From: a bacterium (Candidatus Blackallbacteria) CG13_big_fil_rev_8_21_14_2_50_49_14
GTDB lineage: Bacteria > Cyanobacteriota > Sericytochromatia > UBA7694
Length of the DNA stretch: 57,060 nt
NCBI GenBank assembly: GCA_002783405.1
Contig: PFGG01000020.1
Location: 1 to 57,060 of the forward strand
Reading direction: 5' to 3'
Shown: in pieces, positions 1-57,060 of the stretch
How the letters are laid out: every line of letters begins with the position of its first letter
Numbering within the stretch: position 1 is the first letter of the stretch
Notes under the pieces: model-generated
What the model was told of the DNA's origin: nothing
Databases searched by the model: none
What the model saw: the letters and a program-made list of their open reading frames with translations, nothing else
Program-made: the position numbers and the translations under genes

Positions 1-78
1 CAGCCTATTGTAGCGACTCAAGGGAACATCTCCTTTGGTTAGTTACAAGCTCTGGCCTTTAGGCCGGGGTCGTTGACC
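1..78 (+). mobile_element. possible 3' end of an IS200/IS605-type tnpB element (cut by window edge)
   Basis: Frame 1 of the plus strand is open from the window edge to a TAG at 40-42 (13 codons). Directly after it, positions 50-69 fold into an 8-bp stem (two G-U pairs) around a UUUA loop, followed by GTCGTTGACC. A short tail, then a C/G-rich hairpin ending in GTCGTTGAC, resembles from memory the right ends of cyanobacterial IS200/IS605 tnpB elements, where this region also forms the scaffold of the guide RNA. The tnpB body would lie outside the window, so this is a resemblance only. The alternative is a minus-strand gene starting at a TTG at 21 behind an AAAGGAG site. Confidence 0.3.
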
Positions 79-401
79 AAGATAAAGACCTTTTTTAAGT
101 CCTTTTCTTATTTCCCTTCTTTTAGATTTTGAAACAATCCTAAAACGAAGAGAGCTAATCAAGTCAAGCAAATTTATATGAATAAAATCATGATCAAAAT
201 CAAAACCAAATTTGCGCTGGATCATAAAAGAATATTCGGGCTGAGAATATACTGTACCCTATATACTTATAAGTTCTAGATGGGCCCAAAATCAATTCCA
301 ATGAAGCTAGTTGTTTGACAATACTATTCAAATAGAATACTTATTTCCAAATCTATTGATTGATAAACTTGCGTAAAAACTTCGCAGAGGAAGTGCTTGA
401 A
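79..401. other. gene-poor AT-rich left region upstream of the kinase
   Basis: About 320 bases with no convincing gene. A 60-codon minus-strand frame (225-43) is Lys/Arg-rich at its end and has no recognisable domain; it runs through the hairpin at 50-69 and is probably chance. A TTGACA hexamer stands at 315-320 and TAGAAT at 333-338; these are not correctly spaced as a pair, but TTGTTT (311-316) with TAGAAT at 16-bp spacing is a possible weak promoter for the kinase gene. Confidence 0.3.
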
Positions 402-2720
402 ATGGTTTCGAATTCTCGCAGGATAAGTAACCACTATCTGATCCAGGAAAAAATAGGAAAAGGCGGCATGGGAGATGTCTATCTCGCTTTGGATGAGCGT
501 TTAGATCGACAAGTCGCAATTAAACAACTCAAGATTGAAAGTGAAAGCTCCGAAGCCAGGGAACAATCTATTCAAAGGTTCAAACTTGAGGCAAAGGCAA
601 TTGCAAAACTCAACCACCCCAATATTGTAAGCCTGTATGATATTGCCACAGAACAAAATCAGTTTTATATGATCATGGAATATGTAAAAGGGAGCAATTT
701 ACAAGAAATCTTACTGAACCAAGCACAAAAACTTCCCATTAATTTGGTGCTTCAGATCAGTATTCAACTTTGTGAAGCGCTTAGACGGGCCCATGAAAAT
801 GGCATCGTCCACCGAGATATAAAACCTGCAAATATCTTGGTTTCACATGAACAGGAAGTCAAATTGACTGATTTTGGGATAGCTCAATTACAACAAAATC
901 AAGATTTGCGTACAAGCCAGGCAGGAACCCTCATGGGAAGTTTTCTCTATGCCTCACCCGAGCAATTGGTCAACTCAGCGGAAGTTGATGCGCGCACAGA
1001 TATCTATGCCGTAGGTGCGACCCTGTATGAATTGTTAACGGGACGAACGGTCTATGAGGCCGACAATATTGGCAAACTGATTCAAAAAGTATTTATGGAC
1101 ACTCCTGTTTCGCCAAAATCATTTAATGCCGAAGTCTCGGATGCCTTTTCTGAGATCATTCTACGCTGCCTCGAAAAATATCCCGAAAGCCGCTATCAGA
1201 CAACCCTTGAACTCCTCAAAGATCTTTACCTGCTGAGTGGTCAGGCAATGCCAGGCACTCCGCTCCAATTGCCACCTACACCCCAATACTCAGACTCGCG
1301 TTCAAGTCAATTGCGACTGAGCCTTTTAAGATCAAGTCAATCCGGAAATCTCGATTCTGCAATTAAATTTCTTCGCATAGAAACCCGTTGGCTTGAACTT
1401 TTTCTCAAAAACTATCAATGCGTTCAAACTGTCAAAAATTTTCTGGAAGCAAAGAACAGAATCAAGCAATCGGATCTACAAGGTGAAAAGTTTTCCGGCA
1501 TTCTGAGTTTTAAGGATCATTTTGTGTTTGTAAAAGAAGGCCTGATCATCGGTGCTCTCAACAGTTTGGAAGGTCACGTTAATGATGATGCGCTTCGGCT
1601 TTTGCCTGATACTTCTGCACTGCTGGGATCTTATGCCTTAAATCCAGAAATCGTCATGAACCTTTCAAGTTTTATCAGCAGCACAGGAATCGTCATTCAA
1701 GAAAATCTCGATTCACGCGTTCTCAACCTTTTTCCCATTCTGGCAGATCTGGAATCAGAAGTCGAAAAATTCAATGGTTACGTCATTTGCCAAGTCTTGG
1801 GCAAATCAGGCGAAGAAGAAAATAAGACCCATCCCTACTATTTTTATATCTATTCTCGGGGCACTATCCTACATCGTTTTTGTCTGGATGAAAACAAAAA
1901 CTTACTGCCTGCCCCCCAGTCCCTGCAAACCGTTGTTGAAAATAACGGCTGTTTACTCAGTATCTATATGCCCAGCCAAAAATTACTCGATACTGTGCTT
2001 TTTGATTTTCTTAAAATGGCGCATCTGAAACCCAGTTACCAAGACCCACAAGACTCTACACTCTCAGCCTTGATTGAACTCAAAGAAAATGAAATCAGCG
2101 AATGGATGCGCAGCAGTCTCTATGAAACCATCCGAAACAATTTCAAACTCCAACTTTTAAGTGAGGATCAAACCCCTTTCCCAGAGGTTTTAGCAGAATC
2201 CTTACAAAAACGCAAAGAATACCAAAGTGCACAGTGGATTTTTACTGATTTATCCATCTGCATTCATCATCATTCACAAAAAAACGCATTTCAACACTTT
2301 TACCCCCAGATCGCCAATATTCATAGGCTTCAATTTTATCAGCCGATTCAGCCTTCAAGCCTGGGGCCAGCAGAAAACTTCACCCTCTGCGCCTATGCTC
2401 CCGAGCGAAAAGCCCCCGTATTTGTCGTAATGCTTGGCAAGGGCCAGCCCGAGGAATTGAAAGATTTTATTGAGACCACCCAAAACTTGAATCGGGAATA
2501 CCTGCTGCAAAATGAAGACGGCATCTTGGCTGCCTTGTATCTTTCCACTGAAGGTTTTGACAACCAAGCCCTTGCTCTTTTTTCAAAATACACAGAAAAA
2601 CCTGGCCTTTTTAACAAATTAAAAGGCTTCGTAAAAACCAAAAACAAATCAGGCTTTCACCTCTTTTTGATCGACAGCCAGAATGATACCCCGCGCCTGA
2701 TTGCACCCAGTTTTATATAA
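402..2720 (+). CDS. Ser/Thr protein kinase with long unassigned C-terminal region
   Basis: A 772-residue protein. The first 270 residues or so are a Hanks-type kinase: glycine loop GKGGMGDVYLA (19-29), VAIK lysine at 41, catalytic HRDIKPAN (137-144), DFG (157-159), SPEQ and DIYAVGATLYELLTGR. The remaining 500 residues have no membrane segment and no domain I can name; a patch with GILSFKDHFVFVKEGLIIGAL resembles the DUF4388/PATAN style of signalling domains, but weakly. I chose ATG 402 because AGAGGAAG lies 8 bases upstream; an in-frame TTG at 360 would add 14 residues but lacks a site. It is cytosolic by sequence. The hemerythrin gene follows 40 bases later on the same strand and may be co-transcribed. 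The kinase assignment is secure; its substrate is unknown. Confidence 0.9.
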   Translation: MVSNSRRISNHYLIQEKIGKGGMGDVYLALDERLDRQVAIKQLKIESESSEAREQSIQRFKLEAKAIAKLNHPNIVSLYDIATEQNQFYMIMEYVKGSNLQEILLNQAQKLPINLVLQISIQLCEALRRAHENGIVHRDIKPANILVSHEQEVKLTDFGIAQLQQNQDLRTSQAGTLMGSFLYASPEQLVNSAEVDARTDIYAVGATLYELLTGRTVYEADNIGKLIQKVFMDTPVSPKSFNAEVSDAFSEIILRCLEKYPESRYQTTLELLKDLYLLSGQAMPGTPLQLPPTPQYSDSRSSQLRLSLLRSSQSGNLDSAIKFLRIETRWLELFLKNYQCVQTVKNFLEAKNRIKQSDLQGEKFSGILSFKDHFVFVKEGLIIGALNSLEGHVNDDALRLLPDTSALLGSYALNPEIVMNLSSFISSTGIVIQENLDSRVLNLFPILADLESEVEKFNGYVICQVLGKSGEEENKTHPYYFYIYSRGTILHRFCLDENKNLLPAPQSLQTVVENNGCLLSIYMPSQKLLDTVLFDFLKMAHLKPSYQDPQDSTLSALIELKENEISEWMRSSLYETIRNNFKLQLLSEDQTPFPEVLAESLQKRKEYQSAQWIFTDLSICIHHHSQKNAFQHFYPQIANIHRLQFYQPIQPSSLGPAENFTLCAYAPERKAPVFVVMLGKGQPEELKDFIETTQNLNREYLLQNEDGILAALYLSTEGFDNQALALFSKYTEKPGLFNKLKGFVKTKNKSGFHLFLIDSQNDTPRLIAPSFI

Positions 2721-2760
2721 GTTGTTCAACCTTTAAATTCATATTTTTGGAGGATCTACC

Positions 2761-3198
2761 ATGGCGATTATCTGGACTCAAGACCTGAATACGGGCATCG
2801 ATATTATTGATAAACAACATGTGCAAATTGTTGATTATATCAACCAATTGGACGGAGAAAGAGATCGAAAAGCAATTGGAAGCATTCTTGAAAATCTGAT
2901 TGACTATACCCTCTCTCACTTCTCTTTTGAAGAGAGTCTGGCTGAAGATGCCGGCTATAAATTACTAAACCCGCACAAAAAAGTGCATGAAATGTTTATT
3001 CAAAAAGTCAACGAGTACAAACATCGCTTTGATTCAGGCGAAGAGGTCGCCGACGAAATTGAAAAGCTTTTGACCTCTTGGCTGGTTAACCATATCAAAC
3101 GGGACGATGCTGACTATGCACCAACGGTAAAAGCCCACCTCTCAGGCCAAAACAAGGGGGGATGGCTGGCCCGTTCCCTGAAAAAGTTTTTTGGTTGA
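2761..3198 (+). CDS. bacteriohemerythrin
   Basis: A 145-residue single-domain hemerythrin, the usual length. The full di-iron ligand set is visible: His20, His53 and Glu57 in HFSFEE, His72 and His76 in HKKVH, His111 and Asp116 in HIKRDD. Such proteins bind O2 reversibly at a non-haem di-iron centre in the cytoplasm and serve as oxygen stores, carriers or sensors, often in motile or microaerobic bacteria. A strong site TTTGGAGGAT precedes the ATG. It has no fused signalling domain. The kinase lies directly upstream on the same strand, so oxygen or redox input to that kinase is a possible but unproved link. Confidence 0.93.
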   Translation: MAIIWTQDLNTGIDIIDKQHVQIVDYINQLDGERDRKAIGSILENLIDYTLSHFSFEESLAEDAGYKLLNPHKKVHEMFIQKVNEYKHRFDSGEEVADEIEKLLTSWLVNHIKRDDADYAPTVKAHLSGQNKGGWLARSLKKFFG

Positions 3199-3227
3199 GC
3201 GCTCACTGCACGCCAAGATAAACCGAT

Positions 3228-3260
3228 TGGACGGCTGAAAAGAAAGAAACAAGCCGTCCA
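3228..3260 (+). other. 9-bp stem-loop between hemerythrin and radical SAM genes
   Basis: TGGACGGCT (3228-3236) pairs perfectly with AGCCGTCCA (3252-3260) across a 15-base A-rich loop. There is no U-tract after the stem, so it is not a canonical intrinsic terminator; it may be a processing or attenuation hairpin in the leader of the downstream gene, 24 bases before its start. Confidence 0.4.
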
Positions 3261-3284
3261 GCCTCTGGTATAGTTTTAGAAGAA

Positions 3285-5222
3285 GTGAATCTAGTCGACT
3301 TCTCTAATTCTTTCAGAAAAGAGCAAAGAGACCCTGTGAAACCTGTTTTGCGCGTGGGCCTGGCCCAAATCAGCGAACAAAGATTTCAACATTTTTATTT
3401 TCCCTATTCTGTAGGGCTGCTACAAGCCTATGCCCAACGCTGGGCCCCGGATCCCGCACGCTATGAATTTACGCTTCCGCTTTACAGCCGTTTATCTGTT
3501 CAAAAAGGTGTACAGTACTTGCTTGAATCAGATATTGCGGGTTTTAGCTGCTATATCTGGAATATCAACCGCTCGCTGGCAATCGCACAATCTTTAAAAC
3601 TGCAAAACCCCCATGTGCTGATTATGATGGGCGGTCCACAAATTCCCAATTTAAGTGAAGCCTTTCTGCGCAAATATCCCTTTGTCGATGTCTGTGTACA
3701 TGGCGAAGGCGAACAAAGCTTTTTAAAGCTGCTCGAAAGCTGGCCTGAAAATCATTGGTCGGATATTCCCGGCATCAGCTGGCTCGATGCAGCAGGCCAG
3801 TACCATCAAAATCCCCAAGGGCCACGTATTCGTGATTTAGATATAATTCCCTCACCCTATCTCAGTGGGATTTTTGACCGCTTAATCGAGGCCTGGCCAG
3901 GCAGGGAGTGGATCGGCACCTGGGAAACCAACCGAGGTTGTCCTTTTTCCTGCTCTTTTTGCGACTGGGGTTCTCTGACCCAAAGCAAAGTTTACCGCTT
4001 TGATATGGAACGCCTAAAAGCTGAAATCGAATGGTTTGGTTCGCGCAAAGTTGCGGATATTTTTACAGCCGATGCCAATTTTGGCATCTTTTCACGCGAT
4101 GTGGAACTGGCAAATCATTTTGCAGCAACCAGGAAACAGTATGGTTTTCCCAGGGTTTTACAAACCCAAACGGCTAAAAATGTAAAGGAACGCAATTTGG
4201 AAATTCAAAAAATTCTGGTAGATGCAGGGCTCAATGCCGTAACTTCCTTGGCTGTTCAAAGCACCAATCCCGAAGTACTGAAAGCCATACGACGCGAAAA
4301 TATTTCCTTGCAAACCTACCGCGATATTCAAAAGTTTTGTTTGGATCACGGTATTTACAGCTATACAGATATTATTCTGGGGCTGCCAGGAGAGAGCTAT
4401 GATTCTTTCGCCCAGACCATCGATGATGTCTTGACGCACGGGCAATATAATAAATTGATCTTTTATAATGCCTCACTTCTGCCCAATGCTGAAATGGCGC
4501 AGGCTGAATACCGCGAGCGTTACGGCATTGAATCGATCCAGATACATTTTCCAGGCCATGGCCAGCCCGAAGACGGGATTTATGAATATCTGGAAATTGT
4601 CGTGGCCACCCACAGCCTTTCGCGCTCAGACTGGATTCGCATGCATGTTCTGGCCTGGATGACTAATTTTTTGGTCTATACCCATAAAATGTTGCAATTG
4701 CCGTTGCTGGCCCTGCATGTCAAGTCTGAATTGCCTTGGCGAGAGATGATTGAGGCTTTTACAAATCCCCAAGCACTCAGCGAATTTCCACTTTTGGGGG
4801 CAATTTTAAATAGCATGGTTTTTACTGCGCAAAAACTACAGGCCGGATATGTTCACCAAAACGAAAATCCACTTTTGTATTCGTGGGATGATGGAGCACA
4901 TCTGGCTCCAGATATCGCACTGCAAGTACGTCTGCACCAAGAGGGAAAAACTGAATTGTTTTTTAGAGAAAGCAGGGATCTGCTCTGGAACCTGTTAGAA
5001 ACTAAAAAAATCGACTACCCGCGTGACTTACTGGATGAATCGATTGGTTTAAGCCGTTCGCTTTTTTGTGAACTCTTTTATCGCCAGTTTTTTAACGGTA
5101 CGATTCCAGCAGAGATCCCCAGATTTGAGACCTTGCCCTTAAGTTATAACCTGAGAGAATTTTTTCACAGCCGACTGGATGGCGGCAATTTAGCGCTTGA
5201 AAAAATTGACAAAACCATCTAA
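3285..5222 (+). CDS. B12-binding-domain radical SAM protein
   Basis: A 645-residue protein with an N-terminal cobalamin-binding-like Rossmann region (about 22-190, with GGPQIPNL and HGEGEQSF, the usual markers of the B12-binding radical SAM group) and a radical SAM core whose NRGCPFSCSFCDWG holds the CxxxCxxC [4Fe-4S] motif. A long C-terminal helical region follows. Members of this large class perform methylations or other radical rearrangements; the substrate cannot be read from sequence. The start is a GTG at 3285; the ribosome site is poor (AGAAG), and a GTG at 3336 is an alternative that would still leave the B12 region intact. Its stop overlaps the convergent response-regulator gene by four bases. 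Confidence 0.85.
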   Translation: MNLVDFSNSFRKEQRDPVKPVLRVGLAQISEQRFQHFYFPYSVGLLQAYAQRWAPDPARYEFTLPLYSRLSVQKGVQYLLESDIAGFSCYIWNINRSLAIAQSLKLQNPHVLIMMGGPQIPNLSEAFLRKYPFVDVCVHGEGEQSFLKLLESWPENHWSDIPGISWLDAAGQYHQNPQGPRIRDLDIIPSPYLSGIFDRLIEAWPGREWIGTWETNRGCPFSCSFCDWGSLTQSKVYRFDMERLKAEIEWFGSRKVADIFTADANFGIFSRDVELANHFAATRKQYGFPRVLQTQTAKNVKERNLEIQKILVDAGLNAVTSLAVQSTNPEVLKAIRRENISLQTYRDIQKFCLDHGIYSYTDIILGLPGESYDSFAQTIDDVLTHGQYNKLIFYNASLLPNAEMAQAEYRERYGIESIQIHFPGHGQPEDGIYEYLEIVVATHSLSRSDWIRMHVLAWMTNFLVYTHKMLQLPLLALHVKSELPWREMIEAFTNPQALSEFPLLGAILNSMVFTAQKLQAGYVHQNENPLLYSWDDGAHLAPDIALQVRLHQEGKTELFFRESRDLLWNLLETKKIDYPRDLLDESIGLSRSLFCELFYRQFFNGTIPAEIPRFETLPLSYNLREFFHSRLDGGNLALEKIDKTI

Positions 5223-6142
5223 ACGCTGATTTCCGCGAAAAAAGTCCCGCTGCGGGCCAAGAACAACTCACGCGCAATCGTGGAATAGAGGGCATTGGCC
5301 GCATGGGTCGCGAGCATGGGCAGCGTTTGGTACATCAAGGGATCTTCCAAAGCATTCTCGACATAGAGCCAACCATAGCCCAAATCACGGTTCAAGACCA
5401 AGGGCACGAGAAAACCTGAACCAAAGATGCCTGCATCCTGCAAAGCCAAAGCGCTGGGGTCGGCCGCTATCTGGGCCACAATCCCTGCAGCTGCCGCTTC
5501 TGTTTCCTCTGAATTGGGATTCGTGCCCGTAAACAAAACATAGCGGCGTGAATCACCGGATTCCTGAAAGGTTTCCAAATTCAAAACCGCCAAGTCTGCA
5601 GGTGCGATCATCACCGCAGTTTCTAAGATTCTTTGCAGACTTTCCTCAAGGCTTTCAATCGTATGCAAAGCGGTTACCGATTCATGCAGAAAGGTCAGCA
5701 CCTCACGGTGATGCTGCAATTCAACCAGTTCATCGTAGGCCTTGAGTGCGGTACGAACCGCCGTATACAAGCGATTGGTGGTCAGCTCTGCTTTGGCCAG
5801 ATAGCCATCAATATCATATTCTTCAATCACTTTTTTCTCGGGAGCCGCTCCAGGCTGCCCGGTGCGCAGCAAAATTCTGACAAATTCATTGCCCAGCTCC
5901 TGACGGATCGTCTGACAGGCATCCAAACCCGCACTGGGGGTTTCCATGACCACATCCAATAAAATCACAGCCGTATCAGGGCGGTTGCGAACAAACTCAA
6001 CAGCCTCTGAACCCGTCGAGGCAAAAGCCAGCTCAACCCCACGATCGCGGTATTTCAAACTGCGCAAACTCAGGCGGCTCAATGAATGCATATCCGGTTC
6101 GTCATCTACAACCAGAATGAGGTAGTTATCAGGCAGTGGCAT
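5219..6142 (-). CDS. response regulator with DUF3369-like domain
   Basis: A 307-residue protein. Residues 1-140 are a receiver domain: acidic pair in VVDDEPD (Asp13-Asp14), phospho-acceptor Asp63 in ILLDVVMETPS, and a conserved Thr/Lys side (LLRTGQPG, YLAKAEL). The rest resembles DUF3369, a GAF-like sensory region found after receivers (LYTAVRTALKAYDELVELQ and onward). No DNA-binding domain or output enzyme is present, so it probably works through protein contacts or as a phosphate sink. It is the last gene of a three-gene minus-strand operon, 36 bases after the histidine kinase and with an AAGGAG site, so the kinase is its likely partner. Confidence 0.85.
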   Translation of the reverse strand: MPLPDNYLILVVDDEPDMHSLSRLSLRSLKYRDRGVELAFASTGSEAVEFVRNRPDTAVILLDVVMETPSAGLDACQTIRQELGNEFVRILLRTGQPGAAPEKKVIEEYDIDGYLAKAELTTNRLYTAVRTALKAYDELVELQHHREVLTFLHESVTALHTIESLEESLQRILETAVMIAPADLAVLNLETFQESGDSRRYVLFTGTNPNSEETEAAAAGIVAQIAADPSALALQDAGIFGSGFLVPLVLNRDLGYGWLYVENALEDPLMYQTLPMLATHAANALYSTIARELFLARSGTFFAEISV

Positions 6143-6178
6143 ATTGAACTTCTCCTTGCTCGTTATAACGACCGGAAA

Positions 6179-7411
6179 CTAACCGGCTAAATGTTCCTGC
6201 GGGGTAATGGTTTGGGGAAACTCCACGGTAACAGTGGTTCCCAAACCCAGTTCTGAATCAATTTGAATCGTTCCCTCGAGAGCTGAGGTGACCAGATTGT
6301 GCACAATCGACATTCCCAGTCCCGATCCCCCAATCCCGCGCCCGGTGGTAAAAAACACATCAAAGACACGGGAAAGATCTTCTTTGGGAATGCCTTTACC
6401 AAAATCCTGAACCACCAGGCGAAAAAAGGGAGTCCCCTCACGTTCAAGGCGTGAAAGCTTGACCACAATACGCCCGCCTACCCCTGCGGGATAGGCATAG
6501 CGCTCAATATTGCTGAAAAAATTCATCAGAATCTGCGAAAGATAACCGGGATAGCCCACCCAACTGGCATATTCAATTCCGGCTTCAAATTCTGTTTCAA
6601 GGCTAAGATGCGCTTGCCGCGCTTTGATTTTATACAGGTCAATGACTTCCTGTACCAATTGCGTCAGGTTGACCGATTCCAGAGTATCCATAATCTGACT
6701 AACGGAAATGCTTTTGAAGCTTTGGATCAGTTTATTGGCTCGGGCAATATTGCTCTGCATCAAATGGGCGGCTTCCTGAATATCCTCAAGCATCAACTTC
6801 AGCTCAGGATCGGTGGCTTTGGCCAGTAATTCAGGGGTGAGATTTTCAGTAATCATGCTGGCTGAAACATTCACAATCCCCAAAGGGGTGTTGATTTCAT
6901 GGGCCACACCCGCCACCATTTCAGCCAGAGAGCGGTGGCGTTCAATTTCCATTTGGGATTGCAGACGCTGCTTTTCGAGCATTTCTAAATAAATCTTTTC
7001 ATTCGAACTTTTGATCTTGCTGCTGATCCCCGCCAAAACATCTGAAAGCATTTCTGGAGAAGCCGAAAGCAGGCGCATAAAGTTAGAGCGGTCTAAAACA
7101 AAGAATTCACTCTCTTCGGCTGTTTTAACGGTCGCAGAACGGGTGCCGCCATCCACCAGCGCCAACTCTCCAAAAAACTGACCCACGCGCAGGGTAGAAA
7201 GTTCAATCGGTTTGCCATCTGGATCTTTGCCATAGACCCTGACAGAGCCCGAGACAATCACATACAAACTGCCCGCAGGGTCTCCCTGCTCAAAAAGCGC
7301 CTGATCTGCAGGATAAGAAGTCAGGCGACCCATGGGCACCAATTCTTCCAATTGGGTTTCACTGAGATGGTCAAAAAACGGAATGCTTTTCAGCAGCTCT
7401 TGAATCGACAT
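6179..7411 (-). CDS. cyclic-nucleotide-binding sensor histidine kinase
   Basis: A 410-residue soluble kinase. Residues 10-130 form a cNMP-binding fold with the phosphate-binding cassette FGELALVDGGTRSATV, including the Glu and Arg that hold the cyclic phosphate, so nucleotide binding is plausible. A short coiled coil leads to a HisKA-like helix with MVAGVAHEINTPLGIV (His171), then a HATPase with an N box and GRGIGGSGLGMSIV. No membrane segment. The ATG lies one base after the stop of the upstream oxidoreductase-like gene, with an AGGAG site inside that gene, so the two are translationally linked. It likely phosphorylates the downstream DUF3369 regulator. Confidence 0.9.
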   Translation of the reverse strand: MSIQELLKSIPFFDHLSETQLEELVPMGRLTSYPADQALFEQGDPAGSLYVIVSGSVRVYGKDPDGKPIELSTLRVGQFFGELALVDGGTRSATVKTAEESEFFVLDRSNFMRLLSASPEMLSDVLAGISSKIKSSNEKIYLEMLEKQRLQSQMEIERHRSLAEMVAGVAHEINTPLGIVNVSASMITENLTPELLAKATDPELKLMLEDIQEAAHLMQSNIARANKLIQSFKSISVSQIMDTLESVNLTQLVQEVIDLYKIKARQAHLSLETEFEAGIEYASWVGYPGYLSQILMNFFSNIERYAYPAGVGGRIVVKLSRLEREGTPFFRLVVQDFGKGIPKEDLSRVFDVFFTTGRGIGGSGLGMSIVHNLVTSALEGTIQIDSELGLGTTVTVEFPQTITPQEHLAG

Positions 7412-7412
7412 A

Positions 7413-10127
7413 TTAGGCTTGCTCCTGTAATGCTTCCAATTTAATCTGTGCAGACTTCAGATAGGGAAGTCCTGAACGGGCACATTTCGCACTGCGGTAA
7501 GTCAGAAGATTGAGATAAGAGTCCTGCTCAATTTCATTGACTGAGTGGTGGTAGCTGAGATAAACCATGCGCCCTTTTAAGCGGGAAGTCACTGCAATCG
7601 GCAAAATAGCTGAGCGTTCTGTTTCCAGATTGGTCACGCGCACCTTTTGCCCGGTTTGCAGGGACTGGGCCTGGGCCAAGGCTTCAGAAACATAGAGAAT
7701 CTGTTCTTTGGGCATATCCATTGAAGCCAGGGTTTTGCCTGAATGAAAAGAACCAATCGCAAAGCGAATCCAACCGGCATGATCGCTCAAGGTTGAACAA
7801 CCTGAATTGAGCACAATGCCTTCAGGTAATTCCAGCTCGTTGGCCTGGGGAAGCAAAAACTTGAAGGAAACAGGTCCGCGGTAGAGATCGTGAAACAAAG
7901 CTGGTTTTGAGGGTTCCTGGCGGTGTCGTGAAGTGCCCACTCCGCCATAGATCAAAGAGCCCTGTGAAAGCAGCTCATCCCAACTGACAGGCAACCCATC
8001 CGCATGTTCCGGGCGGCAATACAGCGGGCCACGGGTTTGAGAGTTCCCCTTCAAATAGGCTTGAATCCGATCCCAAAGCACAAAGCGGCAGACTTCCCCC
8101 TCTGCGCGTTCAAGTGCGCCGCCCTGTTCAGGGGCTTCAAACTGTTTTTGTAAATAGCCACTCTTCACATGTTCAGCCAAATCGGCATGTTCCAGGTTCA
8201 AATCAGGATCTGAACGCAAATGCTGAGAAACCTCAGCCATGGTGTCGTAGAGCAGAGTACAGGCCGAACGGGTTTCAGGGGGAGCGGCCCGGCGGGGAAG
8301 TGCAAGTGTCAGACGCCATTCCCCATTCTGGTAAAGACGCCCCTGTGAAACCTCGGGAGCAGTGGGCAAGCAGAGCGCTGCATGGCGCAGGAAAAAAGGC
8401 CCTGGCATGGGGTCAATTACCACCAGAAGGGTTTCGGGGGCTTTTAATTTTTCAATCCAACGGGTACGGTCCATCATCTGGCCTTCAAGGCCCTGGCCAA
8501 TACAAATAATCAATTCACGCTTGCCGGGTTCCACCAAGGTCGGGTATTCAAGCGCCGGTCGCGAGGGCTCTGCTAAAAGCGCAGCATAGGCAGATTCTGG
8601 CAGCCCCATGCGCAAGGCGGCTTCCTGGCAGCCGGTTTGATCGAGCGGGAGATTGCCAAAGAACCGGTCTTGGGCCAAACCCTGAACCTGGGTTTGGTCA
8701 TTTTTTTCGTAGGGCAGACGCAAAGGCCCCCCACGCAATTCGCCCTCTGCACTCACACCCAGTTTGCCCAAGAGAGCCAGCAGATTATTCCAAAGCCCAT
8801 GGGCCACCACGCCTTGGGTTTGAGACAGACCTGCGCCCGGAATATGGACGGGAATTTTACGCGTTTCCACCAGTGAAGCGGCAATTGAACGCATGCCCGC
8901 CACCAGACGGTCGAGATAAGCGGGGTCAGGGGCAATCGTTTCGGCCACCCGCTCAATTTCATAGGCTTCAGATTGCGCAAGCTTGAGAAATTCTGTGAGA
9001 CTTTCTTTGTCAGTCCACTGCGAAATAAAGCGTTGATCCAAAGCCCCTGGATAATTTTTCAGAATTTCGTGCGCCACGCCCAAAGCCAGCAGGCTGTCTC
9101 CGCCTGTGCGGATCAGCAGAATCCGCTCAGGTGAAAGCCGGGCCGCTAAGATCTTGGCACTCTCGGTGACACAGGTCTCGATCAACCAGGCATCCAATTC
9201 TTCTTTTAAAACCAGACGGTTAAACACAGGCAAATGGGAAACAAAGCCATTCCAACCTGAAAGCAGGAACAGACGATCGGGGCCTTCCAGTGCCTGATCC
9301 AGAGTCACCAGCGGGGATTCTTCACCGGCCTGAAGTTCAAGACAGCGGGCAGCAGCCCGCAAGCCAAATTCGTTGGTGCCCGTCAGATTGCGCACCCCCA
9401 GCAATCGGAAAACCTCATGCATGGCAAATTGATCAAAATAATCCAAATCCCCACCAGCATAGACCAAGGTACGCCCATAGGGCGGGCGATAGGCCAAGAG
9501 CAAATCAGCCAAACGGTTGATTGCATCCTGGTAAAAAAGCGGCACCCTTCGACCCGTCACATCCAAAACACTGGGAGAAAGCTGAAGGGGAAAAAGGGTG
9601 GGTTGCTCACCCATCGAAATCCGCAGTTTGGCAAAACCCTCTTCGGGCATTTTGTTTTCAATGATGCGCTCAAGCTTGCGGGTCATGCTGCGATAAAACA
9701 GAAAGGTCTGAATGCCCTGGCCATCGCGCTGACTCCAGCCCTGACTGGATTCGCGCAACATCGCGGTAAAGCGCAGATCCTCACGTTCAAGTTCTGCCAC
9801 AAATACAGATCCTGGCAAAGCCAAGGGGCCAGGTGACTGAACGTCTAAACTGCCATTGGGTTTTAAAAAAGCCTTGCGCTCGAGCAATTGACCAAAGAAA
9901 TACGTGCGCAGGAGATAGGCCCCCTGGGGAAGATCCTCAATGGCTGAAACACTTTGCGTTTCATTGACCTGAATGACGCCTGAAATACCCCCGCTGTAAA
10001 AGGGCCAATTGAACGAGGCCCCATAGTCTTGAAAACCAGCGGGATGAAGATAACCGGGAATACCGTGCAATTCCTCCAGCAATCCGGCATGTTTAATGGT
10101 GGGGAGGTGATTGTAGGAAGTTTTCAT
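7413..10127 (-). CDS. molybdopterin oxidoreductase-like protein, Fe-S site absent (FdhA/YdeP-like)
   Basis: A 904-residue protein whose layout follows the formate dehydrogenase/molybdopterin family: TLVYAGGDLDYFDQFAMHEV matches the region where paralogues read GxxxNEAAYLxQ, RTGGDSLLALGVAHEIL matches the dinucleotide loop, GGPLRLPYEKNDQTQVQG matches the PLRGQNNVQG region, and the last 110 residues match the C-terminal molydopterin dinucleotide-binding barrel (QTGQKVRVTNLETERSA, then NLLTYRSAKC). The N-terminal CxxC...C Fe-S motif is missing; there is no cysteine before about residue 275. No twin-arginine signal is seen, so it is cytoplasmic. First gene of an operon with a cNMP-binding kinase and a regulator, which is unusual for a metabolic enzyme and suggests a sensory role. 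Family moderately sure, activity unknown. Confidence 0.7.
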   Translation of the reverse strand: MKTSYNHLPTIKHAGLLEELHGIPGYLHPAGFQDYGASFNWPFYSGGISGVIQVNETQSVSAIEDLPQGAYLLRTYFFGQLLERKAFLKPNGSLDVQSPGPLALPGSVFVAELEREDLRFTAMLRESSQGWSQRDGQGIQTFLFYRSMTRKLERIIENKMPEEGFAKLRISMGEQPTLFPLQLSPSVLDVTGRRVPLFYQDAINRLADLLLAYRPPYGRTLVYAGGDLDYFDQFAMHEVFRLLGVRNLTGTNEFGLRAAARCLELQAGEESPLVTLDQALEGPDRLFLLSGWNGFVSHLPVFNRLVLKEELDAWLIETCVTESAKILAARLSPERILLIRTGGDSLLALGVAHEILKNYPGALDQRFISQWTDKESLTEFLKLAQSEAYEIERVAETIAPDPAYLDRLVAGMRSIAASLVETRKIPVHIPGAGLSQTQGVVAHGLWNNLLALLGKLGVSAEGELRGGPLRLPYEKNDQTQVQGLAQDRFFGNLPLDQTGCQEAALRMGLPESAYAALLAEPSRPALEYPTLVEPGKRELIICIGQGLEGQMMDRTRWIEKLKAPETLLVVIDPMPGPFFLRHAALCLPTAPEVSQGRLYQNGEWRLTLALPRRAAPPETRSACTLLYDTMAEVSQHLRSDPDLNLEHADLAEHVKSGYLQKQFEAPEQGGALERAEGEVCRFVLWDRIQAYLKGNSQTRGPLYCRPEHADGLPVSWDELLSQGSLIYGGVGTSRHRQEPSKPALFHDLYRGPVSFKFLLPQANELELPEGIVLNSGCSTLSDHAGWIRFAIGSFHSGKTLASMDMPKEQILYVSEALAQAQSLQTGQKVRVTNLETERSAILPIAVTSRLKGRMVYLSYHHSVNEIEQDSYLNLLTYRSAKCARSGLPYLKSAQIKLEALQEQA

Positions 10128-10183
10128 GCGTATTTACTGATGCCGCCTGTACTCGCTCGGGATTCAGGAAAACCTGCCCTGTC

Positions 10184-10213
10184 AGTATAGCAGACCCGTC
10201 TCAGAGCGACCAA
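10184..10213 (-). promoter_or_regulatory. candidate sigma70 promoter of the oxidoreductase-kinase-regulator operon
   Basis: On the minus strand TTGGTC (10213-10208) is followed after 18 bases by TATACT (10189-10184), about 60 bases before the start of the 904-residue protein. Hexamers are 4/6 and 5/6 matches to consensus. It lies against the end of the decayed subtilase gene. Confidence 0.4.
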
Positions 10214-10220
10214 TTTGAAA

Positions 10221-10620
10221 TCAGGGTTTTAAAGCCCCGACAAGATTGAGGCGGCCATGCCCATAAAAGGTATCAAACCCTGTTTCGCCCAGATCATGGG
10301 CTCCGGCTTCAATCCGTGCTTTGATTTGCTCACGGCTCAGCTCAGGCCAGCGGCTGCGCAGAAGTGCCGCCGTACCGGCCACGGCAGGTGTGGCCATCGA
10401 GGTGCCGCTGACCAGTCCATTCTCCGGGCACGGTTTCAAGACTGGCGGGCAAAGCCGGGTAGCGGGTGGAGAGGCGGTTGAGGGGCTGGGCTGCATTGCG
10501 CTGAAGTGTAACAGCGGTTCGGGCAGGCCCCAAACCGCCCGCAAGGGGAAGGCCCTGGCAGGAAAGCAAGAGCGACAGGCTGAGAAAGCAGGCGAGGGAA
10601 CGCAGCATCAAGAACCTCAA
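10221..10620 (-). pseudogene. remnant of an exported subtilisin-like (S8) serine protease
   Basis: Two overlapping frames make one broken gene. The 5' frame (from 10620) encodes a lipoprotein signal, MRFLMLRSLACFLSLSLLLS then Cys, plus about 40 residues; the 3' frame, open to 10221, encodes the end of a peptidase S8 domain: ENGLVSGTSMATPAVAG with the catalytic-Ser box, then ALLRSRWPELSREQIKARI and GHGRLNLVGAL. They join at about 10430 only if one base is inserted or lost. The regions that would hold the catalytic Asp and His (some 200 residues) are gone. So the locus has both a large internal deletion and a frameshift and cannot make an active protease. Confidence 0.75.
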
Positions 10621-10837
10621 GAAAGATCTGGAATTTTACTCATTTTAGCATGGAAAGGAGCGAGCGCCCTCGCTGGATTGGGTTGGAAAAGTGGGTTCAG
10701 GGTTTGGATGCTGAACGGGGATTCAGACAGGTGAAGATCTCATCCACCGAATAATCCTAGCGACTCTCCTGACAGTCTGAAATCATGCCTGCCGAAAATC
10801 GGGGAAGGTCAATCCGGATATTTAAATTGATGCCGAA
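10621..10837. other. intergenic region between protease remnant and immunity gene
   Basis: About 215 bases. I see only a short GCGAG/CTCGC inverted repeat near 10659-10675 and no gene, clear promoter or terminator. Confidence 0.3.
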
Positions 10838-11824
10838 CTATGTCTTATTTTCAGCCTTGTTCATGGCTTCCTCAAGCAAGTGAATCACTTCTTTTTGACA
10901 CGCAATGCCCTCTTGATTGAAGAGCCATTCATCTTCTTCGAGGCGCTGTAACTCTTTTTTTGCACAATCTAAGGGTGTTAAACCTGTTTTATCTGTAACA
11001 AAAACATTTGCCCCAAGGCTCAGATAATAGCTTAACATTTCAAGTTCTCCATTCATGGCCTTAGTAAAAATAGGCGTAGAGTAAGATCTTTTATCTTTTA
11101 AATTAATATCAAAGCCATTTTCAATTAAAAAATCAGCAATATCTTTCCTGCCAGCAAATCTCAAAGGATTTATATCTGTTTTATACCCATTCAAAAACGA
11201 GTATTTCAATATTTCTAAATTATCAAATTCCAAAGCATAAAAAATTGGGTCTAAATCATCGCCTTTATTTTTCTCTAAATAATCAATGATGGCGTCATTA
11301 TCTCCCTTTTGAAAAAGATCTGGAAACATATAAGGTTTTAAGCCATAATCACATGAATTGATAAAAGTATCAAAATCATCCGCTAACCATGCCAATTCTT
11401 CATCTGTGGGCCCTCCATCCTCTGCGCAGGATCCATACAATTGTCGAAATACTTTGCCTCTGTTGGGGCCATTGATGCCTAAAATAAGGTAATCATAACC
11501 TGTTTGCTCTACACCAATGCCAATATAATCACGGGGAACAGCATAAACTTCGTCGAAAGCCAAATAAAGTAAATTTCGATTCTTTTGTCGAGGATTCAAA
11601 CTGGCTCCATAAAAATGCAAAACATATGCACCATGATCCTCTCCATCATCAGGATGGTCTGGTGAATCACGCTTTCTAAAGAAACATGGAACAGGCTCTC
11701 CACCATTTATTTTTAAAAGAAAATGGCGATAAGATTCGGGCAAGTGAACTCCCAATTTTTGCTCTAACTCAGATATCTCTGAATCAGGAATCAATGGAAA
11801 AGAATTCTTAAATTTTGGTTTCAT
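10838..11824 (-). CDS. SMI1/KNR4-family immunity protein with C-terminal ankyrin repeats
   Basis: A 328-residue soluble protein. Residues 10-155 read as a SMI1/KNR4 (SUKH) domain: ISELEQKLGVHLPESYRHFL at the start, then a Gly-rich KINGGEP, a GIGVEQTGYDYLILG strand and WLADDFDTFIN helix. The second half has ankyrin-like units (DNLEILKYSFLNG, GRKDIADFLIENG, GELEMLSYYLSLGA, TDKTGLTPLDCA). SUKH proteins are the commonest immunity family of polymorphic toxins and bind the cognate nuclease. It starts six bases after the stop of the upstream toxin gene, the standard toxin-then-immunity order, and is AT-rich like it, unlike the flanking genes. The family call is good; the pairing is inferred from position. 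Confidence 0.8.
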   Translation of the reverse strand: MKPKFKNSFPLIPDSEISELEQKLGVHLPESYRHFLLKINGGEPVPCFFRKRDSPDHPDDGEDHGAYVLHFYGASLNPRQKNRNLLYLAFDEVYAVPRDYIGIGVEQTGYDYLILGINGPNRGKVFRQLYGSCAEDGGPTDEELAWLADDFDTFINSCDYGLKPYMFPDLFQKGDNDAIIDYLEKNKGDDLDPIFYALEFDNLEILKYSFLNGYKTDINPLRFAGRKDIADFLIENGFDINLKDKRSYSTPIFTKAMNGELEMLSYYLSLGANVFVTDKTGLTPLDCAKKELQRLEEDEWLFNQEGIACQKEVIHLLEEAMNKAENKT

Positions 11825-11830
11825 TGCTGA

Positions 11831-14800
11831 CTATTTCCTTGTAGAAGATAAACCCAATACACTTCGGTAATATTCAAATCCTCCCGTATGTTGAAAGGCT
11901 GCATGTAAATCCTTTGGCACAAACTGGATTTCAACTTCAAGTTCATTTTGTGCATTGTAACGGAGATTTCCTGAATGATGGCCCGTCATATTGTCTTTTG
12001 CCAGAGTATTACCAAAATCTTTTTGATAAACTTTAGAATATGCATATTGGTCAGCTTTAGATGCTGCATCACCTAATTCTGCCGTAGAAGCTTTAATCCA
12101 AGTCTTACCTTTTGTCAGATCTTGCGTCGGCCCTCCTTTTTGTGTAACCACTTTGGTAAAATCAGGTATTCCGTTATCATCAAAGTGAATAGAAAAATTC
12201 TTGAACTGGGGAAATTTGGTGCACAATGCCCGTTTTGGGTCTTGAGCACAAATTTCAGCATAAGATACTTTTCTGGGTAAGTTCTTATATTGCTGATAGT
12301 ATTTAGCACACTGATTTTTGTTTCCAACGCATTTTTTACCTAATAGTTGCCCTTTTCGTTGAAATTTTTTGGCATGAGCTTCTAAATCCTTGATCTTTTT
12401 TTCCACCAAGGGCATGGCTTTATGGCCTTTATTGGCTGCTCTCCATTTTCTCAGTGAGGCTAACGCACCCTCAGTTCCATACTTGGCTGCTTTGTAAGTA
12501 CCTTTTGCTTGCTTGATCCCAAACATCATTAGCGCAATATCTTCAGATTTCTCTGGCAGAAGTCCTGCAAATTGCATTCCTTTTTGAACATTGCGATAGC
12601 CATCTAAGATCTGTTGAGCTTGGCCACTTCTTTTCATTTCATCCCAAGTGCCTAGACCATCTTGCAAGTCAAAGGATGCTTTTAAAATCTGCTCCATGAC
12701 CCCAATTGGGATTTGATCTATCAAAGCATCAGCCTTACCTTTTGCTTGATCAAAGGCTGCTTTTTTTTGTTTCAGCTCAAGATTGGCTGCATTCAAATCT
12801 TTTCCCGCAGCTTCCCAAATAAAAGTCATGGGATCAAAATTCGGATTATATTGCTGTATTGAAAAACCTGATTGAGCCTGATACTCAAGTGTATCGGGAT
12901 GAATAACGCCCTCAGCGATTAAACTCAAGGTAATCGCATCATCAAGATCTTCTAAATGATTGAGAACCTCAGATTTAACACCTTCCAGTTCAAGACTTAT
13001 ATCCTGACTCACCTGAGCTTTTTCTTGAATCAATTTTGTTCGTTGCTGCTGAATCCTATTGAAGACAAATCTGAGTAATTGCCTGGGGGTTTGAATATCT
13101 GAGATTTTTTCAATCAAATAGGATTCATTTTGCCCAGAATCCGCAGAAGAAAATTGATTGAAATTTTCGTATAAATAATCTTGCAAAAACAATTCTGTGA
13201 TGCGAATTTCCTCAACAAATGTTTCAGAAGCCTCCAATAAAGAAGAGAGATTCCCCTCAAAATCATCTTGAAATAGGGTGAGATCTAGATCCAATGCTTG
13301 CTTATAAGCTTCAAATGAGTTTGGTTTTTCTTGCGCAAGAGCATCAGCCTGAGAAAGGATGTATAGATTTTGATTAATTTGTTGACTCAGTTCTTGACGA
13401 TGGTTCTCAGTTAATTGCAAATCATTTTGAATTTTTACTTGAAGCTGTGTTTTCTGTGTCTGAAAAGCAGCTTTCTTATCCAGTAACCGTTGAGCCTTTA
13501 CGGAAACCGCTGGCGAAGGCGTATCTGTTAGCACACCTTCCGCAATCAAGCGTTGATCCAATTGAGAAATCTGATTCAAAATTTGCTGATATTTGTTGAT
13601 ATCTTCTTGAATAGGGAGAGTCAAAGCATTTAATTTTTCTTCAAGTGCTTGTAGCCCTGAAGGAGTCCAAGCCATTGAGTATGGACATTCCTCCAAAGGC
13701 GTTGGTGTTGGCTCAGGACTAGGCGTAGGAGTAGGCGAAGCCACAACCGGCACTTCAGCAATCGTAAAGGTATCAAAATCTTCCCAACTATAACCAAAGG
13801 CATATGCCACATAATTACCGGGGGGCAAGTAATTTCCCTGATCATCTTTGCCATCCCAGGTCACTACCCGTGAACCTTCGCCATCAGGCGAAGCTACGTG
13901 AGACAGCAGAGGCCCCCAACGCACACCGCCATATTCATCAACAATCTCTTCATAAACCTCAACCCAGGTTACTTCATTCGGGCCTGTATCCAGGTTGAAA
14001 TTGATTGTTCCAGGCCATTCTAAAGCAGTTGAAGCAGGATACAAAATCTTTGGTTCAACGGTGATTTCAACATACTTTGGAGGAGAAATACGAGCTGACC
14101 AACTGTTTACAAGATAAAGATCACTCCATGTAAAATTTACCGTCTGATTTGCTGGCCAAAAAGCCCAATCTGTCCCATTCGGACCACCACCGTATTTCCA
14201 TTCTTCCCGAGGAGGGGCAATGATTTGATCTGGACGCTCAAGCGTACAATTTAATATTCCATAAAAATTACCTCCTCTTGCTTTCAGAGCCGGGCTTAGT
14301 TTTAAAGGCCCTTGTATTCCACCGTTCCCAACTTTAAAACGATTTTGCTTATATTGGGATGAATAATAAAAATCGCTACCAAAGCTGCACATAATGTCAT
14401 CTCCAGATTCACCCAGTTGAATTCCACCGGTTCCATCTGGCGTGCTGGACAAGATAATTTCATCATAAGGGGATGAGCCATCAAAATGCATCTCATTCGT
14501 CTGCGATAGATTCCCTACAATCAAGCTATATACTTGCTTAAAACTCATTCCAATATGCTCTTCAAGAAACCAAGCCCTCATATGAAAATCTGGATTACTC
14601 AAGTATGAGGGTTTTTCTACAGGTTCAAAGATAAGACCAGGGGCCAAACCTGAGCCAGCAATTTGAACTTGAGTCGAACTTACAGTAGGTTCGCCATAGG
14701 TATAACTGACATGGTTCTTGATCGAAAAGCCCTTTTCTTGCAAACGCTTAGCACGCAACTTCGAGAAAAATTCTTTGCGCTTCTGATTCAGTTCAGTTGA

Positions 14801-14950
14801 AGAAAGTGTTGAAACCTGCGGAGTGAGTTTTGCGGGTTGGGTAACAGGGGGAGCAAACTGACAGCTCCCCAGTAAAAGCGTCAGGCTAAGGGCGAGAGGC
14901 GAGAGGCGAGAGGCGAGAACGATTATACATCCGAGATTTGCTCCATCCAT
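11831..14950 (-). CDS. polymorphic toxin: lipoprotein with C-terminal HNH/WHH-like nuclease
   Basis: About 1,040 residues. N-terminus: hydrophobic signal ending in LTLLLGSC (lipobox). Residues around 300-400 hold a FlgD-like Ig fold (VVTWDGKDDQGNYLPPGNYV), then a Pro/Thr linker PTPTPSPEPTPTP, then several hundred residues of coiled coil. The last 50 residues contain GHHSGN, QFVPKDLHAAFQHTGG, the two-His then DLH...HTGG pattern of WHH/LHH-type HNH-Endo VII toxins that cut nucleic acids. An SMI1/KNR4 gene follows. In this sequence the frame is entered from ATG 14950 or TTG 14980, neither with a good ribosome site; ATG 14930 has GGAG 10 bases upstream but is out of frame because of a 7-bp repeat (see that entry). 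Signal, fold order and partner fit a contact-dependent or secreted toxin. Confidence 0.75.
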   Translation of the reverse strand: MDGANLGCIIVLASRLSPLALSLTLLLGSCQFAPPVTQPAKLTPQVSTLSSTELNQKRKEFFSKLRAKRLQEKGFSIKNHVSYTYGEPTVSSTQVQIAGSGLAPGLIFEPVEKPSYLSNPDFHMRAWFLEEHIGMSFKQVYSLIVGNLSQTNEMHFDGSSPYDEIILSSTPDGTGGIQLGESGDDIMCSFGSDFYYSSQYKQNRFKVGNGGIQGPLKLSPALKARGGNFYGILNCTLERPDQIIAPPREEWKYGGGPNGTDWAFWPANQTVNFTWSDLYLVNSWSARISPPKYVEITVEPKILYPASTALEWPGTINFNLDTGPNEVTWVEVYEEIVDEYGGVRWGPLLSHVASPDGEGSRVVTWDGKDDQGNYLPPGNYVAYAFGYSWEDFDTFTIAEVPVVASPTPTPSPEPTPTPLEECPYSMAWTPSGLQALEEKLNALTLPIQEDINKYQQILNQISQLDQRLIAEGVLTDTPSPAVSVKAQRLLDKKAAFQTQKTQLQVKIQNDLQLTENHRQELSQQINQNLYILSQADALAQEKPNSFEAYKQALDLDLTLFQDDFEGNLSSLLEASETFVEEIRITELFLQDYLYENFNQFSSADSGQNESYLIEKISDIQTPRQLLRFVFNRIQQQRTKLIQEKAQVSQDISLELEGVKSEVLNHLEDLDDAITLSLIAEGVIHPDTLEYQAQSGFSIQQYNPNFDPMTFIWEAAGKDLNAANLELKQKKAAFDQAKGKADALIDQIPIGVMEQILKASFDLQDGLGTWDEMKRSGQAQQILDGYRNVQKGMQFAGLLPEKSEDIALMMFGIKQAKGTYKAAKYGTEGALASLRKWRAANKGHKAMPLVEKKIKDLEAHAKKFQRKGQLLGKKCVGNKNQCAKYYQQYKNLPRKVSYAEICAQDPKRALCTKFPQFKNFSIHFDDNGIPDFTKVVTQKGGPTQDLTKGKTWIKASTAELGDAASKADQYAYSKVYQKDFGNTLAKDNMTGHHSGNLRYNAQNELEVEIQFVPKDLHAAFQHTGGFEYYRSVLGLSSTRK
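14891..14918 (-). repeat. four tandem copies of a 7-bp unit inside the toxin signal-peptide code
   Basis: Four perfect copies of GGCGAGA (plus strand; TCTCGCC on the coding strand) fill 14891-14918. Seven is not a multiple of three, so gain or loss of one copy changes the reading frame. From ATG 14930 (GGAG at 14944-14941) the present four copies lead to a TAG at once after the repeat; three copies would give MYNRSRLSPLALSLTLLLGS followed by Cys, a typical lipoprotein signal, in frame with the whole toxin. Confidence 0.9.
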
Positions 14951-15165
14951 TTCTTCATATAAACGTTTCAAATATAGCAATAAAATATGAAGAAATTTTA
15001 TCTAAAAAGACAAAATTATCCAGCAACGTTATCTGTTTGTTAAATTGGAAAATTTGCTTCTGTCGCTTAAGCTAAAAAAACTAAATGGAATACTCGTTTC
15101 AAGCCCAAACCCAAAAGATAGTCTTTACTCTCTTTTGTCTAAAAAATTTACGTTTCTTCATGATT

Positions 15166-16590
15166 TTAAACCTCTGTTTCCGGCTCGGTTCCCTCTTTGC
15201 TGCCTTTTTCAGATCCCTTCAGAGTACGCAGTGCTTCGGTCAGTTTTTTGACCCCAATAATTTCCATGCCCTCAATTTTTTCTTTGAGCGGAAGATTGGA
15301 ACAGGGCACAATCGCACGGGTAAAGCCCAGCTTGCAAGACTCCAGCAAACGGCGCTCCAATTGCGCCACTGAGCGAATTTCCCCGGCCAGCCCCACCTCG
15401 CCCAAATAAACCGTACGCCCATCGAGAGCGATATCGCGCACGCCTGAAATCAAGGCCATGGCCACTGCCAAATCTGCGGCGGGTTCTTCAATTGTTAAGC
15501 CCCCCACCACATTGACCAAAACATCGGATTTAGAAAGGTTCAAACCCACTCTTTTTTCGAGCACAGCCAGAATCTGAATCAGGCGCTGGTGGCTGATGCC
15601 ATTGGCCGAGCGCTTGGGAAAACTTGCAAACGAAGAATAACTCAAGGCCTGAATCTCGACCAGCAGAGGGCGGGTGCCCTCCATGGTCACGCCCACAGCT
15701 GAGCCACTGGTTTCAGCGGTATATTCAGCCAGAAACAAAGCCGAGGGGTTTTCAACGGCCTCAAGGCCGACCCCCGTCATTTCAAAAACGCCCACCTCAT
15801 GGGTGGCGCCAAAACGGTTTTTAATCGTGCGCATCAGGCGAAAAGAGCGGTAGCGTTCGCCTTCAAAATAGAGCACCGCATCAACCATATGCTCGAGCAC
15901 TTTGGGGCCGGCAATATCGCCATCCTTGTTCACATGCCCAATAATCCAGATACAGATATGCTGTTGTTTCGCCAGTTTCAGCAAGAGATTGCAGGTATTT
16001 TTGACCTGGCTGATCCCCCCCGGTGGGGATTCCAGGCGGGAATCATAAACGGCCTGAATCGAATCCAGAATTGCGACGGCCGGGCGGCGTTGATCGAGCA
16101 AAGGCACAATTGTCTGCATTTCGGTTTCAGCCAGCAGAAAAAAGTTTTCAGACTGGTCAAAGCCCAAACGCTGGGCCCGTGATTTGATCTGCTGTGCAGA
16201 CTCTTCGCCGGAAACATAAATGACTTCCTGGCCCTGTTTTTCGGCCATATGAAAGGCCGATTGCAAAAGCAGGGTTGATTTACCAATGCCGGGCTCTCCC
16301 CCCAAGAGCACCAAAGAACCCGGCACCAACCCGCCTCCCAAGGCACGATCCAATTCCCCCAAACCGGTTTTTAAGCGATCGGTTTCGGTATAGGCGATTT
16401 CCTGCAGGCGCAGAAGTTCCACCATATCCCCATGGCCATAGCGCTGCACAAGATCCATGCGGTTTTTTTTGTCTTGCACCAATTGTTCTTCGAGACTGTT
16501 CCATGCGCCACATTCGGGGCATTTGCCCATCCATTTGGGGGTATCTGCGCCACAACTGTTACAGAGATAACGGGTTTTGATTTTTGCCAT
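15166..16590 (-). CDS. radA: DNA repair protein RadA (Sms)
   Basis: A 474-residue protein with all RadA parts in order: a C4 zinc finger (Cys10, 13, 24, 27 in YLCNSCGADTPKWMGKCPEC), a RecA-like ATPase with Walker A GGEPGIGKST and a hydrophobic Walker B AILDSIQAV, the RadA-specific KNRFG box, and a C-terminal Lon-protease-like domain (VGGLTIEEPAADLAVAMALI, without the Ser-Lys catalytic pair). RadA is a DnaB-type helicase that drives branch migration during recombination in the cytoplasm. Its start faces the divergent K+ channel gene 100 bases away. Family length and motifs are normal. Confidence 0.97.
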   Translation of the reverse strand: MAKIKTRYLCNSCGADTPKWMGKCPECGAWNSLEEQLVQDKKNRMDLVQRYGHGDMVELLRLQEIAYTETDRLKTGLGELDRALGGGLVPGSLVLLGGEPGIGKSTLLLQSAFHMAEKQGQEVIYVSGEESAQQIKSRAQRLGFDQSENFFLLAETEMQTIVPLLDQRRPAVAILDSIQAVYDSRLESPPGGISQVKNTCNLLLKLAKQQHICIWIIGHVNKDGDIAGPKVLEHMVDAVLYFEGERYRSFRLMRTIKNRFGATHEVGVFEMTGVGLEAVENPSALFLAEYTAETSGSAVGVTMEGTRPLLVEIQALSYSSFASFPKRSANGISHQRLIQILAVLEKRVGLNLSKSDVLVNVVGGLTIEEPAADLAVAMALISGVRDIALDGRTVYLGEVGLAGEIRSVAQLERRLLESCKLGFTRAIVPCSNLPLKEKIEGMEIIGVKKLTEALRTLKGSEKGSKEGTEPETEV

Positions 16591-16690
16591 ACAGAAACAT
16601 ACACCTTTCGCGTACCCTAAGTATAGACCTTCTTTTCAGCGAATACAAGTACCTTCCCTTGGCTTGATTTTCGCGTTAAGGTATAGATCT

Positions 16691-17752
16691 ATGACGCTCA
16701 AACACCATTCATTACGCACGGTGATTCGTTCCCTTTGGGATGAAATCAGCCTGCCATTTTTGTTGCTCTTTTTTACCTTGATGGGCGGGGCCTTGGGCTA
16801 TCGTATCCTCTTTCCAGAAGAGAGTTGGACACGTCTGTTTTATATGACCGCCATCACCCTCTCGACAGTGGGATATGGGGATATCTTGGAAACCGATCAA
16901 CACCCCCTGGCAGCCTGGTATACCATGCTGCTAATGCTGGCAGGCATGTCCATGGTGGTCTATGCGCTCTCAAGTGTTACTGCCTTTATTGTGGAAGGCC
17001 GTCTCAGTCATCTTTTGCTCGAAAACCGGATCCGAAGGAGAATTGCGCGTATGAACGGCCACTATATTGTCTGTGGCGCTGGCACCTTGGGTGTTCACGT
17101 GATCACCGAAATTCAAAACTCAAAAGAACAGGTGGTGGTCATTGATGCTGATCTGGAACGCCTGAACCGTCTCAAAGAAGAATTTCCAGATCTGATCGCC
17201 TTGCATGGGGATGCCACCAATGAACTCGACCTACAGGAAGCCAATATCGCCCAGGCCAAAGGCTTGGTCTCGGCCTTAAGCAACGACAAGGAAAATCTGT
17301 TTTTAACCCTGACCGCCCGCCAAATGAATCCCGATCTGAAAATTGTCTCACGTGCCGTCGATATTAACCTGCACAAACGCCTAAGAATAGCCGGTGCGGA
17401 TTATATTGTCAGCCCCAATTTTATTGGCGGCATGCGCATGGCTTCCGAAATTCTGCGGCCCAATGTGGTCACTTTTCTCGATCGCATGCTGCGGGGCAAG
17501 GATCCCTCGATTCGGGTTTCTGAGGTCTTGATTCTGCCTGAAAGCCCCTATATTGGCAAATACCTCAAAGAAGTTCCGATTTATGAAAAAACAGGTTTGA
17601 ATATGCTGGCCTGGTCGGCCACGGGTAAAAACGAAGACTTACAATACAATCCTGGGCCCGAGACGGTTTTACGCGCAGGTGGTTTCTTGCTCTTTATTGG
17701 CAACAACGAACAGCGCAAAAAATTAGAGCATTTATTAACGCATAAAAAATAA
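16691..17752 (+). CDS. two-TM potassium channel with RCK (TrkA-N/TrkA-C) domains
   Basis: A 353-residue membrane protein: TM1 at about 20-41, pore helix and selectivity filter STVGYGD (58-64), TM2 at about 74-96, then a cytoplasmic RCK_N domain opening with HYIVCGAGTLGVHV (Rossmann glycine motif) and an RCK_C domain from about residue 275. This is the MthK/Kch layout: K+ flow gated by ligands (nucleotide or Ca2+) on the RCK ring. I start at ATG 16691, which has TAAGG nine bases upstream; the frame is open further 5' but that stretch overlaps radA and adds no domain. The next gene converges from the other strand six bases after its stop. Confidence 0.93.
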   Translation: MTLKHHSLRTVIRSLWDEISLPFLLLFFTLMGGALGYRILFPEESWTRLFYMTAITLSTVGYGDILETDQHPLAAWYTMLLMLAGMSMVVYALSSVTAFIVEGRLSHLLLENRIRRRIARMNGHYIVCGAGTLGVHVITEIQNSKEQVVVIDADLERLNRLKEEFPDLIALHGDATNELDLQEANIAQAKGLVSALSNDKENLFLTLTARQMNPDLKIVSRAVDINLHKRLRIAGADYIVSPNFIGGMRMASEILRPNVVTFLDRMLRGKDPSIRVSEVLILPESPYIGKYLKEVPIYEKTGLNMLAWSATGKNEDLQYNPGPETVLRAGGFLLFIGNNEQRKKLEHLLTHKK

Positions 17753-17758
17753 GGCTTT

Positions 17759-19003
17759 TTAAACGATTGCGGGCAAGCTCAAATCCAGACAGGTGGCCGC
17801 CCGTATCGCCGCCAAACAGGTAGCTTCATCCAAAGCCTCGAGTTGATGGCGATCAAACCAGGCGGGGTTTTGCAAGGCTGCCGTTTCAAACTGATTGATC
17901 GCAGCGCGGAGATGTTCAGGTTTCAAAACCTGGGTATCGTACCAGCCCAATGCCAGTGCTTGAATCTGTACCGCTAAAAGCGAATAAGCCTGCAAAAAGA
18001 CAAATTGAAAGAGCGTCAGCCCTTTGGCCTGGTAAGGGTTCAAATTCAAAAGACGCCGCGTCAGATAATTGCGTAAAACTTCACCGATCTGAGCCCGTAA
18101 AGACTCAGAGATTTCATAGGGCAAGCCCTTTTGCAATTGCTTTAAAAAACGCTCAAGGGCAGGCGAGGGAAAAGGATTCAAAGCAGAGAACAAATCAATC
18201 GCCTCTTCCCAACGGGTGGGATAGACATGAATATCGCTGCGCCAGTGGTTCACCTGCTCGAGATAGAGTTGGGTTATCCCAGCTTCTGTCTGCAGGCTAT
18301 CGGGTTCAGAATTCAAAATTTGCAAACCTTTCAAACAGCCCCGCAGCGAACGCACGGCACTGATACTGTGCTGCCAAATGCCTTCTAAGAGTAAGCCATA
18401 AAAAGGCAGCAAGTACTGTGCTGGCAGCTCTTGTTTTTGGTTCAAACGCAGCCATTCTGGCTCTTGGCTCAATTGCGCCGGACGCTGCACCATGCGCAGA
18501 ACCAGTTCACCGGTTTCAGACAAAAGCTGAGCCGCTGTCTTGCAGGAACTTTTGAGGCTGGGGCTGTAGAGATTGGCACTTAAAGAGGCTTCGCGGGGAT
18601 AACGCTGGCAAATCTCAGGTTTGGCGCTTTCACCATATTCTTTGTGAATAAAACACAGCAAATCCTCGTCTAAAAAAACACAGCGCGTGCTGCCTGGCTG
18701 ATGGCGTAAAACAGCCCTTTCATCCGTGTTTTGGCCGGAAAAAATAAACGGCTCACGGAAGCGACCTGAAGGATGCTGGTCAAAAACAGCATACCATTGC
18801 GCGTAATAGTCAGCATCGACCTGAATTTGCCAAGGTTGTTGGCAACACTGGCCGCAGAGACTACAAGAGAAAGTATCTACCTGTTCAGGATAAATCAAAG
18901 CCAAAAGATCAGGTGAGCGTTCAGCTTCTTGCGCAACCTCTAAAAACCAGGCAAAAAGAGTCGCACCTTCGGGGGGAGTCCAGGAATCTGAATTCATGGT
19001 CAT
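17759..19003 (-). CDS. fliB: flagellin lysine N-methylase-like protein (FliB/YkgJ family)
   Basis: A 414-residue protein with a cysteine cluster CSLCGQCC near residue 47, then CVFLDEDLLCFIHKEYG, KPEICQRYPR and SLKSSCKTAAQLL, which is the Cys pattern of FliB, the enzyme that methylates flagellin lysines; the cluster is thought to bind an Fe-S centre. The C-terminal 200 residues are helical and variable. The start is ATG 19003, one base after the stop of the CheY-like gene upstream, so it is translationally coupled to it; ATG 18997 is equally possible. Two flagellin genes lie 25 kb away in this window. Family good, FliB rather than a generic YkgJ protein is a fair inference. Confidence 0.65.
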   Translation of the reverse strand: MTMNSDSWTPPEGATLFAWFLEVAQEAERSPDLLALIYPEQVDTFSCSLCGQCCQQPWQIQVDADYYAQWYAVFDQHPSGRFREPFIFSGQNTDERAVLRHQPGSTRCVFLDEDLLCFIHKEYGESAKPEICQRYPREASLSANLYSPSLKSSCKTAAQLLSETGELVLRMVQRPAQLSQEPEWLRLNQKQELPAQYLLPFYGLLLEGIWQHSISAVRSLRGCLKGLQILNSEPDSLQTEAGITQLYLEQVNHWRSDIHVYPTRWEEAIDLFSALNPFPSPALERFLKQLQKGLPYEISESLRAQIGEVLRNYLTRRLLNLNPYQAKGLTLFQFVFLQAYSLLAVQIQALALGWYDTQVLKPEHLRAAINQFETAALQNPAWFDRHQLEALDEATCLAAIRAATCLDLSLPAIV

Positions 19004-19004
19004 T

Positions 19005-19388
19005 CTAGGTGGGTACTGAAACGTCAAAGCCAAGCAAGCTCAGCTTATCTCTCAACATTTCAAGCGTAAAGGGCTTCATCAGATATTCATCTGCACCAGC
19101 AGCCAAAGCTTCTTGAATCGTTCCCAGTGAGGTTTCACCCGTCAAGGTCAAAATTTTTGTTTCAGCAAGTTCTTTGCGGGCCCGCAAGGAAAGGATCAAC
19201 TCTTTTCCTCCCATTTCAGGCATATACCAATCCACCACAATCAAATCAGGGGATGCTTGTGCAGACAAGAGTTCAAGCGCCTGCACACCATTGTGCGCTT
19301 CACAGGCGTGTTCTGCGCCCAAATTTTCGAGAAAAGCCTTCATGATCAAACAAACATTCAGGTCATCATCAACCAGGAGAACATTCAT
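19005..19388 (-). CDS. CheY-like single-domain response regulator
   Basis: A 127-residue receiver with no output domain: acidic residues in VLLVDDDLNV, phospho-acceptor Asp in LIVVDWYMPEMGG, Thr in ILTLTGE, Lys in YLMKPF. I start at ATG 19388, nine bases after AAGGA; an upstream in-frame codon at 19415 would add nine residues. It is coupled (one base) to the downstream FliB-like gene, so its regulation or target may concern flagellar function, although stand-alone receivers serve many pathways and no CheA is in the window. Confidence 0.88.
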   Translation of the reverse strand: MNVLLVDDDLNVCLIMKAFLENLGAEHACEAHNGVQALELLSAQASPDLIVVDWYMPEMGGKELILSLRARKELAETKILTLTGETSLGTIQEALAAGADEYLMKPFTLEMLRDKLSLLGFDVSVPT

Positions 19389-19571
19389 GAGGATTTGTCC
19401 TTGATCTTTTTTCAAATGCTCTCAAAACTCTGAAATCTGCAATGCACATGATGCTTAGACCGCTTAGATTTGATAATTTTAACAGTTATTGATCAGAATT
19501 TCTATCTGGCTTGCAAAGAACATATCAAAGTGATATCATATAAATATCAAAAAGATTCTAGGAGGTTTCCC

Positions 19572-20423
19572 ATGCAACGCACCCATGATAAATCAGCGTT
19601 TTCGCTCAATGGCTATGTCGCTTTGATTTTTACGGTTTTGGCAGTACTAGCCGGATTGTTGTTGCTGATCGTCAGCCCTGTCCTGGGAGGACTGCTCTTT
19701 GTCGCCACGATTATCTTCGGTTTTCCGGGGCTTTACTCCGTTGAACCCAACGAAGCCAGAGTCTTGAACTTTCTCGGCACCTATACTGGCACCGTCAAAG
19801 AAGCGGGTTTCTGGTGGTCAAACCCTTTTGCTGTTAAGAAAAAGGTCTCTTTGCGGGTTCGCAATTTCAGCAGCGAAAAAATCAAAGTCAATGATGGCAA
19901 TGGCAATCCGATTGAAATTGCAGCGGTTGTTGTTTGGAAAGTCAGCAGCCCTGCTTCAGCCCTCTATGATGTTGATGATTACGAAGAGTTTGTGCACATT
20001 CAGAGTGAAACAGCGATACGCAGTCTGTGTAATGAATACCCGTATGACCACGCTGAAAACAATGGCTTAACGCTGCGCGGCAATCCTGAAGAAGTGGCAA
20101 ATACACTTCAGAAAGAACTGGAAGCGCGCTTGCTGGATGCTGGAGTCAAAGTCTTAGAGGCACGTTTGAGCCACTTGGCCTATGCCCAGGAAATTGCCCA
20201 GGCCATGCTGCGTCGCCAACAGGCCCAAGCAGTCATTGCCGCACGCAAACAGATTGTAGAAGGTGCGGTCGGCATGGTCGAAATGGCTCTGCGCCAACTT
20301 TCTGAACAAAAGATTGTTGAACTGGATGATGAGCGCAAAGCGCAAATGGTGAATAACCTGATGGTTGCTCTGGTCTCTGAACAGGAAACGCAACCCATCA
20401 TCAATGCCGGTACGCTGTATTGA
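19572..20423 (+). CDS. SPFH/Band 7 (stomatin-prohibitin) membrane protein
   Basis: A 283-residue protein: a long hydrophobic N-terminus of two close membrane segments (about 14-56), then the SPFH domain ([39 protein letters not shown]) and a coiled helical tail rich in Ala, Gln and Glu ([20 protein letters not shown]). SPFH proteins assemble rings or rafts on membranes and help keep membrane and protein quality. Start ATG 19572 has GGAGG eight bases upstream; a longer frame from 19470 has no site. The next small DNA-binding gene follows one base after the stop, a pairing often seen with this family. Confidence 0.9.
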
Positions 20424-20424
20424 A

Positions 20425-20613
20425 ATGGCTGCCAAGAAACAATTTCTGCTGCGGATCGATCCGAAACTCTTCCTGCTTTTGGAGCAGTGGGCTACAGATG
20501 AATTCCGCAGCGTGAACGGACAACTGGAATTTCTATTGCGTGACGCGCTCAAACGATCCGGGCGATTGAAAGCAGAGCCTGGTTCAGAGGCCGAGAAATC
20601 CTCAGAGGCATAA
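20425..20613 (+). CDS. small ribbon-helix-helix (Arc-like) protein
   Basis: A 62-residue protein: [44 protein letters not shown] reads as a ribbon strand (KQFLLRID), helix A and helix B with the N-terminal turn [10 protein letters not shown] typical of Arc/MetJ dimers, then an acidic disordered tail. Such proteins bind DNA as dimers. It is translationally coupled to the SPFH gene (stop TGA, one base, ATG) and followed by an intrinsic terminator, so the two form an operon. Target unknown; it may simply autoregulate the pair. Confidence 0.75.
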
Positions 20614-20621
20614 AATAAAAG

Positions 20622-20650
20622 GGGCTGTCCCTCAAGACAGCTCTTTTTTT
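20622..20650 (+). terminator. intrinsic terminator of the SPFH/RHH operon
   Basis: GGGCTGTC (20622-20629) pairs with GACAGCTC (20636-20643), one G-U pair, loop CCTCAA, followed by seven T. It sits nine bases after the RHH stop codon. Confidence 0.9.
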
Positions 20651-20738
20651 ATGCCTTAAATTTCACAAGTTTTCAAAAGAAGGGTCTATAAAAATTAAGG
20701 ACAAGTAAAGTAAAGTTTAATTTGAGGTCTTTTCGTAG

Positions 20739-21611
20739 ATGCAAGTTCAGGCCATACGTACTTCTTCTCAAGCGCTTTTTCTCTCAGCCCCCGTGCGTCC
20801 GGCCATCAGCAGAAGTGTATCTCACCCCCACGCCTTAAAGCAGGTGGATCGTGTCAGAATCAGCCCCGAAACGCAAGCAAAAACCAACAAGCTCCCAAGT
20901 CCTGAGCAGACCGCCAAACGCCTTGATTTTTTAGTCGTTCTTTACCACAAGAGCCACAGTTCTCAAGAACGCGTTCAGCTCATTCACACCCTGGGACTGA
21001 TTCAAGCACCCGAAACAGTGAAAGTGCTTGAAAAGCTCATGAAAGAGCCCCTTGACGAAGCCCAGGAAAACGCTGTGATTGCCGCCTTGGGATCAACCCG
21101 CCAGGCCCTAGCTTTGGCCCCCTTGAATGATCTCTACCGCAGTTATTGGAACCGCCCAGCAAAAAGACAACGCGTGATTGCCGCCCTGGGAGAAACCCAT
21201 GCCTTGAGTGCACTTGAAGCTTTACGCCAGGCCTATAAGGATGCCTGGAACAGTCAAGATCTCAAACTCAGCATCATCCAGGCCTTGGGAAACACACGTC
21301 TGGCTGAAGCCACCCCGCTTCTGAAACAGATCTACCAGGATCATTGGAATCAAATACCTTTGCGTTTAGCTGCGATTTCAGCTTTGGGACAGACACGCAG
21401 TGAACAAGCCAGCCAAGAACTGCTCAAGATTTTTCAAGCAGAATCCAATCAGGGGCAATTCCGCCAGGCGGTCATTACAGCCCTGGGACAAACGCGCACC
21501 GAACAGGCCGCAGAGGCTTTAGAAACCCTGTATCCCCGTTTGAGAAGTGCTTCTGAAAAACAAGCGGTGCTCGAAGCGCTGCAGACGATTTATTTGCCGC
21601 TCGAAGCATAA
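20739..21611 (+). CDS. HEAT-repeat (PBS lyase-type) protein
   Basis: A 290-residue protein. After a polar N-terminus with a VDRVRISPETQ stretch, residues from about 70 onward are six or seven helical repeats of about 33 residues, each with an A-A/V-I-x-ALG[QSN]TR signature (VIAALGSTRQALA, VIAALGETHALSA, IIQALGNTRLAEA, AISALGQTRSEQA, VITALGQTRTEQA). This is the HEAT/PBS-lyase repeat class, protein-binding scaffolds; nothing here points to a lyase. No signal peptide or membrane segment. GAGG lies 11 bases before the ATG. It converges on the restriction-nuclease gene with a three-base gap. Partner unknown. Confidence 0.8.
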   Translation: MQVQAIRTSSQALFLSAPVRPAISRSVSHPHALKQVDRVRISPETQAKTNKLPSPEQTAKRLDFLVVLYHKSHSSQERVQLIHTLGLIQAPETVKVLEKLMKEPLDEAQENAVIAALGSTRQALALAPLNDLYRSYWNRPAKRQRVIAALGETHALSALEALRQAYKDAWNSQDLKLSIIQALGNTRLAEATPLLKQIYQDHWNQIPLRLAAISALGQTRSEQASQELLKIFQAESNQGQFRQAVITALGQTRTEQAAEALETLYPRLRSASEKQAVLEALQTIYLPLEA

Positions 21612-21614
21612 AAC

Positions 21615-23129
21615 TCAACCTGAAGCCTCAGCCAAAAGCGGAAGCACCAACGCCGATAATTGGCACTTCAGGCTTTTTTGAAATGCCTCCCGTTGCAGGG
21701 GATCGGCTTGAATCGCATCAAGTCCCTCACCAAAGCTGCGCGAAGGGCCCGGATAGAAGATCGTGGCAGAAGTAACAAGCGCATGCCCCTGGCGATCCCG
21801 CAGGGCATCGCGGTAGGCATGCATACGATCCAGATCCTCTTTCTCTGGCCCCCGTTGCGCTGAAGCCTGACGGTATTTTGCATCCCATAACCAAAGCTGG
21901 GGAGGCCTTCCCACTCGCCTCAGCTCGACGAGCAAATCAGGGCGTTGCGCATAGCTGATACTGTAGATTTCTCCCTTTGCGCCAAACTGGCGCTCAGACC
22001 AAACCTGAATCGAAATCTGTTTTCGCGGAAAAACCATCGCAAGTACAGATTGGCCACGGGGAAAAACCCGATACCAGGGTGTATTTTCCCAACGTGAAAA
22101 CCAACTTCCTTCAACAAGTGTGAAGCCTGCATGGCTGAGCAAAGCGGTTAAAACAGAGACAAGATGGCACGCAGTCCAAATCTGGTATAAATCAGGCAAA
22201 TTTTCAAGCGCACGCTGCGGTCCTTCAGCAGAAACAGAGAAGCTAAATCCCGCCTGCAGGCGGCGAAACTGCTTAAAAATCGAGAGTAGAAGCGGGTCGC
22301 GCGTAAAAACCGTTGGGGTTCTCCCCTGCAAAGTCAGGCTCTCCCATCCTTCAAAACGCAAGGCATACAAAGCTTTTAACCAGGAGTCCAGCCACTGAAC
22401 CGCCTTTGCCTGGCCCTTTTGCTGCAAAAATGCTTTTAAAAAACGCACCCTGTTTTCAATCAGAACCATGCCCGCTTTGATCTTCTGATTTTCAGCCGTC
22501 TCAATACTCAGACGCGAACGCTGATCCCAGACCCGCTGCTTTTGCCAATAGCTTTTTAAAAGTGGTTTGCGGGCCTGATGCAGACTCACAGCCTGGGGTT
22601 CACGCTTTAAAACAAAGCGTGAGCTTTTCTTCAAGACCGCAAGCAAGGCCAAAAGTCCTTTTTCTGCTTGCTGCCCCAAAAGTATTTCCTGAAGCAAGGC
22701 AAATTCCTGCTGCCAGCCACGCAAGGGTGCAGGCACGTTGAGTTCCCCCCCCATCACCGCTTTTCCCGGAAAAACAGCCTGCCCCCATTCCAAGGGCAAA
22801 AGATAGTGTAAATCTTCCCAAAGGGCCAGAAGCCCTTCCGGCCCCCAGCTTTGGGGCCAGACTTCAAGTAAAGTTTCACTTTGCAGGCACCCGGCCCGAT
22901 AAACGCGTAGCCAATAACGCCCAGGGCCTCGTTTTTCCCAAAGCGTACGCATTTGAGCTGAAGCGGGATGCCATTGCAAAGGCAGACTCTGCTCCTGCAA
23001 ATACACCTCAGTGTCCAAAAGATCAGCTTTCGCACCCGCAAAAACAATCCAGGCCGACTCCCATTCGGGCAGAGAGGTCAAAGGCTCTCCACGCAGGTCA
23101 ACAAATCGCACTTCAGCTGCCAAAAGCAA
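21615..23129 (-). CDS. McrC-like DUF2357/PD-(D/E)XK nuclease of an McrBC-type system
   Basis: A 504-residue protein. The N-terminal and middle parts are helical and of the DUF2357 kind that partners McrB ATPases; the C-terminal part has a PD-(D/E)XK nuclease core: RPDLLVELRR (Asp398) followed by LWLWDAKYRQ (Asp416, Lys418), a classic D...DxK site, then a helix with DLDRMHAYRDAL. Start TTG 23129 overlaps the stop of the McrB gene by 17 bases, so the two are made together. It would be the DNA-cleaving partner for the EVE-McrB motor; the target is presumably modified DNA. Confidence 0.8.
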   Translation of the reverse strand: MLLAAEVRFVDLRGEPLTSLPEWESAWIVFAGAKADLLDTEVYLQEQSLPLQWHPASAQMRTLWEKRGPGRYWLRVYRAGCLQSETLLEVWPQSWGPEGLLALWEDLHYLLPLEWGQAVFPGKAVMGGELNVPAPLRGWQQEFALLQEILLGQQAEKGLLALLAVLKKSSRFVLKREPQAVSLHQARKPLLKSYWQKQRVWDQRSRLSIETAENQKIKAGMVLIENRVRFLKAFLQQKGQAKAVQWLDSWLKALYALRFEGWESLTLQGRTPTVFTRDPLLLSIFKQFRRLQAGFSFSVSAEGPQRALENLPDLYQIWTACHLVSVLTALLSHAGFTLVEGSWFSRWENTPWYRVFPRGQSVLAMVFPRKQISIQVWSERQFGAKGEIYSISYAQRPDLLVELRRVGRPPQLWLWDAKYRQASAQRGPEKEDLDRMHAYRDALRDRQGHALVTSATIFYPGPSRSFGEGLDAIQADPLQREAFQKSLKCQLSALVLPLLAEASG

Positions 23130-24495
23130 AGCCCTGGTTCAGAAGTTGGCGACGTAAAGAAGCCAAACGTTGAGAAGAAAAGGGGAAAGATTCAGCGGGA
23201 AGTAAAGCCTGAACCGCTTCTAAGGTGCTTAAATCAGCAGGATTGGCACTGCGCAGGCGGGCCAGAATTTTCTGCTGGATCTGTTCATCGAGAGCGGTTT
23301 GCCAATCGATGCCCAAAGCTTCTGCGGCTGTGACATAGGCCTGAATATCCGTGAGGGTACGAAAAGCAAACGAAAGCAGAGGTTCTAAACAATCCCGCAA
23401 TTCAATCAAAAGCGTTTGATAGGGGGCTCCTTCCAGTAACAAAGCCAGGTCATCACGACTCGCCTCAAGCAGCAAAACCTGTGCCCGATCGAAGATTTTA
23501 TCCGCCAGCAAATGGGTACTTTCGTCCAGATTGATCGTTCCAATCAATTTCAAATTGCTGCTCAGGGGCAGCGTTGAACCGTCACTGAGGTCAAGGACCG
23601 CAGACTCGCCCCGGCGTCGCACCTCTGTAGCCGAGAGCAGTGGGGCAAAATAGTGTTCAACACGGGCCAAATTCATTTCATCTAAAATCAGGTGATAGGG
23701 GCGCGCAGGGCGATTTTCCCGTCGGGCTTGCAGGGCTTCTGCCGCTGCCTCACGCAAAAAACGACTGGCGGGTGAATCAAAATAGGTCTGCTGCAAGGGA
23801 TTAAAATAACCCAACCAATCCTCGGGTTGATTCCAATGGGGAGAAACCGCCAAAAGGCAGCTGTGAGCCCCCGCATGGCGGGCATAGGCCTGGGCCAGCC
23901 ACGATTTCCCCAAACCACTGGGGCCAGTTAAAATCACCAGCGAAGCACTCTCAAGCGCCAGATGATAGCGTCGAATCAAAGCAGGGGCCAGCAAGAGTCC
24001 TTCTTTGCGAATTTTTTGAACCATCTGCTCGAGTTTTTTGCGTGGCGAAACTTGCGTCCGAGGCAGCTCTAAAACAGGTAGTTGGGCTTCGAGGGCTTGC
24101 CAGGCAGAAGGTGAAATGCGAAAGACATGGCCCTGAGGCCGTTTCAAAAAGGTTTCTGATTTCCATTCAGGCAACTGTTCAAGCGCTTTGCGCCCGATCG
24201 GACGCGACAAAAGCCCTTGAATCTGAAAGCCAATAAACCAGGGAGCAGGAGGTTCAGCCCCTGTCTGGTAGGCCGCACTGAGAAGCAAGCCCTTCGCCAG
24301 GAGCCCTCCACCTGGGCCTGAAAGCCAAAATAAAAGCACGTCGCCAGTCTGCATGCGGTGAAAATAGCGATCCACGACCCACTCGCATTCCGTCTCAGCC
24401 ACTCCCTGCCCCACCTCCAGCAGGCGCGCATGCAAATCAGAGTGCGGCTCAAACTGAATCAGCCAGGCAGGACGTTCAGAATCAGAAATACCCAT
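23113..24495 (-). CDS. McrB-like AAA+ NTPase with N-terminal EVE-type domain
   Basis: A 460-residue protein. Residues 10-130 look like an EVE/PUA-type domain (PAWLIQFEP, then HRMQTGDVLLFWLSGPGGGL and a GFQIQGLLSRPI strand), a fold that reads modified bases. From 180 on it is an McrB AAA+ domain: P-loop GPSGLGKS (191-198), Walker B LILDEMNLARVE, and the McrB-type NxxD loop as GTINLDEST (usually GTMNTADRS). McrB translocates DNA with NTP and activates an McrC-type nuclease. It is upstream of and overlaps the DUF2357 nuclease gene, so the pair is a complete two-gene Type IV-like restriction system. Start ATG 24495, preceded by AAGGATTG. EVE assignment is by pattern and less sure than McrB. Confidence 0.83.
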   Translation of the reverse strand: MGISDSERPAWLIQFEPHSDLHARLLEVGQGVAETECEWVVDRYFHRMQTGDVLLFWLSGPGGGLLAKGLLLSAAYQTGAEPPAPWFIGFQIQGLLSRPIGRKALEQLPEWKSETFLKRPQGHVFRISPSAWQALEAQLPVLELPRTQVSPRKKLEQMVQKIRKEGLLLAPALIRRYHLALESASLVILTGPSGLGKSWLAQAYARHAGAHSCLLAVSPHWNQPEDWLGYFNPLQQTYFDSPASRFLREAAAEALQARRENRPARPYHLILDEMNLARVEHYFAPLLSATEVRRRGESAVLDLSDGSTLPLSSNLKLIGTINLDESTHLLADKIFDRAQVLLLEASRDDLALLLEGAPYQTLLIELRDCLEPLLSFAFRTLTDIQAYVTAAEALGIDWQTALDEQIQQKILARLRSANPADLSTLEAVQALLPAESFPFSSQRLASLRRQLLNQGFAFGS

Positions 24496-24603
24496 AAAAC
24501 AATCCTTTTTCAGAATTTTCAGCCTCAGAATTTGCTACCCCGTTGCGAAAAAGCTTAGCATGAATTTGAATAGAAACAGTACACCTCAAAACAGGAAGTT
24601 GTG

Positions 24604-25467
24604 ATGAAGCCTCAAACCGAGATCGAAAAAACATCCCTAACCTTAGCAGAACGTCTCCAGCACCGGCACAAACATCTGACAGTAACGGCCAACCTCTCCC
24701 GCAAACGGGTTTATAGCTGGGTCGAAGATCTGCTCGGCATTCTCTTTCCCCATCTGGAAGAACATATTACCCCGGCAGAAGAAATTTCAGTCAGGTTAAC
24801 TGAATTGCAGGCGCAACTGGGACGTTTACTGAAACAATTGGGTACAGAACCTGAAATTTCAGCTTTGTTTTTTGCTGAGGATTTGCCTCACGCAGATCTC
24901 TGTATTCAACAGGATGCCAAGGGAATCTGGCAGGGCGACCCTGCCGCCCATAGTCTGGATGAAGTGATTATGACCTATCCAGGTTTTTTGGCCGTCGCCA
25001 TTTACCGCCTGGCCCATGCCCTTTGGAAACGCCAGGTTCCCATTCTGCCCCGCATGCTCACCGAACACGCCCATCAACTGACCGGCATTGATATTCACCC
25101 CGGTGCGACGATTGGTTGCCGTTTCTGCATTGATCATGGCACCGGCGTGGTGATTGGAGAAAGCACCTGGATTGGCGACGACGTCAAACTTTACCAAGGG
25201 GTTACCCTGGGGGCTTTGTCTGTTGAAAAAAGCCTTGCCAATACCAAACGCCATCCCAGCATTGAAGACCGTGTCGTGATCTATGCCAATGCCACAATTT
25301 TAGGGGGCGAAACCGTGATTGGCCATGATACCATCATTGGCGGAAACGTCTGGCTGACCGATTCTGTTCCTGCCAACTCCCTGGTTTACCACAAGGCACA
25401 AATCACCGTGCGCAATAAGGAACACTCTTGCATTCAAGATGTTTGCAGCACTCAAGCCACAGACTGA
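24604..25467 (+). CDS. cysE: serine O-acetyltransferase
   Basis: A 287-residue protein with the long N-terminal helical domain of serine acetyltransferases (about 1-150) and a left-handed beta-helix of hexapeptides: TGIDIHPGATIGCRFCIDHG, VIGESTWIGDDVKLYQGVTLGA, then IGHDTIIGGNVWLTDSVPAN. The catalytic His in the IDHGTGVVIG loop is present. It acetylates L-serine with acetyl-CoA, the committed step of cysteine synthesis in the cytoplasm; no O-acetylserine sulfhydrylase gene is adjacent. I start at ATG 24604 since AGGAAG is at proper distance; a GTG one codon earlier is too close. Its 3' end overlaps the convergent flippase gene by 16 bases. Confidence 0.93.
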   Translation: MKPQTEIEKTSLTLAERLQHRHKHLTVTANLSRKRVYSWVEDLLGILFPHLEEHITPAEEISVRLTELQAQLGRLLKQLGTEPEISALFFAEDLPHADLCIQQDAKGIWQGDPAAHSLDEVIMTYPGFLAVAIYRLAHALWKRQVPILPRMLTEHAHQLTGIDIHPGATIGCRFCIDHGTGVVIGESTWIGDDVKLYQGVTLGALSVEKSLANTKRHPSIEDRVVIYANATILGGETVIGHDTIIGGNVWLTDSVPANSLVYHKAQITVRNKEHSCIQDVCSTQATD

Positions 25468-26921
25468 TCGCGCGCTGCTTTTCGCTGGAGTTTCTGACGC
25501 AGCCAACCCATTTCGGCTGGGCTGAGCGCTTGAGTCAAGACCAATAAAACAAGGTAAAAAACAAGCGCACTGGGAAGAATCACAAGCCAGTGCAAATTCA
25601 GCCTGTTCAGCTCCCAAACGCCGGCAGCCATCATCAGAGAGCAGAGAAAAGCCCTGCTCCATTGACTTAATTTGAAATCAAGCGGAACCAAGCGTGAAAG
25701 CCAATAGAGATTGATCATCCCTACCAAAATTTCAGTTAAAACCGTACTGTAACTGGCCCCTACCATGCCCCAACGGGGAATCCAGAAAAAATTAAGCCCG
25801 CCATTGACAAGCACGCCCAAGGCATTGCTCCAGGCCAAAAGGCCATTGCGGTGAATCGCGGCAAGGCTGTAGAGGCTGATATGGTTGAAATAGACAAAGA
25901 GCAAAGCCCAGAGTAAAATCTGCCAGCTATAGGCTGCGGGCGCAAAGGGAGCCCCCAATAAAGCGGGAATCATCTCAGAGGCCAATAAGCTTCCCCCCAA
26001 CATCACGGGCAGCACAAAGATCCAGGCCATCCGCATGGATTGAGCCACCAATTTGCCCAATTCCTGTCGCCGGGGCAATGAGGCCAGCACAGGATAGATG
26101 GCCATCAGCAGAAGATTGGGCAAGAGAATCAGCAGATCCAGTAATTTCACAACCGCCTGGTACCAACCGACCTCTGCTTCTGGCCTTCCCATTTGATAGA
26201 GCATGGCCACATCCATACGAAAATACAAGAGCGCAAACAATCCACTCAGCCAGAAGGGCATTCCTTCTTTCAACAAGCGCAGGGCAAACCCCGTCTCCCA
26301 GGCTGGAGAAGTGGCCTTCGAAAAGGTTTGATAGAGCCCAGAAAAACCCCAGAACAAAGAAAGCAGATAGGCGCAAGCCAGGCCTTGCATCAGCAGCAAA
26401 ATATCCCGACTCCAGAATAAAATCACAAGGGTCGTTCCCAGCGTCAGCACACGGTTCTGTAAGCGCAGACTGACTTCTCGCTCAATCTGCTCAAGGCCGT
26501 TAAAAACGGCAGATAGCGTATCCTGCCAGCCCTGGGCCAAAGTAATCACAGCAGCCCAAACCAAGATCAGCAAAGCTTCGCCACGCAACCCTGTCAGGGC
26601 CCCACTGCCTATGATCAGACAGAACGTCAATACAGAGAGCAGGGTTTTTAAGCCCAAATGATGTTTAAGATAGCGCAGGGTCTGGGCGCGTTCACTTGCC
26701 AATTGACGAATCATCAGGGTATTCAAGCCACACTCTGAGAAATAAACAAACAAGCCCGAAAATGCCAGCGGAAAAGCATAGCGCCCATATCCCCTATCGC
26801 CTAAGGCATGTGCAAGCACCAGAAAAAATACCAGGCTAAAAAAACGGCTGACCGTTTCAGCCAAAAGCTTAAAGCGGATATTGCGACTCAAACGGTTCAT
26901 CAAGGAAGGTGGTTCTGACAT
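25452..26921 (-). CDS. Wzx-like polysaccharide flippase (MOP superfamily)
   Basis: A 489-residue membrane protein with about 12-14 hydrophobic segments, starting RFKLLAETVSRFFSLVFFLV, the sort of N-terminal helix seen in Wzx/RfbX and MurJ-like flippases. SFLFYFSECGLNTLMIRQLA and the GALLASEMIPALLGAPFAPAA motif fit the oligosaccharide-flippase family. It would move lipid-linked glycans across the inner membrane. No glycosyltransferase genes adjoin it, so it may work with a cluster elsewhere (flagellin or surface glycan). Its stop region overlaps the cysE end. Confidence 0.85.
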   Translation of the reverse strand: MSEPPSLMNRLSRNIRFKLLAETVSRFFSLVFFLVLAHALGDRGYGRYAFPLAFSGLFVYFSECGLNTLMIRQLASERAQTLRYLKHHLGLKTLLSVLTFCLIIGSGALTGLRGEALLILVWAAVITLAQGWQDTLSAVFNGLEQIEREVSLRLQNRVLTLGTTLVILFWSRDILLLMQGLACAYLLSLFWGFSGLYQTFSKATSPAWETGFALRLLKEGMPFWLSGLFALLYFRMDVAMLYQMGRPEAEVGWYQAVVKLLDLLILLPNLLLMAIYPVLASLPRRQELGKLVAQSMRMAWIFVLPVMLGGSLLASEMIPALLGAPFAPAAYSWQILLWALLFVYFNHISLYSLAAIHRNGLLAWSNALGVLVNGGLNFFWIPRWGMVGASYSTVLTEILVGMINLYWLSRLVPLDFKLSQWSRAFLCSLMMAAGVWELNRLNLHWLVILPSALVFYLVLLVLTQALSPAEMGWLRQKLQRKAARDQSVA

Positions 26922-27039
26922 GTTGGTATTTTACCTGCAAATCAGGTTTCTGCCTGAGGCAAAATATACAAAATAATAAACTAATTTATAATATATTTTT
27001 TATCTTTTAAAAACAAAATAAATACAATAATAAACTCAA

Positions 27040-27112
27040 AATAATTACGTTTAATAATTATCTAATAACAAGTAATAATTAAATCTATATAATTGACAAT
27101 TAATAATTATCA
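27040..27112. promoter_or_regulatory. Fur-like operator array in AT-rich leader of the porin/flavin operon
   Basis: The 150-base AT-rich gap holds AATAATTA four times (27040, 27053, 27074, 27102), the middle copies 21 bases apart. Two 15-mers approach the Fur 7-1-7 consensus TGATAATNATTATCA: GTTTAATAATTATCT (27049-27063; 10 of 14 positions) and AATTAATAATTATCA (27098-27112; 11 of 14). The second lies inside the spacer of the predicted promoter, the right place for repression. The high AT content makes chance matches more likely. Confidence 0.4.
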
Positions 27113-27121
27113 AAATAAACT
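27093..27121 (+). promoter_or_regulatory. sigma70-type promoter of the porin/flavin operon
   Basis: TTGACA (27093-27098) and TAAACT (27116-27121) are separated by 17 bases, 49 bases before the porin start codon. Confidence 0.55.
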
Positions 27122-27169
27122 TAAACTCACACTTCGCAAGATCGGTTCGAAACACGTGAAAGGAAACTT

Positions 27170-28471
27170 ATGAAATTCAACCCACTTCAAAAATTGTTGG
27201 GAAGTTTAAGTCTGACCAGTATTGTTCTGGCATCACCCGTGCTGGCAAATCCTGCATCAGAAGCTCCCCTGGTGATTCAAATGGCTGCCGAAACAGTCAG
27301 CGATGAAAGCGATGAAGAGCCCAGCCCCCCAAGCAGTCCCGCCCCCTCCACAAGTGCAAACAAACGGGCGATTGGGGGCAGAAATATTTCAGCCTTTACC
27401 CGCAAAAATCTATATGGGGGCTCCAGTATTGGCGGTTATTTTGATACCGAGTATATTTTTCCTGCCAATCAACCCGCCTATTTTGACAACCACCATCTGA
27501 TTCTTCAGGTTTCTTCGATGTTGCATGAGCGCATCTTTTTCAATACTGAAATTGAATTTGAACATGGTGGGATCATTGGCGGGGGCTCAAATGATGGAGA
27601 ACTTCGCATCGAACAAGGGTTTTTGGATTTTAAGCTCGATGATTGGATGGTTTTTAGAGGCGGGGTTATTCTGGTTCCCCTGGGCAGACTCAATCTGCTG
27701 CATGACTCCGACTTTCGCGATACCACCACCCGACCGCTGTTCACGAATGTAATCATGCCAACGACCTGGATGGAGCCTGGAGCCGGTTTTTATGGCACCC
27801 TTTACCCCGATGAGAATTGGGAAATTTTTTACGAAGCCTACGTCTTACAAGGGCTCACAGACAATCTTCAGGATGGAAAAGGCCTGAGAGGAGCCCGCCC
27901 CAGCCTCTCTAAAGACAATAATAATTCCAAAGCCTTTACCACCCGAATGGGTTTCAGCCCCTTTATCGGACTGGATTTTGGATTGGGCGCCTATTATTCA
28001 AGTATTGATGCACAATCACAAAAACATCTTGGACTTTTCGTCGCTGATTTAAATTGGCGCAATGGCCCCTTTGAATTGCTTGGAGAAGCAGGTTTGGCCG
28101 TTCACAGCCCCACCAGCTATACCTCAGGAGAGCAAACAATTGCCCTCAATGGCCCCATGTGGGGATACTACCTTGAGGGGCATTACCATCTCTTTCCTGA
28201 ATTTCTCAAGGGCAGCCTGTTTGGAATCGATCTCAGCAATCCCGTCTTTACATTGGTAGGCCGTATTTCTCAGGTCGATACCGATGCTTCTCAACTCAAT
28301 GCCAATGACCGCACAGAATTGGTTTTGGGAGTCAATTACCGGCCCATCGCAAATACTGTATTTAAATTGGAATACCAATGGAATCTTGAAAACCAAGCCT
28401 TTCTCACAGGAGATTTCAGCAAAGAAATCAACAACAATCAATTGATTGCCTCTGTAGCTGTAGGTTTTTAA
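27170..28471 (+). CDS. outer-membrane beta-barrel porin
   Basis: A 433-residue exported protein: signal peptide ending near LASPVLANPA, an acidic/proline linker (SDEEPSPPSSPAPS), then alternating amphipathic strands typical of a barrel (GGYFDTEYIF, RIFFNTEIEFEHGG, WEIFYEAYVLQGL, FGLGAYYSS, FKLEYQWNLEN) and a C-terminal aromatic strand ending VAVGF. The family resembles phosphate-selective or general anion porins but no diagnostic residues are visible. It heads a plus-strand cluster with FMN-binding, PepSY-like and ApbE genes, so it may supply substrate for that redox system. GAAAGGAAA precedes the ATG. Confidence 0.82.
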   Translation: MKFNPLQKLLGSLSLTSIVLASPVLANPASEAPLVIQMAAETVSDESDEEPSPPSSPAPSTSANKRAIGGRNISAFTRKNLYGGSSIGGYFDTEYIFPANQPAYFDNHHLILQVSSMLHERIFFNTEIEFEHGGIIGGGSNDGELRIEQGFLDFKLDDWMVFRGGVILVPLGRLNLLHDSDFRDTTTRPLFTNVIMPTTWMEPGAGFYGTLYPDENWEIFYEAYVLQGLTDNLQDGKGLRGARPSLSKDNNNSKAFTTRMGFSPFIGLDFGLGAYYSSIDAQSQKHLGLFVADLNWRNGPFELLGEAGLAVHSPTSYTSGEQTIALNGPMWGYYLEGHYHLFPEFLKGSLFGIDLSNPVFTLVGRISQVDTDASQLNANDRTELVLGVNYRPIANTVFKLEYQWNLENQAFLTGDFSKEINNNQLIASVAVGF

Positions 28472-28537
28472 ATTCGAAGATCCTCTTGAAAAAGAAGAGC
28501 AAAACAACCTATGTTATGTTACAGGAAGAATAAATTG

Positions 28538-28567
28538 GGCAGTCTGAGGCTCAGATTTCAGACTGCC
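28538..28567 (+). other. 10-bp intercistronic stem-loop between porin and FMN protein
   Basis: GGCAGTCTGA (28538-28547) pairs perfectly with TCAGACTGCC (28558-28567) over a 10-base loop, three bases before the TTTGAGGA ribosome site of the next gene. A smaller CTGAGGCTCAG palindrome nests inside. No U-tract follows, so it looks more like an mRNA stabilising/processing or partial-attenuation element than a full terminator. Confidence 0.5.
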
Positions 28568-28585
28568 TGCTTTGAGGATAAAACC

Positions 28586-29155
28586 ATGCGCCTTCTCTTT
28601 ACACACCTACTCCTGCTGACACTGTTCTTGGCAAATAGTCCTGTTCTGAACGCCTCTGCGGCAGAAAAACCAGAATTTTACGAACAGGTCTATCTCAACG
28701 AAGAGGCAGCCTTAAAGCTTATTTTCGGCGATCTAAAATCCGAAAAACATCTATTGACGCTCAATGCTGAACAAAAAAAACAAATTCAAAAGCAGCTGCG
28801 CCGTAAAATACCCGAAACCAGCCTGCCCATTTGGTACGGTTTGCAAAATGGAAAGGTCGAGCGCTATGCCCTGATCCTGGATGAAGATGGAAAACATTTT
28901 CCAATCACCTTTATTGTGGGGCTCAGCCCTCAAGCCAGTGTGACACAGGTGGCCGTGATGGTTTACCGTGAACGCCGGGGCGACGGTATTAAGCGCAATC
29001 GCTTTTTAAGTCAGTTTGTCGGAAAATCTGGCAAAGACCCGATAGAAGTCAATACCGATATTATTCACCTGACAGGTGCCACCATCTCTTCTTGGTCGAT
29101 TGCCGCAGGGGTTCGCAAAGCCATTGCCCTGCTAGAAATGTTGGTTCTCAAGTGA
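28586..29155 (+). CDS. exported FMN-binding domain protein
   Basis: A 189-residue protein with a signal peptide (MRLLFTHLLLLTLFLANSPV, cleavage around ASAAEKP) and an FMN-binding domain of the NqrC/RnfG type; the C-terminal TGATISS carries the Thr (about 166) to which ApbE attaches FMN. ApbE itself is two genes downstream. So this is a periplasmic flavoprotein that passes electrons. The ATG at 28586 has GAGGAT upstream; a longer frame from 28511 overlaps the stem-loop and was rejected. The stop TGA overlaps the next start (GTGA). Confidence 0.85.
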   Translation: MRLLFTHLLLLTLFLANSPVLNASAAEKPEFYEQVYLNEEAALKLIFGDLKSEKHLLTLNAEQKKQIQKQLRRKIPETSLPIWYGLQNGKVERYALILDEDGKHFPITFIVGLSPQASVTQVAVMVYRERRGDGIKRNRFLSQFVGKSGKDPIEVNTDIIHLTGATISSWSIAAGVRKAIALLEMLVLK

Positions 29156-29943
29156 AAGGCAGACGCTGGGCGCATCAATTACACCGCTGGGTTGGCATTC
29201 TTTCCTGTCTGTTCATGCTTGTGGTATCGGGCACAGCCCTGGCATTAAATCACGCCGATCTCTGGCGGGCCTGGTTTTTGAACCCTGCCAAAATTCAAAA
29301 TTTTCACCTCAGCCAAGCCCGCGTTCTGACCGCAGACCCCCATCGCACGGGACATTTGCTCGCTGCCGATCAAAAAAATCTGTTTGAGAGCCGTGATCAA
29401 GGCCAAACCTGGCAAGAGCTGAAGCTCTTCGTACCCGCCGAAAAGGTTTCAGGGATCGGCTTTTCACCTGAAAAAGCCGATCAAATCTGGGTGGCCCTGC
29501 GCGAAGTCGGAGTTTATTTTTCTGAAGACGGCGGTGAAATCTGGGAAGAAGTTTCCGATTTGCCCTTTAACCCTCTGAGTGGAGAAAAAATTGAAACCCT
29601 GCTGGTAGGGGCAGGCCCCAGCTTGCAACTGCAAACAGATTTGGCTTGGTATACACAAAGCCCGCAAGGTGTCTGGAAAAGACAGGCCCTGACAAGCGGT
29701 CAGGGTCGCCAGGCCCTGGATATTCATGATCTGATCTGGCGTCTGCACACGGGGCGCTTTGCTGGCAATGCGGGCTTAATCCTCTACGATGGCATTGCTC
29801 TGAGTTTGATTTTTCTTTCATTCAGTGGGCTCTGGCTGGCCCGCCGCCCCAAACGCAAACCCACCCACAAACCGACAGCCCCCTCTTTGGAGTATCCCTC
29901 CCATGAAGAACGCCTGGTTCAAAAAGACGAATCACTTACTTAA
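29152..29943 (+). CDS. PepSY-TM-like membrane protein with periplasmic Asp-box segment
   Basis: A 263-residue protein with two membrane segments: one after HQLHRWVGILSCLFML at the N-terminus and one near 225-250 (LYDGIALSLIFLSFSGLWLA). The paired HxxH-like helices (QLHRW; IHDLIWRLHTGRF) match the PepSY-associated TM family (PiuB/FoxB type) that conducts electrons across the inner membrane to flavins or iron. Between them the periplasmic part contains two Asp boxes, SRDQGQTW and SEDGGEIW, in place of a clear PepSY domain. The GTG start overlaps the previous stop by four bases; the last 40 bases overlap the ApbE gene. Function inferred from family and operon. Confidence 0.65.
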   Translation: MKGRRWAHQLHRWVGILSCLFMLVVSGTALALNHADLWRAWFLNPAKIQNFHLSQARVLTADPHRTGHLLAADQKNLFESRDQGQTWQELKLFVPAEKVSGIGFSPEKADQIWVALREVGVYFSEDGGEIWEEVSDLPFNPLSGEKIETLLVGAGPSLQLQTDLAWYTQSPQGVWKRQALTSGQGRQALDIHDLIWRLHTGRFAGNAGLILYDGIALSLIFLSFSGLWLARRPKRKPTHKPTAPSLEYPSHEERLVQKDESLT

Positions 29944-31000
29944 ACAGGGCCTGCTTGGGGGATTGCTCCTCCTGTCTGGATATCCCAACGTGGAGAGCCA
30001 GGCTCAGCCTTCTTCAAAGCCAAAAGAAGCTCCCCTCACGCTGGTACAGCGTATGGGCTATAGCATGGGAAGCCTGTTTAAAATCATGCTCTATAGCCCG
30101 AATCCCGAGCAGGGGGGGCAGCTTGCAGAAAAAGCGCTGGCATTGATTCAAGCACAGGATGATTTGCTTTCAGATTGGAAAAACAACAGTGAGTTGATGC
30201 GGGTTTTACCTCAGGCCTGGCCCCATCCCAGCCCGATTTCAAACCCGCTATACGAGGCGCTGATTGAAGCTTTGCATTATAACCAAATCAGTCAGCAGGC
30301 CTTTGATATCAGTGTGGGTCCTTTGCTTTCACTCTGGGGATTTCGCGGAGGTGGTTTCAGCATTCCGAGCCCCAAAGCATTAGAACAAACCTTGAAAGCC
30401 GTGGGCTCAGATAAAATCAAACTGTATTCTGATCCTCCCCGCCTGCAGTTGCTCGCACCCGGCATGAAACTGGATTTTGGAGGTATCGGCAAAGGCCGAG
30501 CCTTGGATTTGGCCGGAGCCTATCTGCGTCAGCAGGGCATTCAAAGCGCCGCTTTAAGCTGTGACAGCAGCAGTCTGTTTATCGGTGCCCCCCCCAACTC
30601 CCCCAGGGGCTGGCCAGTTGGAATCAAAGCCCCCGATCAAAGCGAAGCCATTCTGAAAGGGCTCTGGCTTCAAGATCAGGCCCTCTCAAGCAGTGGTGAC
30701 AATCAACAGTTTTTTGAAAAAGAGGGAATACGTTACAGTCATATTCTCGATCCCCGTAGCGGTTGGCCAGCCCCTTACCGTGGCAGCATGACTGTCTTGG
30801 CAGCTTCTGCGGCCCAAGCGGACGCCCTCTCCACCGCTTTGTTGATTTTAAAACCCGAGGAAGGAAAACTTCTGGCTCAACAGGAGCAGATTCAAGCCTT
30901 CCGGGTTTGGGGCTTCGAAGCAAATTGGCAAATTGAAATCATCAACGCTCAGAGCTTGCCACAATCAAACACGGCCCCGGTTTTTCAAGGCCATCTCTGA
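29903..31000 (+). CDS. apbE: FAD:protein FMN transferase
   Basis: A 365-residue exported protein: signal helix after positive residues (KKTNHLLKQGLLGGLLLLSG), then the ApbE domain with RMGYSMGSLFKIMLYS, SDWKNNSELMRV, FDISVGPLLSLWGF, KLDFGGIGKGRALDLA, SSSGDNQQFF and SHILDPRSGWPAP, and the metal-binding ADALSTALLIL near the end. ApbE uses Mg2+ and FAD to link FMN to Thr/Ser of periplasmic flavoproteins; its obvious target is the FMN-binding protein two genes upstream. No lipobox Cys. Start ATG 29903 lies inside the previous gene. The 3' end overlaps the convergent hydroxylase gene. Confidence 0.93.
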   Translation: MKNAWFKKTNHLLKQGLLGGLLLLSGYPNVESQAQPSSKPKEAPLTLVQRMGYSMGSLFKIMLYSPNPEQGGQLAEKALALIQAQDDLLSDWKNNSELMRVLPQAWPHPSPISNPLYEALIEALHYNQISQQAFDISVGPLLSLWGFRGGGFSIPSPKALEQTLKAVGSDKIKLYSDPPRLQLLAPGMKLDFGGIGKGRALDLAGAYLRQQGIQSAALSCDSSSLFIGAPPNSPRGWPVGIKAPDQSEAILKGLWLQDQALSSSGDNQQFFEKEGIRYSHILDPRSGWPAPYRGSMTVLAASAAQADALSTALLILKPEEGKLLAQQEQIQAFRVWGFEANWQIEIINAQSLPQSNTAPVFQGHL

Positions 31001-31660
31001 AGCTGCAATGGCTTTGGGTTCAGGCCAGGAACGAAAGAGCCAATCCCCGCAGGGACTGGTAATGCCAAACCAATAGGACTCATGCTTATAGTGATGCCAG
31101 ACATGAAATTTTTTCATGAAGCGGCTATAGGGATTGCGGGGAGTATAATCAGAATGCGCCAGCCAATGCGTCCATTCGTACAGCAAATAATACAAGACAG
31201 TGACCGTTAAAAAGCTCATGGTTCCTTCCCAAGTCCAGGTCAAGAGCCAGCCGATCCCGATATTTAGAAATACAGCCCCCCAAATCAACCACGCTTCAGC
31301 AAAAACATAGCGTACCTGTTTGGGATCTTCATGGTGAATATAATGAATTTGATCCATGGCCCAGTGCCAGAAGCGATGCTTTTCACCGGTTTCTGGCCGG
31401 GGGAAATGCAGCAGATAACGGTGCACAAAATATTCAATCAAAGGGCTCAAAAACAGAATTAAAAACACCAGCCCAAAATAAGGTTTCCAGGCTGCGGAAT
31501 AGACAAGCCAGCTCAAGCTTGATAGGGCGAGTAAAAACCAGGGCCAAAGTCTTTTTTGAGAGAAATAAATCAAGATCGTTTGACGCAGAAGAGGATCCAC
31601 AGGGCACCTCCAGAAAGACCTGACTCCATCATAGTTTTTTTCAGATCTTTGTTCAAGCAC
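30965..31660 (-). CDS. fatty acid hydroxylase/sterol desaturase family protein
   Basis: A 231-residue membrane protein with four or five hydrophobic helices and the eight-histidine pattern of the family: HRYLLH, HYIHH, HWLAH and HVWHHYKH. These bind a di-iron centre that oxidises C-H bonds of lipids, such as 2-hydroxylation of fatty acids, in the inner membrane. It ends 36 bases inside apbE (convergent overlap) and starts 18 bases after the pirin stop upstream, so pirin and hydroxylase may share a transcript. The start at 31660 lacks a strong ribosome site; later in-frame starts are possible. Confidence 0.82.
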   Translation of the reverse strand: MLEQRSEKNYDGVRSFWRCPVDPLLRQTILIYFSQKRLWPWFLLALSSLSWLVYSAAWKPYFGLVFLILFLSPLIEYFVHRYLLHFPRPETGEKHRFWHWAMDQIHYIHHEDPKQVRYVFAEAWLIWGAVFLNIGIGWLLTWTWEGTMSFLTVTVLYYLLYEWTHWLAHSDYTPRNPYSRFMKKFHVWHHYKHESYWFGITSPCGDWLFRSWPEPKAIAASEMALKNRGRV

Positions 31661-31678
31661 CCAAGGGTTGAGATGAGC

Positions 31679-32554
31679 TTAACTGACGGGCAAGGGTATA
31701 AATTCAGAATCTCCTTTGACGCCTTCGAATTCACCCTTCAGCCATTTTTCTTTGGCTGCGTCAATCAATTCCTGCTTGGAGGCAACCAGATTCCACCATA
31801 AAATACGGGGGCTATCGAGCGGATCTCCCCCTAACCAAAGCCAACGGGCTTGTTCTGAATAACGGATCTCAAAGCTTTGCTCAGGTTCAGCCACTAAAAA
31901 ACAGGGGGCTGAATAGGAGGCTTCACCGATTTTCAGCTCACCTGCCACTAAGAAGAAAGAGGATTCGCGCTGATCTGTTTTCAAAGTCCATGCGCCTGCC
32001 TGCTGGGCTTCAAAATCGACCAGAAAGGGATTAAGCGAGCAGCTGACCGGGGCTTTATTTCCAAGTGCTTCACCTATCGCCAAACGGGCACTGAGCCCAG
32101 CTTGAATGTCCCAAACGGGCAAGTCTGCTTTGACGGCATGCGCTACCCAAGGATCTACCTGTTCTTCCTGCTCAGGCAAGGCCAGCCAGAACTGTACCAT
32201 ATGAATCCGGTGAGGCTGGGTACGATCGGCTTGAGGGGTACGTTCAGAATGCACAATGCCCTTGCCACTGGTCATGAGCAAAACGTCTCCTGGCTCCAGC
32301 ACAAGATCATAATCAAGGCTGTCGCGGTGATGCATCCTGCCTTCAAAAAGATAACTCAAGGTAGACAGTCCGATATGCGGATGCGGGCGCACATCGGTTC
32401 CCGTTCCTGCCGCAAATTCGATCCGGGGCAAATAGTCAAAAAAGACAAAAGGGCCCACCTTGGGGCGGGGAAGATGGGGAAGATAACGCTCAATGATCAC
32501 GCCTCCACCTAAATCCTTGGCATGGGCAGAAAGAGGAGTGAGAGCTGAATTCAT
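31679..32554 (-). CDS. pirin family protein
   Basis: A 291-residue bicupin of normal length. The N-terminal cupin has all four metal ligands: His58 and His60 in RPHPHIGL, His102 and Glu104 in GIVHSE. Pirins bind Fe and act as quercetinase-like dioxygenases or redox-linked regulators in the cytoplasm. The ATG at 32554 has GGAG nine bases upstream; the TTG five codons earlier is part of that site. The fatty acid hydroxylase gene follows closely downstream. Confidence 0.93.
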   Translation of the reverse strand: MNSALTPLSAHAKDLGGGVIIERYLPHLPRPKVGPFVFFDYLPRIEFAAGTGTDVRPHPHIGLSTLSYLFEGRMHHRDSLDYDLVLEPGDVLLMTSGKGIVHSERTPQADRTQPHRIHMVQFWLALPEQEEQVDPWVAHAVKADLPVWDIQAGLSARLAIGEALGNKAPVSCSLNPFLVDFEAQQAGAWTLKTDQRESSFFLVAGELKIGEASYSAPCFLVAEPEQSFEIRYSEQARWLWLGGDPLDSPRILWWNLVASKQELIDAAKEKWLKGEFEGVKGDSEFIPLPVS

Positions 32555-32701
32555 CTGAGGTTTCTCCAATTAATTTAATATTGAATTATTTGATAATAAA
32601 TTATATTCACAAGGCTGTCAAACGCTTCGCGTCTGGCTCAAGCTCCTGCAAGTAGTGAGCAGGGGTAAACACCCCCATCACACGCAGCCTCAAGACAGTA
32701 C

Positions 32702-32733
32702 GGGTCTCAGGGCTATCCATCGGAAAGAGACCC
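32702..32733 (-). other. stem-loop after the 166-residue unknown gene
   Basis: GGGTCTC (32702-32708) and GAGACCC (32727-32733) form a 7-bp stem with an 18-base loop, immediately after the stop of the minus-strand gene at 32735. No T-tract on the minus strand, so at best a weak terminator. Confidence 0.3.
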
Positions 32734-32734
32734 C

Positions 32735-33235
32735 TTATGGCTCCACGGGCAGGGAAGCGAGGCATCCCTCAAAATAAGCAAAAGAATTTCTGAATTTTTC
32801 AAGCCCCAAACTTTCAAAGGCATCGGTTCCAGCTTCAGAACGCACCCCCAAACTGCCCAGAGCCTCTTGTAGGCTCAGACCGTCTGCCAACAAAGCTCCC
32901 TGGGCATAGACACGTGCCAATTGAAAACCCACCCCGCCAAAATAATCTGTTTTCAAGAGACAATAGGGGCTATGGGGAGCCTGCTCGGCCATCAAAGCAT
33001 GTATAAAAACAGAATCACAGAGTACCGAACTTAAAGGATGTGAACGAAAAGCCACAGGCCGAAGCGGCACAAAAGCAGTCTCTGGATATTGATTTTCCAA
33101 ATGCTCAAGCCAGGAGAGATTCAAGGGTACGAGCACAAAGCCCTGGGGCAAGGGCAAGACCGGCAAATGAAAACGGGCAAAAATCTCTGGGTTCAGAGGG
33201 GCCTGAACAAGCAGGGCATCAAGCTGGTGTCCCAT
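32735..33235 (-). CDS. protein of unknown function (166 residues)
   Basis: No recognised family. It is a soluble, balanced globular-looking protein (HLPVLPLPQGFVLVPLNL, then FVPLRPVAFRSHPLSSVLCD; a C-terminal helical part with FESLGLEKFRNSFAYF). No signal or membrane segment. ATG 33235 lies 12 bases after the stop of the YjfB-like gene, so the two are likely co-transcribed, which may hint at a flagella-related role, but that is only position. Codon use looks like its neighbours. Confidence 0.6.
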   Translation of the reverse strand: MGHQLDALLVQAPLNPEIFARFHLPVLPLPQGFVLVPLNLSWLEHLENQYPETAFVPLRPVAFRSHPLSSVLCDSVFIHALMAEQAPHSPYCLLKTDYFGGVGFQLARVYAQGALLADGLSLQEALGSLGVRSEAGTDAFESLGLEKFRNSFAYFEGCLASLPVEP

Positions 33236-33247
33236 GCAGACTGAGCT

Positions 33248-33439
33248 TCAGACCCTGACATCCACCAAACTGTGGCCTGCAGCTTCGATCAAAGAAACAG
33301 CGGCAGCACCCTGCTGCGTTTGGATTTCCTGCGCTTTGGCAGCAACGGCCAAAGCCGTCTGCTCGATATTTTCTTTGCGGCTGAGTGCCGCCTGTACCAC
33401 GTCCAGGGCCGGTGTAGAAACAGAAGAAATAGCGTCCAT
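33248..33439 (-). CDS. YjfB-like small putative motility protein
   Basis: A 63-residue protein, MDAISSVSTPALDVVQAALS onward, with QTALAVAAKAQEIQTQQGAA, the helix-plus-QGAA pattern of the YjfB putative motility family (about 60 residues). A strong AAAGGAG lies eight bases before ATG 33439; the frame is open upstream to 33514 but that part has no site. It sits after the efflux operon and before an unknown gene. The family assignment rests on pattern alone. Confidence 0.55.
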   Translation of the reverse strand: MDAISSVSTPALDVVQAALSRKENIEQTALAVAAKAQEIQTQQGAAAVSLIEAAGHSLVDVRV

Positions 33440-33549
33440 GCAAAATTCTCCTTTGGATTTAAGCAGTAGATTTGGTCTGATTATAGCATTGAAGCCAAGC
33501 AAAAAGATAGCCAAAAATAGCTGAAAAATTGGATTCAGAAGCTTTAAAT

Positions 33550-34914
33550 TTAGAGCTTTTCTGCTTTTTTGGGGTTAATCTGAACCTTTGAGCCTGGTTT
33601 AAAGGCTGTTTCTAGCTCAGAAACAATCTCATCACCGGCTTTCAAGCCTTGAAGAATTTCAGCCTCATCATCATTTTTAAGCCCCACCTTGACCGTCTGT
33701 AAAACCAAGCGCTCCGCTTCGATTTTAAACACCTGCCACTGCTCATCCTGTTTAAACAAAGCCCGCTCAGGCACAACAAGAACCCGCTCTTTTTCTGCAG
33801 TAATAATTTTCACGTCCACACGCGTACCAGGGTATAAATGCAGTGCAGCAGGCGGGGCACTGACAATGACTTTGATCCGCTGCTGCTCAACCCCCAACGC
33901 TGAAAGTTTGGTAAAACCAGCAGGATAGATCCGCGCCACTTTGCCCAGCACCTGCTGATCCTGCAAGGCCTTGCCAGAGATCTCGACCTTTTGACCCGGT
34001 TTGACCTGGTGAATTTCTTCTGAAAGAATATCCACTTCGATTTCTAAGGAATTGAGGTCTCCCAGCTTCAAGATCGGGCTGCCGGCCGGCAAGACAGTGG
34101 CATCACGGCTTTGCACCTCAAGCACAGGCCCTGAAACAGGGGCGGTGATCACGGTTTTGCCCCATTCATCCTGTTTCTGGCGCAACTGCGCATTGACTTG
34201 CTCTCGCTGGGCCTGATACACGCCACGCAGATACTCCGGGTCTTGCAGAGTCTGTTTTAAGCGCTGTGCTTGCAATTCAGCCACACGCAAAGCCTGATGC
34301 GCTTTTTTTTCTTCTAAAAGCGCCTGCTGGGCCTGTTTGCGCATGACCAAAACCTGTTTGCGCACGTCTTCAAGCTGGGCCAAGGTGAGGGTCCCCTCGC
34401 GATAAAGCGTCTCCTGCCGGTTCAAATGGCGTTCCAACTGTGCCAATTCAGCTTCCTGGGCTTCACGTTGACGTTGACTCTGGCTGCGCTGCAAACGGGC
34501 CTGTTCGATCTGGGCCTGGGCCACAGCCAATTCAGAGGACTTCGGCTTTTGGCTTTGAATCCCTTGTGTCTGGGCCGATATTTCAGCCAGACGCGAACGC
34601 AAACCCGCAATCTCAAGACTGCGCCCCAAACGGTTAAGAGCGATTAAAACCTGTCCCTTTTCAACCCAGTCGCCTTCTCGCCAGGGCAAACGGGAAAGTT
34701 CTCCCGCGACAGGCAAATTCACAGTATATTCACGTGCCAGACGGGTTTTCCCCTCTTCAAGAATAAACTGGCGCACCCGCCCCAGCTTGACCTGAATGCT
34801 CTCAACGTTCTGGATCGGCTCCCTCAGAGAAACAAAAGCAACACCCACCAGCCCTATCCCAAGGGCCAAAATCCACCATTTTTTCTTGAGTTGGCTCAAG
34901 ATCTGCTTGAACAT
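33550..34914 (-). CDS. HlyD/MacA-type membrane fusion protein
   Basis: A 454-residue protein: one N-terminal membrane anchor (KKKWWILALGIGLVGVAFVSL), biotinyl-lipoyl halves (GELSRLPWREGDWVEKGQVL and VITAPVSGPVLEVQSRDATV) flanking a long coiled coil (about 90-225), then beta-barrel domains ending in PERALFKQDEQWQVFKI. It bridges the inner-membrane permease to an outer-membrane channel. Starts two bases after the permease stop. Third gene of an ATPase-permease-fusion operon typical of MacAB/DevBCA-like export; no TolC-like gene is in the window. Confidence 0.92.
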   Translation of the reverse strand: MFKQILSQLKKKWWILALGIGLVGVAFVSLREPIQNVESIQVKLGRVRQFILEEGKTRLAREYTVNLPVAGELSRLPWREGDWVEKGQVLIALNRLGRSLEIAGLRSRLAEISAQTQGIQSQKPKSSELAVAQAQIEQARLQRSQSQRQREAQEAELAQLERHLNRQETLYREGTLTLAQLEDVRKQVLVMRKQAQQALLEEKKAHQALRVAELQAQRLKQTLQDPEYLRGVYQAQREQVNAQLRQKQDEWGKTVITAPVSGPVLEVQSRDATVLPAGSPILKLGDLNSLEIEVDILSEEIHQVKPGQKVEISGKALQDQQVLGKVARIYPAGFTKLSALGVEQQRIKVIVSAPPAALHLYPGTRVDVKIITAEKERVLVVPERALFKQDEQWQVFKIEAERLVLQTVKVGLKNDDEAEILQGLKAGDEIVSELETAFKPGSKVQINPKKAEKL

Positions 34915-34916
34915 AT

Positions 34917-37289
34917 TTACTCCCGAGATTTTAACGCCTCAACCATATCCAGAGAGGCAATCCGCTTACGAGACAGCCAATTGCTGACTAAAACATAGCC
35001 TAAAATGGTCAGGGCACTGATCCAATAGGTTTTATTGCTGAGGTAAAAGGGAAACCGGTAAACATCTGTGACGTAGGCCTGGGTAATGGCCATGCACATC
35101 CAGGTCCCCACAGGCAACCCCAACAATAAGCCGAATAAAGACAGGAACAGATTTTCATTGAAAACAATCCGCCCGACTTCTTGAGTAGTGTACCCCAAAA
35201 CACGTAAGGAGGCCATTTCACGACTGCGTTCAGTGATATTAATCGCCGTAGAATTATAGATCACAGCGACCGCAATGATCCCCGCAAAGAGGGTCAGAAA
35301 AAAATTCGAAATGCCCATGGATTCCCCCATGGTTTTATTAAAATTGTCGAGTGAATCCGATTTTATTTCTACAGCTGCCACAGCGGGCAAATCCTTGATC
35401 TTGGCGCTGACCTCAGCCTGAGAGCCAGGATCAATCTGCAAAAGCAGGGCATTGAGCGCATAAGCTTCCCCCAATAAATGGCTGAGCGTTTCCAGTTGCA
35501 TATAGGCTCCTGCCCCCAAAAACTGGGTCACGATTTTTTCTACCACAACTTTTTTTTCACGGGTCACCCGGCCAAAAAGTGGTTTGAGCGTCACCGTATC
35601 CCCCACCTTCAATCCCAAACGGTTGGCCTCAATATCCATCAGGGTGAGGCCCTTTTTTCCCAGTTCTACGGGTTGGGCCTGGGCATCGAGCAGACGAAAG
35701 AGCCGGTGAGTCTCAGGCAGGCCCGTAATCAGCATCTCTTTACGTTTCCAACCTTGGCGCAACTCGAAGGGATAGAGCAATAGCGGCTCAGCCCTGCGCA
35801 CATGGGGCAGGCGTTGCGCCTCGAACAAAGCCTCTTTGCCTCTTTCAAGATACAGGGTCAAACGAATATCTTCCCTTTGCACCAATTCAAACTGGTGGTG
35901 TATCAAAAAACCCATCGCATCACTGGAGAAATACCCCATGATTACAATCGCAGTTGAAAGCATGACCCCCAAGACAGTAAAGCCAGACCGCATGGGATAA
36001 CGTGCCATATTGCGAAAAATCATTTTATTGGTAAAACTCAGACGCTGCCACAGCCTGGGAAAATACTCCAAAAACATGCGTTTGGCTGAACGAGGCGGGC
36101 TGTCGCGCATCGCAATGGCGGGTGAAATTTTAACCACCCCGCGTACCACCGTTAAGGCGCTGAGCAAGCCACAGGCAATGCTGATGGCCTGCGCACGCAA
36201 AAACAGGTCAGGATAAAATTGATATTTCAAAATGGGAAAGCTGAAATAATCCACATAAATGGTAATCATGCCCCGCCCCATCCATTGCCCCAAGACATAC
36301 CCCAAAAGCCCACCGATTAAGCCCACCAGCCCCGCAAAGCGCACATAATGCATGGCCACTTCAAAATTGGTATAGCCATAGGCTTTGAGCAGGCCGATCT
36401 GCATCTGTTCGCGGCGCACCATACGGGTTAAAAGAATCACCAAAATCAAGGCTGCAATGATCAAAAAGATCGTAGGCGTTACGCTGCTGGAAACCTTCAG
36501 CCCCTCCAATTCACTCTGCAAATACCAGTTGGAGAGCTGATCCTTGCGCTGGATCTTGGCATAAACCCCATAGGGCTTGAGCAGGTCTTCGGCCTTGTCC
36601 AGCAAAAGTTTTAAACGTGAGGGTTCAAAGACTTCGCCCACAATTTCATTGACTGCCCCCTTCATATCGAGGTGGCTTTCAGCCCAGGCTTCCTGAACCC
36701 AGACAATCGCGAATTTGCGTGGATTGGGCAACATTTCCTGGGCATTGCGAATCGTATACACATATTCAGGGGATTGGGCTGCGCCCACAATTTTCAGGCT
36801 TTGGCGCCGCCCATTGACATTGACGGTGATCCGATCGCCGGGTTTGAGCTGATTGGCCGTCAGAAAGCGGTCATTGACCAAACATTCATCAATTCCACTG
36901 GCCGAAAAATAGCGCCCATTCATCAGATGCAAGCCATCAATCACCCGTTCATGACGAAGCGGAAACGAGGTAATCCGCGCGATTTTGGTCTCATTTTGAC
37001 CGGCCACTGTCAGATTCACATCTTTGACAATTCTTCCCCGCACAGCCCTGACACCGGCTAGATCTGCAAGTTTAAACACAGCCGAAAGCGGAGCTTTTTC
37101 AAGTTGAATACTAAAATCATGAAAACGGTAACTGGCATAATAGCTGTCACGGGTTAAAACCAAATTGCGATAACAGGCGAAAAAAGCAACAAAAATGGCA
37201 ATGCCACAGGTAATCACAGCCGTCACCGCAGCGACCTGGCCTTTGCTTTGCCAGAGATCCCGGCGCAGCTTATGGTAGAGAACGGGCAT
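34917..37289 (-). CDS. FtsX-family ABC transporter permease (double FtsX)
   Basis: A 790-residue permease: N-terminal TM, a long periplasmic MacB-type domain, three TMs of the first FtsX module near 270-390, a second set of N-terminal TM plus periplasmic domain from 420, and a final FtsX module at the C-terminus (LFAGIIAVAVIYNSTAINITERSREMASLRVLGYTTQEVG is the FtsX cytoplasmic loop region). It uses mechanotransmission rather than substrate passage through the membrane. ATG 37289 shares its A with the TAA stop of the ATPase gene (TAATG), so they are co-translated. Substrate unknown: drugs, lipoproteins or glycolipids are all known for relatives. Confidence 0.9.
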   Translation of the reverse strand: MPVLYHKLRRDLWQSKGQVAAVTAVITCGIAIFVAFFACYRNLVLTRDSYYASYRFHDFSIQLEKAPLSAVFKLADLAGVRAVRGRIVKDVNLTVAGQNETKIARITSFPLRHERVIDGLHLMNGRYFSASGIDECLVNDRFLTANQLKPGDRITVNVNGRRQSLKIVGAAQSPEYVYTIRNAQEMLPNPRKFAIVWVQEAWAESHLDMKGAVNEIVGEVFEPSRLKLLLDKAEDLLKPYGVYAKIQRKDQLSNWYLQSELEGLKVSSSVTPTIFLIIAALILVILLTRMVRREQMQIGLLKAYGYTNFEVAMHYVRFAGLVGLIGGLLGYVLGQWMGRGMITIYVDYFSFPILKYQFYPDLFLRAQAISIACGLLSALTVVRGVVKISPAIAMRDSPPRSAKRMFLEYFPRLWQRLSFTNKMIFRNMARYPMRSGFTVLGVMLSTAIVIMGYFSSDAMGFLIHHQFELVQREDIRLTLYLERGKEALFEAQRLPHVRRAEPLLLYPFELRQGWKRKEMLITGLPETHRLFRLLDAQAQPVELGKKGLTLMDIEANRLGLKVGDTVTLKPLFGRVTREKKVVVEKIVTQFLGAGAYMQLETLSHLLGEAYALNALLLQIDPGSQAEVSAKIKDLPAVAAVEIKSDSLDNFNKTMGESMGISNFFLTLFAGIIAVAVIYNSTAINITERSREMASLRVLGYTTQEVGRIVFNENLFLSLFGLLLGLPVGTWMCMAITQAYVTDVYRFPFYLSNKTYWISALTILGYVLVSNWLSRKRIASLDMVEALKSRE

Positions 37290-38008
37290 TACCAGAATAC
37301 CTGATCTGCTGTTACGGGTTCCGGGTTGATCTGAATATCCTGAACTTCCCCATCACGCATATGAATCACACGGTTTGCCATGGCGGCAATGCCTGCATTG
37401 TGGGTAATCAAAACCAGAGTAGTACCGGTTTTGCGGTTGATCTCCTGCAAAAAATGCAGCACAGTTTTGCCCGTCTGATAATCCAAGGCTCCCGTCGGTT
37501 CATCACAGAGCAAGACCTCAGGCTGTTTGGCGGTGGCCCGCGCAATCGCAACCCGTTGTTGCTGCCCCCCTGAAAGTTGGCCCGGAAAATGATCGGCCCG
37601 ATCATCAAGCCCCACCAAACGCAACATTTCAAGAGGCTGGGCAGGATGCTCGACAATCTCAGTCGCCATTTCAACATTTTCAAGAGCCGTCAGATTGGGA
37701 ATCAGGTTATAAAACTGAAAAACAAAACCAATATGATTGCGGCGGTAACGGGTCAGGGCTTTTTCTGTCGCAGAAGAAAGATCCTCGCCCTTAAACCAGA
37801 CCGTTCCAGAGGTGGGAGTATCCATCCCTCCCACAATATTGAGCAGCGTCGATTTGCCTGAGCCACTGGCACCCAAAATCACCAAGAGTTCATGGGGATA
37901 AATTTCAAGCGAAACATCTCGCAAGGCATGAACTGTGACTTCGCCCATAACATAGGATTTGCTCAGATGCTCGATTTTAAACAGCGGCTCAGCGAGTTGT
38001 TCAGGCAT
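37289..38008 (-). CDS. ABC transporter ATP-binding protein (MacB/LolD type)
   Basis: A 239-residue ATPase with Walker [11 protein letters not shown]-loop [15 protein letters not shown], signature LSGGQQQR, Walker [13 protein letters not shown] and switch-loop His in ITHN. This is the LolD/MacB ATPase subfamily that drives FtsX permeases. First gene of the three-gene export operon. Confidence 0.95.
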
Positions 38009-38350
38009 TAAAACCGGGCCTGAGAAAAGATTTCAGCCCAAAGCTGCAAAACAAAAAAACATGCTGTTGAATACTGAACATGAAGGCCACAACCCAATCA
38101 AGAAAACGGGATCTTTATCTATCTTATTCCCCCCCTAGAATAAATGAGACCCCATGGCTTGTCAAACAAGAGACAAGCTCAGGTTTGCCCCTGACACAAG
38201 CCCAAACAGATCTTCAGAATAGGCAGGCCGGTTTGCCAAAAAAGCAGTTCCAAATCAGAAACCAGCCATTGAAACTTGGTTTTCAGCAATTTTTCGATCA
38301 CAGATAGAGGCCAAACAATCGGGCAAGATAAAAGCTGGAGGAAACGCGTC
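38009..38350. other. intergenic region between efflux operon and NCS2-like permease
   Basis: About 340 bases between divergent genes, so promoters for both should lie here; I see no clear -35/-10 pair. GCTTGTC (38157-38163) and GACAAGC (38172-38178) form a 7-bp inverted repeat with an 8-base spacer, a possible operator or hairpin. Frames in it (38080-38307) show no protein features. No purine-riboswitch core is visible. Confidence 0.35.
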
Positions 38351-39958
38351 ATGAACACAACACAAAGCTATAAATGGGCCACTTGGGGCGATCTCAACGC
38401 TTTTTGGGCCCTGATGCTGGACAATGTCACCAATCTTGTGCTTTTTACCAGCATTCTCGGAGGCGTTTTTGGCTTCCCCGTTAATTTTATTTTTACAAAA
38501 ATGATTCCTGGCACCTGTCTGGGGGTCATGATTGGCGATTTGGTCTATTCCTGGCTCGCGATTAAACTGGCCAAAGAAACAGGCAACGACAAAGTAACAG
38601 CCATGCCCCTGGGGCTCGATACCCCTTCAACGATTGGCATGGCTTTTGCAGTCCTCGGCCCCGCCTATCTGGCCACGGGTAAAAATGCTGAGCTTACCTG
38701 GTATATCGGCATGTCCGTGATGGTCTTTATGGGCATTCTCAAACTGATCTTTTCTTTTATTGGCGGTTGGGTTCAACGCGTGGTTCCCCAAGCCGGTCTC
38801 TTGGGCTCTTTGGCAGGCATTGGCATTGCCTTGCTGGGATTTTTACCGCTGGTGGATATCTTCAAAATGCCGATCGTAGGTTTGGTCGCCCTGGGCATCG
38901 TACTCTGTGCCGTTGTAGCCCGTTTGCCCATGCCCAAAGGCATTCCAGGCATTTTCGCAGCGGTGGCAATCGGCACCTTGCTTTACTATCTTACCGGCCC
39001 CAGTGGTTTGCTCGGTCTGGCAGAATTCAAAACCCCACAACTGGCCATGCATCTTGCTCTGCCAATTCCTTCATTGGGTTTTCTTTGGGGTTTTAAAGAC
39101 GCCATTCCTTACCTGCCTATTGCTTTGCCCTTTGGTATTTTAACGGTCGTAGGCGGCATCAACGTCACCGAAAGCGCCCGCCTGGCAGGTGACCATTTCA
39201 ATACCCGCACGATCCTCTTAACCGAAGCGATTGCCACTTTGGTCGCTGGGATTTTTGGCGGCATGGCCCAGTCCACCCCCTATATCGGCCACCCGGCTTA
39301 TAAAGCAATGGGGGCACGAGCAGCCTATACGCTGGCCACAGGTCTGTTTATCGGAATCGGTGGCATCTTGGGCTATACCTCTTCAGTCGTCGATCTGATT
39401 CCCGCGCCGGCGGTTGCCGGGATTTTGATTTTCGTCGGTCTCGAAATTGTTGCCCAGGCCTTTGAGGTCTGCCCCCACCGCCATTATGCTGCAATTGGTC
39501 TGGCCATGTTGCCTACCGTTGCCAACCTGGCCATGATTCAGGTAGACAACCTGCAAGGGCAAACCATGGGCGCGCTGATGGGTTTGCCCGGTGTGGCCGA
39601 GATTCTCAAAGCCCACCCCCTGCATCTGCCGCATGAGATGGAAACTTCGCTTCAGGCCATTCATGTACTGGGTCACGGTTTTATTCTAACGGGCATGCTC
39701 TGGGGAGCCTTTCTGGCCTTCTTGATTGATCGCCAAATGAACAAAGCCATGTTGATTTTGGGTGTCACTGCGCTCTTGACCTTCTTTGGCGTGATCCATT
39801 CAGTTGTGCCGGATGGGAGTGTCTATTTGCCCTGGCAAACCGGCTCTACCCTGCCCTATTATCTGACCGTGGCCTATCTTCTAATTGCCGCTTGGGTCTG
39901 GTTTTTAACCCTGACCCTGCCCAAACACGAGTTAGAGCCGATCGGTGAAGGCCAGTAA
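38351..39958 (+). CDS. NCS2-like (xanthine/uracil permease-type) membrane transporter
   Basis: A 535-residue protein with about 14 hydrophobic segments. The layout follows nucleobase-cation symporter-2 proteins (FWALMLDNVTNLVLFTSILG, TAMPLGLDTPSTIGMAFAVL, GGINVTESARLAGDHFNTR, GGMAQSTPYIGHPAYKAMGA), the latter being the conserved helix-10 and helix-3 style motifs, although this subgroup is closer to uncharacterised permeases than to UraA. It likely takes up a purine, pyrimidine or similar anion across the inner membrane. Start ATG 38351 follows GGAGGAAA; an earlier frame start was rejected. A 'nucleobase' substrate is inference. Confidence 0.8.
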   Translation: MNTTQSYKWATWGDLNAFWALMLDNVTNLVLFTSILGGVFGFPVNFIFTKMIPGTCLGVMIGDLVYSWLAIKLAKETGNDKVTAMPLGLDTPSTIGMAFAVLGPAYLATGKNAELTWYIGMSVMVFMGILKLIFSFIGGWVQRVVPQAGLLGSLAGIGIALLGFLPLVDIFKMPIVGLVALGIVLCAVVARLPMPKGIPGIFAAVAIGTLLYYLTGPSGLLGLAEFKTPQLAMHLALPIPSLGFLWGFKDAIPYLPIALPFGILTVVGGINVTESARLAGDHFNTRTILLTEAIATLVAGIFGGMAQSTPYIGHPAYKAMGARAAYTLATGLFIGIGGILGYTSSVVDLIPAPAVAGILIFVGLEIVAQAFEVCPHRHYAAIGLAMLPTVANLAMIQVDNLQGQTMGALMGLPGVAEILKAHPLHLPHEMETSLQAIHVLGHGFILTGMLWGAFLAFLIDRQMNKAMLILGVTALLTFFGVIHSVVPDGSVYLPWQTGSTLPYYLTVAYLLIAAWVWFLTLTLPKHELEPIGEGQ

Positions 39959-40116
39959 CTTGCACAAATCTGACCCGCCAATAGGGCTCACCACTTGAAC
40001 GGCTCAGGCCCAGCCAAGGGTTCTCAGAAACTTCCAAACGAAGCGGTTGAGAGCCTTTGGCTTTTTCCTGTTTTGTTTGGACTGTTTTTTCTGCTCTCTT
40101 TCAAACCAACTTGGGC

Positions 40117-40165
40117 TCAGCAAAGGGAGTGAGCCCTATCAAAAAGCGCTCACTCCCTTTGCTGA
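40117..40165. repeat. 18-bp perfect inverted repeat between convergent genes
   Basis: TCAGCAAAGGGAGTGAGC (40117-40134) and GCTCACTCCCTTTGCTGA (40148-40165) pair fully across a 13-base spacer. It lies between the permease stop (39958) and the nadR stop (40254), two convergent genes, so it could act as a bidirectional transcription barrier; T-runs are weak on both sides. A palindromic repeat element is the alternative. Confidence 0.6.
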
Positions 40166-40253
40166 AAGCTTGCTAAATGACAAGAGCCTGGACCTGCAAA
40201 TCATGGAGTATCTTCAAACCCAGGCAAAAACCCAAGCAAATAGGAAGGCTGGC

Positions 40254-41234
40254 TTATGAAAGCTGCGCAAGGGCTGACAACGCTTTTTGCCAACGCTCAT
40301 GCCAATTTCCAGAAATAACCGTATAGGGCAGTTTTTCCCGCTCTAAGAGCGCCTGACAACGCAGAAAAAAATCTTCGCCACCCGAAGGCAAATAACGAAC
40401 CTCATCAGCCACCCAAGGGACATCTGGCGCGCAGAGCAAGTAATGATCAAATCTCTGCCGGGCCGCTTGGGCCGCAATCGCAGGGTCCTGCTGCTGAAAA
40501 AGCACCTCGTTCCAAATCGTTGTGACCCAGAGCTCAGTATCATAGAAAAGCCAGGCCCGTGCTTTTCGCTCCATGGCCTGCTGTGTCGCCCACTGCCCCC
40601 GCGCAATCTGGGGCATATCCGCCGCACTCGGGCGGGTCTGATGCGCTTCAATCCATGTTCTGGCATATTCAGGTACCCACAGGGTTTGAAAATGCTGCGC
40701 CAACTGGCGAGCCAAGGTGCTCTTTCCTGTAGATTCAGGGCCCATCACAGCAATACGCTTGAGAAACCAGGGCCGAACCACTTCTGGTAAAAAATCCCAA
40801 TTCTGAGCAGGTTGCTCACGAATGGCGGTACCACTGACAGGAAAATTCTCACGCCCGGGATCCACTGGCATATAACGCGCCCCCAAAACCTCTGCCAGTT
40901 TCCAGCCATAGTCTTCCGAGGCAAAGACCCACTCGGGTTTTTGCGGCAAAACCCGTTCCAGACTGGCTTGCCAAATCTTCCAAAAATCAGGGTGTTCATG
41001 CGGGTACTGTGGGTTTTCATCGGTCAGATGCACAATCTGAAGCGCTGGAAAAAGCTGACGTAACCATTGAACGCGAAGCTCACCGGGAATGGGTTCGGCT
41101 TTGAGACTGCCCAAAACCACCGTCAAATTTTCGACACATGCTTGGGCAAATTCAATTAAATAGACATGTCCAGCATGGGGGGGCAGAAATTTACCCAAGA
41201 TCATGCCTGTTTTTCCCTGCAATCCTGAGAGCAT
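40254..41234 (-). CDS. nadR: NadR-type NMN adenylyltransferase/ribosylnicotinamide kinase
   Basis: A 326-residue bifunctional enzyme: a nucleotidyltransferase domain (1-150) with GKFLPPHAGH (HxGH at 20-23) and PVSGTAIRE (ISxTxIR site), then a P-loop kinase from 160 with GPESTGKST (165-173). There is no N-terminal helix-turn-helix, so it is not the Enterobacterial repressor form. It makes NAD from nicotinamide riboside: kinase forms NMN, transferase adds AMP. No salvage transporter (PnuC) is adjacent. Normal length for the two-domain form. Confidence 0.93.
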   Translation of the reverse strand: MLSGLQGKTGMILGKFLPPHAGHVYLIEFAQACVENLTVVLGSLKAEPIPGELRVQWLRQLFPALQIVHLTDENPQYPHEHPDFWKIWQASLERVLPQKPEWVFASEDYGWKLAEVLGARYMPVDPGRENFPVSGTAIREQPAQNWDFLPEVVRPWFLKRIAVMGPESTGKSTLARQLAQHFQTLWVPEYARTWIEAHQTRPSAADMPQIARGQWATQQAMERKARAWLFYDTELWVTTIWNEVLFQQQDPAIAAQAARQRFDHYLLCAPDVPWVADEVRYLPSGGEDFFLRCQALLEREKLPYTVISGNWHERWQKALSALAQLS

Positions 41235-41475
41235 GCTTCACCGGCCTTTTTAAGCCATATTAACATCGAAAACAGACAAAGCAAACCAAATTCAACCCTT
41301 CACTTTCACGGGCATTTACCCTGCGGTTTGTTTCGCAAAACAGAGGTCAATACAAGCTCTCAAGCCCTATGTGACGGTTATTACAAGTAAATTTTACATT
41401 TTATACCCTGGCAGAGAGAGATCAATAGAGTTAAGATAGTAGTAAGAAATAATAAAGTTATTCAGAAGACTTCAG
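41235..41475. other. intergenic region upstream of the DUF1402-like gene
   Basis: About 240 bases between divergent genes. The part near 41380-41470 is AT-rich with TATA-like runs (TTTACATTTTATACCCTGG), a likely promoter area, but I cannot assign hexamers with confidence. No gene seen. Confidence 0.3.
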
Positions 41476-42543
41476 ATGATAAAATTCAACTCAAGAAAGT
41501 TTCTGGCCCAGAGCCTGTTCTTTCTAGCTTTTATGGGTCTGGGTAGTTTTTTCAGTCAAGCGCAAAGCCAAGCCGACGCCCCCCATCTGACAGATCTTCA
41601 AACGAATATCCCTGTGCCCCAAGAAATTCGTCCCTCTATGCACCTCAAGCCCGTTCCCCCTTCTGCCGCGAATTTCAGCCCTGAAGAAATTCAAGAGTTT
41701 CAACGCCGTTATGGCATGCACGCCTCTCAAAACCCTGTCAATCAAGCCATGACCTTGGCAACAGATACCTTGGGCTGGCGCGATCGTCAAGCCTTGGAAA
41801 TCATTCAACATTTTTCGTCTGAAATTCAAGCAACGGGCAAAGAATATCAACTCAATCCGCTGATCCTGGCCGCGATTCTCTTTGACGAAATTCGCCATGA
41901 AAAACCCACCGAAGAAGTCATGACCCAATGGGGGCTGGCCAAAACCTTGGGATTGGCACAGATCAGCCAAAGAGAATTGATCATGCAGGGTTTTTATGAC
42001 GAAGATTTGAAGAGCTTGATTCACTCTGGCCATTTTGATCAGCCCTTAAAAGATTTACAAGGCAAGGGCAAACTTGCGGCAACGAAAGATCTGCGCAAAC
42101 TGAGCGTAGAAGAATTAAAAGTTCACCTCCTGGCCCCTCAAATTTTGGCACTGCTGCCTCAAGAACGGGTTGAAATCGGTCAGAAAGCCTTGCTCTCGCC
42201 TGCTGAGAATATCCGCATTCTGGCCAAACAAATCGTAAGAGTGCGCAAACAGCTTGGTTTACCAACTGATCAAGGCTTCTACCGTTTGAACAATTTCTCT
42301 GAACTTCATGATCTGGCCCGCGTGGTTGTTTTTCACAATGGCAGATTGGATTACGCCCCTAAAATCCTCAGTTATCTCAAGCTTCCCCAACTCGAAATCG
42401 CTCTGAGTGGCTGCTTTCGTCCCAACCCAACAGCTCAGATTCAACCTCTTGAGCCCGCATTTTTAGATACTCAGGAATTCCTTGTCAAATCCTTAGAACG
42501 CTCCGCTACTCCTGGTTTTAATCTTATTGCAGGAATAAAATAA
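41476..42543 (+). CDS. exported protein with DUF1402-like region
   Basis: A 355-residue protein with an N-terminal signal (KFLAQSLFFLAFMGLGSFFSQ then AQSQADA). A central region, NPLILAAILFDEIRHEKPTE followed by GLAKTLGLAQISQREL, recalls DUF1402 and the catalytic-core layout of lytic transglycosylase-like proteins: a Glu after a hydrophobic helix (DEIRH) and a GLAQI turn. That would make it a periplasmic peptidoglycan-binding or -cleaving protein, but this is weak. It is followed by the tRNA cluster. Confidence 0.6.
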   Translation: MIKFNSRKFLAQSLFFLAFMGLGSFFSQAQSQADAPHLTDLQTNIPVPQEIRPSMHLKPVPPSAANFSPEEIQEFQRRYGMHASQNPVNQAMTLATDTLGWRDRQALEIIQHFSSEIQATGKEYQLNPLILAAILFDEIRHEKPTEEVMTQWGLAKTLGLAQISQRELIMQGFYDEDLKSLIHSGHFDQPLKDLQGKGKLAATKDLRKLSVEELKVHLLAPQILALLPQERVEIGQKALLSPAENIRILAKQIVRVRKQLGLPTDQGFYRLNNFSELHDLARVVVFHNGRLDYAPKILSYLKLPQLEIALSGCFRPNPTAQIQPLEPAFLDTQEFLVKSLERSATPGFNLIAGIK

Positions 42544-42615
42544 AAGCTTCAGGCTTCTATCGTCTTGACCGGATTCAGGGCATGGGTAATAATAGTATCT
42601 GCACGTGAACAATGT

Positions 42616-42688
42616 GCGGGAGTAGCTCAGTTGGTAGAGCATCTGCCTTCCAAGCAGAATGTCGCGGGTTCGAGTCCCGTCTCCCGCT
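42616..42688 (+). tRNA. tRNA-Gly (anticodon TCC)
   Basis: GCGGGAG acceptor (42616-42622) pairs with CTCCCGC (42681-42687); D arm GCTCAGTTGGTAGAGC, anticodon stem TCTGC/GCAGA around CTTCCAA, T loop TTCGAGT. CCA is not encoded. Confidence 0.97.
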
Positions 42689-42704
42689 TGTGCAGACCTG
42701 ACAG

Positions 42705-42777
42705 GCGCCTGTAGCTCAGTGGATAGAGCAACGGTCTTCTAAACCGTGGGTCGCAGGTTCGACCCCTGCCAGGCGCG
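42705..42777 (+). tRNA. tRNA-Arg (anticodon TCT)
   Basis: GCGCCTG acceptor (42705-42711) pairs perfectly with CAGGCGC (42770-42776). D arm GCTCAGTGGATAGAGC; anticodon stem ACGGT/ACCGT around CTTCTAA; T loop TTCGACC. CCA is not encoded. Confidence 0.97.
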
Positions 42778-42793
42778 TGCCTCAGCACCTTAT

Positions 42794-42867
42794 GGTGGGT
42801 GTAGCCAAGTGGTTAAGGCTCCGGATTGTGGTTCCGGCATTCGTGGGTTCGATTCCCATCATCCACC
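42794..42867 (+). tRNA. tRNA-His (anticodon GTG)
   Basis: GTGGGTG (42795-42801) pairs with CATCCAC (42860-42866, one G-U), with the extra G-1 at 42794 opposite C73 (42867), the identity mark of tRNA-His. Anticodon stem CCGGA/TCCGG around TTGTGGT; T loop TTCGATT. Confidence 0.97.
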
Positions 42868-42888
42868 CTATCAAAGCGGCGGAACAGC

Positions 42889-43680
42889 ATGCTGCAATTG
42901 GAAGTAAGTCCAGGTTATCTTGTTTACTTCCATGAGTGCATCTGGTCTGTCGCTTTTTTCTTAAACCCACTTCTTCCCCATCTGCCCAATCGTTTTTGTG
43001 TCGATCTTGGAGCGGCTGATGGCCAGAATGGCTCCAATACTTTTTTACTGTTTTTGAATGGTTGGCTGGGTCTGGCCATAGAGCGGGAAGCCCGTTATTT
43101 TCAAGCCATGCAAAGAACCTACCGCGAACTGGGGCTCCAGATTGCTCTTCAAAATTCAGAAATCACCCCCGACAATATTCCGCTGCTTTTAGCGACCGAA
43201 AATGTGCCCTCAGAATTTGCCTTTCTCAGTCTGGATATCGACAGTTGCGACTATTGGGTGCTCAAACAGCTACTCGCCTACTATCGCCCAATCGTGATTT
43301 GCACTGAAATTAACGAAACCATTCCTCCGCCATTGCGCTTTACCCTTTTGCCTGAGGCAAAACCGCATGCTCCCAGTCATTTTTTTGGTTACAGTTTAAG
43401 CCTATTGCACGATTTAGCCAAAATATACCACTATGACTTGGTACGTCTGGATTTTAACAATGCTTTTCTGGTGGCCCGTGAATACAATTTCTTCTGGCCC
43501 GCCCTCAGTGCAGAAGAAGCGTACCTGAGTTATCGCAAGAATCCACGCCCAGATTATAATCAGGACATGGAAAAGCTTTTATCTTGGCCTGCTGCCCAAA
43601 ATCAGGATTTTCTCAACCAGCATTTTGCAGCTTATGCTGCCGAATATACGCTTTATACCAGCAAGAAAGAGATTCCTTGA
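42889..43680 (+). CDS. FkbM-like SAM-dependent methyltransferase
   Basis: A 263-residue soluble protein. CVDLGAADGQNGSNTFLL is the SAM-binding motif I; LAIEREARYF is motif II; FLSLDIDSCDYWVL is the acidic post-motif typical of FkbM-type methyltransferases, and VICTEINE follows. These methylate sugars or other small groups. It lies between the tRNAs and the two flagellin genes on the same strand, so a role in flagellin glycan modification is possible though unproved. Start ATG 42889, 20 bases after tRNA-His; the ribosome site is weak (GGAACAGC). Confidence 0.65.
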   Translation: MLQLEVSPGYLVYFHECIWSVAFFLNPLLPHLPNRFCVDLGAADGQNGSNTFLLFLNGWLGLAIEREARYFQAMQRTYRELGLQIALQNSEITPDNIPLLLATENVPSEFAFLSLDIDSCDYWVLKQLLAYYRPIVICTEINETIPPPLRFTLLPEAKPHAPSHFFGYSLSLLHDLAKIYHYDLVRLDFNNAFLVAREYNFFWPALSAEEAYLSYRKNPRPDYNQDMEKLLSWPAAQNQDFLNQHFAAYAAEYTLYTSKKEIP

Positions 43681-43876
43681 AACGCCCTGCCATGTATGAC
43701 TGGATTTCACTTTGTTCTCGATCCATCTAAATTATCTCTTGAACGCTTTGCATTTGGGGCACCCAAGGTCATGACAAAAACTTTCAGGAATTGAAATGCA
43801 GAGAGCTGCTAAAAGAATAAGCAGCCCAAAGTGTCCGTCATCTGTCCTTTACCATAAGGAATAAAATAGTCGAATA

Positions 43877-43905
43877 TTGAGAATCATTTTTCAATATTAT
43901 ATAAT
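43877..43905 (+). promoter_or_regulatory. sigma70-type promoter of the first flagellin gene
   Basis: TTGAGA (43877-43882) and TATAAT (43900-43905) with exact 17-base spacing. A second TATAAT (43916-43921), made by the tandem repeat, has no matching -35. No sigma28-like (TAAA-N15-GCCGATAA) site is seen. Confidence 0.6.
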
Positions 43906-43920
43906 TTCAATATTATATAA
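43889..43920 (+). repeat. 16-bp tandem duplication covering the flagellin -10 box
   Basis: TTTCAATATTATATAA occurs twice back to back (43889-43904, 43905-43920), and the first three bases of a third copy follow in shifted form. Each copy ends in TATAA(T), so the duplication gives two -10 candidates 16 bases apart. Confidence 0.9.
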
Positions 43921-44013
43921 TTCATGATTATGATTGTCAGTAAAAATTTCTGATTAAAAACCCAAGGATGGGTTTGCTGAATTCATCACGATTTTGTTTC
44001 ACGGAGGAAACAT

Positions 44014-45468
44014 ATGGCTCTTCGCATCAATAGTAATATTTCTTCGCTGAATGCCCAACGGAATTTGGGCAGCAGCAATGTCCAACTCTCAAAGACTTTA
44101 GAGCGTCTTTCTTCGGGCCTGCGTATCAATCGAGCCGCAGATGATGCCGCTGGGTTAGCAGTTTCTGAAAAACTGCGCACCCAAATCAAAGGCTTCAGCC
44201 AAGCCACCAGCAATGCCCAAGATGCAATCAATTTAATCGCAACCGCAGAATCAGGGCTGGATCAGAGTTCCCAGATTCTTCAGCGCATGCGCGAACTCTC
44301 CATTCAAGCAGGGAATGACACCCTGGTGAACGCCGATCGCGCGAAAATCCAGGAAGAGATCAATCAACTCCGAGTTGAACTGACCCGCATTGCCGAAACG
44401 ACAGAATTCAATACCCGCAAACTGCTCGATGGCAGTATTGCCCAGGCCACAGGCAAAGCCAATCCAACCGGAGAAATCAAACAAAATCTGAGAGTGGGAA
44501 ATACCCTGGCCACCGTGCCTCAGATGCAGGATTTCTTTTCAACAATTACGCTTCCCACTGCTGGAGCTGGCCCAGGTATTCCTGCCACCTTTGATCTTGA
44601 ATTAGAGGACAATAATCGCGTTGCAGTGGTCACTCAGTATAATGTGACCGGTCTTCCCGGTGGACAATGGTATGCTCCCGCGACACTTGATATGGCATTT
44701 GAATTTAAATTGGTCAGTTACCAAGCAAATAGCAGCGCCCCCGTCAGCGTTGCCATCGAAGTCTATAATTCTGTAAACGGATTCCTGTATAGTGTGGATA
44801 CCAGTGATCCCGCTTCATTTTTAGAGCCCAATGCCGGTCTTGGTACCGCGCGTGGCGGTTGGGAAGCGGGCATTAGCGGCGGAAGAATTCCGGCAGGCCA
44901 ATCCGTTCTTTTTCTATCTTTACGTCCCCCCGTAGACGGCCTTTACACGACGGGAGAAGCCGTTGGAATCGTTCAGATCAACAACCCTACCACCCTGGAT
45001 ATCGGCAAATCAGCCGTGATTCAGATAACGCCGCCTCGTACAGTGGTCACCACCGACAGTTCTCTGACCTTTCATGTCGGAGCCAACGAAGGCCAATTTC
45101 TTAAAATGGGGGTTCAGGATATGCGCGGAAAAGCGCTGCGTATGGAAACCCTCAATATTCTGGGCAGCACAGACCAGGACAGCCGTCTCAAAGCCCAAAA
45201 TGCCATGGGTGCCATTGATTCTGCGCTGGAGTATGTCAATACCAACCGCGCCCGCCTGGGGGCCTTTCAGAACCGGCTGGAATATACCATTCAGAATCTG
45301 CAGATTTCTCAAGAGAACCTGACCGCTTCTGAATCGCGCATCCGAGATGCAGATATTGCGATGGAGACAGCCCAACTCACCCGCGCCCAAATTCTGGTGC
45401 AGGCTGGTACCGCGGTGCTAAGCCAGGCCAATATCGCACCACAATCGGCCCTGAGTCTTTTAGGTTAA
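44014..45468 (+). CDS. fliC: flagellin (484 residues)
   Basis: Conserved N-terminal D0/D1 (RINSNISSLNAQRNLGSSNV, LSSGLRINRAADDAAGLAVS, ATSNAQDAINLIATAESG) and C-terminal D1/D0 (RLEYTIQNLQISQENLTASE, SRIRDADIAMETAQLTRAQI, QAGTAVLSQANIAPQSALSL) surround a roughly 200-residue variable middle with a Pro/Gly-rich beta region. It is secreted by the flagellar export apparatus and polymerises into the filament. A GGAGGAA site precedes the ATG. A second, longer flagellin gene follows 230 bases later. Shared N- and C-termini with that copy suggest duplication and divergence of the middle. Both are candidate targets of the FliB-like methylase and of surface glycosylation. Confidence 0.97.
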   Translation: MALRINSNISSLNAQRNLGSSNVQLSKTLERLSSGLRINRAADDAAGLAVSEKLRTQIKGFSQATSNAQDAINLIATAESGLDQSSQILQRMRELSIQAGNDTLVNADRAKIQEEINQLRVELTRIAETTEFNTRKLLDGSIAQATGKANPTGEIKQNLRVGNTLATVPQMQDFFSTITLPTAGAGPGIPATFDLELEDNNRVAVVTQYNVTGLPGGQWYAPATLDMAFEFKLVSYQANSSAPVSVAIEVYNSVNGFLYSVDTSDPASFLEPNAGLGTARGGWEAGISGGRIPAGQSVLFLSLRPPVDGLYTTGEAVGIVQINNPTTLDIGKSAVIQITPPRTVVTTDSSLTFHVGANEGQFLKMGVQDMRGKALRMETLNILGSTDQDSRLKAQNAMGAIDSALEYVNTNRARLGAFQNRLEYTIQNLQISQENLTASESRIRDADIAMETAQLTRAQILVQAGTAVLSQANIAPQSALSLLG

Positions 45469-45554
45469 GTATTTTCTCCGTTTGCATCATTTGAGTGGAT
45501 TGTATTCTGATCTCAATAAATTAAGCGTCAGGCATAGAAACATCGTTTATTTTT

Positions 45555-45583
45555 ATGACACATACAGAACATTCGTTTATAAT
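45555..45583 (+). promoter_or_regulatory. sigma70-type promoter of the second flagellin gene
   Basis: ATGACA (45555-45560) and TATAAT (45578-45583), 17-base spacer, 117 bases before the ATG, leaving a leader of about 110 bases. Confidence 0.6.
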
Positions 45584-45602
45584 TTATTAATATATACAAA
45601 AC

Positions 45603-45620
45603 TGTCTCACGGATGAGACA
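45603..45620 (+). other. stem-loop in the second flagellin leader
   Basis: TGTCTCA (45603-45609) and TGAGACA (45614-45620) form a 7-bp perfect stem with a CGGA loop, flanked by AAAC/GTTT-type bases that could extend it. It lies in the predicted 5' untranslated region, 20-37 bases after the likely transcription start, so it could be an mRNA-stability element or an operator. Confidence 0.5.
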
Positions 45621-45699
45621 ACAGTTTCAAAAACTATAAAACCGTTGAATCGCGCAAAGATACTTTCAAACAGCGATTTAATCAACAGAGGAGACACGG

Positions 45700-48210
45700 A
45701 TGGCTCTGTATATCAATAGCAATCTCACGTCTCTCAACGCTCAGCGCAATCTGGGTATCAATAACTCCAAACTTTCTAAAACCCTGGAACGCCTGTCCTC
45801 GGGCCTGCGCATAAACCGTGCAGCCGATGATGCTGCAGGGTTGGCTATTTCTGAAAAGTTACGCACCCAAATCAAAGGCTTGAATCAAGCCACCAGCAAT
45901 GCCCAAGATGGGGTCCATCTGGTACAAACCGCAGAAGGGGGGCTAGAACAAATCTCAGGCATTCTGCAACGCATGCGTGAACTTTCAATTCAAGCAGCCA
46001 ATGATACGCTGGTGAATGAAGACCGGGGCAAAATTCAAGCAGAAATCAACCAGTTGCGCACTGAAATTACACGGATCTCCCAAACCACTGAATTTAATAC
46101 GCGAAAACTCTTAAATGGCAGCATTCAATCTTCACAAACAGATTTTCAAAATGCCCGTGCAGTCCTCACCAATAATATTCGCGTTGGCGATGCTCAAAAC
46201 CTTCCTCTGGATATCCGCAATTTTGTCGCTGGCATTCAAAGTCTCGCTCTCAATGCCACAGTGGATCAAGCGATTTCTTTGAAAATTGTCAACCTCTCAT
46301 CCAGCCTGCCAGAGGTCGTAGGGCTTGAAGTGCGTTCTTCAGTCTACGGCCTTCTAACGCAAATACAAGACTTACCGACGTTAGGCAGTACCAGTTTTGG
46401 AATCTCGCTTTTGGGCCCCAGCAATACCAGCAGTCTATTGACCCTCGATATCAACAAGGGGGGATATATCAGTGGAATCACCGATCGCTCCACCCCCCTC
46501 AGCAGCTTGATATTAACAGAAAGGCTCAGCCCTGTAAACGCTGGAAATATGAGTCTGACAGTAGGTTCTACCGCATACAGTATCGCCGTCGATCCCAATA
46601 CAGACACCATCAATAGCCTCTTGGCCAAAATCAATGCCTTGAGCAATGCCAGCCATACTTTCTCTGCCACTTATGATGATGTAAACAGTCGTTTCCAAAT
46701 CAGCGTCTCGCGTACCAGCAACCCGCCAAATATCTATACAGCCACCACCAATTACTCCAGCACCCCACCAGCAGCTTACAGTGGTGGAACACCAGCTCCG
46801 GCTCCTTATCCTGGTTTTACACTGCCAGCCGTTGGAACGCTCTATGCCTCAGTGGTAGATTTTCCCGATCTCAACGCTCTGAACCAAAATACTGATTTTA
46901 CCCTCAACTCAACTGGCGGCAATCTTACCGCTCTGTTTGGCGGAGTGACCACCGTCAACCGCCAGATTACAGCCTATAGCACCAATACTTATACAGGCAC
47001 CGCCACGGCCACGGGCGTGAACTCAAATTATGATCTAACCTCCACACTTGACTTTTCATCCATCTCAAGCAATTCACGCACACAATCCAATGCCTCCTTT
47101 GCCGCAGGCAATACTTGGGGCAGTTATGGTCTGGCCGCAGCCGACACATTACAAATCAGCGTACAAACTTCAAGTGGTGGATCTTATACTGCCAGTATCG
47201 TTGTGAATCCAGGCGATACGGTCGGTGCCAGCTTGACCGCCTTGCAAACCGATCTCAATACAAACGCCAATGGAGGGGGAGACAACTACGCAGTGTTTCT
47301 CGGCGTCGGCGGAAATCTTGTCGTTTCCCATGATATTAGCCAAAACTACGCAGCAGGCGTTGCATCCCTGACCAAAACGCTCAATAACTATATCCCCCCC
47401 AATGCGCCCATTCCCTTTGGCGGCACCACAGGCCCCAATAATTTTGGGCCTGGCAGCCCAGGTATCAACGCCTTTTATCCAAACCCTGGCGGTGTAGCTC
47501 CTGAATTTGATCTTTCGCTCAGTTTTGGCGGCAGTACAGGCTTGCAGCAGGCCCTGTACTTAAACACCCTCGCTGACAATGCTGATACCCGCAGCAATAC
47601 TTACGCAGGTGCAGTCACCTCAAACGGCGGCGATTCCTATACACTCACAACCACACAAACAGAAATTCATAATCCGGGCAACAATTCAACCCAAAGTGCA
47701 ATTGCCGTTGGGGGCCCCTTTAATTTAACAGAGGCGGATATCGGCAAAGAAGTCATGGTTCAGATCTTCGCTGAACGCAAAGAAGTGCGTGAAGACCGCA
47801 GCCTGACCCTGCAGATAGGCGCAAATGAAGGTCAGTTTCTCAAACTGGGCATTGATGAAATGAGTTCACATGCCCTGCGGATTGAAACCCTGAATATCTG
47901 GGGAGCCAATGATCAGGACTCTCATCTCAAAGCCCAAAATGCAATTGGCGTGCTCACAGAAGCTCTGGATCAGGTCAATTTGCAGCGCAGTCGTCTGGGC
48001 GCACTCCAAAACCGCCTGGAATATACGATTCAAAATCTACAGATTTCAAGAGAAAATCTCACGGCCTCTGAATCCCGGATTCGGGATGCGGATATCGCAA
48101 TGGAAACAGCCCAACTCACCCGCTCTCAAATTCTCGTTCAGGCTGGCACAGCGGTCTTAAGTCAGGCCAATAGTGCGCCGCAATCGGCCCTCAATCTTTT
48201 AAGGGGCTAA
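45700..48210 (+). CDS. fliC: very long flagellin (836 residues)
   Basis: N- and C-terminal D0/D1 regions are near-identical in pattern to the 484-residue flagellin (YINSNLTSLNAQRNLGINNS at the start; RLEYTIQNLQISRENLTASE at the end), but the middle is about 550 residues. It includes at least one Flagellin_IN-like unit (SLTVGSTAYSIAVDPNTDT, NSLLAKINALSNASHTFSAT) and Ser/Thr/Gly/Asn-rich stretches (SAATTNYSST-type, NANGGGDNYAVFLGVGGN). Such enlarged D2/D3 domains make thick or decorated filaments. The start has AGAGGAGA upstream. Its middle is rich in O-glycosylation-type Ser/Thr. Size is far above the 300-500 usual for the family. Confidence 0.95.
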   Translation: MALYINSNLTSLNAQRNLGINNSKLSKTLERLSSGLRINRAADDAAGLAISEKLRTQIKGLNQATSNAQDGVHLVQTAEGGLEQISGILQRMRELSIQAANDTLVNEDRGKIQAEINQLRTEITRISQTTEFNTRKLLNGSIQSSQTDFQNARAVLTNNIRVGDAQNLPLDIRNFVAGIQSLALNATVDQAISLKIVNLSSSLPEVVGLEVRSSVYGLLTQIQDLPTLGSTSFGISLLGPSNTSSLLTLDINKGGYISGITDRSTPLSSLILTERLSPVNAGNMSLTVGSTAYSIAVDPNTDTINSLLAKINALSNASHTFSATYDDVNSRFQISVSRTSNPPNIYTATTNYSSTPPAAYSGGTPAPAPYPGFTLPAVGTLYASVVDFPDLNALNQNTDFTLNSTGGNLTALFGGVTTVNRQITAYSTNTYTGTATATGVNSNYDLTSTLDFSSISSNSRTQSNASFAAGNTWGSYGLAAADTLQISVQTSSGGSYTASIVVNPGDTVGASLTALQTDLNTNANGGGDNYAVFLGVGGNLVVSHDISQNYAAGVASLTKTLNNYIPPNAPIPFGGTTGPNNFGPGSPGINAFYPNPGGVAPEFDLSLSFGGSTGLQQALYLNTLADNADTRSNTYAGAVTSNGGDSYTLTTTQTEIHNPGNNSTQSAIAVGGPFNLTEADIGKEVMVQIFAERKEVREDRSLTLQIGANEGQFLKLGIDEMSSHALRIETLNIWGANDQDSHLKAQNAIGVLTEALDQVNLQRSRLGALQNRLEYTIQNLQISRENLTASESRIRDADIAMETAQLTRSQILVQAGTAVLSQANSAPQSALNLLRG

Positions 48211-48311
48211 ACCTCATTCTCAAACGGCGAAGATTTCCTGCATTTCAATTGATAAGCACAAACACTTAGATTATAATTTTTAATAGAAAAAGCAAATGAT
48301 TGGTCAAAGCG

Positions 48312-49208
48312 ATGAACCTGCGCGACCTAGAATATCTGATAGCCCTGGATGAACTGCGCCATTTTCGCAAAGCCGCAGAGAAATGCTATGTCAGCCAACC
48401 CACCCTCAGTGGTCAACTCAAGAAATTGGAGCAGGAACTGGGCGTTCAATTGGTGGAACGCACCCGTCACAGAGTCTTTCTCACCCCTGTAGGCCAAGAA
48501 ATCGTCAACAAAGCCCGCAGAATCATGCAGGAAGTCGAATATATCCAGGAATTGGCCCAAATGGCTGGAGACCCCCTGCGAGGCCCCTTGAGAATTGGGC
48601 TGATTCCCACCTTGGGCCCCTATCTTTTGCCTTTGATCATTCCTGCTATCCGCAAAGGCTTGCCTGGCCTGGAACTCTATCTGCATGAGATTCAAACCGC
48701 TGATTTACTCAAACGCCTGGCCAGTGGCGAACTGGACGTAGGTATACTGGCCCTGCCGATTGAAAGTGAACAAATGCAGATTCGCAGCTTATTTGAGGAG
48801 CATTTTTGGCTGGCGGTTCCCGAAAATCATCTGCTGGCCCTGCAAAAAAACGTGAAGCTGCGTCAGTTGGCCCAAGAAACCATTCTCTTGCTCGATGATG
48901 GGCATTGTCTGCGCGATCAGGCACTCGATGTCTGTACCATGGCGGGCGCGCGTGAAAAAGCCAATTTCAGGGGCACCAGCCTCGAAACTTTAAAACATAT
49001 GGTCAGTTCAGGCAATGGCATTACCCTTATGCCTGAATTGGCCATCCTGACCCCGGAACCCGAATCCAGCCAGATTCGCTATTTACCCTTTGAAAATCCT
49101 GCTCCTGCCCGAGAAATAGGCTTGATTTACCGCAAAAGCTCACCGCGTAAAAATTGTTTCGATAAATTGGCCAAAATCATCCAAGTTGCAGTGAAATTAA
49201 AAATTTAA
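48312..49208 (+). CDS. oxyR: hydrogen peroxide-sensing LysR regulator OxyR
   Basis: A 298-residue LysR protein: N-terminal winged helix-turn-helix (LRDLEYLIALDELRHFRKAA, VSQPTLSGQLKKLEQELGVQ) and an effector domain. Its GHCLRDQALDVC carries Cys199 and Cys208, the same positions as the redox disulfide of E. coli OxyR, and TSLETLKHMVSSGNGITLMP also matches. So it senses peroxide by disulfide formation and activates defence genes. No catalase or peroxiredoxin gene lies next to it. I start at ATG 48312; a TTG four codons earlier is in frame. Ribosome site weak. Confidence 0.95.
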   Translation: MNLRDLEYLIALDELRHFRKAAEKCYVSQPTLSGQLKKLEQELGVQLVERTRHRVFLTPVGQEIVNKARRIMQEVEYIQELAQMAGDPLRGPLRIGLIPTLGPYLLPLIIPAIRKGLPGLELYLHEIQTADLLKRLASGELDVGILALPIESEQMQIRSLFEEHFWLAVPENHLLALQKNVKLRQLAQETILLLDDGHCLRDQALDVCTMAGAREKANFRGTSLETLKHMVSSGNGITLMPELAILTPEPESSQIRYLPFENPAPAREIGLIYRKSSPRKNCFDKLAKIIQVAVKLKI

Positions 49209-49310
49209 TCAATGCCAGAGGCACTGTTTGACCCAGGTCAAGGCCAAAAACAGGCAGACATGGTATACAGCATCTAGAGCCCCAAAGCTCAACTTCCTCA
49301 GGAGCACCCC

Positions 49311-51353
49311 ATGCAAACGCCCTCACCCAAAGCTTGGTTTTTAGGCCCCAAAGCCGAAAACCAAGAATATTTTGAACGCACCCTGCTTGAAACCTTTCGT
49401 GACTATTGCTATTGGCGGCGAAACTTTCACCCCGAAGACATGGCCTATATCCGTTCAGAAGACCGCCTGCAACCTGAGTTTTTACAATATCAGGAAACCC
49501 TGAGCGATCACCTCTTCGAAATGCTTTCCCAACTCAAACGCAGTATTCCCTTTTTCAGCCCGCGTTACCTGGGACATATGGCCAAAGATCTGCTCATGCC
49601 TGGCACTTTGGGGTATATCGCAGCGATGTTTTATAACCAAAACAATATCACCCGCGAAGCAGCCACGATCACAACCCGTTTTGAAGCCGACGCCCTGAAA
49701 ATGATCGTCAAAATGTTAGGCTATAGCCCCGAAAAAGCCTGGGGACACCTCTGTTCCGGGGGTACCGTCGCCAATATTGAAGCCCTCTGGGTGGCCCGCA
49801 ATGTGCGTCTTTTCCCCTGGCAGGTAGCCCTGGCCCGTCAGCGCGCAGATAAAGAGCTCCAAGCCCGTTTGGAACAGTGTGTAGAAAGCTTGATTCCCGA
49901 TTTTCCCTGGGACAAGCCCTCACGCCTGCCTGTACACCAAACCCTCACCCTTTCCGCTCAGCTGATGGAAAAGGCTGCACAGGATTCAGAACTGGCTTAC
50001 CTGCTCAATCAGGTATCCGTCGTCAACTTGGGTTTGATTGGGTTTTCTCAGGCTTGTCATCTTGAGTTAGGCGCCCCTCCATGGAATTTACGCATTGCCT
50101 ATAGCCAAAATGCCCACTATTCGCTACGTAAAAGTCTCAGCCTTTTGGGTTTGGGAGAAAGTGCAGCCCTTCAAATCCCCTTGGATCAGCACCTGCGCCT
50201 GGATATTCAGTCCCTGCGTGAAACGCTCTTCAATCTGCCCGAAGAGGATCTGCTGCTTGCGGTTACAGGTGTCTACGGTTCGACAGAAGAGGGCGCACTC
50301 GACGATTTCGATCAATTGGTCAACCTGCGCAAAGAATTTGAAAATGCCGGCAAAGGCAGTTTCTGGCTGCATGGCGATGCCTGTTACGGTGGCTATGCGC
50401 TCTCGCTTCTGGATCAGGGGCAGGAAGAAGTCATGGAACCTGCCGCTGTACTCCAGGCCTTTTTACAAAACGTGGCCCGCAGCGCTCAAACACGCAGTGG
50501 TGAAAAAAGCTTTTTAGCCTGGGATTTAAATCGTTGTCAGCGTTGGCTGAACGTCTCCAATGCGCTCTCTCAATGCGATTCCATTTCATTGGACCCGCAT
50601 AAACTGGGGTATCTCCCCTATCCTGCGGGTTCAGTCGCCTATCAGGACTATCGCGCACGTGAGTTTATCCGCTGTGATGCCCCCTACCTCAATGCAGAGC
50701 CCATGCTGGATGGAGATTATTGGAATACCCCTTACCCAGGCAAATACACCCTTGAAGGCTCACGTCCGGGGGCAACATCAGCAGCTGTCTGGCTGGCCCA
50801 TCAAACGGTCCCGCTAAACCGTGAAGGACATGGCCGTCTGGTCGCCGGCACCCTGGTGGGGGCAACCTATTTACAAGAAACCCTGAAACAGGTCATTGCG
50901 GAGGAACTCCCTGGTATTCACTGCCGATTTGTCACCCCCGATGCAGATTTGAATATCCTCTGTTATACCTTCAGCGGCCATTGGAAAGGTTCGCCCATCA
51001 GCCTCAGCCAATCCAATCATTTGGTCACAGAACTCTATCAACGCCTCTTGGCACGTGAGGTTCTTCCTCAGCAAACCCAAGATTTTATTGTGTCCATGAC
51101 CCGTCTGGAAGCTGAAACCTATGGAAGAGAGCAAATCGCGAGAACCTGGCAAAGAATCTCAGGCCGCCCGCTTGAAAACCATGAAAACGCCTTGGCCCTG
51201 GTTCGCACCGTGGTCATGGATCCCTTTTTAACCGAAGCCATGACGCGCCCGGATATGCAACCGCCCCAAGTTTCATTGGCGCGTGTTTTTGCAAGCACGC
51301 TGGCCAGTCAATTGCGTAAAATTCTCAGCGAAATTCATGCTTTAAGCACGTGA
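49311..51353 (+). CDS. PLP-dependent group II amino acid decarboxylase-like protein
   Basis: A 680-residue protein of the large glutamate/tyrosine-decarboxylase fold: GHLCSGGTVANIEALWVARN (cofactor phosphate region), LLAVTGVYGSTEEGALDDFD, HGDACYGGYAL (catalytic Asp-containing region), and the PLP lysine in SISLDPHKLGYLPYPAG. Members decarboxylate acidic or aromatic amino acids, sometimes for acid resistance or polyamine synthesis; the substrate is not evident. The length exceeds that of GadB (about 470) and fits the longer bacterial group II variants. AGGAG lies nine bases before ATG 49311. It follows oxyR on the same strand by 100 bases. Confidence 0.85.
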   Translation: MQTPSPKAWFLGPKAENQEYFERTLLETFRDYCYWRRNFHPEDMAYIRSEDRLQPEFLQYQETLSDHLFEMLSQLKRSIPFFSPRYLGHMAKDLLMPGTLGYIAAMFYNQNNITREAATITTRFEADALKMIVKMLGYSPEKAWGHLCSGGTVANIEALWVARNVRLFPWQVALARQRADKELQARLEQCVESLIPDFPWDKPSRLPVHQTLTLSAQLMEKAAQDSELAYLLNQVSVVNLGLIGFSQACHLELGAPPWNLRIAYSQNAHYSLRKSLSLLGLGESAALQIPLDQHLRLDIQSLRETLFNLPEEDLLLAVTGVYGSTEEGALDDFDQLVNLRKEFENAGKGSFWLHGDACYGGYALSLLDQGQEEVMEPAAVLQAFLQNVARSAQTRSGEKSFLAWDLNRCQRWLNVSNALSQCDSISLDPHKLGYLPYPAGSVAYQDYRAREFIRCDAPYLNAEPMLDGDYWNTPYPGKYTLEGSRPGATSAAVWLAHQTVPLNREGHGRLVAGTLVGATYLQETLKQVIAEELPGIHCRFVTPDADLNILCYTFSGHWKGSPISLSQSNHLVTELYQRLLAREVLPQQTQDFIVSMTRLEAETYGREQIARTWQRISGRPLENHENALALVRTVVMDPFLTEAMTRPDMQPPQVSLARVFASTLASQLRKILSEIHALST

Positions 51354-51356
51354 CTT

Positions 51357-51380
51357 GGCCTTTCTGCTTGGAGAGAGGCC
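51357..51380 (+). terminator. stem-loop after the decarboxylase gene
   Basis: GGCCTTTCT (51357-51365) pairs with AGAGAGGCC (51372-51380), one G-U pair, loop GCTTGG, four bases after the stop. No U-tract follows, so termination strength is uncertain. Confidence 0.4.
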
Positions 51381-51422
51381 TGACACATGCTAAAGTAATG
51401 AAAAAAAGGATGGAGCTGACGC

Positions 51423-51941
51423 ATGGCCTATTTACTCGATGACTTCAGCCGCGAAGACGAAGTCTCCCTGTTTGGCACCGAGTGGTTTGTTTTTTCAGAT
51501 CAGGTCATGGGAGGCATTTCTCAAGCTCAGGCCAGCCATCAACAGAGCCCTGATGGCCCCTTGCTGCATTTTGGAGGCAAGATCAGTCTGGAAAACCAAG
51601 GGGGGTTTATTCAACTGGCCCTGCCCCTGATTCATTCGCGCTATCTTTTTGATGCCCGACATTTTCGGGGGGTACATCTGCTCGCACGGGCCAATCAACG
51701 TGAGGGTTGGTATATTCATCTGCGCACCAAAGAACTGAGCATGCCCTGGCAACACTATCGCGCGCCCTTTTATCCCTGCCCGGATTGGGAAATACATCAA
51801 ATTCCCTTTGAATTGTTTTATCCGGTGGGAACAGGGCACCCGCTCAATTTAGAACGTTTGACCCGGATCGGAATTGTCGCAGGTCAGAGAGCCTTTCAAG
51901 CCGATCTGGAACTTAAACAAATCGGCTTTTATCCAGGCTAA
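51423..51941 (+). CDS. CIA30-family protein
   Basis: A 172-residue soluble protein: MAYLLDDFSREDEVSLFGTE, FVFSDQVMGGISQAQ, FGGKISLENQGGFIQLAL and HPLNLERLTRIGIVAGQRA give the CIA30 (complex I intermediate-associated) fold, a galactose-binding-like jellyroll. Bacterial members have diverse, mostly unknown roles. GGAG lies eight bases before the ATG. Ends seven bases before the convergent methyltransferase gene. Confidence 0.82.
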   Translation: MAYLLDDFSREDEVSLFGTEWFVFSDQVMGGISQAQASHQQSPDGPLLHFGGKISLENQGGFIQLALPLIHSRYLFDARHFRGVHLLARANQREGWYIHLRTKELSMPWQHYRAPFYPCPDWEIHQIPFELFYPVGTGHPLNLERLTRIGIVAGQRAFQADLELKQIGFYPG

Positions 51942-51948
51942 ATTGCAG

Positions 51949-52563
51949 TTAAAGACGTTCGATCGTCACCAACCAGGCTTGGGCCTGATGGGTTCGTGTT
52001 TCAAAGCTGCTGGCTTCGATGCGGTGAATCTTCCATCCCGCTTCAAAGGTCTTTTCAAGTTCTTTACGTGAAATGCGACGGGGCCCCTCTTCACCGGGCT
52101 CATGCTCGCTCATGCAGAGCAGATAAAAGCGACTGCCAGGAAACATGACATGGGCCAAGCCACGTAAATATTTTTTACGTTCCTTATCCGTTAGAAAATG
52201 AAAAAGTCCACTGTCGATGACCGTGTGAAAACCTTCACCCAGTACTTCTAATTCCAGCGCATTGCCTACCACAAACGTAGCTTCAGCTTGATAATCCACT
52301 GATTTCTGACGTGCTGTGGCAATCGCTTTTTCAGAGATATCGATTCCCCAAACCATATGGCCACGCAAGGCCAACATTAAAGCATTTTCACCCGTTCCAC
52401 AGCCAATATCAAGCACGTCACCGACAATATTTTCTTGATTTGCAAGGGTTTCGAAAACGGCTTGGGGTTTACCAATCTCCCAGAAAGGGAGAGATTGTGA
52501 TTCAATGGCAGAAGCCACAGTCATTGGCAGGGATGCTGGGCGAGTTTTCGTCGCTCTGGGCAT
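51949..52563 (-). CDS. class I SAM-dependent methyltransferase
   Basis: A 204-residue protein: DVLDIGCGTGENALMLAL (motif I), VWGIDISEKAIATARQK (motif II), VIDSGLFHFLTDKERKKYL, YLLCMSEHEPGEEGPRRISR. This is the thiopurine S-methyltransferase/TehB-like group with the conserved EHEPGEEGPRR loop, so it may methylate small thiols, selenite or tellurite compounds. Cytoplasmic. GGAG precedes ATG 52563, and a TACAAT box plus a 16-bp palindrome lie just upstream. Confidence 0.85.
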   Translation of the reverse strand: MPRATKTRPASLPMTVASAIESQSLPFWEIGKPQAVFETLANQENIVGDVLDIGCGTGENALMLALRGHMVWGIDISEKAIATARQKSVDYQAEATFVVGNALELEVLGEGFHTVIDSGLFHFLTDKERKKYLRGLAHVMFPGSRFYLLCMSEHEPGEEGPRRISRKELEKTFEAGWKIHRIEASSFETRTHQAQAWLVTIERL

Positions 52564-52611
52564 GTTGTAATCTCCAGTTATAGAACTGTCAACCTATTGT
52601 ACCGGCCTATC

Positions 52612-52627
52612 GTCACAAAAATGTGAC
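52612..52627. promoter_or_regulatory. 16-bp palindrome upstream of the methyltransferase gene
   Basis: GTCACA (52612-52617) and TGTGAC (52622-52627) are a perfect inverted repeat with a four-A spacer, 50-65 bases upstream of the methyltransferase start on the minus strand. Possible operator; half-sites face the opposite way to CRP sites (TGTGA-N6-TCACA). Confidence 0.4.
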
Positions 52628-52786
52628 ATTCCAACAACAAGAGAAAAAAATCATCTGTTTAAACGCTAAATTTTTAAGCATTGGCAAATAAAACCCATCC
52701 AAACTGGGGCAAGAGGGAACTATTTCCCCTTCAAAACACGTCCCTGATCCTAATATCCCCCTATCTCTAAATGGAGAATACCCGCC

Positions 52787-53794
52787 ATGCGTTCTTTGCC
52801 TCTGTTTCTATTGTTCAGCCTGATGTTTTCAGGCTGTGGCATTCTGCTTCAGTCCCCCCTGGGAGACAAACAGGAGATCCAACTCACCGGCAAACTATCT
52901 GATGAAGAGGGCACCCCCTTCCAGGGAAAGGTTACCCTTCAAACTTCACGACAGACCTATACTGAAAAAACCAATCCCCAAGGAATCTTTGCCATCAGTC
53001 TGCTCGGCTTTGAAAGCAAGGGTTTACTCAATCAAGCTGAAAAGATCAAGGTTCAAGCCCAAGCTGAAAATGGCAGCTCCGTTCAGCAAAATATCCGTTT
53101 GCTCAGTCCAGAAACTGAATTGAGCCCGATGCGTTTTTGGAACGCCCTGTCTGGCCCACCTGATCAGGCCCGGCTCAAATCGGCACCACAATTCAGTTGG
53201 AAAGCCGCCCATGAAACGCCCGACAGCTATGGGGTTGAATTAAGCAGAGACGGTTATGGCGTGATTTGGAGCCAAACAACCTCTACACTTCAAAGCCAGG
53301 TTGTTCCTCAAAACCTTTTAGAAAACCAAGCCAGCTACCATTGGAGCATCAGTGCGAATTACCCAGACTATCAGGCGCGAAGCAGCGTCAGGCATTTTAA
53401 AACAGAGAAAATTGTCGATGTGATTCCGATTTTTTTGGCCCAAAGTGGAGGCAAAAACTGGCCCCAATTTCATGATGGTCTTTATGAGTATCAACTCTCA
53501 GAAGCCTTTGAACTCAAATCAAACCAAGCCATCGAGCTGCTTCTGGACTTATCTAAGTCACACACGGTGGGTGCCGTGGTCATTGCCAGCAGCGGTTTTT
53601 CTGCCACTGCCCAAATTTCGATAACAGACAGCGCGGAAAGCCCAGCCTCAACAGCCGAAATCAGTGCCAAATTATCAGGCTATCAGGCGCTTGAACTGCC
53701 CGCGAACAGCCACGGTCGATACATTCATCTGCGCTTTATTGGCAATGCGGGTTTTCTCAATCTGCACGAAATCAGAGTGCTTGCGCCGCAATAA
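52787..53794 (+). CDS. lipoprotein with Ig-like and discoidin-like domains
   Basis: A 335-residue protein with a lipobox, LLFSLMFSGCGILL (Cys17), so lipid-anchored in the envelope. Residues 40-110 look like a carboxypeptidase-regulatory-type beta sandwich (GKLSDEEGTPFQGKVTLQTS); the C-terminal 140 residues resemble a discoidin/F5-8-type-C galactose-binding fold (AIELLLDLSKSHTVGAVVI, GYQALELPANSHGRYIHLRF, LNLHEIRVLAP). Such modules bind sugars or proteins on cell surfaces. GGAGAATACCCGCC precedes the ATG. Function unknown. Confidence 0.75.
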   Translation: MRSLPLFLLFSLMFSGCGILLQSPLGDKQEIQLTGKLSDEEGTPFQGKVTLQTSRQTYTEKTNPQGIFAISLLGFESKGLLNQAEKIKVQAQAENGSSVQQNIRLLSPETELSPMRFWNALSGPPDQARLKSAPQFSWKAAHETPDSYGVELSRDGYGVIWSQTTSTLQSQVVPQNLLENQASYHWSISANYPDYQARSSVRHFKTEKIVDVIPIFLAQSGGKNWPQFHDGLYEYQLSEAFELKSNQAIELLLDLSKSHTVGAVVIASSGFSATAQISITDSAESPASTAEISAKLSGYQALELPANSHGRYIHLRFIGNAGFLNLHEIRVLAPQ

Positions 53795-53867
53795 TTTATC
53801 AAAATTGACGATACAATACTTATCACCACTTATTGCAGCTCTCAATTCAGAAAAAAAGGAAATCACC

Positions 53868-55037
53868 ATGACCCATTTTGTTTGCCTTTCCCCCCATTTC
53901 CCCCCCAATTTTAAAACCTTTTGGCTGCGTCTGAAAGAAGCCAATGTTCAGGTTTTGGGCATTTCAGACAGTCCCTGGGAAGAATTGGGGCCTGAACTTC
54001 AAACACTATTGACGGAATATTACCGGGTTGAAGATATGCACAATCTCTCCCAGTTGGAAGCAGCTTGCCAGCATTTTATCAAGCGCTATGGAAAAATTGA
54101 TCGCTTGGAATCGCACAACGAATACTGGCTCGAAACAGAAGCCCATTTGCGCACGGTTTTTGATATTCCTGGCCCCCGCGCAGAAAATATCCGGGATATC
54201 AAAAGCAAAGAACGCATGAAAGTGCTTTACCGCCAAGGAGGCATCGCTGTCGCGGAGGGTGCAAAAGTCTGTACAGAAAAAGAATGCCGTGATTTTATCC
54301 AAAAAACGGGTTATCCCGTTGTCGTCAAACCAGATATTGGCGTGGGTGCAGCCCGTACCTGGAAACTGAGCTCTGAGGAAGATTTACGTCAGTTTATTCC
54401 TTTCTGCGATGGCACCGCCTATTTAATCGAAGAATTTATCGAGGGTGAACTTTATTCCTTTGATGGCCTGACCGATTCCCAGGGCAAAATTCTGTTTTCA
54501 GCCAGCCAATACTTTAACCATGGCATCATGGAAATCGTCAACAAAGATCTGGATCTTTACCATATGGTACTCAGAGAAATTCCAGCAGAATTAGAGGCCT
54601 TGGGGCAAAAAGTAGTCAGAACCTTTGGCATTCGGGAACGATTTTTTCATTTTGAATTTTTTCATCGTCCCGATGGACGTTGGGTTGCGCTGGAAGTCAA
54701 TATTCGGCCCCCAGGAGGCCTGTCTATGGATTTGTTTAACTATGCCAATGATATGGATCTTTACAAAGGCTATGCAGAGATGATCCTAACGGGAGCGCTG
54801 CACCAAACACCAAGCCGAAACTATTTTGCAGCTTATATTGGCCGCAAACATAGACAGAACTACCAACTCAGTCATGATGAGATTATGCAAAAATTCAGCA
54901 AGGAAATCATTCACCATCAAAATATGGCCAAGATTTTTTATCCTGTGATGGGGTATGGAGGCTATTTAGTAAAGTCCCCTGACCAGCAGCGGATTCACGA
55001 ACTGGTCAGAGAAATTCACGCCCTCAAAGAGGCTTAA
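53868..55037 (+). CDS. ATP-grasp family ligase
   Basis: A 389-residue protein. After a pre-ATP-grasp domain, residues 115 onward show the ATP-grasp core: GYPVVVKPDIGVGAARTWKL (nucleotide-binding Lys and Gly), YLIEEFIEGELYSFDGLTDS (adenine-contact and acidic residues), HFEFFHRPDGRWVALEVNIR with PPGGLSMD (Mg-binding Glu-Asn pair). It would join a carboxylate to an amine or thiol with ATP, as in peptide or cofactor synthesis. Start ATG 53868 has AAAGGA eight bases upstream; an in-frame extension to 53664 overlaps the lipoprotein gene and was rejected. Substrates unknown. Confidence 0.85.
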   Translation: MTHFVCLSPHFPPNFKTFWLRLKEANVQVLGISDSPWEELGPELQTLLTEYYRVEDMHNLSQLEAACQHFIKRYGKIDRLESHNEYWLETEAHLRTVFDIPGPRAENIRDIKSKERMKVLYRQGGIAVAEGAKVCTEKECRDFIQKTGYPVVVKPDIGVGAARTWKLSSEEDLRQFIPFCDGTAYLIEEFIEGELYSFDGLTDSQGKILFSASQYFNHGIMEIVNKDLDLYHMVLREIPAELEALGQKVVRTFGIRERFFHFEFFHRPDGRWVALEVNIRPPGGLSMDLFNYANDMDLYKGYAEMILTGALHQTPSRNYFAAYIGRKHRQNYQLSHDEIMQKFSKEIIHHQNMAKIFYPVMGYGGYLVKSPDQQRIHELVREIHALKEA

Positions 55038-55043
55038 AACGAT

Positions 55044-55355
55044 TTATTCGCCTGTGGCTTTTTTCATGGCATCGTTGGTTTGCTGAGTTATTGAATTCAT
55101 CCACTCACCCAGTTTGAGTGCAGCATGGGCAGCACCCGCTGTCACCAAAGCGCCAACGGTAATTGCTCCTGTGGGCAGAGCAGCGGGCAAGGCAATCACA
55201 CTGGCGGCTTCAGCAGCCAGCGCAGTTCCGCCGGCAGCGGCAGTACCCAGCGCAACATTGCGCAAAGTACGCAGACTGTCTAAGCCTTTCTGCGCACTTG
55301 ACTCTTCCGTTTTTTGCGCCGCTTGGGCTTGGTTGACATTATTTACACTTGGCAT
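55044..55355 (-). CDS. small Ala/Gly-rich protein with hydrophobic segments, unknown
   Basis: A 103-residue protein. The first 35 residues are polar (SVNNVNQAQAAQKTEESSAQ); then Ala/Gly-rich hydrophobic stretches (NVALGTAAAGGTALAAEAAS, LPTGAITVGALVTAGAAHAA) that could be short membrane helices, as in holin- or bacteriocin-like peptides or glycine-zipper proteins; it ends SITQQTNDAMKKATGE. No signal peptide in the usual sense. ATG 55355 follows GGAGGAT; it is 16 bases downstream of the 151-residue gene's stop, so the two form an operon. No family recognised. Confidence 0.6.
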   Translation of the reverse strand: MPSVNNVNQAQAAQKTEESSAQKGLDSLRTLRNVALGTAAAGGTALAAEAASVIALPAALPTGAITVGALVTAGAAHAALKLGEWMNSITQQTNDAMKKATGE

Positions 55356-55371
55356 CTTCAATCCTCCAAAA

Positions 55372-55827
55372 TTAATCAAACATAGAAATCGTGGTATCTG
55401 CAGAACCCTTGAGATTTTTAGTCATTTGCACAGAATCCTGCTGCAGATCGGTCAAGATCTCCCCCACCAGGGCCTTTGTTTCTGAAGAAACAGTTCCCAG
55501 GCGTTGTTCTATCATGGCCGTGGCCTGATCGACTTGGGCAAAAAGCATCACAATATTCTCTAAAATCTGGGGATCGCGTTGATGCACGTATTCCCGCGCT
55601 TCAAGCGCAGCACCCGCCATCACGTCCAAACAGGCCAAAAGACCTGGGCGAATGATTTGCTCCCAATCCTGACGATCCTGTGCGCGAACAGCAGAGGTCA
55701 TCAATTGGGCTTTCTTTTGTTCACATTGGGCCTGAGCCCGCTCTAAACCCAGAAGATATTCTTGCTCAGAAATCTGAGCCAATTGAAATGCTTTAATTAA
55801 AGGAACGATTCCTTGGGGCACTGACAT
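55372..55827 (-). CDS. helical protein of unknown function (151 residues)
   Basis: A 151-residue soluble, mostly helical protein (SEQEYLLGLERAQAQCEQKK, ILENIVMLFAQVDQATAMIE, LVGEILTDLQQDSVQMTKNL). No signal, membrane segment or known motif. It precedes the small Ala/Gly-rich gene in an operon; a scaffold, chaperone or secretion partner would fit the shape, but that is a guess. AGAAGG lies in front of ATG 55827. Confidence 0.6.
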   Translation of the reverse strand: MSVPQGIVPLIKAFQLAQISEQEYLLGLERAQAQCEQKKAQLMTSAVRAQDRQDWEQIIRPGLLACLDVMAGAALEAREYVHQRDPQILENIVMLFAQVDQATAMIEQRLGTVSSETKALVGEILTDLQQDSVQMTKNLKGSADTTISMFD

Positions 55828-56008
55828 AGGCCATACTGCCTTCTCTCAAATCTTAACCGAGGGCCGTTCCTGATAAACAAGCACAGGAATGACCTTCAAT
55901 CATTCCTATTATCGCATGGAAAAGTAAAATACTTGTTTCAAAAACGCCCAACCCAACAATGCCTTGGAGTGAAAAGCACCACTTTACGGCATCATCGGCC
56001 CGCTGGAT

Positions 56009-57060
56009 TTATTCAGCCTGAACCACAGGTTGAGCGGTTTCTGAAACAGGCCCAGAAAGCACAGCATGGTTCTTATAGACAATCCCACCATTGCGCAACT
56101 CACCCATCATTTGGATAAAGTCGTTGCTTTCACCCGGATATTTGCCGTTGATCGTCACCATATATTTTTTCTTCTGACTGGCGCTGAAAACGCTCATGAC
56201 AAAAAGTGTGTCCTCGATCATCAGCACCTGGCCAATGATTTCAACTGCATTTTCAACGGGCAGGGTACGACGCAGATTGGCAATTTTAATCGTCGGAGCT
56301 TCATCAATCTGACGGTATTGCGCTGCTTTTTGAGAATAAGTGGGCCAAAAAGCAAACATAATTTCACGTTCCAGAAATTTCTGAATCGGGTATTTGTTCT
56401 GAAGATCACGCCGACGTTCGTCTTCGAATTTATATTTAAAGCCTTCGATTTCGATCACGCCTCGTTTTTTGCGGGGATCGACTTCTAAAATGGTGCCTTT
56501 GGCCATACCGATTGCACGTTGAAAGTCTTGTGTCAATGGGTGTTCTGGCAAAAGAAAAAGTGATTCTTCAATCGTAATCGGTGGGCTTTGGCGACGGGGA
56601 GTGCGATCAAAACGGGGTTGACGATCGCGGTTTTGATAGCGGTTATCACGGTTGTCGCGGTTATAGCCGCCTTCGCGCGGGCGATAATTGTTGTCGCGGT
56701 TATAGCCGCCCTCACGCGGTGGGTAATTGTTGTCGCGGTTATAGCCGCCTTCGCGCGGGCGGTAATTATTATCGCGGTTATAGCCGCCTTCGCGTGGGCG
56801 ATAATTGTTGTCGCGGTTATAGCCGCCTTCACGTGGGGGGTAATTGTTGTCGCGGTTATAGCCGCCTTCGCGTGGGCGGTAATTGTTATCGCGATTATAG
56901 CCGCCTTCGCGCGGTGGGTAATTATTATCGCGATTATAGCCGCCTTCGCGTGGGCGGTAATTGTTGTCGCGGTTATAGCCGCCTTCACGGGGGCGGTAAT
57001 TGTTGTCGCGGTTATAGCCGCCTTCACGGGGGGGATAATTGTTGTCGCGGTTATAGCCGC
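56009..57060 (-). CDS. repeat-rich Gly/Tyr/Asn/Arg protein, 5' end beyond the window
   Basis: A partial gene: the first whole codon is at 57058-57056 and 349 residues are visible. The N-terminal part is ten-plus copies of a 13-residue unit, GGYNRDNNY(R or P)PRE, then an Arg/Gln linker (RYQNRDRQPRFDRTPRRQ). The C-terminal 180 residues are a folded-looking domain with GMAKGTILEVDPRKKRGVIE, LEREIMFAFWPTYSQKAAQY and IGQVLMIEDTLFVMSVFSAS; the KGTILEVDPRKKRGVIEIEG turn resembles an OB- or cold-shock-like strand pair, but I cannot name the family. RGG/GYN-type repeats bind RNA and phase-separate in other proteins. The ATG inside the folded part is not the true start, since the frame is open upstream. 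Confidence 0.7.
   Translation of the reverse strand, partial: GYNRDNNYPPREGGYNRDNNYRPREGGYNRDNNYRPREGGYNRDNNYPPREGGYNRDNNYRPREGGYNRDNNYPPREGGYNRDNNYRPREGGYNRDNNYRPREGGYNRDNNYPPREGGYNRDNNYRPREGGYNRDNRDNRYQNRDRQPRFDRTPRRQSPPITIEESLFLLPEHPLTQDFQRAIGMAKGTILEVDPRKKRGVIEIEGFKYKFEDERRRDLQNKYPIQKFLEREIMFAFWPTYSQKAAQYRQIDEAPTIKIANLRRTLPVENAVEIIGQVLMIEDTLFVMSVFSASQKKKYMVTINGKYPGESNDFIQMMGELRNGGIVYKNHAVLSGPVSETAQPVVQAE
56661..57060 (-). repeat. 39-bp tandem repeats in the coding region, ten full copies plus part
   Basis: Ten complete 39-bp units (56661-57050) and the start of another (57051-57060) encode GGYNRDNNYxPRE. Position x is Arg or Pro: reading 5' to 3' on the minus strand the order is Pro, Arg, Arg, Pro, Arg, Pro, Arg, Arg, Pro, Arg. 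Third-codon positions vary (GCG, CGC, ACG, CGT-type changes) while residues are kept, so the array is not a fresh expansion. Confidence 0.95.

Follow-up and report, generated by a model that had tools for sequence, protein, structure and literature searches.

A molybdoenzyme-fold protein without its cofactor-ligand cysteines, encoded with a cyclic-nucleotide-binding histidine kinase in Sericytochromatia, is a candidate pseudoenzyme sensor

Our analysis showed that a 904-residue MopB-like protein of a Candidatus Blackallbacteria genome (Sericytochromatia), which lacks the cysteines that ligate iron-sulphur and molybdenum in its relatives, is encoded in a recurrent gene trio with a histidine kinase and a response-regulator protein. 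We consider it moderately probable that the trio is one inherited signalling module, and that the MopB-like protein is a pseudoenzyme sensor derived from a nitrate-reductase-like molybdoenzyme. The trio lies on the minus strand of the window, by which we mean the whole stretch of DNA analysed (57,060 nucleotides), in the order MopB-like gene, kinase gene, REC gene. The first open reading frame, encoding a protein of NapA-type fold that is the proposed enzyme-derived sensor subunit, is real and lies at 7413..10127 (-) as originally predicted; its coupling to the kinase gene was likewise confirmed, with a single base between its stop codon (7413-7415) and the kinase ATG (7409-7411). From Pfam and alignment, the kinase (6179..7411, minus strand) is a cytoplasmic protein of 410 residues with a cNMP-binding domain (residues 31-116; 86.7 bits), in which the FGEL..RSA motif is intact, a HisKA domain (28.6 bits) and a HATPase_c domain (residues 290-401; 75.2 bits), all above cut-off. 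The third gene (5219..6142, minus strand) encodes a protein of 307 residues with a REC domain (41 bits) and a C-terminal domain that weakly resembles DUF3369. The hallmark residues of two-component systems are present in both proteins, H171 in the kinase and D63, T94 and K117 in the REC domain. The "DUF3369 regulator" of the original prediction thus stands as far as REC is concerned, and the DUF3369 label does not, its score (PF11849) being 16.2 bits, below the gathering score of 27.2; the homologue from a Thiotrichaceae genome scored 23.4 bits. No DNA-binding output domain was found in the 307-residue protein by domain search.

Three other features of the window may be recorded here. Positions 10221-10620, 5' of the trio, hold what appears by eye to be the remains of a decayed gene: it begins like a lipoprotein and ends in a subtilase-like C-terminus (GTSMATPAVAG), the two lying in different frames. 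Two adjacent flagellin-like open reading frames with near-identical N-termini lie at 44014-48210, and an open reading frame made of a repeated KAAITATTITA-like unit (56533-57027) is probably a tandem repeat and not a gene.

Several lines of evidence indicate that the 904-residue protein has a genuine, full-length MopB/DMSO-reductase fold, and that NapA is its nearest relative among solved structures. Structure prediction, proposed at the outset as a check, yielded an AlphaFold2 model of moderate quality (pLDDT 71.9, pTM 0.68), in which residues 22-63, the former Fe-S loop, fall below a pLDDT of 50. A Foldseek search of the PDB with this model returned 152 matches at E<=0.001, headed by NapA (3.8e-20) and continuing with other nitrate reductases, formate dehydrogenases and S/N-oxide reductases, and nearly the whole chain was covered. 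At the sequence level, phmmer matched residues 192-644 to a Desulfovibrio NapA (E 1.7e-4), and a profile of six sequences strengthened the NapA match to 1e-8. Pfam scores for the whole protein fell short for both PF01568 (25.4 bits, cut-off 26.8) and PF00384 (14.1 bits, cut-off 24); in the genome search PF01568 reached 29.9 bits, above its cut-off, and it places a molybdopterin-dinucleotide-binding-like domain at residues 805-891 (7455..7715, minus strand; E 1.6e-5). The protein had been described as formate-dehydrogenase-like, a label that is right about the MopB fold and too narrow about kinship, the nearest enzymes being NapA-type nitrate reductases as much as formate dehydrogenases.

The absence of Fe-S cysteines from the first 275 residues, on which the original prediction was built, was borne out: no cysteine precedes residue 262, which itself is not at an Fe-S position. 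In the alignment, the CxxCGVGD/T motif of relatives is degenerate (WPFYSGGISG, residues 41-50; 9978..10007, minus strand), W41 and Y44 standing for cysteines, and the fourth Fe-S position (GC.K in relatives) is taken by F165 (9633..9635, minus strand). The window clade as a whole has WPFYSGGISG and GFAK where subfamily B, a Sericytochromatia paralogue, and a set of fused relatives from other phyla keep both CxxCGxG(D/T) and the later GC.K. The third Fe-S position is Asp or Thr in every relative and never Cys, and the fused forms keep three of the four Fe-S cysteines together with the Mo-ligand Cys. Further along, D227 (9447..9449, minus strand) replaces the Gln of the YxSGQ/GSGQ motif common to NapA, subfamily B and the fused forms, and G255 (9363..9365, minus strand) occupies the place of the Mo-ligand Cys (GNAEHC in the fused forms, GNPRLC in NapA). 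We take the Cys of GNPRLC to be the Mo ligand of NapA. A Cys is listed for NapA in a survey of the MopB superfamily (PMC10100899), in agreement with this assignment. All three fused forms have Cys at this position, and both the window clade and subfamily B have Gly, subfamily B having kept its Fe-S cysteines and lost the Mo cysteine. The six proteins outside the window clade (subfamily B and fused forms) share 210 invariant columns, of which 29 are altered in every one of the three window-clade proteins; the Gln of GSGQ, the His that precedes the Mo ligand and each of the three retained Fe-S cysteines are among these 29. Comparison of the cofactor-coordinating residues therefore shows that both Fe-S and Mo ligand residues are gone from the window clade, and all three of its known members adjoin a kinase gene.

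By analogy with arsenite oxidase, which has no amino-acid ligand to Mo (PMC7759655), a missing Mo ligand need not mean that Mo is absent, and missing Fe-S cysteines may be compatible with catalysis, as in enzymes of the S/N-oxide reductase type. The window protein might thus still be an active molybdoenzyme that coordinates Mo in an unusual way, has no Fe-S cluster and signals by its turnover in the manner of a regulatory hydrogenase. Such an enzyme would accord with the retained fold and the purifying selection described below, with the Lys kept after the fourth Cys position (GFAKL), with the fused relatives, whose Mo Cys and electron input are preserved, and with the MopB survey, which marks a family that has no N-terminal Fe-S cluster (PMC10100899). 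In the window clade, however, the reductase fusion is absent, as are the Gln of GSGQ and the His preceding the Mo ligand, which leaves no evident path for electrons, and we regard this alternative as unlikely.

Between Fe-S positions 3 and 4, modelling and Foldseek delimit an inserted all-beta domain, possibly of split-barrel or PilZ-like fold (about residues 51-157; 9657..9977, minus strand). Modelled alone, this insert of about 107 residues is predicted to form a beta barrel (pLDDT 81.7), for which Foldseek found split-barrel flavoproteins (best 3.5e-3) and PilZ proteins, all as weak matches. Pfam found nothing convincing in the insert and no PilZ match, and no PilZ domain was found anywhere in the window's genome; given also the weakness of the Foldseek matches, a PilZ identity was not upheld.

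In three Sericytochromatia genomes of one GTDB family, those of the window, G001 and G002, the three genes lie side by side, and the refuting case of a trio that occurs once only is thereby excluded. Identities to the window's proteins are 71% (G001) and about 45% (G002) for the MopB-like protein, 82% and 61% for the kinase, and 92% and 70% for the REC protein. Each of the five family genomes has the REC gene, although the copies of G003 and G004 sit at contig ends, where neighbouring genes cannot be read. Subfamily B occurs in the window's genome (G000), G002 and G004 and has no kinase beside it (e.g. G000:C11, G002:C163). In G004, a lone cNMP-domain protein of 158 residues, 33% identical to the cNMP region of the kinase, is encoded directly upstream of the subfamily-B gene (G004:C1131; L020:4810-5286), and the subfamily-B gene of the window's genome (G000:C11) overlaps an open reading frame with an FGE-sulfatase domain (L016:11311-13206). 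MopB-like genes of this family were found in 4 of 386 sampled genomes of the phylum, all from a single family, which rules out a widespread cyanobacterial distribution. A mobile or viral origin was likewise set aside, no relatives being found among plasmids or viral contigs.

Relatives of the MopB-like protein also occur in two genomes of the Acidobacteriota phylum (G059 and G428) and in one Thiotrichaceae MAG (UBA7357; locus L030), where they are fused to FAD-, NAD- and 2Fe-2S-binding domains, the domain calls for the G428 fusion resting on its 70% identity to that of G059. Such proteins are carried by 2 of 396 Acidobacteriota-phylum genomes and, on the Thiotrichaceae side, by 1 of 53 genomes in the order and the same one of 369 in the class. 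All three fused loci have homologous REC and kinase genes beside them, in differing gene orders. The REC proteins of the other phyla are 47-49% identical to that of the window, and the kinases 42% in Thiotrichaceae, including the cNMP domain, and 36-38% in Acidobacteriota, over the kinase part alone. Linkage to kinase and regulator is therefore not peculiar to the ligand-less form, since it is also found with fused relatives that keep their redox ligands. The foreign MAGs are unlikely to be contaminated by Sericytochromatia, given the ribosomal-protein-like open reading frames seen by eye on contig L044 and the location of the G428 copy on a contig of 1.22 Mb. With the trio uninterrupted in three genomes and its components recurring across three phyla, chance adjacency can be excluded. 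The genes could still be merely co-transcribed, an unrelated two-component system lying in one operon with a MopB-like gene whose product serves in metabolism or maturation, as the kinase-free paralogues of subfamily B would allow; this is highly improbable in view of the clustering of homologous REC and kinase genes with the MopB-like gene in three phyla, with varying gene orders.

The surroundings of the fused loci provide hints of their function. NarK (TIGR00886) homologues lie near two of the three: in Thiotrichaceae, a NarK-family MFS transporter is fused to a cNMP-binding histidine kinase homologous to that of the window (L030:3131-5953), its NarK part scoring 199.5 bits against a cut-off of 311.7, and in G428 (L043) a NarK-family gene lies downstream, at 306.8 bits just below the same cut-off, and after it comes an H-NOX gene (PF07700; L043:18471-19115). 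In G059, a gene for a truncated globin (PF01152; L045:3365-3727) lies between two kinase genes. The H-NOX and globin neighbours suggest an input of NO or oxygen to the Acidobacteriota versions of the system.

In the phylogenetic tree, the window clade was monophyletic (100/100) and the fused forms grouped together (94/100), with subfamily B unresolved. The simplest reading of these sequences is that the Mo cysteine would have been lost first and the Fe-S ligands afterwards, and this order is given as the simplest reading only, since the root of the tree is unreliable. Comparison of the window with G001 shows purifying selection on each gene of the trio, with pN/pS values of 0.29 for the MopB-like gene, 0.19 for the kinase gene and 0.09 for the REC gene, dS being close to saturation and the ratios rough. 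The MopB-like gene is thus the least constrained of the trio, as might be expected if its product were a ligand-free scaffold or dock that positions the kinase and the REC protein, with cyclic nucleotide as the sole signal. The kinase has an intact cNMP domain of its own, and Qrc and alternative complex III contain MopB proteins that are devoid of cofactor and have a structural role (PMC6303296). A fold of 904 residues, in which 122 of the 210 ancestral invariant positions are retained by all window-clade members across the cleft-forming domains, nevertheless exceeds the needs of docking, and a scaffold seems to us distinctly unlikely.

On the pseudoenzyme-sensor reading that we favour, the ancestor would have been an NAD(P)H-driven nitrate-reductase-like molybdoenzyme, already tied to a REC protein and to a histidine kinase reading its state. 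In the window clade the fold would then have been kept while the Fe-S ligands and the Mo-ligand Cys disappeared, together with the reductase domain (if that was ever present). The old active-site cleft may now bind a small ligand or a pterin or nucleotide, and the ligand-bound protein would alter the activity of the adjacent cytosolic kinase through contact with it. The kinase would also read a cyclic nucleotide and would phosphorylate the REC protein, whose output could be exerted through protein contact. Other observations count against the sensor reading: the subfamily-B paralogue has lost the Mo Cys though no kinase adjoins it, the Acidobacteriota kinases have no cNMP domain, and REC paralogues exist without MopB genes. 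A link to nitrate is suggested by one line of evidence, the NarK neighbours of the fused relatives. NarK (TIGR00886) had no match in the window's genome or its four family relatives, and for this reason nitrate sensing by the window organism was rejected as a firm claim and the current signal may differ from the ancestral substrate. More tentatively, it is possible that these systems represent a new signalling class, in which a cytosolic cNMP-binding kinase has a homologue of NapA-type molybdoenzymes as its sensor. Such a class would be preserved at three stages of decay, namely the NarK-linked, redox-competent reductase fusions of Acidobacteriota and Thiotrichaceae, forms without the Mo ligand, and the fully ligand-less partner of the kinase in the window, whose catalytic cleft would read nitrate, nitrite or another oxyanion.

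Compared with NapA/NasA nitrate reductases and formate dehydrogenases (type I MopB), the window protein has a similar overall fold, with similarity over residues 192-644, and GNPRLC of NapA is matched in the alignment by the Mo-Cys region of the fused relatives; unlike these enzymes, it is without Fe-S cysteines and Mo-ligand Cys and has an inserted beta domain and a kinase operon. Nitrate- and nitrite-sensing systems of the NarQ/NarX type (PMC8199190) likewise pair a kinase with a regulator, and share with the fused relatives a connection to nitrate through the latter's NarK neighbours. Here, however, there is no NarX-like membrane sensor, the candidate sensor is a separate molybdoenzyme-like protein and the nitrate role is putative. 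If upheld, this nitrate-linked signalling system would combine transporter, reductase, kinase and cyclic-nucleotide input. The closest precedent in organisation is the regulatory [NiFe] hydrogenase HoxBC with its kinase HoxJ and regulator HoxA (PMC6978683, PMC5665086). As there, an enzyme homologue is encoded with a cytosolic histidine kinase and a regulator across genomes, and is presumed to feed the kinase, here from genomic linkage. HoxBC differs in belonging to another enzyme superfamily and in keeping its active site, and, unlike HoxJ and HoxA, the window kinase carries a cNMP domain and the window REC protein has no detected DNA-binding domain. The original prediction of an enzyme fold turned sensor as a new arrangement is thus sustained in its ligand loss and kinase linkage, and a kinase fed by an enzyme is not in itself new (PMC6978683). 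Our searches of the open-licence literature found neither a MopB protein described as the partner of a kinase nor any pseudoenzyme molybdopterin sensor, and the term "histidine kinase" is absent from the main text of the MopB survey (PMC10100899). QrcB, ActB and NuoG/Nqo3 are MopB subunits of respiratory complexes that have no cofactor (PMC6303296, PMC10100899); the window protein shares their fold and, judging from its ligands, probably their loss of Mo/W-bisPGD, which has been shown for them, and differs from these kinase-free respiratory subunits in adjoining a kinase. Molybdoenzyme folds are thus known to become structural respiratory subunits after cofactor loss; here one appears to have been recruited into signal transduction, and the intermediates kept in other phyla offer a testable path from redox enzyme to sensor. 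Enzyme-fed kinases and cofactor-less MopB subunits are both known, and what appears to be new here is the linkage of a MopB-fold protein to a kinase.
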